Virus record (IMG/VR): IMGVR_UViG_3300031539_000241
Location: 1-28,003 of that record
Length of the DNA: 28,003 nucleotides
Direction: 5' to 3' (one strand)
Source: a virus
The notes under the pieces are model-generated. The model saw nothing but the letters and a program-made list of their open reading frames with translations. It was not told the origin of the DNA and searched no databases. A program made the translations under genes and the position numbers. Shown in pieces: positions 1 to 28,003 of this stretch; position 1 is the first letter of the stretch; the number at the start of each line of letters is the position of its first letter.

Positions 1-668
1 TTGCAGTCGGCGATAGCCTGTTCGTGATCGGGCTTCGCCTTCATCGTGTGCAAATCATCAAACGCCCGCATAAGGGCCTCTGCCGTCTTGACGGTCTTCT
101 GTCTCTGCGTCTTGATTCGGTCCTCGTCCGCGTCCCCGGCCGGCTCGCCGTGCGGGTGATGGCACTTGGCGCACGATACGTCGTCTTCGTCTTCGTCGTC
201 CCACTTGCTCCCGGCACAATTTGGGCATTTGCCGTAGTCGGGTTCGGTGGGCTCGGACACCGGCTCAGACTCAACGTCGATAGGGCCGGCGTCCGGCGGA
301 GTGGAGGCCGGCTTCGGCGGCTTCTTCCCACCGGCAGCAATGGCGGCTTTTCTGGCGGCCTTGGCGGCACCGTCTAAGGTTCCTTCGAGCATCAAAACCG
401 CCGACCTGGCTGCGCTTTTGATGCTCCCCATATCCCTGGAAAATTGCATATAAAACTGTGCTGTCCTTAGACTTCCGTCAAATAGGCGTTCGCACTCGCC
501 CTCCCACTTCTTGTGGGGTAGGGTCGATTTTGCGGCCAGCAGTTCTTGGCCAGTTTCCAGGGCGTGCTTTGTGGCTTCGCCGAGATCTTTCTGCACGTAG
601 GTGTGCAGTACATTTGCCTTACGAAAGTGCTCATGCACATCGATCGGTAGGTTGTTTTTGTTAGCCAT
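1..668 (-). CDS. DUF3102-like protein with C-terminal zinc ribbon (partial, runs off left edge)
   Basis: The reading frame opens at the ATG at 668 and stays open to the window edge (222 codons visible). Residues about 20-80 resemble the DUF3102 family of phage/plasmid proteins: a helical stretch with LETGQELLAAK, then PHKKWEGECE and SLRTAQFYMQFSR. The part specific to this full-length copy starts at residue 130 and holds CPNC and CAKC pairs separated by an acidic stretch, a probable zinc ribbon, then a basic helix. Its ATG overlaps the TAA of the preceding frame (ATGGCTAA), so translation is probably coupled. Its first 129 codons are duplicated upstream. The molecular role is unknown; the position beside ERF and an HNH nuclease suggests DNA metabolism. 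Confidence 0.75.
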   Translation of the reverse strand, partial: MANKNNLPIDVHEHFRKANVLHTYVQKDLGEATKHALETGQELLAAKSTLPHKKWEGECERLFDGSLRTAQFYMQFSRDMGSIKSAARSAVLMLEGTLDGAAKAARKAAIAAGGKKPPKPASTPPDAGPIDVESEPVSEPTEPDYGKCPNCAGSKWDDEDEDDVSCAKCHHPHGEPAGDADEDRIKTQRQKTVKTAEALMRAFDDLHTMKAKPDHEQAIADC

Positions 669-1135
669 CCGTGTCCTCTTGTTTTTCTAACCATCGTGAA
701 AAGCGACTAGGGCCGGCGTCCGGCGGAGTGGAGGCCGGCTTCGGCGGCTTCTTCCCACCGGCAGCAATGGCGGCTTTTCTGGCGGCCTTGGCGGCACCGT
801 CTAAGGTTCCTTCGAGCATCAAAACCGCCGACCTGGCTGCGCTTTTGATGCTCCCCATATCCCTGGAAAATTGCATATAAAACTGTGCTGTCCTTAGACT
901 TCCGTCAAATAGGCGTTCGCACTCGCCCTCCCACTTCTTGTGGGGTAGGGTCGATTTTGCGGCCAGCAGTTCTTGGCCAGTTTCCAGGGCGTGCTTTGTG
1001 GCTTCGCCGAGATCTTTCTGCACGTAGGTGTGCAGTACATTTGCCTTACGAAAGTGCTCATGCACATCGATCGGTAGGTTGTTTTTGTTAGCCATCCGTG
1101 TCCTCTTGTTTTTCTAACCATCGTGAAAAGCGACT
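281..1135. repeat. Exact tandem duplication, unit 427 bp
   Basis: Positions 281-708 and 708-1135 appear identical, sharing a single T at the junction. The unit covers the last 15 codons of the HNH gene, the ATGGCTAA overlap and the first 129 codons of the DUF3102-like gene. No differences were seen by eye, so the event is very recent or is an assembly artefact near the contig end. Confidence 0.93.
661..1095 (-). pseudogene. Truncated duplicate of the DUF3102-like gene
   Basis: This 144-codon frame starts at the ATG at 1095. Residues 1-129 are identical to the neighbouring gene at 1-668. It then switches at the duplication junction into the last 15 residues of the HNH protein (SRFSRWLEKQEDTDG) and stops. 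It therefore keeps the DUF3102-like domain but lacks the zinc ribbon. It overlaps both neighbours through the same ATGGCTAA motif, so it would be translated if the duplication is real. It is called a pseudogene because it is a by-product of the tandem duplication; a functional short isoform is possible. Confidence 0.7.
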
Positions 1136-1582
1136 CCCGACGATCCGCTCGAAATCCTCTTCCTCGACGTACTCGCGCAGTCCGCAGATTACGCCGCAGT
1201 AATACGCCGCGGTCTTCACACCGTCAAATCGTCGGTGGTCGCCTGACTCGACGGTGGTGACATACCAATCATGGCACCCGCGCCAATGTATTTTGAGCCA
1301 CAGCAGCCAGCCGGCCGCGTTCAGGTGCGGCGACGTGTCGGCGTTGAACGTGTGGCAGTGAGCGCAGAGACAGCAGCCGTTACGCAGTTCGTATCGTGTC
1401 GCTGCGTGTTGGCGAGGCACCAGGTGATGTGCCTGCAAACTGGTGCGCTTGCCACAGACGGCACATCGGTTGGCCCAATCGCCGCGGACGGCGAGGCTCC
1501 ACAGCCGGTCGGCCATGTCGCGCAAAACGCCCTTGGCCGGGATGTCCTTGTTTGTTCGCTTCCGTGGCCGCTTCCGTGCCAT
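1088..1582 (-). CDS. HNH nuclease of NinG/Rap type
   Basis: A 164-residue protein with a basic N-terminus, then a zinc-HNH core. C40 and C43 (CAVCG) pair with C73 and C76 (CAHCH), H52-H53 lie in LQAHHLVPR, N68 is in RNGC and H77 follows. This arrangement matches lambda NinG (Rap), a recombination endonuclease that acts on branched DNA in phage recombination. The ATG at 1582 is preferred over the TTG at 1618 because AGGAG lies about 10 bases upstream. It follows the ERF gene, a typical phage recombination pairing. Its last 15 codons fall inside the 427-bp duplication. Confidence 0.8.
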   Translation of the reverse strand: MARKRPRKRTNKDIPAKGVLRDMADRLWSLAVRGDWANRCAVCGKRTSLQAHHLVPRQHAATRYELRNGCCLCAHCHTFNADTSPHLNAAGWLLWLKIHWRGCHDWYVTTVESGDHRRFDGVKTAAYYCGVICGLREYVEEEDFERIVGSRFSRWLEKQEDTDG

Positions 1583-1624
1583 TGCGTCCGTGCTCCTAGC
1601 TGTTCGGCTTAAAGTCAAGCATCA

Positions 1625-2449
1625 TCATGGGTTCCTATGCGCTTCATGTGAGGCTTCTATCTGTTCGATCTCCTCGATTCGCATGCCGATACAGTTGGTG
1701 AGTTGCTTGTGTTCTACTTCAGCAAAGCCCCGTGTCTCTGCCCAGGCGAGCCACTTATGGCAGTCGGTCTCGCCCATGGTTTCCAGGCCCGGCGGTATCA
1801 GGGTGTAGAACCGGACGTTGGCCAGTGCCCGCAACTCCGCCAATGCTTTCTCGTTGCCGGCGAACTTGCCCGGCACGGCCCTATCGTACTTTTCGAGCGT
1901 GTCCAAGTCTGGCGCGTTGAATATCGCGGCCTTGGCTTTGGATATTCGTTGCTGTTCGGTGGGCGCGGGCGGGGTTGGCTTTGCGGCTGGTTCCCTGTTG
2001 CCGTTCTTCGGCTGCGCTGCCTTGCCGTCGTCGTCCTCTGGTGCTACCCCGACAATCGCCGATAGTGCGTATCTACGAGCGTAGGTAATAGCGGAGCCAA
2101 TCGCCTGCGGAGTGAACGTGTCGGGCCGCAGTGTCATATCGCTAGAGATAAACTGCCCGGACGAGTGCAGCAATATGGTCGTGACCACCACGACTCCACC
2201 ACCAGCCTGTGGTGCCTGCACGACGGACAGCCCATTGTCAGACAACGGCTGTCTGCACACCTCAATTACATTTGCGAGGTGGGCGTATTTGTAGCTGTAC
2301 TCGCCACCTGCCTTCATTTTCACTTTGGCGACTTCGCCCGCCACGAGAGTAGTGATACTGGCCTGGGCTTTGGCCAGTGCCGCTGCCAGGGCGTCTATGT
2401 TTTCACTCATTCTGACGGCTGGAATGACATGTTCTTGCGTCTCTACCAC
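1625..2449 (-). CDS. erf: ERF-family single-strand annealing protein
   Basis: A 274-residue protein with the ERF signature in its first half: YSYKYAHLANVIEVCRQPLSDNGL at about residues 51-74, then GSAITYARRYALSAIVGVAPEDDDG at about 118-142. ERF proteins anneal complementary single strands during phage recombination and genome circularisation. The rest is a Pro/Ala-rich linker and a helical C-terminal domain. The GTG at 2449 is chosen because GAGGAG sits 5 bases upstream, whereas the internal ATG at 2410 has no ribosome binding site. It lies in an operon with small upstream genes and the NinG-like nuclease. Confidence 0.9.
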   Translation of the reverse strand: MVETQEHVIPAVRMSENIDALAAALAKAQASITTLVAGEVAKVKMKAGGEYSYKYAHLANVIEVCRQPLSDNGLSVVQAPQAGGGVVVVTTILLHSSGQFISSDMTLRPDTFTPQAIGSAITYARRYALSAIVGVAPEDDDGKAAQPKNGNREPAAKPTPPAPTEQQRISKAKAAIFNAPDLDTLEKYDRAVPGKFAGNEKALAELRALANVRFYTLIPPGLETMGETDCHKWLAWAETRGFAEVEHKQLTNCIGMRIEEIEQIEASHEAHRNP

Positions 2450-2491
2450 GGCAACTCCTCCTCTATAGGTCTCTCGAGAATTTGTTTCTCA

Positions 2492-2692
2492 TCACTCTTC
2501 TTCCTCCGGGGCGTGTTCTTCGCACACTGGCTCACCTTTGTCAGACCAAATAGTGTCGTCTTCGCATCTGCCGGTCGGCTCGCCGCAGACGCTACAGAGT
2601 TGCAGTGTGCCGGGGTAATTCCCTGCGTTCCAGGCATCATGTTCACTCTGAAACATCGCGTGTCTGTAGCCGCCTGGCCAAGTGTTTTCCAT
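2492..2692 (-). CDS. Small putative zinc-binding protein
   Basis: A 66-residue protein with CSVC near the middle and a further C and CEEH toward the acidic C-terminus (CSVCGEPTGRCE, PVCEEH), probably one treble-clef-like zinc site. The ATG at 2692 overlaps the TGA of the upstream gene (TGATG), and GAGG lies about 10 bases before it. No specific family was recognised. The position in the recombination operon suggests an accessory DNA-metabolism role. Confidence 0.6.
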   Translation of the reverse strand: MENTWPGGYRHAMFQSEHDAWNAGNYPGTLQLCSVCGEPTGRCEDDTIWSDKGEPVCEEHAPEEEE

Positions 2693-2955
2693 CACGTCAG
2701 TCCCTCAATCGCATCTATGATTACCGCTGCCCTGGCCGCCACCGGCAAATACACGCCATCGTTCCGTTGGTGTATCTCCTTCGCCGCAAACAGTATCTCG
2801 GGTAGGGTGGCTGGGTCGGCAGCAATGGCCTGGACGACAATGCCTCTCGCCCTAATTGCATCGATATCGCGGGCATCGAGGTCGTCGCGAATCCAACTCG
2901 CATACTTGCGGATCAGTTCCCACTGCGGGTCGGCGGACGTTACGGGTTGGGTCAT
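2692..2955 (-). CDS. Hypothetical small helical protein
   Basis: An 87-residue protein with no recognised family. It looks mainly helical (WELIRKYASWIRDDLDARDIDAIRARG, then LPEILFAAKEI) with a hydrophobic C-terminal helix. The ATG at 2955 follows GGGAGGA at good spacing and overlaps the TGA of the preceding 59-codon gene (ATGA). The frame appears to continue upstream, but the overlap and ribosome binding site fix this start. Confidence 0.7.
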   Translation of the reverse strand: MTQPVTSADPQWELIRKYASWIRDDLDARDIDAIRARGIVVQAIAADPATLPEILFAAKEIHQRNDGVYLPVAARAAVIIDAIEGLT

Positions 2956-3131
2956 GGCTTCCTCCCCTGGTTCTCGTTCCAGTCCATTTCTTCCTCGATA
3001 TCGCACAGCGGCCTGCCGGTTTGCAAAGCCTTGCCCACGGCGTCGAGAGCTGCTTGCATTGCTTGTCCATGATGTAGGTCTACGATCAGGCCGCCGACCA
3101 GGACGGGAGGTTGTTTCGCTATGCAGACCAT
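2952..3131 (-). CDS. Hypothetical 59-residue protein, first gene of recombination operon
   Basis: A short gene with ATG at 3131 and AAGGAG 7 bases upstream; it ends in an ATGA overlap with the next gene. The protein has a hydrophobic N-terminus (VCIAKQPPVLVGGLIVDL), an amphipathic middle and an acidic end. No family was recognised. The strong ribosome binding site and coupled overlap support a real gene. It carries the CTAACAAGGAGA leader shared with two other sites in this arm. Confidence 0.65.
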   Translation of the reverse strand: MVCIAKQPPVLVGGLIVDLHHGQAMQAALDAVGKALQTGRPLCDIEEEMDWNENQGRKP

Positions 3132-3137
3132 GTTCGC

Positions 3138-3149
3138 TCTCCTTGTTAG
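3138..3149 (-). promoter_or_regulatory. Shared leader motif CTAACAAGGAGA (copy 1)
   Basis: This 12-base motif contains the Shine-Dalgarno sequence of the gene starting at 3131. The same 12 bases occur at 4782-4793 and 8376-8387. It contains ACAAGGA, close to the known CsrA-binding core ACARGGA, and csrA lies immediately upstream. Confidence 0.6.
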
Positions 3150-3157
3150 TGTAAATT

Positions 3158-3220
3158 CGCCCGCCGTCGTCAGAGGTTACACAGGTTTGCTCAACGGAGC
3201 GTGACGAGCGACGGCGGGCG
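3158..3220. repeat. 12-bp GC-rich inverted repeat upstream of recombination operon
   Basis: CGCCCGCCGTCG (3158-3169) is the exact reverse complement of CGACGGCGGGCG (3209-3220), with a 39-base loop. It lies between the csrA terminator and the first gene of the recombination operon, so it would form a structured 5' leader or a palindromic DNA site. Confidence 0.75.
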
Positions 3221-3235
3221 GTGGTGTAGGCAAAT

Positions 3236-3293
3236 GAAAAAACGCCCCGCCGCGTCCTGCGCGTACAACGAACGCAGGGCCCGGGGGGGCGTC
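3236..3293 (-). terminator. Rho-independent terminator after csrA
   Basis: On the minus strand a hairpin pairs ACGCCCC with GGGGCGT at the base and CCTGCG with CGCAGG inside. A run of six to seven T follows (plus-strand A run at 3237-3242). It sits 64 bases past the csrA stop. Confidence 0.75.
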
Positions 3294-3356
3294 TTTGTAT
3301 CGAGTTGGTTTTGTTGAGTCCGTTCATGGCTGTCCGTTGCCGTTTGTCCGTGGCCG

Positions 3357-3557
3357 CTACGTCTGCGGCCTAATTCTCGTTCGTCCGTCTCGTTGCAACA
3401 GGGCGAAAATCTCGCCCCGGTGAATCGGCACCTCTGGCGGTGCCTCGAAGCCCAGGCGTGCTCGATCGCGTTGCACGCCCAGCAGCGTAACAACGATGGG
3501 CTTGTCGCCGACAAGAATCACAACTGTCTCTGTCGGCTTTCTTGTAAATACGAGCAT
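3357..3557 (-). CDS. csrA: CsrA/RsmA-like RNA-binding translational regulator
   Basis: A 66-residue protein with the full CsrA layout: MLVFTRKPTETVVI at the start, LLGVQRDRARLGFEAP in the middle, then PEVPIHRGEI. R6 of strand 1 and R47 of the IHRGEI motif match the residues by which CsrA dimers contact GGA motifs in mRNA leaders. CsrA usually blocks or alters translation at Shine-Dalgarno sequences. The length is typical (about 61-70). AGGA lies just upstream of the ATG, and a terminator follows. The frame is open further upstream, but that extension lacks CsrA character. This is a phage-borne copy; it could act on host or phage transcripts. Confidence 0.88.
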   Translation of the reverse strand: MLVFTRKPTETVVILVGDKPIVVTLLGVQRDRARLGFEAPPEVPIHRGEIFALLQRDGRTRIRPQT

Positions 3558-3956
3558 CAACTTGGTCCTGACAAAAAAACACGCTAACCTCCGTGGTAAT
3601 AATACCCCGGGCAAAGCCGCAGCCATGCAGCCCGCCCGGATCACCTTTACCGGCGGCCGTGCCGGTTTGTTCAGGGCGTCGGCACCTCGACAACGCCCCA
3701 CTCGCTAATCATCAGGGGCCACCTCCACAGACCCCATTGCAGCACTCTTGTCAATCGTCTCCCTGCGTGCTACCGCAGGCAAGAACCGCACCATCGCGGC
3801 TGCTACAAGGGGAGCGGGCCGGATTTGCACCGACGACGTGCCTGTGACGAGCAAACCATCGCCACGCCGCCGCTCCAATACGAGAGAACAGATCATTTGG
3901 GTTTGTCTAGGTTATTTGTACCGATGGTAAGAATTAACTGAGCGATCTCGATCACA
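3558..3956. other. 399-bp gap: tRNA-like element, no convincing gene
   Basis: This gap contains the tRNA-like element at 3811-3876. A 13-codon minus-strand frame at 3671-3712 has GGAGG upstream of its ATG and could be a leader peptide for csrA; nothing else supports it. No promoter could be assigned with confidence. Confidence 0.5.
3811..3876 (-). tRNA. tRNA-like element 1 (possible Thr, anticodon CGT; lacks a normal D arm)
   Basis: Read on the minus strand: a perfect 7-bp acceptor stem (GGAGCGG with CCGCTCC), an anticodon arm GTTTG-CTCGTCA-CAGGC, a 5-base variable region, and a T arm GTCGG-TGCAAAT-CCGGC whose loop departs from TTCRANY. Only 13 bases separate the acceptor stem from the anticodon arm, so the D arm is missing or degenerate. 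The ends and flanks closely match the element at 4920-5003. Probably a decayed tRNA or tRNA mimic. Confidence 0.4.
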
Positions 3957-4502
3957 TCAAGGGTTTTGTCCGGAGCCGGAGCCGTCGCCGTAGCCGTAGC
4001 CGTAGCCGCCGTCGCCGTAGCCGGAGCCGTAGCCGGAGCCGGAGCCGTAGCCGGAGCCGTAGCCGGAGCCGGAGCCGTAGCCGTAGCCGTAGCCGTAGCC
4101 GGAGCCGTAGCCGGAGCCGGAGCCGTCGCCGTAGCCGTAGCCGTAGCCGTCGCCGCCGCCGTCGCCGTAGCCGGAGCCGTCGCCGTAGCCGTAGCCGGAG
4201 CCGTAGCCGTCGCCGTAGCCGGAGCCGTCGCCGTAGCCGTAGCCGGAGCCGTAGCCGGAGCCGTAGCCGGAGCCGGAGAATAGCCCTAATGGTATGGTGT
4301 TAATACAAATCGTCGGCACGCCCGATGATCGCAGCAGGTCGTCGATCAGGTCTTGATCCTGCATTCCTGAATGGTACGCCCAATGCAGCAGATCTGACGG
4401 CACGGCATCGATGGCCATCCCCGGCGTGAGTTGGGAGAGGCTCTCGCGACAGGCTCCGCGAAATTGAGCTTCGGTGATGTGAGCTGTTGTTAGGACGACC
4501 AC
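3957..4502 (-). CDS. Protein with long Gly-Ser/Tyr/Asp repeat tail
   Basis: 181 residues. The GTG start at 4502 is supported by GGGAGG about 7 bases upstream, and the gene overlaps the stop of the upstream DUF6948-like gene. Residues 1-75 are an ordinary folded-looking region (AQFRGACRESLSQL, SDLLHWAYHSGMQDQDLIDDLLRSSG). From residue 76 to the end, glycine alternates with Ser, Tyr or Asp, giving a tail of about 100 residues that ends in QNP. Every repeat glycine seems to be GGC, and the alternate codon is TCC, TAC or GAC. No family was recognised for the N-terminal part. The tail resembles low-complexity, sticky or flexible segments; its function is unknown. Confidence 0.75.
   Translation of the reverse strand: MVVLTTAHITEAQFRGACRESLSQLTPGMAIDAVPSDLLHWAYHSGMQDQDLIDDLLRSSGVPTICINTIPLGLFSGSGYGSGYGSGYGYGDGSGYGDGYGSGYGYGDGSGYGDGGGDGYGYGYGDGSGSGYGSGYGYGYGYGSGSGYGSGYGSGSGYGSGYGDGGYGYGYGDGSGSGQNP
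3970..4277. repeat. Hexanucleotide repeat tract encoding (G-S/Y/D)n
   Basis: About 300 bp of uninterrupted period-6 sequence. On the minus strand the unit is GGC followed by TCC, TAC or GAC, varying at only two bases. Such a tract is prone to replication slippage, and in-frame hexamer changes would alter tail length without breaking the gene. Confidence 0.92.
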
Positions 4503-4774
4503 GGTGCTACCTCCCAGCGTCTGGCCGCTTCGTCGCTACACTCGCTCATCGAGGTCACGTCGAATAGCTGCGTTCTTGACGCCGCTGGCCCAACTCGACA
4601 TTCACTATTTGGCCCAGTTGCTGCCAAGCCCAGGAAACCTTTCGCTGATCGTGCCCAATAGAGGCAATTACGTGCCTCAATCAGGACCACGGTATTGGCC
4701 TCTTGTGATTCGAGGGTGCCAAAAAACACGCCTCGATGTGCCGTGGTAACGACGACTTTAGTGTTCAGGTCCAT
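4490..4774 (-). CDS. DUF6948-like phage protein
   Basis: 94 residues. The pattern KVVVTTAHRGVFFGTLESQEANTVVLIEARNCLYWARSAKGFLGLAATG resembles small phage proteins of the DUF6948 type, which have a short beta-rich N-terminus, an EARxxxYWxxA core and a conserved C-terminal strand. No function is established for the family. The ATG at 4774 follows AAGGAG at 8 bases inside the shared leader motif. It is transcribed with the Gly-rich repeat gene, whose start it overlaps. Confidence 0.6.
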   Translation of the reverse strand: MDLNTKVVVTTAHRGVFFGTLESQEANTVVLIEARNCLYWARSAKGFLGLAATGPNSECRVGPAASRTQLFDVTSMSECSDEAARRWEVAPWSS

Positions 4775-4781
4775 CTGGCGA

Positions 4782-4793
4782 TCTCCTTGTTAG
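4782..4793 (-). promoter_or_regulatory. Shared leader motif CTAACAAGGAGA (copy 2)
   Basis: Identical 12-base motif containing the ribosome binding site of the DUF6948-like gene. The match to copy 3 extends upstream through an AACCCC-like stretch. It contains ACAAGGA, a CsrA-like core. Confidence 0.6.
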
Positions 4794-4814
4794 GGGTTGT
4801 TACGGCTGCGCACG

Positions 4815-4867
4815 AAAAACCCCGGCCAGGGCTGCATCCACGTCACTGTTTGCAGTCCCGCCGGGGC
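4815..4867 (-). terminator. Rho-independent terminator (repeat copy A)
   Basis: On the minus strand GCCCCGG pairs with CCGGGG, an inner CTGCA pairs with TGCAG, and TTTTT follows (A run at 4815-4819). It lies between the tRNA-like element and the DUF6948-like gene. The sequence is closely related to the terminator at 6099-6153, including bases beyond the stem. Confidence 0.7.
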
Positions 4868-4919
4868 ATGAATTGTTCGCGTGTGCGCTACGGGAGCGCA
4901 GAACGTGGCTGCTACAAGG

Positions 4920-5003
4920 GGAGCGGGCCGGAATCGAACCGGCGACAACGCAAAATGTAATCGTGTCCTCCAATGGTCAGCGCGGTGGCCGCCCATCCGC
5001 TCC
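4920..5003 (-). tRNA. tRNA-like element 2 (non-canonical; possible anticodon ACA)
   Basis: On the minus strand the acceptor stem GGAGCGG/CCGCTCC is perfect and the T arm GCCGG-TTCGATT-CCGGC fits the consensus. The best anticodon arm is CACGA-TTACATT-TTGCG, with one A-C mismatch. This leaves 31 bases for the D arm, which contains a GCGG-CCA-CCGC hairpin and is too long for a normal tRNA. A type II fold was tried and was no better. It shares 26 bases at its 3' end/flank and its 5' flank with the element at 3811-3876. Confidence 0.5.
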
Positions 5004-5073
5004 AATACGAAAGAACAAGAGTAAAACGCGGCCGGCCACGCTACCCGCCAGAGTAGACCGGCCGCGTTGGGAC

Positions 5074-6006
5074 TTAGTTGAGATCGAGCGGCGGCAACAC
5101 GTCGGCCGCCGTCTGCTCTTCCAACTGCGAGGTGTCGAGATAGTGTTCGCTCATATCGGTATGGTGCCCCAGTTGAGCAGAGGCCATTGCCCGGCCCCCG
5201 AACCGATAGGTCAGCGTGTAGCACGTTCGACGAACGCAGTGAAACATTCGCTCGCGTCCGTTGGGTAGCCCGGCCGTGCGGAGAATGGCTTTCAGTTGAA
5301 TGAATTTCTGCCGCCGGCCGTAGGGATACGGCCACACAAGTTCTCGGGCAAGATCGAAGTGACCGGCTATCGCGGCCACCGCCTGATCGTGCAGGTGGAC
5401 CACTTGTTCTTCTCCCGTTTTGCTGGAGTCGGCTCGCAATACCACCAGCCGCCTCAGCATCGACACGTCGGCCGAGCGAACTTGGAGGGCTGCTGATATC
5501 CTGGCACCGCTCCAATACAGGAAGATCATCAGCGAAGACCACCAGGCTGATCGCGAAATGCCGGTGCCCCGCATGTTGCCTCGCAACGAGCGACAAGTAG
5601 CAACAACTCGCTCGTATTCGTCTAATGTCCAGGCGACCGGCACCCGACGGGGCAATCTGATCGGCGGAATATCGGGCGGCGGCAATGAGGTGTACCCGTG
5701 CTTGTGTGCCCAACGCCAGATCGTCAGCACGTCGCCCCGCTCCCGTTTGACTGTCCGAGGCGACACTTCCTTGAGCCGGGCCCGGAGCCAGGGCAGCACA
5801 AGACTTTCCGACAACTCTGAGATTTTCAGTGGCCTGCCCGCGTGCCGTTCGAGCGAGCGGAGAGCGTAGCCGTATTGTGCGGCGGTAGAGTCCGATACCG
5901 AGAGGCGGTGTGGTAGATACACCGCGGCAAGAAACGCTGACAAGTTGTCTGGAGGGCAGTACACGGCTGATTCGGTCGCTGCTTGTCCACTTGTGCTTAT
6001 GCACAA
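5074..6006 (-). CDS. int: Tyrosine-family site-specific integrase
   Basis: 310 residues. An N-terminal SAM-like core-binding domain (about 20-100) precedes the catalytic domain. Catalytic residues in order: R169 in SGARISAAL, K196 in SSKTGE, H257 and R260 in HCVRRT, H281 in LGHHTD, and nucleophile Y289 in EHYLD. These enzymes join attP and attB through a phosphotyrosine intermediate. The start is uncertain: no ATG precedes the domain, TTG at 6006 and GTG at 5964 are possible, and neither has a clear ribosome binding site. The probable attachment site lies at 6783-6843, on the integrase side of the tRNA fragment's 3' end. Confidence 0.92.
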   Translation of the reverse strand: MCISTSGQAATESAVYCPPDNLSAFLAAVYLPHRLSVSDSTAAQYGYALRSLERHAGRPLKISELSESLVLPWLRARLKEVSPRTVKRERGDVLTIWRWAHKHGYTSLPPPDIPPIRLPRRVPVAWTLDEYERVVATCRSLRGNMRGTGISRSAWWSSLMIFLYWSGARISAALQVRSADVSMLRRLVVLRADSSKTGEEQVVHLHDQAVAAIAGHFDLARELVWPYPYGRRQKFIQLKAILRTAGLPNGRERMFHCVRRTCYTLTYRFGGRAMASAQLGHHTDMSEHYLDTSQLEEQTAADVLPPLDLN

Positions 6007-6098
6007 AATGTAGCATACGATTTGCGAAAAATGTCTTTATGCCGTACATCCGTGCTTCTATTTTTGGTTCGGTTTCTACGGTTACAGGAAAATTACAC

Positions 6099-6153
6099 AA
6101 AAAACCCCGGACGAAACTGCATCCGCACTACTGGATTTGCAGTTCCGCCGGGG
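6099..6153 (-). terminator. Rho-independent terminator (repeat copy B)
   Basis: CCCCGG (6105-6110) pairs with CCGGGG (6148-6153), and an inner CTGCAT pairs partly with TTTGCAG. On the minus strand six T follow. It ends the transcript of the repressor-like gene at 6372-6662 before the integrase. It is homologous to the terminator at 4815-4867. Confidence 0.7.
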
Positions 6154-6371
6154 CGTGTTTTGGTCGCGTGCGCACTACTTGGGCGCAGACGGTGCGGATG
6201 CCAAGCATCGAATTGCTCGTCGGGTCAGGGTGCCCGGTGGCCGCAAGAGGGCGGCAAGAGGGCTGTGTTTGTTTTGAAAGACTCAAACGTGTAGCATTTT
6301 CAACTTACTCGCTGCCCCGCGGCGGTTAGGCCAGAGGCGTGTTTTCAGTTGATAGACCGAATATACCAAAG
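6154..6371. other. Non-coding stretch, nothing recognised
   Basis: Part of the 365-bp gap between integrase and repressor genes. Apart from the terminator next to it and a short direct repeat (GGC-GCAAGAGGGC type, near 6240-6260), no gene, promoter or RNA was recognised. Confidence 0.5.
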
Positions 6372-6662
6372 TTAGCCCGCTGCTGTCAAGCCAGCCTCGG
6401 CCGAATTCGTCTCTTTTTCATGGATTTCTTTTCGCGGTGGCTGCATGAGAAGATCCACCGAGGTATCTAGCGCTTCGGCAATTCGGCCTAAAATCCCCGG
6501 TGCCGAGCCACTTTCGCCGCGGTATACGCGGCCGATAGCAGTCGGGTGGTCTCCGGTTTTCAGTGCAAGTTGCCGTTGCGGTATTTCCCGGTCCCGGAGA
6601 ATACGCTGGAGATTCGCCGCGATATTCTTCACGGCCTGTTCATTGGTGAGCATGGTTGCCAT
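6372..6662 (-). CDS. XRE-family helix-turn-helix repressor-like protein 1
   Basis: 96 residues. An N-terminal HTH of the Cro/cI (XRE) type spans about residues 12-70: IAANLQRILRDREIPQRQLALKTGDHPTAIGRVYRGESGSAPGILGRIAEALDTSVDLLM. A short polar tail follows, with no protease domain. Probably a lysogeny regulator. Either the ATG at 6662 (about 6 bases after a -10 element, so probably leaderless) or the ATG at 6653 (AGGA 9 bases upstream) may be the start. It lies between the attachment site and the integrase. Confidence 0.85.
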   Translation of the reverse strand: MATMLTNEQAVKNIAANLQRILRDREIPQRQLALKTGDHPTAIGRVYRGESGSAPGILGRIAEALDTSVDLLMQPPRKEIHEKETNSAEAGLTAAG

Positions 6663-6667
6663 TCCTA

Positions 6668-6697
6668 TAGTATGGCAGATTTGTTATACTACGTCAA
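6668..6697 (-). promoter_or_regulatory. Promoter with overlapping operator for repressor 1
   Basis: TTGACG (plus positions 6692-6697) lies 17 bases from CATACT (6669-6674), directly before the start codon. A TAGTAT/ATACTA inverted repeat (6668-6673 and 6686-6691, 12-base gap) covers the -10 and spacer, suggesting autorepression. Confidence 0.6.
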
Positions 6698-6782
6698 GGC
6701 AAACCGTCCGAGGTGGTTTGAAGGCCAATACAGCAAAAGCCCCTGGTCCTTGCGGATACCAGCCACCCCAAACGGTTTGCAG

Positions 6783-6843
6783 TGCCGAAGGGGAGACTTG
6801 AACTCCCACCCTCCGAAGAGGACTAGGTCCTGAACCTAGCGCG
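6783..6843 (-). other. attP: attP candidate: 3' fragment of tRNA-Leu(CAG)
   Basis: Read on the minus strand: a complete anticodon arm CTAGG-TTCAGGA-CCTAG (anticodon CAG), a long variable arm CCTC-TTCG-GAGG, the T arm GGGAG-TTCAAGT-CTCCC, the 3' acceptor strand CTTCGGC and discriminator A. No matching 5' half (GCCGAAG and D arm) lies upstream, and no CCA is encoded. A 3' half tRNA beside an integrase is the hallmark of an attachment site. Phage genes lie on both sides and the integrase is on the 3' side, which fits an unintegrated phage. Confidence 0.8.
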
Positions 6844-6860
6844 GGTTTCAGAGCCTGATA

Positions 6861-6887
6861 CGGGCGATAGCCCGGGAAAGAAGGAGA
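6861..6887 (+). promoter_or_regulatory. Start-associated hairpin and RBS, copy 1
   Basis: CGGGC-GATA-GCCCG forms a stem-loop at 6861-6874, followed at once by GGAAAGAAGGAG, the ribosome binding site for the gene at 6894. Confidence 0.65.
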
Positions 6888-6893
6888 AACCAA

Positions 6894-7292
6894 ATGGAAT
6901 CCACAAAGCCGGAACGTCGGGTGATCCCCGATAATTGCCCTAAGATCGTGTGCCTGTGTGGTTCGACACGATTCATGGACATGTTCCACGAGGCCGGCTG
7001 GCGGTTATCGCTCGAAGGGTACATTGTGCTGACAGTCGGTGTTTGCAAACACGCCGAAGACCACGGCGGCGAAGCACTCGGAGCAGACGTAGCTGCCCGG
7101 CTTGATGAGCTACACCTTCACAAGATCGACTTAGCCGATTGGGTCGTTATTTTGAACGTGGACGGCTACATTGGCGAGAGTACCCGTCGCGAACTTGAGT
7201 ACGCACAATCTCTCGGCAAGCATGTGACATTTTTGGAAAACCTCAGGCAAGATAGCCCAGCACGGGCGGGAGAAGATAATGCCAACACGTAG
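6894..7292 (+). CDS. Nucleoside 2-deoxyribosyltransferase-like protein (DUF4406-like)
   Basis: 132 residues. KIVCLCGSTRF (about 17-27) is a P-loop-like first strand and turn typical of the nucleoside deoxyribosyltransferase fold. HKIDLADWVVILNVDGYIGESTRRELEYAQSLGKHVTFLE (76-115) carries the DxADWVV strand and the GES-x3-E segment, where the family has its catalytic glutamate (E95 or E100). Phage members are thought to handle nucleotides or modified bases; the substrate here is unknown. AAGGAG lies 7 bases before the ATG. It is the first of four plus-strand genes and overlaps the next by 14 bases. Confidence 0.75.
   Translation: MESTKPERRVIPDNCPKIVCLCGSTRFMDMFHEAGWRLSLEGYIVLTVGVCKHAEDHGGEALGADVAARLDELHLHKIDLADWVVILNVDGYIGESTRRELEYAQSLGKHVTFLENLRQDSPARAGEDNANT
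7255..7275 (+). promoter_or_regulatory. Start-associated hairpin and RBS, copy 2
   Basis: GCCC (7255-7258), loop AGCAC and GGGC (7264-7267) are followed by GGGAGAAG, the ribosome binding site for the gene at 7279. It lies within the 3' end of the upstream gene. Confidence 0.6.
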
Positions 7293-7749
7293 AACATTTT
7301 TGAAGATCGCGGCTAGCCTGATGGCGCCAATGATCGATGTGCCAATTCGTGCGTTCGTGCCACCGCGTGATCCGTTCGTACACCACGCGATCGGATTAGA
7401 CGGCCTCTACTCGCACGTCGGCATTCTGCCGATTACCAGAGAGCTAAACATTTGCGAAGGGCTGTTGCTGGACATAGGCGATTGGGACGGCACGGGCTAC
7501 CCGTGTCTCGTGCAGAACGCATGTACATTTGGTAAATCTCCGCCGCAAGTTTGGATTTATGATTTTGACTTATGGAATTTTCGCCACGACGATCACCTCG
7601 ACCCGCCCCGCAACGTTTGTCATGGGCATCGGTTTCAGAGCCATTCGGCGGCGCACGCATATCGTCGATTTGGAAAGGGGCTACGGACTGTTGTCATGGC
7701 GGGCCGCGGCCCATTAGCGCGGCAGTTATATGGCGTGAGCTACCCCTAA
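7279..7749 (+). CDS. Unknown protein with Tat-like N-terminus
   Basis: 156 residues. The N-terminus reads PTRRTFLKIAASLMAPM, matching the twin-arginine motif (S/T-R-R-x-F-L-K) plus a short hydrophobic segment, which would direct a folded protein across the inner membrane. The mature part is rich in Trp, His and Asp (LLLDIGDWDGTGYPCLVQ, WIYDFDLWNFRHDDH) and was not recognised. The signal is at the short end for Tat, so export is an inference. Its start overlaps the upstream gene, so it is probably co-translated. Confidence 0.65.
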   Translation: MPTRRTFLKIAASLMAPMIDVPIRAFVPPRDPFVHHAIGLDGLYSHVGILPITRELNICEGLLLDIGDWDGTGYPCLVQNACTFGKSPPQVWIYDFDLWNFRHDDHLDPPRNVCHGHRFQSHSAAHAYRRFGKGLRTVVMAGRGPLARQLYGVSYP

Positions 7750-7763
7750 CCCCCAACCACCAA

Positions 7764-7783
7764 GCCCGGCACGGGCGGGAGAA
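7764..7783 (+). promoter_or_regulatory. Start-associated hairpin and RBS, copy 3
   Basis: GCCC (7764-7767), loop GGCAC and GGGC (7773-7776) precede GGGAGAAG. The hairpin and following bases are nearly identical to copy 2. An ACCCCTAAC tract also lies upstream. Confidence 0.65.
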
Positions 7784-7790
7784 GAAAAAC

Positions 7791-8024
7791 ATGCCTATGA
7801 GATACCCGTGGGATTTACTTCGCTGGCGGTTTGTGGCTGCGTTTCATATTGCCTGGTGGTTTCTGCGGGGAGCGCCAATGAAAGACCAGCCTGCGAAGAG
7901 TCGGTGGGAAAACACAAGATGGGCGTGGCAACTATGGAAAATCGAGATTATGTTTCGGCATGAGAAAGGTAAATACGTGTCGTTTGATAAAGTCATGGAA
8001 GAATTAAGCGCGAGAATTGACTGA
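7791..8024 (+). CDS. Hypothetical 77-residue Trp-rich protein
   Basis: A short protein with eight tryptophans. An N-terminal amphipathic/hydrophobic stretch (RWRFVAAFHIAWWFLRGA, about 11-28) might lie in or on a membrane, followed by a charged helical part. No family was recognised. The ATG at 7791 is preceded by GGGAG at about 9-10 bases and by the copy 3 hairpin. Third gene of the plus-strand block. Confidence 0.6.
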   Translation: MPMRYPWDLLRWRFVAAFHIAWWFLRGAPMKDQPAKSRWENTRWAWQLWKIEIMFRHEKGKYVSFDKVMEELSARID

Positions 8025-8039
8025 ACCCCTAACCACCGG

Positions 8040-8060
8040 GGGCGATAGCCCGGGAAAAGG
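8040..8060 (+). promoter_or_regulatory. Start-associated hairpin and RBS, copy 4
   Basis: GGGC-GATA-GCCC (8040-8051) is followed by GGGAAAAGG before the gene at 8071. The core is the same as copy 1, and an ACCCCTAACC tract lies just upstream as in copy 3. Confidence 0.65.
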
Positions 8061-8070
8061 AAAAAGCAAA

Positions 8071-8355
8071 ATGGCAAACATGAGTGATATGGAAGTCGAG
8101 CCGCCATTTCTTCCGCCCGCCGCCGTGCAGTTTGCGAAAGACATGGCAACCCTAGCGAAGCAGCATGGGATTAGAGAATGTACCACAACGATGTGGTTGG
8201 CGCGTCCAAGCGGTGGCACGTCGAATGTTCAGTTCGACGGCAAGCTGATTATGCATTATTCAGGATTCGATAGGCGAGGACGGCCGTGCGAAAACGTGTA
8301 TATCGAAGCCGACTCAAGATGTCGGATCAATGTCGTCCAAACGCCGGAGTCCTGA
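8071..8355 (+). CDS. Hypothetical 94-residue protein
   Basis: ATG at 8071 with AAGG upstream. The open frame extends back to a TTG at 8017, but that part is the leader hairpin and was not used. The protein has an N-terminal helix (PAAVQFAKDMATLAKQHGI) and a beta-rich C-terminus (MWLARPSG, VQFDGKLIMHYSGFDRRGRPCENVYIEAD). No family was recognised. Last gene of the plus-strand block; convergent with the gene at 8420-8758. Confidence 0.6.
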   Translation: MANMSDMEVEPPFLPPAAVQFAKDMATLAKQHGIRECTTTMWLARPSGGTSNVQFDGKLIMHYSGFDRRGRPCENVYIEADSRCRINVVQTPES

Positions 8356-8375
8356 ATCTCCAACCATGCGTCTCG

Positions 8376-8387
8376 TCTCCTTGTTAG
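8376..8387 (-). promoter_or_regulatory. Shared leader motif CTAACAAGGAGA (copy 3)
   Basis: The same leader as at 3138 and 4782, but here followed only by a 17-codon frame (ATG at 8367, stop at 8314) antisense to the end of the previous gene. This may be a leader left by a deleted gene or a genuine micro-ORF. Confidence 0.5.
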
Positions 8388-8419
8388 GGTTGGGCTTCCC
8401 GGCAGCGCCGGCGGGTGGA

Positions 8420-8758
8420 TTAGTCGGCGGACGGAAACGGCGGGTTGTCCATATCCACGAGTCCACGGCAATCAGGCGCCTCCGCATCATCGCAATGCAG
8501 TAGTTTCATGCGGTCACGCATCTCCGCATCATAATCATCGCGCGGCCTGCCTTTTTCTCGATCGCCGGCTGCGGTCAAGTCGGCTGCCGAGACCTCCCTG
8601 CGACGCAGGCCGACGAGGACAGCCGGCGCCCGGTCTCCCTCGCGGCGGTAAATCGCCCACCAGTCATCTCCGACCGGTTCGGCAATCAGGCCGGGCGTTT
8701 GAACCGCTCGGAAGTCCATCCGAGCCTCGGCTTTGTATATGCTCCATGCTGTCTTCAT
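8420..8758 (-). CDS. Hypothetical 112-residue protein
   Basis: ATG at 8758 with CAGGAG 8 bases upstream. A beta-rich N-terminal half (FRAVQTPGLIAEPVGDDWWAIYRREGDRAPAVLVGL) is followed by a charged helical C-terminus. No family was recognised. It lies downstream of the gene at 8843-9226, separated by a strong hairpin, and converges with the plus-strand block. Confidence 0.6.
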   Translation of the reverse strand: MKTAWSIYKAEARMDFRAVQTPGLIAEPVGDDWWAIYRREGDRAPAVLVGLRRREVSAADLTAAGDREKGRPRDDYDAEMRDRMKLLHCDDAEAPDCRGLVDMDNPPFPSAD

Positions 8759-8808
8759 CGTTCGTCTCCTGAAAAAGGTTTGGGTTGGGTTCTATCGCCT
8801 CATCCCCT

Positions 8809-8829
8809 CGCCCTCCACGGCGGAGGGCG
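8809..8829. other. GC-rich hairpin between two minus-strand genes
   Basis: CGCCCTCC (8809-8816) and GGAGGGCG (8822-8829) form a perfect 8-bp stem with loop ACGGC. No T run follows on either strand, so it is a possible RNA-stability or pause element rather than a clear terminator. Confidence 0.5.
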
Positions 8830-8842
8830 GTGGGGCGGGGCG

Positions 8843-9226
8843 TCAGCCGCGCGGACGAACAATTCTGTTGTTTGCCGTTGCCTCACGATATTCTCTGGTC
8901 GCATCTTCGATGTCGCCGCAAGGATGGCCGCGATGGATGCTCCCGTACGCTTTGATCCCGTAGACTTTGCCGGTGGCTTTTTCGGCCATCATGTGGCCGC
9001 TGCTGCCGCAATCTAGGCAGATATACTTGCGTCGGCCGCTGGCGTGCTTTGCATAGTCCCGGTCGTAGTCCAAGTTGGGATAATGTTGCTCGAAGTGGTC
9101 CCGACCGTTTTCGTGCCAGGCTGTCAGAAAGGCGATGATCCGGGTGTCGGTCGGGCCGGTGAGTGGTTGGTAGGTAGTTGCGGTTGCCATCGTTTTTCCC
9201 TTTGCGTTTGTGGTTTCGTGTTTCAT
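8843..9226 (-). CDS. Hypothetical protein with CxxC zinc-finger-like motif
   Basis: 127 residues from the ATG at 9226 (GAGGGG just upstream; an internal ATG at 9190 is an alternative). The centre has YICLDCGSSGHMM, with a later H and C in HRGHPCGD, a possible zinc site. No family was recognised. It is driven by a strong promoter with an operator in its spacer, back-to-tail with the repressor-like gene at 9316-9540, so it is probably an early regulated gene. Confidence 0.65.
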   Translation of the reverse strand: MKHETTNAKGKTMATATTYQPLTGPTDTRIIAFLTAWHENGRDHFEQHYPNLDYDRDYAKHASGRRKYICLDCGSSGHMMAEKATGKVYGIKAYGSIHRGHPCGDIEDATREYREATANNRIVRPRG

Positions 9227-9248
9227 TTCTTTCCCCTCGTCTAACTGT

Positions 9249-9277
9249 ATTCTATCCGAAGCATCGGATAACGTCAA
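9249..9277 (-). promoter_or_regulatory. Promoter with operator palindrome in spacer
   Basis: TTGACG (9272-9277) and TAGAAT (9249-9254) are 17 bases apart. The spacer and -10 carry TATCCGA-AGCA-TCGGATA (9253-9270), a perfect 7-bp-arm palindrome, as expected for a repressor-controlled early promoter serving the gene at 8843-9226. Confidence 0.75.
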
Positions 9278-9294
9278 TGGCAATGGGGCCAAAA

Positions 9295-9310
9295 TTCGGA
9301 AAATTCCGAA
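9295..9310. promoter_or_regulatory. Second palindrome, possible operator
   Basis: TTCGGAA-AA-TTCCGAA, 7-bp arms, lies 24 bases from the first operator. It also contains TCGGA/TCCGA half-sites, but in the opposite orientation. It sits just past the stop of the repressor-like gene. Confidence 0.55.
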
Positions 9311-9315
9311 AGTAA

Positions 9316-9540
9316 TTATCTTTTGGGGGGGGAGTACGGCAAAAGCAGAGCGGAAACGCTGATATCCAGTGCTCCGGCAATCGCCGTCAGCGTATCCAGC
9401 AGGGGGCTGTAGTGCCCGTTTTCGAGGTCACAGACGGTCTGCTGCCGCTTTCCTGCCATATCCGCAACGGCCTGCTGAGAGAGGCCCAGTTCGAGCCGGC
9501 GGGCCCGGACGCTAGCACCGATGGTGTGTGACTTGCTCAT
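9316..9540 (-). CDS. XRE-family helix-turn-helix repressor-like protein 2
   Basis: 74 residues, essentially only an HTH domain: GASVRARRLELGLSQQAVADMAGKRQQTVCDLENGHYSPLLDTLTAIAGALDISVSALL. The recognition-helix region is KRQQTVCDLENG. Cro/cI-size regulator with no dimerisation or cleavage domain. The ATG at 9540 lies only 6 bases after the -10 box, so the message is probably leaderless, as for lambda cI. The two TCGGA palindromes next to it are candidate operators. Confidence 0.88.
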   Translation of the reverse strand: MSKSHTIGASVRARRLELGLSQQAVADMAGKRQQTVCDLENGHYSPLLDTLTAIAGALDISVSALLLPYSPPKR

Positions 9541-9546
9541 AATTAG

Positions 9547-9575
9547 GTTATACGATATTTCGGCTAGCGTGTCAA
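9547..9575 (-). promoter_or_regulatory. Strong promoter for repressor 2, leaderless message
   Basis: Consensus TTGACA (9570-9575), a 17-base spacer and TATAAC (9547-9552), then 6 bases to the ATG. The expected +1 falls at or next to the start codon, and no Shine-Dalgarno sequence can fit. Confidence 0.8.
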
Positions 9576-9665
9576 GGGCCGATTGACACGGCGGGGTTGT
9601 TTTTTGGAACTGTTGACAGCCACCGGCCCCGCGTGGTAAGTTGGAGGGATGTAGGGAGAATTGTC

Positions 9666-10094
9666 ATGGCTACGTTTCTCTGCGATCACTGTGGGCACCA
9701 GCGGCTGACACGCGACACCAACGTCGGCCGGCTGGCAAAATGCCCGGAATGCAATCACCGCTCGCGGATCAACGGCACGCCGCCGCCGGTGAGTCCCGTT
9801 CGAACGGAATCCATCCCGTTTGTAGAGCCTGAGCCGGACTGGCCGGTCGGACCCGGGAGCCCGGAACAACTGCCGAGGTGTGCCATCATCCTAATGCTCA
9901 TCACCTGGATTTCGGTGGGGCTGGCCGCATTGCTGAGCCTGATGTATTTCGTGTGGATATGGTCACGCGTCGAAGATGGTCTACAAGGAGCGGCAGTAGG
10001 GGCCGCATTCGTCGTCATGGCCGCGCCGCTCGCCGTCGGTTACGTGCTGGCCCGGTGTATCGAGAAGGCCGTCAAGATATTCGTGCGCCGCTGA
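9666..10094 (+). CDS. Zinc-ribbon protein with two membrane helices
   Basis: 142 residues. ATG at 9666 with AGGGAGA upstream. An N-terminal zinc ribbon (CDHCGH ... LAKCPECNH, residues 6-30), a Pro/Glu-rich linker, then two hydrophobic helices (CAIILMLITWISVGLAALLSLMYFVW and GAAVGAAFVVMAAPLAVGYVLA). Membrane proteins with this ribbon are common in Planctomycetes; the function here is unknown. It is on the plus strand, divergent from repressor 2 and convergent with the late operon. A candidate -35 TTGACA lies near 9612, but the -10 is weak. Possible lysogenic accessory gene. Confidence 0.7.
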   Translation: MATFLCDHCGHQRLTRDTNVGRLAKCPECNHRSRINGTPPPVSPVRTESIPFVEPEPDWPVGPGSPEQLPRCAIILMLITWISVGLAALLSLMYFVWIWSRVEDGLQGAAVGAAFVVMAAPLAVGYVLARCIEKAVKIFVRR

Positions 10095-10097
10095 GCA

Positions 10098-10529
10098 TCA
10101 CGGCCAGTGCCCCTTCGGGCACACTTCCGTGGCCATGGCCGCTTTGTCGCTGATTGGCAACAGCGACTTCTTCACGGTGCAGCCACAGACTTTGCAGATT
10201 TGGTTTTCGTGGTCGAACAGTTTGCTTGGGCAGGCGTGGCATATCAGGTAAAGGACTTCTCGTTCTTCTCGGGTCCGCGTTGGGCATCCTGCTTTGCACC
10301 ACTTGGCGATAGCCGCGGCCCAGTGGGCGGCGAGTTGCGGGTAGCCGAACTGCGTCTTCTGGGCCAAGATGGCTTCCGCCCTGGCTCGGAGATCTGCATG
10401 GGCGGGCGGCAACGAAGCGACGGCAGCCTGGAGTTGAATCGTGACTTCTTGACTTACGGTCTGCCTTCGCTTGGCTCTTTTAAGAAGCCGTGCTTGCCGT
10501 CGTTCTTCGCGGCCTTCCCATGTACCCAT
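10098..10529 (-). CDS. Hypothetical protein with C-terminal Cys motif (CPKGHWP)
   Basis: 143 residues from the ATG at 10529, whose start follows the upstream stop by 5 bases. Basic N-terminus (GREERRQARLLKRAKRRQ), a helical middle, then a Cys-rich C-terminus: CHAC, CKVCGC and terminal CPKGHWP. Short proteins ending in CPxGxW after a CxVCGC finger are frequent at the tail end of phage structural operons; their role is not known to me. Last gene of the late operon, 3 bp from the convergent gene at 10094. Confidence 0.65.
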   Translation of the reverse strand: MGTWEGREERRQARLLKRAKRRQTVSQEVTIQLQAAVASLPPAHADLRARAEAILAQKTQFGYPQLAAHWAAAIAKWCKAGCPTRTREEREVLYLICHACPSKLFDHENQICKVCGCTVKKSLLPISDKAAMATEVCPKGHWP

Positions 10530-10534
10530 TGTAA

Positions 10535-11179
10535 TTATCTCGGATCTGGCGGGCTCTTGATGTCGATGTCGGGCGAATCGCTCCATAGCCCCCAGTTCGC
10601 ACAGAACATGGAGAAACCTCCCATGGTGTGTTCCTGTGTCCAGTTCACATCTATGTTCATGCAATCCAATTCCCCGTCTCCATTTAGTTCGCCCAGCGGT
10701 TCCGAAAACTTTGCGTGAAAGCCGCTGTCATCCCACGTTCCACACGTGCCAATCGTCAAAATTCCCCAGCCGGAGGGATCTAGAATTCTGAGGTCGAGAA
10801 AATAATTGTCGTAGTTCGGCCCGCAAACCACCGGAAACGGCTGAGTATGTACAATCCCAAAACCATCGTCGCAAGGATCTTTTGTTGATGCCCGATACCT
10901 ACAGCCGTAGCCCTCTGTGGGAAGCTGCTTGAGTTGCCACCAGGTCTCATTCCAGTCATCGTTGGTGTCTGGTCCGGTATATGGAGGATAGTGGGGTTCG
11001 TAGCTCGTAATCCCATGAAATCGCACGTACATGAATTTGGGGGTATTGCCCCCGATACAAGGCGCGCACGGGAGTGGGCAACAGCACGCATTGGGATAAC
11101 CGCCGGCGAACCGCAAGAGCGGAGGCACGTACAAGCTGGAGGCCAGTTTCTGCCAAGGGTCTTTTCTGCGTCGGATCAT
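10535..11179 (-). CDS. Cys-rich putative tail-tip protein
   Basis: 214 residues. The ATG at 11179 overlaps the upstream TGA (ATGA), with AGGTGG upstream. Residues about 20-45 hold a cluster CCCPLPCAPC. The rest is beta-rich with many Trp and Tyr (YVRFHGITSYEPHYPPY, WNETWWQLKQLP, FMFC-like strands). No family was recognised. Position after the tape measure and tail genes suggests a tail-tip or fibre component. High cysteine content is unusual for a virion protein and might bind metal or form disulfides. Confidence 0.65.
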   Translation of the reverse strand: MIRRRKDPWQKLASSLYVPPLLRFAGGYPNACCCPLPCAPCIGGNTPKFMYVRFHGITSYEPHYPPYTGPDTNDDWNETWWQLKQLPTEGYGCRYRASTKDPCDDGFGIVHTQPFPVVCGPNYDNYFLDLRILDPSGWGILTIGTCGTWDDSGFHAKFSEPLGELNGDGELDCMNIDVNWTQEHTMGGFSMFCANWGLWSDSPDIDIKSPPDPR

Positions 11180-11958
11180 GGGCAATCCACCTGTGTAATT
11201 TCCCACTGATCCTCTTCCTCGCAGTAGACCGCCTCTGCACGCGCGTCTTCTTCAAACACAAAACCATGTGGGTTTACGACGGTGATGGTGTCGCTGGCGC
11301 TGTCCGTCGGGTTCTTGCCGTAGATAGCAACCACGTTGTCAACGTAAATGGTTGCTGCGTCAGAATCTACCGTAGTCAGTCCGTGGATCATTCGCACACC
11401 GGTTCCCCCGCCACCCAGCCTGACAACAGCCCACGTGTCGTCAGTCCATAGGATTTGTGCTGCGCCGCCGGCGGCACTTGCGAGTTGATCGGTTTCTCCG
11501 TCGTCGATGTCTGCGTATTTGTGATCAGCATCACCGATCGAAACACGGGCCGGGCAAACGCCGTCGATGTACGCCCGCCCGATGCCGCCGGCTACTATCG
11601 GTTCCGCCAAGATCACGAATTTGCCGATGTGGTCCGGCTCGATCGGCGTAACGCAATCCAACACAACGCGGTTCTTGAATTCATCCAGGGCATCGTCCGG
11701 GCTGAACAGCGGGCCGTCGATGCCGAGCACGTCGAAGCGGTTACAGTCTTGGGGCGTCGGAACTTCGTCAACGTCAACTGTGCTGGAATTCTTTACCCAG
11801 ATGATGCCGGTCTGCTTGGTGTGGCGGATCAGGTCGGCGCCGGTGTAGTGCGTTTCTTTTCGCCACCAACGCAACATATCAAGCATCTGGTTCCAGGCCG
11901 TGATACTGAACCTGGTGACCGATGCGCCGGGCGATAGTTTTTCAAACGGATTGGGCAT
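11176..11958 (-). CDS. Putative minor tail protein
   Basis: 260 residues. The ATG at 11958 has GGGAG 8-9 bases upstream and overlaps the preceding stop; a TTG at 11973 was rejected. The N-terminus (FEKLSPGASVTRFSITAWNQMLDMLRWWRKE) has a helix seen in tail proteins of similar operons. The rest is beta-rich with a Gly run (VRLGGGGTGV). No enzymatic motif is seen. The tail assignment comes from the order TMP, 11963, 11176, 10535. Confidence 0.6.
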   Translation of the reverse strand: MPNPFEKLSPGASVTRFSITAWNQMLDMLRWWRKETHYTGADLIRHTKQTGIIWVKNSSTVDVDEVPTPQDCNRFDVLGIDGPLFSPDDALDEFKNRVVLDCVTPIEPDHIGKFVILAEPIVAGGIGRAYIDGVCPARVSIGDADHKYADIDDGETDQLASAAGGAAQILWTDDTWAVVRLGGGGTGVRMIHGLTTVDSDAATIYVDNVVAIYGKNPTDSASDTITVVNPHGFVFEEDARAEAVYCEEEDQWEITQVDCP

Positions 11959-11962
11959 TCCA

Positions 11963-12766
11963 CTAGCTCCCAATCCCGAGCACCGAAAAATCTTCCCGGT
12001 AGCTCACCTGCTCGATGTTCACCTGGCGTGGCTTCTTCAGCAGCTTCTTTGCTACTGTGCCGTCGGTCGTGGTGTATTCCACCCACGCGTACTCCCAGCC
12101 CTTTTTGTCCACGCCTTGGATCGGCCCGACCGTCTGCCCGGTCACCGACTGGGAATACTCGAACATATAGGTAATGTCCAACAGTAGCGGGTCTTTGCTG
12201 GACTGGCCGCCGGTAGCTCCCATAAACATCACGGTATCGGCGTCGAAGCCACGAAACGATCCGGTGTTTACCGAGCCAGTGAGTTCGCCAAGGATCGTCG
12301 CATACGTCCAGCCGTAACTCGCCAGCAGCAGTTGGTGGTTCTCGGTCCACTTGAATCCAGCAGCGGCGACATCAACGCCCTCGATGTCGCCGTTCTCCGT
12401 GACGCCGATCGTGCCCTCGTGGCTTTCTGCCGCACCGTCGGCGTACTCTGCGATATGCTCGATGGCCTGGGTGATGTGTTTCGTCTGGCCGGTGGTATCG
12501 AACGTCCACTTGTACTCGCCTTCCTCCGGCGGCGAAATCGGCCCGTAGGTTACGTCAACGTACCAAACATCGAAACCCTGACAGGCCAATTCGATATTTT
12601 GGCGAACGAGATTCTCGTACAGCACGGGAGAGTAACCGGCGGCAAGCGCCCGGGCCACGATCTCATTGGTGGTGCCGCTCAGCACGTAATGACAGACGGC
12701 CGACCCGGGCTGGCCCGATGTCTCTGGACTCTGCGGTCGTTCGCCCCAGCGGATCAATGCAGCCAT
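11963..12766 (-). CDS. Putative tail protein immediately after tape measure
   Basis: 267 residues, ATG at 12766 with GAGGA about 7 bases upstream. Mixed alpha/beta: HYVLSGTTNEIVARALAAGYSP at the start, then strands (VWYVDVTYGPI, YKWTFDTTGQTKHIT), and a C-terminus with many hydrophobic strands. Genes at this position in siphophages usually encode distal tail or baseplate hub proteins, so that role is inferred from position only. Confidence 0.65.
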   Translation of the reverse strand: MAALIRWGERPQSPETSGQPGSAVCHYVLSGTTNEIVARALAAGYSPVLYENLVRQNIELACQGFDVWYVDVTYGPISPPEEGEYKWTFDTTGQTKHITQAIEHIAEYADGAAESHEGTIGVTENGDIEGVDVAAAGFKWTENHQLLLASYGWTYATILGELTGSVNTGSFRGFDADTVMFMGATGGQSSKDPLLLDITYMFEYSQSVTGQTVGPIQGVDKKGWEYAWVEYTTTDGTVAKKLLKKPRQVNIEQVSYREDFSVLGIGS

Positions 12767-12776
12767 GGTTGATTCC

Positions 12777-15152
12777 TCACGCGGTGGCTTCCAGGGTGAG
12801 TCGCTTTTGTTCGCGCAGCAGGTTTTCGTCGATCTTCAGCAGGCGGTCGGTGGCCGTCAATAGTTTTTCGACCGCCTTGGCCGTGCGCTCTGCGGGGGTC
12901 TTTGCACCGAGCCCGCTTACTTCGCTGCCTTTGAACGTGCCGGCATTCGCGGTTTGCATTGCAGTACCTGCGCCGGATCGCTCGATTTGCTGCCTTTTCA
13001 AGTCAAACTGTTGGTTGATCAATCGCGGATCGACGCCGGCGGCTTTCGCTTCTTTCATCGCATTTTGGTAATCGCGTTTCCAGTTTTCAAGTTCGCGTCT
13101 CTTCCCCTCGAATTGCAGGTCGATTTGCGTTCTGGCGATATCTTCTTCGACGGCGGCCGTGGCCGTTGTAGATTGCTGTTTTTGCTGTGCTGCCGCCGCC
13201 TGCCGCTGGTCCCGTTCCTGCTGGCGTATCTGCCGGTCGCGATCCTGTTGTGTCTTTCTGATGCCGGCCATGTGTGCATTGCTCGTCACCTGAGCATCAT
13301 GCACTGCTCGCTGCCGCCGGGCTTCAAGCGCTTCCAACTCGACAACGCGTGCCTTGTCTTGCGCGTGCATGGCCGCCCGGGTGGTCTCTCCCTTGAGCAT
13401 GGTCTTGGCCATCTCAGCCCGCTCGTATCCATACTGTTCCTCGATGCGAGCTTTTTCCTGGTCGAACTGGTTTGCAATCGCTGCAATTTTTGCCTGGGTG
13501 AGGCGGCGCTCGTACTCCTGTTGCTCCGCAAACATCTCGGCTTGCGTTGCTTTCGCTTTCGCTGCCGTCTCTTCCGGCGTAGCTGGTGTGGTCGTAGCGG
13601 CTGGTGTGCCTGGCGTTTCCTTCGTACCAGTTGCATCAATGCGTTCGATCGTGGCTTTCAGTTCTATGTCGTCGATGAGCCCAAGATAGTAAGACAAGCG
13701 GACCGCCGCCTTCTGAGCTTCTTTAAGCGCGTCGATCAATATGCGTACCCCGTCAATGATTGACGTGATGTAATCCGCCAGCGCCTGTAGCCCGAAGATC
13801 AAAACGTCGATCGCCCCGCTGGTTTCTGCCAGTTCGACGAAAAGATCAATTGCAGCGACCGCCACGTCGCCAAACTGACTCGCAACGTATGCAAGAGAAT
13901 CGCCCAGCCGACCGAACGCCGCGCTGATCTTTTCGCCCGCCCCGGCCATGGCACTGCTCAGTTTTTCGGATTTTGCGACCAACAACGAGAACACGGCAAC
14001 GGCCGCTCCTACCACGACAACCAGTGCCGCGATGGTCGCGCCGATCGGGTTTGCGACCAACGCCCAGAGTGCAGCCCCCACAACATGAAGGGCGATGCTG
14101 TACGCCTTTAATGCCCACGACAACGCCCATAGGGCCTTGGAGTACAGCAATGTATAGGTCAATCCAATTTTCACACGCGCATTGTAGATCAGCAACGCAA
14201 TAGATAGCTTCGCGGTAGTAACGAGAAACAACACCATTATGGCTTGAGCTGCAGATAAGGCGGCCCCCAACGCCACGAGCGCAACGCCCGATGCCGTGAT
14301 GCCCATCGCGAGCTTTCCGGCCAAACCGATTAGATTCTGATGAGAGTCTGCCCATTTGCTCATCCATTCCATCAGGGATGAAACCATATCGGTGAGACGG
14401 GCCAACGGGGCAAGGAATGGGCTACCGAACGCGGTCCGAGCGTTTTCTGCCTGGGCCGACAGTCGCTTCAGTGCTTCGGTAAAATCGCCCGATGTGCGTG
14501 TCGCTTGCCCCTGGGCGGCCTTGGTGCCGGCCAGGATGATATTCAGCCGGGCCATAACTTTCTGTTGTTCGGTTGCTGCCTCTGGCTTTAGTCCTTGATT
14601 GAGAAGGTTTTGCTTTACCGCCGCTTCACTGACGATCACGCCATACTTTTTCATCACCTCGCCCGAACCTGTCAGTGCCGCGTGGAGATCTCGCATAGCG
14701 TCTTCGTCCGTCACGCTTCGATTGAGCGCACCGAGGTCAACGGCCAGCTCCGTGACTGCCTTGCTCATATCCATGGCCGCCCCGGCCGCGAACCCGAGCG
14801 GGACAAACAGGTCTTGCGAGTCGGCCAGAAATTCGGCAATCTGCCGGCGGGAGCGACCGATCTGTCCGGCAAACGTGTCGCCCCACACCTTGGCGGCGAC
14901 GGCGTTCTCGCCGAACACAACATTGAACTTGCTCATAACCGTCTGGAGGTTACGGGCGGGGCCCATCACCAGCATCAGCGGTGCCGTCGCCGCTGCCCCC
15001 AGTTTGATCAGATAATAGCCGAGGGCTCGAACGGCTGTGCCAAAGTCACGGAGTTGTTTTTGAGCGTTGTCAAGGCCCTTTCGCAAAAGAGAATCGCGCG
15101 TGTAGAGATCAATGTATGCCCTGCCTGCCCTGATGTCTGCTGCGCCCGCCAT
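12777..15152 (-). CDS. Tail tape measure protein
   Basis: 791 residues, the largest tail gene. The N-terminal helical region (LDNAQKQLRDFGTAVRALG, then IGRSRRQIAEFLADSQDLFVPLGF) is followed by hydrophobic segments at about 270-400 and a long charged coiled-coil segment at about 520-720 (EYERRLTQAKIAAIANQFDQEKARIEEQYGYERAEM). This pattern is typical of tape measure proteins, which set tail length and fill the tube. It follows the tail assembly chaperone genes. A tail of roughly 120 nm would follow from about 0.15 nm per residue. Confidence 0.9.
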   Translation of the reverse strand: MAGAADIRAGRAYIDLYTRDSLLRKGLDNAQKQLRDFGTAVRALGYYLIKLGAAATAPLMLVMGPARNLQTVMSKFNVVFGENAVAAKVWGDTFAGQIGRSRRQIAEFLADSQDLFVPLGFAAGAAMDMSKAVTELAVDLGALNRSVTDEDAMRDLHAALTGSGEVMKKYGVIVSEAAVKQNLLNQGLKPEAATEQQKVMARLNIILAGTKAAQGQATRTSGDFTEALKRLSAQAENARTAFGSPFLAPLARLTDMVSSLMEWMSKWADSHQNLIGLAGKLAMGITASGVALVALGAALSAAQAIMVLFLVTTAKLSIALLIYNARVKIGLTYTLLYSKALWALSWALKAYSIALHVVGAALWALVANPIGATIAALVVVVGAAVAVFSLLVAKSEKLSSAMAGAGEKISAAFGRLGDSLAYVASQFGDVAVAAIDLFVELAETSGAIDVLIFGLQALADYITSIIDGVRILIDALKEAQKAAVRLSYYLGLIDDIELKATIERIDATGTKETPGTPAATTTPATPEETAAKAKATQAEMFAEQQEYERRLTQAKIAAIANQFDQEKARIEEQYGYERAEMAKTMLKGETTRAAMHAQDKARVVELEALEARRQRAVHDAQVTSNAHMAGIRKTQQDRDRQIRQQERDQRQAAAAQQKQQSTTATAAVEEDIARTQIDLQFEGKRRELENWKRDYQNAMKEAKAAGVDPRLINQQFDLKRQQIERSGAGTAMQTANAGTFKGSEVSGLGAKTPAERTAKAVEKLLTATDRLLKIDENLLREQKRLTLEATA

Positions 15153-15157
15153 GGTCG

Positions 15158-15460
15158 TTATAGTCCTTTTTTGGCGATTGCAATCAGCACGGCTGGGTCA
15201 TAGGGCAGAATGTTGTCGGCCGCTGTTCGACGTGGCGGCGAAACCCGCAACGGGTTGCAGTCATCGGGGGTGTACGGTTCGGTTTCTTCTTCCGGGTCGC
15301 TTGCCAAGTTTATCTTCAGAGCAATCAGGTGGGCCATCGGGTCCCACGCGCCGCGAGCCATCCGCCATAGTTCCGCTAGTGTTTTCGGGTCGGGGTCGTG
15401 TCCACTCAGCCCAGCAAGTTCGTAGGCGAGCTCAATTGGGTCAATGCTTGCTCTACTTGG
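15158..15460 (-). CDS. Tail assembly chaperone, T-like extension read by -1 frameshift
   Basis: This frame has no good start of its own. It is open across the end of the upstream gene and encodes about 100 residues after the slippery site (IDPIELAYELAGLSGHDPDPKTLAELWRMARGAWD, then LIALKINLASDPEEE). The ATG at 15361 would cut this conserved-looking part in half and has no clear ribosome binding site. As in lambda G/GT, it is probably made only as a C-terminal extension of the upstream chaperone (fusion about 245 residues). Confidence 0.65.
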   Translation of the reverse strand, partial: PSRASIDPIELAYELAGLSGHDPDPKTLAELWRMARGAWDPMAHLIALKINLASDPEEETEPYTPDDCNPLRVSPPRRTAADNILPYDPAVLIAIAKKGL

Positions 15461-15894
15461 TTTTTGATCCCCTCGCTCATGGCCGCCTCGATCCTCTGGT
15501 CCAACGCGGTGTCCGCCAGCGTCTTCGCCGTCAGTTCTTCCGCCTTCTCCCTCATCGCCTTCGACTTCTGTACGGCCGTCGTAATCAGGGATTTCTTCGC
15601 GGCGTGGAAAAAACCGGGGATGGCCCCCATCACCACCCCTATCGCATCGCTGAGCGGATCACCTACCACGGCTGCGCCAAATTCCTCTTCGCCGATCCCG
15701 CGTTTCGTGGCCTGCTCTTCGCACAACAGCCATACCAGATCGTGCATCAACAGGATGTCGCTGGCCAATCGTGTGAACGTGTCGTCGCGAAGGTCCAGCA
15801 GGTCGATACTCAAAACGCTCCGTATTCGCTTGACCGCACCGACCGTCAAGTCGATCGACCACGTTCGCTCCTGATTGTCTTTGAAACTCCCCAC
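15406..15894 (-). CDS. Tail assembly chaperone, G-like
   Basis: 162 residues. Starts MGSFKDNQERTWSIDLTVGAVKRIRSVLSIDLLDL, a beta-hairpin then helix typical of phage tail assembly chaperones that bind the tape measure before tube assembly. It lies directly before the T-like frame and the tape measure gene, the expected order. At codons 144-145 the message carries C AAA AAC in the right phase for -1 slippage. Confidence 0.7.
   Translation of the reverse strand: MGSFKDNQERTWSIDLTVGAVKRIRSVLSIDLLDLRDDTFTRLASDILLMHDLVWLLCEEQATKRGIGEEEFGAAVVGDPLSDAIGVVMGAIPGFFHAAKKSLITTAVQKSKAMREKAEELTAKTLADTALDQRIEAAMSEGIKNQVEQALTQLSSPTNLLG
15460..15466 (-). other. Candidate -1 frameshift site (C AAA AAC)
   Basis: The heptamer CAAAAAC is read as AAA AAC in the chaperone frame. 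Slipping back one base joins it exactly to the T-like frame, which stays open to 15158. It is one base away from the classic A AAA AAC. Confidence 0.6.
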
Positions 15895-15918
15895 AGCCGG
15901 GTTCCTTTCTCGCCGTGT

Positions 15919-16542
15919 TTACGGCGTGCTGTCCTGGAGAACGAGAATTTGCAGAATCGCCGCAGCAGTGGTGGTGCCATTGCTGACCGCAAGGTAAGTG
16001 ATCGGGTTGCCGGTAAACGGGTTGGTGATTCCGTTGGTGTCGTGCCAATGGTACGGCTCGTTGGCCAGCAACTCGATGGCCTCGATAACGGCGTCCCCAA
16101 CATCGTGACAGGCCACGCTTGTTCGTAGGCTGGAGTTCATCACGATCAGAACTACCACATCGCCATCAATCGCAGTATTGATGAGTACCTGGTCGCACAC
16201 ATTCACGACGGTGTCGTCTACGGGCAAAGCATCGCCGGCCCCCGAATTGGTAATGTCCACCGCGTTAGTTGAAATTGTGCAGGCCACGCCGTATCTGACG
16301 CCTGTAGCCCAATAAAGATCGAAGGTATGCGCCCCGTCGCCTAGCCCGTGGCCGGCGGTCAGGGTGCCGGTAGCCGTGCTGTCTTCATCGTTCTGATAAT
16401 CCGCCAACAACGTGGCGACTGGCAGACTAATCGACGTGCTGCCGTCGCCGTGTACGACGGTGTTGTCGGCCTCCTTGGTAATCGTCTTTTGAATCGTAGA
16501 GCCGCCGATCGATGCGACGGTTGCGAGTGTTCCTTTGGGCAT
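15919..16542 (-). CDS. Hypothetical virion-associated protein
   Basis: 207 residues, beta-rich with many Thr and Asp (NTVVHGDGSTSISLPVATLLADYQ, GDGAHTFDLYWATGV, DGDVVVLIVMNSS). No family was recognised. The leader AAAGGAAATAGATC before its ATG at 16542 is the same as before the tail tube gene, suggesting similarly strong expression. Position between tail tube and chaperones suggests a tail-associated or decoration protein. Confidence 0.6.
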   Translation of the reverse strand: MPKGTLATVASIGGSTIQKTITKEADNTVVHGDGSTSISLPVATLLADYQNDEDSTATGTLTAGHGLGDGAHTFDLYWATGVRYGVACTISTNAVDITNSGAGDALPVDDTVVNVCDQVLINTAIDGDVVVLIVMNSSLRTSVACHDVGDAVIEAIELLANEPYHWHDTNGITNPFTGNPITYLAVSNGTTTAAAILQILVLQDSTP

Positions 16543-16592
16543 GATCTATTTCCTTTGTGTTTGTGTGTCAGTTTATTACAGGGCCGGCCGGC

Positions 16593-17018
16593 TCACACAT
16601 ATGGCTGCGGAGCACGCGCAGATTCGTCCGTCGGCGTGGCGGTGAACTTGAAAGTTTGCTCACCCTTGTAGGGCTGGCCTCGCTCCATGGCCAAAGTCAC
16701 ATCGCCGTCAAAACCCTTGCCCGAGGTGTGGTCTTTCAAGCGGAGGGCTACCGGAGTGCCGGCCGCCGCCGCGCCCCGCAATGCAGTCAGCGTGGTGTCG
16801 TCTGTCTTGTCGAGCATGGTAAAATCCATCCCCATCGCGATGGCCACAACCTGCTCGGTTTTGAGTGCCGCCACCTCGTTGCCCTTGACGGTCGTCTCCG
16901 CCTTTTCTGGGTCGATGGAATACGACACGTCGCGGATGTTCGTGATTAGTACGGCTCCAGTGGTTCCGGCCACGCCGTAATAAGTCAGGCCCTCGAAGCC
17001 CATTTTCGTAACGCCCAT
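16593..17018 (-). CDS. Major tail (tube) protein
   Basis: 141 residues. GAVLITNIRDVSYSIDPEKAETTVKGNEVAALKTEQVVAIAMGMDFTMLDKTDD followed by a beta-rich C-terminal half (GFDGDVTLAMERGQPYKGEQTFKFTATPT) is the compact beta-barrel pattern of siphophage tail tube subunits. The location between head-tail joining genes and the chaperones/tape measure agrees. ATG at 17018 with AAAGGA upstream. Confidence 0.78.
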   Translation of the reverse strand: MGVTKMGFEGLTYYGVAGTTGAVLITNIRDVSYSIDPEKAETTVKGNEVAALKTEQVVAIAMGMDFTMLDKTDDTTLTALRGAAAAGTPVALRLKDHTSGKGFDGDVTLAMERGQPYKGEQTFKFTATPTDESARAPQPYV

Positions 17019-17052
17019 GATCTATTTCCTTTCGCGTTTGTTGCGTATGTGT

Positions 17053-17454
17053 TTATTCTCTTACCGAACCGCGCCACGTTTCGCGGAATCGGCCGAGGCT
17101 TGCCCGTAGCGCGGGCCCCATGAAGGGCCGGGCTGGATACTTTGCACCCTGGTACGTTCCGCCGTGCTCGTGGGGCCAGGCCGATTCTCCGACGATGCTG
17201 TATCGAGGCCCGACTAATGCCGTGGTTGCAGATTGTTCGCGCGTCACGGCAAACCACAACGAAGCCGGTAGCTGCCCGCGGCGGGAATGCGGCGGCTGCC
17301 CAGGTTGTGACGGCTCGTCGGAAATCTCAATTGAGTCCTTGGCATACTTGCGAATACTCGCCGCCGCGTGTCCCAAGTTGCGATAGCTGGCCTTGTCCAC
17401 GGCCTGCTCCACCTTGGCGGTTTCGTCAATGGTTGTCGCTTTCATTCCGATCAT
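17053..17454 (-). CDS. Head-tail/tail completion protein (HK97 gp10-like)
   Basis: 133 residues. The ATG at 17454 overlaps the upstream TGA (ATGA) and has AAGGTG upstream. N-terminal helices (VEQAVDKASYRNLGHAAASIRKYAKDSI), a loop with Pro-Gly, then WPHEHGGTY and ARPFMGPALRASLGRF. The ARPFM-hydrophobic ending is characteristic of the gp10/minor tail completion family in phage head-tail modules. Confidence 0.7.
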   Translation of the reverse strand: MIGMKATTIDETAKVEQAVDKASYRNLGHAAASIRKYAKDSIEISDEPSQPGQPPHSRRGQLPASLWFAVTREQSATTALVGPRYSIVGESAWPHEHGGTYQGAKYPARPFMGPALRASLGRFRETWRGSVRE

Positions 17455-17942
17455 TCGTACACCTTGCACGTTACGGAAATGATGCCGGTGAACTGCTGAT
17501 TCTCACGAAGTGTCGGCGCGTCGTAGATCGGCCTGAGTTCCACGCCCTCAACAATCGCCTCGTCGTAGTCAGTAAGTGTTCGGCCGCTGGTGGCGTTTGC
17601 CTTGCGTGCGAAATAGTCGTGAATCTCCTGCACAAATAAGATCAGGCGATCTATCTCCTCCGTGTCGATCTTGCCGTCGTCTGCGTTGCGTTCCGCCGCT
17701 GCAAACCGTTTTCGCACGGCGATATCGGTCGTACAGCTATAGATCGTGTCTTCCTGGCTGGCCGGCTCGGTGGTGCAATCACTTACAACCACGTCCAGCC
17801 GCAATTCGCTGGCGGCGGCAAGAAACAAGTCCCGGTCCTGGATGTAGCCGCGGTGGATCGTCTCGGGCAAAAGCGTGAACGTGTGGGCTCCCAACTCTTC
17901 GGCGATCGCGTCGGCTACCTCTACGGCTATTGCGCGTGTCAT
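17451..17942 (-). CDS. Putative tail terminator / neck protein
   Basis: 163 residues from the ATG at 17942 (ATGA overlap with the preceding gene). AIAVEVADAIAEELGAHTFTL at the start, a strand LRLDVVVSD and a C-terminal strand pair (QQFTGIISVTCKVYE) give the alpha/beta pattern of small neck or terminator proteins. No specific family was recognised; the role is inferred from position. Confidence 0.6.
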   Translation of the reverse strand: MTRAIAVEVADAIAEELGAHTFTLLPETIHRGYIQDRDLFLAAASELRLDVVVSDCTTEPASQEDTIYSCTTDIAVRKRFAAAERNADDGKIDTEEIDRLILFVQEIHDYFARKANATSGRTLTDYDEAIVEGVELRPIYDAPTLRENQQFTGIISVTCKVYE

Positions 17943-18313
17943 GCGGCGGCCCCTACGTACTGGGTGCGAATCAACCAATCAAGCCAATCGGGGTCGAGCC
18001 GTTCGGCTACTGGCCGGCCACCGCCTGCCATTACCTCGAATTGTTCTACAGTGCCGTTGATCGTCTGCTTGATCACGTCGCCGTTGCGGGGCGTAATCGG
18101 CAAACCTCCAACGAGCAAAACGGAAGCCGGAATACGAAAGGCCCGGGGCTGACCAATAGTTCGCGCGGAGTCCTCCCCGCTCGTCTCGTATCCGTGCGCC
18201 TCGACCTCTGCGGTGACGGGGAGTTCGGTCGCGCCGCGCACGTAGGTCACCGAAACGCCAAACGCTTCGGCAAACATCGTATCGGCGGCGGCGAAATCAT
18301 CGTCAAAAGCCAT
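17939..18313 (-). CDS. Head-tail joining protein
   Basis: 124 residues. ATG at 18313 (GGAG about 10 bases upstream; a GTG at 18337 is an alternative). FDDDFAAADTMFAEAFGVSVTYVRGATELPVTAEVEAHGYE, then FRIPASVLLVGGLPITPRNGDVI resembles small beta-barrel head-tail attachment proteins (lambda gpFII-like/phage attachment). It starts the connector block after the capsid genes. Confidence 0.65.
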   Translation of the reverse strand: MAFDDDFAAADTMFAEAFGVSVTYVRGATELPVTAEVEAHGYETSGEDSARTIGQPRAFRIPASVLLVGGLPITPRNGDVIKQTINGTVEQFEVMAGGGRPVAERLDPDWLDWLIRTQYVGAAA

Positions 18314-18348
18314 TGTCACTCGCTCCAGGCGGGGCACGGTGACGGCGA

Positions 18349-18372
18349 CCGGCGGGGGAGATGGCCCGCCGG
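18349..18372. other. Intercistronic hairpin after decoration gene
   Basis: CCGGCGGG (18349-18356) pairs with CCCGCCGG (18365-18372) across an 8-base loop. There is no T run. It lies just past the stop of the decoration gene and may protect the capsid message or damp read-through. Confidence 0.5.
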
Positions 18373-18397
18373 CCGCCTATCAGCCGCGGAACCCAAA

Positions 18398-19348
18398 TCA
18401 GTTGGCCACGTCCATCGCCCGCAAGGCGAGCTTGCTGACACGCATTTCGCCGGTTGCCGTACCGGTGGTTTTCTCGATGTGAGCCAGCAGCTTGATCGGC
18501 CCGGTGGCGGCGTTGAGCTTGAACACCGAAGCCGGCAAGACGTTCACGCCGTTGATGTAAATCTGGATGTCGGTCAGGTCGCGAGCATCGATGGCGAAGT
18601 CGAAATAGGTGTTGTCCACGTAAGCGACGGTTGTATCGGTCGCTGCCACCTCGGTGGTGCCGTCATCCGATTCGGCGTAGATTTCAAGGTCGCCCGTTTC
18701 GTCGAGGTGAATGAACACTGACTCGGTAATCGTGTCGGCACTGGTCGCGTGCGTGGCGTTGGCGATGCCAACATTCATGTCTACCGTGCTGTCGCTACCG
18801 TCCAGGGATGCCATGCGGCCCTCGACGATAAACGGTACTGTCACCGGGACCGAATGGGCCGACATGATATCGGTCTTTTCGGCCTCGCTGGTGGCGAGGA
18901 TGCTGAGTTTGGCGTATCCCGGCTGCATTGACACGCTGGCGTCACCGACGTTGACAGTATCGGTTTCGTCCCGCATCAAGTCGATCGTGTAGTTCGGCTG
19001 CACGTTCAGGTTGACCACCACGGTAGTGGCGGCGGCGGTGGCATCGTCCACTGCCGTACCGGCGTAGAAATCGGCACCGGTCAAAGCCTTGAGCGGCGTT
19101 GCGCTGTTTGCGGAACGATCCCAATAGAGCGGAGCGCCCTTGAGAATCACGACGCTCGCGGTTTTGGCGAGCGTGAACTGACCTGCGACTGCAAACGCGG
19201 CCTCCTGGCCGCTCACCCGGGCGACAAGCCCGGAAAGGACACCTGCGCGGCCATCGGGCAGTTGGATGACTTCGCCGGAACTATAGCCGGCGGCGGGCGT
19301 GGTAACGGTGATCGTATCGACACCTTTGTCGAGAACGGCTTCGGACAT
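18398..19348 (-). CDS. Capsid decoration protein: DUF2190 fused to beta-sandwich domain
   Basis: 316 residues. The N-terminal part (about 1-115) has the DUF2190 pattern: TPAAGYSSGEVIQL, GVLSGLVARVSGQEAAFAVAGQFTL, GAPLYWDRSANSATPL and TTVVVNLN. DUF2190 proteins decorate capsids as trimers. The C-terminal part (about 165-316) looks like a LamG/concanavalin-like jelly roll (ASLDGSDSTVDMNVGIA, DTITESVFIHLDETGDLEIYAESDDG, YFDFAIDARDLTDIQIYINGV). AAGGA lies 10 bases before the ATG. It follows the capsid gene, as usual for decoration proteins. Confidence 0.75.
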   Translation of the reverse strand: MSEAVLDKGVDTITVTTPAAGYSSGEVIQLPDGRAGVLSGLVARVSGQEAAFAVAGQFTLAKTASVVILKGAPLYWDRSANSATPLKALTGADFYAGTAVDDATAAATTVVVNLNVQPNYTIDLMRDETDTVNVGDASVSMQPGYAKLSILATSEAEKTDIMSAHSVPVTVPFIVEGRMASLDGSDSTVDMNVGIANATHATSADTITESVFIHLDETGDLEIYAESDDGTTEVAATDTTVAYVDNTYFDFAIDARDLTDIQIYINGVNVLPASVFKLNAATGPIKLLAHIEKTTGTATGEMRVSKLALRAMDVAN

Positions 19349-19387
19349 AATTCTTAATTCCTTATCAAAAAAGTGATTGCCGGCCGC

Positions 19388-21814
19388 TTACGCTGCGCCG
19401 GTCGATTTGTACCATTCGCGGTAATCCATGAACGCCGCGCCGATGTCGAGGTTGATGTCCCAGCCCATGCCCCACTGTCCCTGAGTGAGAACAAATGAAC
19501 GCATCGCCGGCCGCCGGCCGGTCCCGCGCAGATAAGCAACCCGAATTCCACGCCGGCCGCCGGCGGTCAAAAACCAATTGGTGTCGAGTCCGGTACGAGC
19601 GGCACCGGTGTTCGGGTCCAGCACGCCAATCGCCCCGATCCGGTCGTCGGGCACCACTCGGATACCCTCCTGGGAAATCAGGTTGAGCGTGCTGTAAAAC
19701 GGATCACTGGAGTCAGCGAAGAGTTTGGCCAATGCCGCCGATGCGGTTAGCTCGCGCGCCGTCCATTCCAGGTCGGCCGGGACAATCAGGAATTTCGGTC
19801 GGATCAACAAAGCCTGGCCGGGATTGTCGGCCGTGCGATTCAATCGCTGTTTGACCATCGCGGAAATTGCCGCCTTCAATGTGGCGGATGCCAACGCGCC
19901 CGTCCCCAAGTTGGCGTGGCCGCCGGCCGTCGTTACCGCGGTTGCGTTGAATACCGCTGCGCTGTCGGCAACCAGCGTCGGATTTTGCAGCATGAGACTG
20001 TAAACCAGATCAGGCCGCATGTTGCGGGCCGCCTCGCCGAGTTCCGTGGGCATCCGCATAATCGAGCCGAGATTGTCATCGATGAAGTCCTGCTCGTCGG
20101 CAACAAACTGTTTGGCAAAACGAGCGATCCGATACGTTTCGTGCGTGTCGGACGCCGTAGCGTGCTTGGCCGTGTCGCCGCGGGGGAGTTTTTCCAGCCG
20201 GGCGTTAGCCTGGAGGCTGATATTTTCGTTGAGCTTGAAGTCTGCAACGTCTTCCTCGTCACACCAGCCGGCCGTGGTGTCGCCGATGGTGTCCCATCCG
20301 CCCATCAGCTTGGCGTACATGTTCGTCGTGAATACGTAATTCAGCGTTGCGCCGGACATGGCCGCCCGAATCGCCTCTTTCGGAGCGCGGTAATAGCGGC
20401 CTGTGTCAATCTGGGCACACTCGCGTGCTACGTCGAGGGCCGACATGGCGCGAAAATCGTGGCCGCGATCTGCGTCCTGTTCGGTAAGTGCATCCGTTCG
20501 TCGCGGCAAGTCCTCGCCTCGGTGCAGCGAGTGTTTCGTCGGATCGACACCCTGTCCAATGAGCATACCGGCCGCCAGGCTGCGAAGGTTGCAGTCGGTA
20601 TCGTGATCGCGCACGTGAATTCCCGGCCCACCGCCGTTGCCGTGTGCCTGGCGTGCGGTGCGGACGGCACCCAAAAAGATCGGGCTGGCCTGTTCGATGC
20701 TCAAACCCCGTTCGATTGCGTGCTGCCGAACCGTATCCGGCACGTCGTCGCCGGCCAGTTCGGTGATCATCCGAACCCGCTCGCGTTCGCCGGCGATGGC
20801 GGTGCGGATGGCATCGCCTTGCGGGAGGAAGTCCGACGAATAATTGCGGCCGGATGCACCAACCGGCGGATCGGCCGCCGGCGGGGGAGTTGCCGGAGGA
20901 TCGGCCGGAGGATCGGCCGGAGGATCGGCGGGAGGCGTTACGGGTTCACCGGCCGCGTCGTCGGCACGGGTGCGAGCTTCCGCATCGAGTCCACGATACA
21001 TGGACCATGCCTCGGCGTCGGTGGCTTCGGCTCGCAAGCCGATTGTTTCAAGGTACGCACGTAGTTTCGGATTCATAGTCCGATATCCTTTCAAAAGAGG
21101 GTTATTTTCTCTCATCTTGGCAGCCGGATCGGCGCCGATCGGCACCAGCGAGACTTCCCGCGGTGCCCATTTGGTTGCGATTCGTAATGTCAGCCGCTTG
21201 GCTGTAAAACTCCGACCGCCGACTGTTGCCGACTGACCGGGCTGGATCTCCACGCTGTCGAGCACGCGATAGCCGACCGACACGTCGGTAAGGTGGCCTT
21301 GTCTGACTTTGTTCCACGCACGCTCAGCGATGTCGTCGCCTTTGGCAAAGTGCAGCCGGCCGATTACCGCGCCGCCCTCGGCTCGTAAGTTACGCGCAGA
21401 GCCAAGCACCGATTCAAGCGAGAATCGGGAATGTGTTTCGAGGAGTGGGAGTTGGTCCGGCAGGTCGGCGCCTTCGCCCAGTAACACTTCTGCGATTCGC
21501 TCCCCTCGCATGTAGTCATAGACCTCGACCTCACCGTCCGTGCTGATCGTAGCCTCGATTGATCGCTCCTTGTCGTCGGCTGTCTGCGCCCGGACGTGGG
21601 CCGATCGCATGGTCAACGCATCGTTGATGTATGGATCTTGTCGCCTCATCAACGGCTGTTCACCCGGAGCCACATAACCGTCGCGACCGAGTTCGGTGCC
21701 GACGTGGCCTTTTTCTTCCAGCGGAAGATCGGCGTAAAACGTCTCGGCTTCCGCCGTGCTCGCATCGGGCGGCAATCCCCGGGCTTCCAGTGCTTTGCGT
21801 AGCGGCCTAAGCAT
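19388..21814 (-). CDS. Prohead protease fused to major capsid protein
   Basis: 808 residues. The ATG at 21814 overlaps the portal stop and has GAGGA upstream; an upstream in-frame start was rejected. Protease domain (about 75-235): catalytic His about H128 in LLETHSRFS and Ser about S179 in GHLTDVSVGY, the HK97/S78 layout. A second N-terminal-like module and a Pro-rich linker (PPADPPADPP) follow, then an HK97-fold capsid (about 325 to end) with NYVFTTNMYAKLMGGWD, TAGWCDEEDVADFK, ALLIRPKFLIVPADLEWTA and a C-terminal MGWDINLDIGAAFMDYREWYKS. Probably self-processed. An internal start at 21076 could give the capsid part alone. Confidence 0.9.
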   Translation of the reverse strand: MLRPLRKALEARGLPPDASTAEAETFYADLPLEEKGHVGTELGRDGYVAPGEQPLMRRQDPYINDALTMRSAHVRAQTADDKERSIEATISTDGEVEVYDYMRGERIAEVLLGEGADLPDQLPLLETHSRFSLESVLGSARNLRAEGGAVIGRLHFAKGDDIAERAWNKVRQGHLTDVSVGYRVLDSVEIQPGQSATVGGRSFTAKRLTLRIATKWAPREVSLVPIGADPAAKMRENNPLLKGYRTMNPKLRAYLETIGLRAEATDAEAWSMYRGLDAEARTRADDAAGEPVTPPADPPADPPADPPATPPPAADPPVGASGRNYSSDFLPQGDAIRTAIAGERERVRMITELAGDDVPDTVRQHAIERGLSIEQASPIFLGAVRTARQAHGNGGGPGIHVRDHDTDCNLRSLAAGMLIGQGVDPTKHSLHRGEDLPRRTDALTEQDADRGHDFRAMSALDVARECAQIDTGRYYRAPKEAIRAAMSGATLNYVFTTNMYAKLMGGWDTIGDTTAGWCDEEDVADFKLNENISLQANARLEKLPRGDTAKHATASDTHETYRIARFAKQFVADEQDFIDDNLGSIMRMPTELGEAARNMRPDLVYSLMLQNPTLVADSAAVFNATAVTTAGGHANLGTGALASATLKAAISAMVKQRLNRTADNPGQALLIRPKFLIVPADLEWTARELTASAALAKLFADSSDPFYSTLNLISQEGIRVVPDDRIGAIGVLDPNTGAARTGLDTNWFLTAGGRRGIRVAYLRGTGRRPAMRSFVLTQGQWGMGWDINLDIGAAFMDYREWYKSTGAA

Positions 21815-23363
21815 TGACGGTTTCCTCTTTTTTTCCGGGCTTGGCGACAACGGCAACTTCCCCGGGCTTCCCGCCAGGGTTGCCGGGCGGATCTGCCGGC
21901 TTCTCGTCAACCAGCCCGGCTTTCTCTTTGAGCTTCTTCTCGCGAGCGAGCGTCATGTAGTGGCTTTCGATTGTCTTGCCGTCTGTTGCCAACACGTCGG
22001 TCATCGTGGCCGATCCGTTTGTCAGCTTCTTGTCGTCTGCGCTGGCTTCCTTCAAGCGATCGACGTGCGGTCGCGTCGGCCAGGTCCACTTGTAGACGAC
22101 CTTCTTTGGCCGGTTGCGTAGCCCAGGGACTGAGAACCGGCCTTCCTTGGCGATCTCGTCCACCAGGCGGTTGAGCGTGCCGTAGCTCTTCTCCGTGCCG
22201 CTGATCCAGTTTTGGATACCGGCCACCGCCCGGGCGTAACTTTGCGTGTCGAGCCGAGCCGACGAATAGTTGTGACCGCTCGAATCAAGCCGGATCATCA
22301 GCAGGGGCATACCGACCGGGCGACCAAGTTCGCGCATCCGTTCGCCGCGGTAATCGGGGTATTGCACCGGCGGTTGGCTGGCCGGCAGAACAAACGGCTT
22401 CCAGCCGGGTGGGCTCATCCTGATCGTGCGACGTTCGTAGGTTGAATTTTCCGGGACTTCCCAAATCACCTCAGGATTCTCGCAATACAGTAGCGTGGAC
22501 TGGTCGGCCATCAGTCGGGCCGCGTCCATCACCTGGGCGTCATAGTCCCGAAGGTCGGCCGATGGCTGCAACGCTGTATTGAGCCAGGGAATACCGCGAG
22601 CCTGGTCTTCCTCTTCGCTGATGAATTCGTGGATGATATCTTCAGCCGGCACCTGGTCAAACTGATCGAAGGTTGCCAATTGTGTGGGCAACGATTGTGG
22701 CTTCTGAATGTAATAGGTGGCCGGACGACCAAGCCCATCGAAGCGGATACCCATAAAGACGTTGGGGTCGCCGGTCATGCCCATCGGCGTGCTCAGCCAT
22801 CGCGGATGCTGCGGTCGAATCCGCAAACTGATCGGGCCATCGGCGTTGGGCAGCGTGATCAGTTGTGCCAAAAACTCGCCCGTTTTCCACGGGCCGCGAA
22901 CCCAGCTTTTCAATAGCGATGTGCCAGACACGTTTGGCTTGTGCGTCGGGGCATAAAACCAATCCCGCCACGTATCCTCGAGCGCCGTGTTGTATTTGTC
23001 GTCGTCGCTGATTACCTGAAGGGCGGGCCCGTCGGGTCCCACGATATCGTCAATGTGTGTGTTGATGATTCCAAGAACCATGCCGTTCTGACGTGGCTCG
23101 TACGTCGATCGGGCTCGCATCCCGGCAAGTTTGCTTTGCAGCCAGACATTTACCGATTGATCGTCGGCATCCCGCCAGTGAGCCTGATTCAACCGCGTCG
23201 TTTCGGCCGACTCGAAACTGCGGGTCGAGTGGCCGCCACCACCCCACACTGGATGACTGACGTAGCGGACCGAGGTGTCAACCGAAGACGCTGCGATAGC
23301 AGGCAACGCGGGGATCGAACCCAACGAAAGCGTGTCGACGGTCGTGTTTTGGAACTGGGTCAT
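21807..23363 (-). CDS. Portal protein, lambda family
   Basis: 518 residues. STRSFESAETTRLNQAHWRDADDQSVNVWL, then LGIINTHIDDIVGPDG and HEFISEEEDQARGIPWLNTALQPSADLRDYDAQVMDAARLMADQ match lambda gpB-type portals (the RGIPWL and DLRDYD segments are diagnostic). The portal forms the dodecameric DNA channel at one capsid vertex. The C-terminus is Lys/Pro-rich. Its ATG overlaps the upstream TGA and its stop overlaps the protease-capsid start, so translation is coupled. Confidence 0.92.
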   Translation of the reverse strand: MTQFQNTTVDTLSLGSIPALPAIAASSVDTSVRYVSHPVWGGGGHSTRSFESAETTRLNQAHWRDADDQSVNVWLQSKLAGMRARSTYEPRQNGMVLGIINTHIDDIVGPDGPALQVISDDDKYNTALEDTWRDWFYAPTHKPNVSGTSLLKSWVRGPWKTGEFLAQLITLPNADGPISLRIRPQHPRWLSTPMGMTGDPNVFMGIRFDGLGRPATYYIQKPQSLPTQLATFDQFDQVPAEDIIHEFISEEEDQARGIPWLNTALQPSADLRDYDAQVMDAARLMADQSTLLYCENPEVIWEVPENSTYERRTIRMSPPGWKPFVLPASQPPVQYPDYRGERMRELGRPVGMPLLMIRLDSSGHNYSSARLDTQSYARAVAGIQNWISGTEKSYGTLNRLVDEIAKEGRFSVPGLRNRPKKVVYKWTWPTRPHVDRLKEASADDKKLTNGSATMTDVLATDGKTIESHYMTLAREKKLKEKAGLVDEKPADPPGNPGGKPGEVAVVAKPGKKEETVNA

Positions 23364-23659
23364 GCGTACTCACTCGTGGCGTCGGCCCGAGCGTAGGTGA
23401 CTTTCATCTGCTGGAGGCCGGAAGATGCCGACGTGATGGCCGACTTGAGGGCCCGGCATTGGGCAATCAGGCCGTCAATCGCCTCGGAGTTCCACGAGAT
23501 GCCTTGCGAACCGGCCCCGCCCATCGAACGAGTGAGGTTCGGCGTGGTGGCCAGTTGTGCCTTCATGTCCATCAAGGCACCAATCGCCGCGTCGTAATCG
23601 GCGGCACGGCGCGCGGTCTTGTACTCGGCATAGAGCGTGGTTAGCTCGGCAATGCTCAT
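23360..23659 (-). CDS. Small gpW-like head-tail connector
   Basis: 99 residues, helical: SIAELTTLYAEYKTARRAADYDAAIGALMDMKAQLA, then EAIDGLIAQCRALKSAITSASSGLQQMKVTYARAD. Size, composition and location immediately before the portal match lambda gpW, which stabilises the filled head and joins the tail; the sequence match itself is weak. ATGA overlap with the portal gene. Confidence 0.6.
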   Translation of the reverse strand: MSIAELTTLYAEYKTARRAADYDAAIGALMDMKAQLATTPNLTRSMGGAGSQGISWNSEAIDGLIAQCRALKSAITSASSGLQQMKVTYARADATSEYA

Positions 23660-23702
23660 ATTGCCAAGCCTACAGAAGAAAAGGCGGGTCTATAACTGCA
23701 AC

Positions 23703-23742
23703 GTGATAGGGTCTATCACTTCGGTTGGCGGCGTGGTATAAT
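23703..23742 (+). promoter_or_regulatory. Promoter and operator of the inserted plus-strand gene
   Basis: A perfect -10 box TATAAT (23737-23742) is preceded by TG at the extended -10 position. GTGATAG-GGT-CTATCAC (23703-23719) is a perfect 7-bp-arm palindrome overlapping the -35 position, a probable operator. Confidence 0.8.
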
Positions 23743-23761
23743 GCGGCAAAGGAGAATAATC

Positions 23762-24022
23762 ATGTTCAATCCAGACACATACGTAATAGAAGACGCGGTG
23801 GCCGAGATACTCCACCGCGATGGCCTAATGAGCCTTGCCGACGCGCGTCTCCTTGGAAATGCCGTTGCCGGCGCTGGTCGCGAACAGCTTGAGCACTGGC
23901 TACTCGGCCTTGCGACAGATCGTGGCACGCCCAATGAGGCCAAACTGGCCGCTGCCGTCCTTGGGCTAATGAACGCTCGCGACCGCGACCAGGAATGCGA
24001 AGAAGAAGAAGGATGTATCTAG
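23762..24022 (+). CDS. Moron-like hypothetical protein
   Basis: 86 residues. ATG at 23762 with AGGAG 8 bases upstream. Helical (DTYVIEDAVAEILHRDGLMSLADARLLGNAVAGAGREQLEHWLLGLA, NEAKLAAAVLGLM) with an acidic tail ending ECEEEEGCI. No family was recognised. It is the only plus-strand gene inside the late operon and has a dedicated promoter and palindromic operator. It overlaps the convergent zinc-ribbon gene by 4 bases. This is the layout of a moron, expressed from the prophage independently of late genes. Confidence 0.75.
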   Translation: MFNPDTYVIEDAVAEILHRDGLMSLADARLLGNAVAGAGREQLEHWLLGLATDRGTPNEAKLAAAVLGLMNARDRDQECEEEEGCI

Positions 24023-24420
24023 TCCGCCCGAGCCCGCTTGAATCGCGTCTTGCACTTTTTACACTGATACCGGCGAACGGTTGCCAGTGAGTGGGTGACG
24101 CGAACTTGATCTGATTTGCAGTCGGGGCAAAGATGCCTCTTGATGAGCGTATAGTCACCAGCCGGCGGATCTTCGACCTCGGGCGGCGAGTCTATTGGGG
24201 TAACAGCGGGAGCGTGTCCGTTGCCATTTGAGACAGAGGCCGACACCTCCTTGAAAAAGAACTCGTTGCCACACGCCCGGCAGTAGGCAAGGCCGGAATC
24301 CCACCACCCCGGTTGGCCGTTGACCGGCGGTGGCTTCGGCTCGCTGGTGATCTCGCTGTCCGTGCAGCCGCAACGCGGGCACTCCGGGCCAGTGCATCGA
24401 TCTAGGCGAAGATAGGTCAT
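24019..24420 (-). CDS. Double zinc-ribbon protein
   Basis: 133 residues with two ribbons: CPRCG/CRACG (about 14-51) and CPDCK/CKKCK (about 98-123), joined by a Pro/Glu-rich linker. The ATG at 24420 overlaps the upstream TGA (ATGA). It resembles small nucleic-acid-binding ribbons; no family was assigned. It lies between terminase and portal, where head-packaging accessory genes are common. Confidence 0.7.
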   Translation of the reverse strand: MTYLRLDRCTGPECPRCGCTDSEITSEPKPPPVNGQPGWWDSGLAYCRACGNEFFFKEVSASVSNGNGHAPAVTPIDSPPEVEDPPAGDYTLIKRHLCPDCKSDQVRVTHSLATVRRYQCKKCKTRFKRARAD

Positions 24421-24635
24421 TGGGTGTTGTTATCCCTTATGGTCCAGAAAACATAAGGCGGCAGAATCAACGCCGTCGCCACCAGAAAAACTAAACCGCC
24501 GCAGGCTAGCACCAGGGCACCACCGACCACTAGGATTGCCGCCGCAACTATGATCACGGTGGAGGCCCATCCCCAGCATACCCAGTTGACAACCCAGAGA
24601 ATCATGCGGCGCGTTGCACCGGCTACCTTGCTCAT
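24417..24635 (-). CDS. Small membrane protein
   Basis: 72 residues. Two or three hydrophobic helices (MILWVVNWVCWGWASTVIIVAAAILVVGG and LVLACGGLVFLVATALILPPYVFW) separated by a tight glycine turn, and a short polar tail. ATGA overlap with the terminase stop. The shape would suit a holin, but there is no endolysin nearby, so the role is open. Confidence 0.65.
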   Translation of the reverse strand: MSKVAGATRRMILWVVNWVCWGWASTVIIVAAAILVVGGALVLACGGLVFLVATALILPPYVFWTIRDNNTQ

Positions 24636-26782
24636 CGCCTTTTTCCCTTCATCGGACCCATCCAGCCGCCAGCGGCCTCCACAGCCGCCTTCTGCGCGTT
24701 CGAACCGCTACCAGGTGAATTCGCCCGCAATACCGTGATCCCCTTCATATTGGCCGCCACGTCGCTCAGATACGACGCATCGAACCAGTGGTTATTGTTG
24801 CTCTTCGCTCGCCACTTCCGCACGATCACCCCGCGAACCGGCTCCTCCACCTCGACCTCAGACGTGAGGTGCTTAGCGTAACTGAAATGGTCCTTCTCAT
24901 CGTCCGTCATTCGCTTGCCATCTGCCGAGGGCTCGCCCCACAGCGACATTGACCCGGGCCGGTTCGCCGGCGTCAACCAGCGGTCGTGCTCCCAAGTCTT
25001 CCAGCGGTCGGTGTCACAACAAACGAGCCACACCCGCTTCGGCCGGCGGGAGAGAAACCAACCGTCTCCAGGCTTTTTGTCGGTGCTAGATCGTACCGGA
25101 GCGTTGAAATTGACCTTCACGCAGCCCATGGACTTGCCAAAACCCATGGCCGGCTTCCACCCCAGCCCCAACTCCTGGCACGCATGATAGATCGCCTGGG
25201 TCTGCCAGCCGGCATCAACCAGCGTCATGTCGAGTTCACGAATCTCGCCGTCAGCGGTGGTGTAAGGCTCTGCGGCCAGATCCTCCTTGCGGGTGCGAAG
25301 GGCCCGGATGATTGCCAGATCGACCCCCTCATCGCTGCCAACCGTCGTGCCGTAAACCTCCTGGACGCCCCGGTCGATCGTGAAGCCGGTTCCGTCCGGC
25401 CGCCACGCCCGCACAATCCAGTGCAAGGCGATCTTACGAACGTCGATTCCTTGGGTCAGTACGATACAGCCGGGCGGCACGATCCGCCGCGGGTAGCCGT
25501 TGACCTTCTTCTGGATCAAGTGGGCCGTGATACCCGACTCGATCGGGCCGGCTTCCTCGGGCGGGTCGTTTTGCAATTCGGACAGAGCCGCGCCGATCCC
25601 GTTGTCAGCAACAAAATCGTAGTACCGCTGCAACGCGGACACCTGGAGCTTGCTGCCATCGGCCAACGTCCGGCCGTCAAAGCTATAGGGGTTGGCAAGT
25701 TCGGCCCCGGCATCCATCTTTTTGCGGTCCTTGACATAGAAAGCGTGTGCCGCCCGGGCGAACGGATCGCCTTCTGCCATGCTCGACTGCCGTAGAGAAC
25801 CATATTCATCCCACAAGTCCTCGCGGTCGGGCTTGTGAGCGAGAAACGAAAACCGCTTGCCCTGCCATGACGGCTTCTGCATTGGGTCGGTGAACCGGGC
25901 GGACACACACGTTCGGTTTTGCAGCGTGGTAAGCATCACGCGAGACATTCGTTTTCCCTTGGGAGCCAGGCCGGCAATAGCCCGGTCGATCCGGGTCTCC
26001 AACTTGCCCGCCTGCTCTTCGCTGCGGGCTGTATCCTCCGTGTCCGGGTCGTCGATCACGGCTAGTTGCGGCCGCCGGCTCCCTTTCTTCAGGCCGCGAA
26101 CCGCAGAATCCAGGCCCCGCGTAGCGATAATTGATCCCGAACAGACCGAACCGGGGACCGCCGGCATGGTCACCTCGTCACCCGACCATTGAAATGAAGC
26201 ATTGGCCATCTTGGCTTCCGCAGTTGACACGATGATCGAATGTGCTTTGGCCGGCACGCCCTGGACCTCGCGTACCGGAACGCATACCTCGGGATAATCA
26301 ACCAGCAGCCGGTCACTCTCTACGATGTACCGTTTGATCGATGCCAGGCTGTTGCGAGCATCGCCAGCCGTTGCGGCGAAGAGTACCGCGAAATTGATCA
26401 CCCCTTTCAAGATACAGAACGTCATCGCACCCTCGGCCAAACTCGTTTTGCCCTCACCTCGTGGAGCGGCAAACGCCTTGTCCCCTGCGTACGTGATGCC
26501 GTCTAGGATCGCTTGGCCCATCTCCAGGTGGTAGGGTCGGAATGGATCGGAAAACACATCGGCCAGATACCACTTGAGCCACTCGAATAAGTCTTGCTCC
26601 AGTAAGTGTCGCCGCTCGATATCCTCCGGACCCGGAATCCACAGCGTCCGGGCCTCGGTCCGCTCCCGGTTCTTCCGCTCCCGGTCGGCGGCGCGGGTCT
26701 CGGCAATGGTGCGACGTTGGCCTATTCGCTGTCTACCGGCAGCGGTGTCGTCTAGTCGTCTTGGTCGCGTGCTTGTAAACAT
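24632..26782 (-). CDS. Terminase large subunit (GpA-like)
   Basis: 716 residues. ATPase domain with Walker A APRGEGKT (106-113) and Walker B LAVIDD (240-245), followed by the coupling stretch MLTTLQN. The nuclease domain has acidic residues in TQGIDV (D447) and LVDAGW (D523). The lambda GpA-like family cuts and packages DNA into the prohead. The ATG at 26782 lacks a Shine-Dalgarno sequence and overlaps the small subunit gene by 31 bases, so translation is probably coupled. Confidence 0.92.
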   Translation of the reverse strand: MFTSTRPRRLDDTAAGRQRIGQRRTIAETRAADRERKNRERTEARTLWIPGPEDIERRHLLEQDLFEWLKWYLADVFSDPFRPYHLEMGQAILDGITYAGDKAFAAPRGEGKTSLAEGAMTFCILKGVINFAVLFAATAGDARNSLASIKRYIVESDRLLVDYPEVCVPVREVQGVPAKAHSIIVSTAEAKMANASFQWSGDEVTMPAVPGSVCSGSIIATRGLDSAVRGLKKGSRRPQLAVIDDPDTEDTARSEEQAGKLETRIDRAIAGLAPKGKRMSRVMLTTLQNRTCVSARFTDPMQKPSWQGKRFSFLAHKPDREDLWDEYGSLRQSSMAEGDPFARAAHAFYVKDRKKMDAGAELANPYSFDGRTLADGSKLQVSALQRYYDFVADNGIGAALSELQNDPPEEAGPIESGITAHLIQKKVNGYPRRIVPPGCIVLTQGIDVRKIALHWIVRAWRPDGTGFTIDRGVQEVYGTTVGSDEGVDLAIIRALRTRKEDLAAEPYTTADGEIRELDMTLVDAGWQTQAIYHACQELGLGWKPAMGFGKSMGCVKVNFNAPVRSSTDKKPGDGWFLSRRPKRVWLVCCDTDRWKTWEHDRWLTPANRPGSMSLWGEPSADGKRMTDDEKDHFSYAKHLTSEVEVEEPVRGVIVRKWRAKSNNNHWFDASYLSDVAANMKGITVLRANSPGSGSNAQKAAVEAAGGWMGPMKGKRR

Positions 26783-27129
26783 TTAACAGAATACACCATG
26801 AGTTCCTTAACAGCTCGCATTGCCGCCGGGAAGTCGCCAATCTCAACCGACCGCCGGTATAATTCGCGGTAAGCCTCTAAACACCACCCGAGGAGAACTA
26901 ACCCGTCTGCGTCGGCCGATTTCTCGAATTCCCCGGCCACCGCCTGTATCAATGTGTCGGCGTCGGTGCTTGGGTAAGCTTTTGCAAGTGCGGTCTTTAT
27001 GTCGGCCAGTCGTACCCCCTCAAGCAACCATAAGATCGTCTGCTCAAGCGGTTCGGTCTGAATCGCTATGGTTGTTTGCGGGTCGGGTTCCGTGTCTTTA
27101 GTCGGCGTTGGTTGCTTTGACGATGTCAT
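26752..27129 (-). CDS. Probable terminase small subunit
   Basis: 125 residues. A polar N-terminus, an HTH-like segment (TILWLLEGVRLADIKTALAKAYPSTDADTLIQAV) and a helical oligomerisation-like part (LGWCLEAYRELYRRSVEIGDFPAAMRAVKELMVYS). The location immediately before the large subunit and this domain order fit a DNA-recognition small subunit. It overlaps the genes on both sides by about 30 bases. The family match was made by eye only. Confidence 0.65.
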   Translation of the reverse strand: MTSSKQPTPTKDTEPDPQTTIAIQTEPLEQTILWLLEGVRLADIKTALAKAYPSTDADTLIQAVAGEFEKSADADGLVLLGWCLEAYRELYRRSVEIGDFPAAMRAVKELMVYSVKCLQARDQDD

Positions 27130-27763
27130 AAGGCCGGGCGTCGGCTAATTCCTTCGTTTGTGAGGTGAATATCTCATCCAAGATCCCGTTTAGAAAGCCG
27201 GCAATCTCTGGATCGTGGGCAACCTGAAAATCCTCACACCTTGGGTTCATGTTCAGGTTCATCGAAGATCGCAAAGCAATCTTCCAATCGGCGTTTTGAA
27301 ATAGTGCAAACTTGGCGTGTACCTGGGCGACCCGTATATTGTGCCAGCCAAACATCTCTCGCATACGGGCCGTCATCGCCGATTCACGTCGGGCCATACT
27401 GAAGTCGATCAACCAACGGGTCCCGGTCACGTCACCCCGTTGCACTAAGGCAGATATGCTTTCGAGTTCGTAGGCCGCTGCCGTCCAAGTCGATATCGAC
27501 AAGTGAGCCGGCCCGGTCAGTCGCAATATCGCATGGAGTAGGTCAAGTAGCGAGAATTGGCCCTTGGTGAATCCGAATATCTCGTTTTCGTGGTCCAGTC
27601 CATCGATCGCCTCGGCGGCTGTCTTGATCTTCCGAAGGTCGCGAATCTGCCGCCGTTCCGTGTGTAATGTCCGTTTGTATGTTGCCTTTGTCTCTAGGCT
27701 AGATAGATCGAATTCACCCAGTCCGCCTCGCAGTAGCGGGTTATCGTGTGGCTTTGGAATCAT
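27098..27763 (-). CDS. Phospholipase-D-like nuclease-fold protein
   Basis: 221 residues from the ATG at 27763 (GGAGG 7 bases upstream). The C-terminal half carries one PLD-like motif: VHAKFALF (H-x-K) followed by IALRSSMNLNMNPRCEDF, the S-S-x-N segment that accompanies the HKD motif. The classic aspartate after HxK is not evident. The N-terminal part is helical and basic. Single-motif PLD proteins form dimers and cut DNA or bind it. Position next to the terminase suggests a DNA-packaging or processing role. Confidence 0.7.
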   Translation of the reverse strand: MIPKPHDNPLLRGGLGEFDLSSLETKATYKRTLHTERRQIRDLRKIKTAAEAIDGLDHENEIFGFTKGQFSLLDLLHAILRLTGPAHLSISTWTAAAYELESISALVQRGDVTGTRWLIDFSMARRESAMTARMREMFGWHNIRVAQVHAKFALFQNADWKIALRSSMNLNMNPRCEDFQVAHDPEIAGFLNGILDEIFTSQTKELADARPYDIVKATNAD

Positions 27764-27944
27764 GTATCTCCTCCGGCTGTTGCTCGCCCCCGCTTTCCTC
27801 CACCACAATCGGCCCGCGCCCCCTCTCTGATTCGCCTACCTCGCAGTACCCGGACGGCCCACCGAGGAAGCCCAGCGGCGTGCGGATGCACACCGGGGCG
27901 AAATAGCGGGGCGGGTGTTCGATGATGCGGTCTCTGATCTTCAT
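27741..27944 (-). CDS. Hypothetical 67-residue protein
   Basis: ATG at 27944 with GGAG 6 bases upstream; an ATG at 27956 lacks a ribosome binding site. IRDRIIEHPPRYFAPVCIRTPLGFLGGPSGYCEVGE suggests a small beta domain, then an acidic tail. No family was recognised. Its stop overlaps the start of the PLD-like gene, so it belongs to the late operon. Confidence 0.55.
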   Translation of the reverse strand: MKIRDRIIEHPPRYFAPVCIRTPLGFLGGPSGYCEVGESERGRGPIVVEESGGEQQPEEIHDSKATR

Positions 27945-28003
27945 TCCTGGCTCCATAGGACGGAAGGACTGTCTCTAGGCTGCGCGACCTGCTGGTGGGA
28001 AAC

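Follow-up and report, generated by a model that had tools for sequence, protein, structure and literature searches.

Why does a single plus-strand gene interrupt a run of late genes encoded on the opposite strand, and to which promoter does the palindrome beside it belong? The stretch of DNA analyzed (the window), a 28,003-base virus record from IMG/VR, encodes two XRE-type regulators and an integrase, along with a GpA-type terminase and a portal protein of the lambda type. The gene in question, ORF86, is the sole plus-strand gene between minus-strand genes at 23360-23659 and 24019-24420. An initial annotation described it as a moron with its own extended -10 promoter, and took the palindrome to be its operator. 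The explanation that best accounts for the locus overall, to which we assign a probability of about 0.6, is that ORF86 is a moron expressed in lysogens and carried in a cargo hotspot, with the palindrome belonging to an older head promoter. The elements of ORF86 given in the annotation were all present when the sequence was reread, and the features of the locus are the following:

23360-23659, minus strand: gene for a 99-aa protein with which the head operon begins, assigned to the gpW position by synteny and profile hits in relatives.
23667-23672, minus strand: predicted -10 hexamer TAGGCT for the head operon, separated by 30 bp from the palindrome and by 7 bp from the start codon that follows; most relatives have a hexamer at this offset.
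23703-23719, no strand: perfect 17-bp palindrome GTGATAG-GGT-CTATCAC, at the same position and spacing in relatives and in single copy per record.
23720-24018, no strand: 299-bp inserted module containing only the promoter, ribosome site and ORF86; the zinc-ribbon stop typically lies 0-10 bp from the palindrome in relatives.
23734-23742, plus strand: extended -10 TGGTATAAT of the predicted ORF86 promoter, without a -35 box, the single match in the window.
23748-23754, plus strand: Shine-Dalgarno sequence AAAGGAG of ORF86, read directly from the sequence.
23762-24022, plus strand: ORF86, the inserted cargo (moron) gene of 86 aa, supported by its ATG and Shine-Dalgarno, its codon-position G+C and its absence from relatives.
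24019-24420, minus strand: gene for a zinc-ribbon protein, the conserved left border of the slot, supported by a profile match, alignment and relatives.

Two observations concern other parts of the window. Near its left end are near-identical frames at 467-694 and 894-1121 (span 467-1121, about 427 bp apart), which suggests a tandem duplication or an assembly artefact. A minus-strand frame at 3957-4502 encodes 181 aa dominated by Gly-Tyr, Gly-Ser and Gly-Asp repeats (GSGYGSGYGDG...).

ORF86 extends from an ATG at 23762 to a TAG at 24020-24022, its stop overlapping that of the zinc-ribbon gene in CTAG, and encodes a protein with a pI of 4.35 and an acidic tail. Coding is supported by the Shine-Dalgarno sequence and by G+C contents of 0.76, 0.41 and 0.58 at the three codon positions. 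The third-position value lies below that of most phage genes (largely 0.65-0.77; XRE 1 has 0.57), and overall G+C is similar to that of the phage. As the initial annotation had it, the 86-residue protein has no recognized family: we found no homologues in viral contigs, genome contigs, isolated phages, plasmids, Pfam, PHROGs or PADLOC, and searches against NCBIfam and PDB sequences returned only non-significant rows. A single-sequence structure model contains four helices (mean pLDDT 74), and Foldseek retrieved no match to it below E 1. Such an orphan could be junk DNA in which promoter-like features and an open frame happen to fall together: when the insert was shuffled by mononucleotides 5000 times, 175 of the shuffles (3.5%) produced an ATG frame of 80 aa or longer, and the codon-usage score is ambiguous, the ORF86 frame scoring no better than two of the other five. 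However, chance would need to supply a consensus extended -10, a Shine-Dalgarno and a start codon in proper spacing, as well as the codon-position pattern and a frame that fills the insert almost exactly, and we see hardly any likelihood of this. Given its promoter, ribosome site and codon-position pattern, ORF86 is almost certainly a real gene.

By sequence, ORF86 has a promoter of its own, TGGTATAAT, together with a properly spaced Shine-Dalgarno; no -35 box is present. The motif TGNTATAAT occurs once in the 28-kb window versus 0.15 expected, and 14 of 100 shuffles contained at least one copy. On the plus strand, no intrinsic terminator-like site was found from ORF86 to about 27,047. This, together with the placement of the late genes on the opposite strand, raises the alternative that RNA is the product: a long transcript from the promoter would run antisense through the zinc-ribbon and terminase genes and keep late genes silent in lysogens, and ORF86 would be incidental. 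An incidental frame fits poorly with the good ribosome site and coding-like codon-position pattern of ORF86, with an insert that the gene takes up nearly end to end, or with the unrelated proteins that occupy the slot in other phages; we regard this alternative as distinctly improbable.

We next consider how the locus compares with its relatives. Portal-based searches of viral contigs yielded 54 usable non-redundant loci, consisting of the window and 53 uncultured relatives; the best portal matches in isolated phages are about 25% identical. A portal-profile search of genome contigs found no host genome, and the literature gave nothing usable on the LexA box of the likely host. Most relatives keep the zinc-ribbon gene, the gpW-position gene and the portal gene in this order; for the 99-aa gene at 23360-23659, which has no Pfam gpW match, the gpW name is given by position only. 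ORF86 is absent from every relative while its neighbors are retained, and it is therefore not the conserved virion component that would speak against a moron. The annotation had also placed it between two structural genes: both flanks are indeed on the minus strand, but the upstream neighbor encodes a zinc-ribbon protein not known to be structural.

The zinc-ribbon stop is 299 bp from the palindrome in the window, versus usually within about 10 bp in relatives with a recognizable palindrome, and the 43 bp from the palindrome to the gpW-position gene are unchanged. Since the ORF86 module fills the 299-bp gap and the 43-bp distance is preserved, ORF86 was inserted upstream of an existing palindrome. 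L002, L004 and L005 are too distant or differently arranged to date this insertion. We consider it very probable that the architecture is that of a moron module that was inserted in reverse orientation, with the zinc-ribbon gene on one side and the promoter of the head operon on the other. ORF86 shares with phage morons, as defined after Juhala and Hendrix (PMC2920897), the position of an extra gene between genes adjacent in relatives and an own promoter; its third-position G+C is below that of most phage genes but close to that of XRE 1. Hotspots with differing cargo are likewise known for morons. It differs in that no terminator was found (a feature described as usual, not obligatory; PMC2920897), in that its promoter abuts a conserved late-promoter site and in that it has no homologue elsewhere. 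The moron reading of the initial annotation is thus supported by an opposite-strand insertion absent from all relatives, by a third-position G+C lower than in most phage genes and by a self-contained predicted promoter and ribosome site.

The palindrome requires a different interpretation. In 28 kb, chance would supply about 1.7 perfect 7-3-7 palindromes of whatever sequence (28003/4^7), so that the presence of one is not significant in itself; significance comes from conservation in relatives. In 22 of the 54 loci, the window included (21 of 53 relatives), a 7-3-7 palindrome in which at least six of seven arm pairs match stops 41-47 bp short of the start of the gpW-position gene; many relatives are without a recognizable palindrome. 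Perfect palindromes number 15 at 42-48 bp and three at 49-55 bp, and no other 7-bp bin holds as many as three. The consensus sequence reads GTTACAG-N3-CTGTAAC. In several phages the arms differ in sequence but the dyad is kept; the window is among them, its palindrome departing from the consensus and agreeing with it at 8 of 12 arm positions. With one mismatch allowed, TTACAG-N3-CTGTAA was present exactly once in all 12 records tested (12-59 kb), at the head-gene site as far as positions were matched. Moreover, a -10-like hexamer (about TAnnCT) follows the palindrome by 29-31 bp in 24 of 33 loci, compared with at most six for offsets centered at 1-28. In L072, this spacing is kept although the start codon is 113 bp away.

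From its conserved position, single copy and fixed spacing to the hexamer, we take the palindrome to be the probable upstream element of a conserved promoter for the head operon, a dyad centered about 52 bp before a leaderless-type start and older than the ORF86 insertion. We favor a DNA site over an RNA hairpin, because the sequence of the arms is conserved and imperfect copies recur at this location. The proposal that the palindrome is the moron's own operator therefore gives way to a putative head-promoter site that relatives share and that would predate the insertion. The same evidence bears on the suggestion that XRE 1 or XRE 2 represses ORF86 at this site. Both are repressor-type HTH proteins and the palindrome, at 23703-23719, overlaps the -35 region of the ORF86 promoter, but the window contains no further copy, whether near an XRE gene or elsewhere, the palindrome upstream of XRE 2 is a different one, and relatives have the site once per record, linked to the head gene. 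As judged from these sequences, XRE binding at the palindrome is unsupported, and XRE repression of ORF86 very unlikely.

Several related observations were made at other promoters. The palindrome upstream of XRE 2 is a perfect 8-7-8 repeat, CGTGTCAA-N7-TTGACACG, at 9568-9590, between XRE 2 (9316-9540, minus strand) and a divergent plus-strand gene near 9651; it is likely the XRE 2 operator. TAnnnT-like hexamers lie 5-10 bases before the start codons of xre1 (6372-6662), xre2 (9316-9540) and int (5074-6006), all on the minus strand and without a Shine-Dalgarno. The gpW-position gene shows the same arrangement, and this phage may commonly make leaderless transcripts. In L031 (3120-3260) and L033 (2915-3060), a palindrome with a shortened spacer (TTACAGATCTGTAA) precedes another inverted repeat (TTTACA...TGTAAA) and a TATACC hexamer; this may be a version of the promoter with two sites.

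Which protein might bind the palindrome is suggested by its surroundings. By neighborhood and partial co-occurrence, the zinc-ribbon protein is a candidate: in seven records searched, five have both the gene and the palindrome and two (L087, L091) have neither. L015, L064 and L075 keep the gene without the palindrome. The layout recalls the late promoters of P2, whose Ogr site is centered near -55. P2 late promoters are activated by the zinc-finger protein Ogr at a dyad of the form TGT-N12-ACA (PMC3931495). Both have an upstream dyad at a fixed distance from a late -10, no evident -35 and a zinc-ribbon protein encoded nearby. This resemblance is one of layout only: the dyad here is TTACAG-N3-CTGTAA, there is one site per genome versus four promoters in P2, and the zinc-ribbon protein has no Ogr/Delta match in Pfam.

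P2-like phages also offer a contrasting model, in which the palindrome would be a packaging (cos) or recombination site with cargo collecting beside it. Dyad symmetry and a single copy per record are compatible with this, and the hotspots of P2 and P4 adjoin cos (PMC9122126). A cos site would not account for the -10-like hexamer at a constant 30-32 bp from the palindrome, including in L072 with its start codon 113 bp off, and among the relatives' contigs examined none starts or stops at the palindrome, although this last point is weak evidence. We consider a cos or recombination site improbable, and retain the head-promoter assignment.

The junction into which ORF86 was inserted holds other genes in relatives. 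Inserts lie at this junction in L036, L047, L048, L051, L056 and L084, with cargo unrelated among phages; those of L036, L084 and L051 are same-strand genes. Unrelated reverse-strand cargo with sigma70-like promoters is found in L025/L048 (two genes behind TTGACA-17-TAACCT), in L047 (an HTH_17 gene whose start codon follows a TATAAT by six bases, plus further reverse-strand frames) and in L056 (five genes behind TTGACG-16-TAAGAT); these promoter-like sequences were found by eye in few cases, with no shuffle comparison. In L048 and L056, the zinc-ribbon gene is still present on the far side of the cargo. Gene order and sequence mark the slot as a hotspot where phages of this clade have repeatedly acquired cargo.

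The cargo of L056 adjoins the palindrome (283-3800 of its record, L103) and includes matches to a TIR effector (3e-8), to a HEC-09/NYN nuclease (4e-7; Pfam NYN, 3e-12) and, weakly, to PadR. The L056 insert is about 11 kb; reverse-strand cargo, with a lower third-position G+C, makes up only the 3.6 kb or so nearest the palindrome. We view these genes as a candidate defence module of an uncultured phage. Like known defence hotspots, the slot holds variable cargo between two conserved phage genes, defence-like genes included; it differs in clade and site, lying beside a head-operon promoter, and in that defence-like cargo is recognizable only in L056.

The cargo of relatives also informs whether ORF86 could instead be a late or virion-associated gene, co-activated with the head operon through a shared palindrome. 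The palindrome stands next to the ORF86 promoter, centered at about -38, near the position of a class II activator site. However, it is 17 bp from the ORF86 -10 and not at the conserved 30-32 bp of the head promoter, the extended -10 is perfect, transcription from the terminase side would run antisense to ORF86, and in L025 and L056 the promoter-like hexamers of the reverse-strand cargo are separate from the palindrome and at some distance from it. Co-activation, like the antisense-RNA alternative, thus has little probability in our estimation, and we proceed with the lysogen-expressed moron.

A precedent for such a gene is Tab of Pseudomonas phage JBD26, an 83-aa protein encoded on the minus strand between the terminase genes, with its own promoter and constitutive anti-phage defence activity (PMC10884400). 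ORF86 resembles it in size (86 versus 83 aa), reverse-strand placement, own promoter and location among packaging genes of the late operon. The two have no sequence similarity (no BLASTP alignment at E up to 100), and ORF86 lies between the zinc-ribbon and gpW-position genes, whereas Tab lies between terminase genes; Tab phages encode a separate anti-Tab protein, and no anti-Tab partner was identified for ORF86. Defence or exclusion is the role we favor for ORF86, because of the L056 cargo and Tab. With TIR-effector-like and NYN-like genes in L056 and the Tab precedent (PMC10884400), such a role is plausible by analogy; as an assignment of function to ORF86 itself, it is tentative, at somewhat less than even odds.

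We propose that host RNA polymerase would most likely recognize the extended -10 and transcribe ORF86 with no need for late factors of the phage. Transcription independent of the late genes would leave ORF86 on in lysogens, provided that the phage, which has an integrase gene, is temperate; the protein would benefit the lysogen, most plausibly through defence or superinfection exclusion. Because the palindrome covers the -35 region and is centered about 38 bp before the predicted ORF86 transcript start, a late factor bound there would more likely block ORF86 than help it once the head genes are on. We speculate that the shared site couples cargo and late genes, with a late factor on the palindrome starting the head operon and simultaneously covering the ORF86 promoter, a possibility that we hold to be rather unlikely. 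If true, a cargo protein that harms assembly would be off exactly when the head genes turn on; phages with Tab rely on the separate anti-Tab protein for this purpose.

ORF86 itself belongs to a known kind, the moron; what is new is its slot beside a conserved head-promoter module, and we found no earlier description in the open-access literature. The revised reading of the palindrome defines a conserved, single-copy head-promoter module and an adjacent cargo slot in a clade without close isolates. The order zinc ribbon, cargo, TTACAG-N3-CTGTAA, TAnnCT, head gene provides a signature by which new lysogen-expressed genes may be found, and some genes in the slot already resemble defence proteins.
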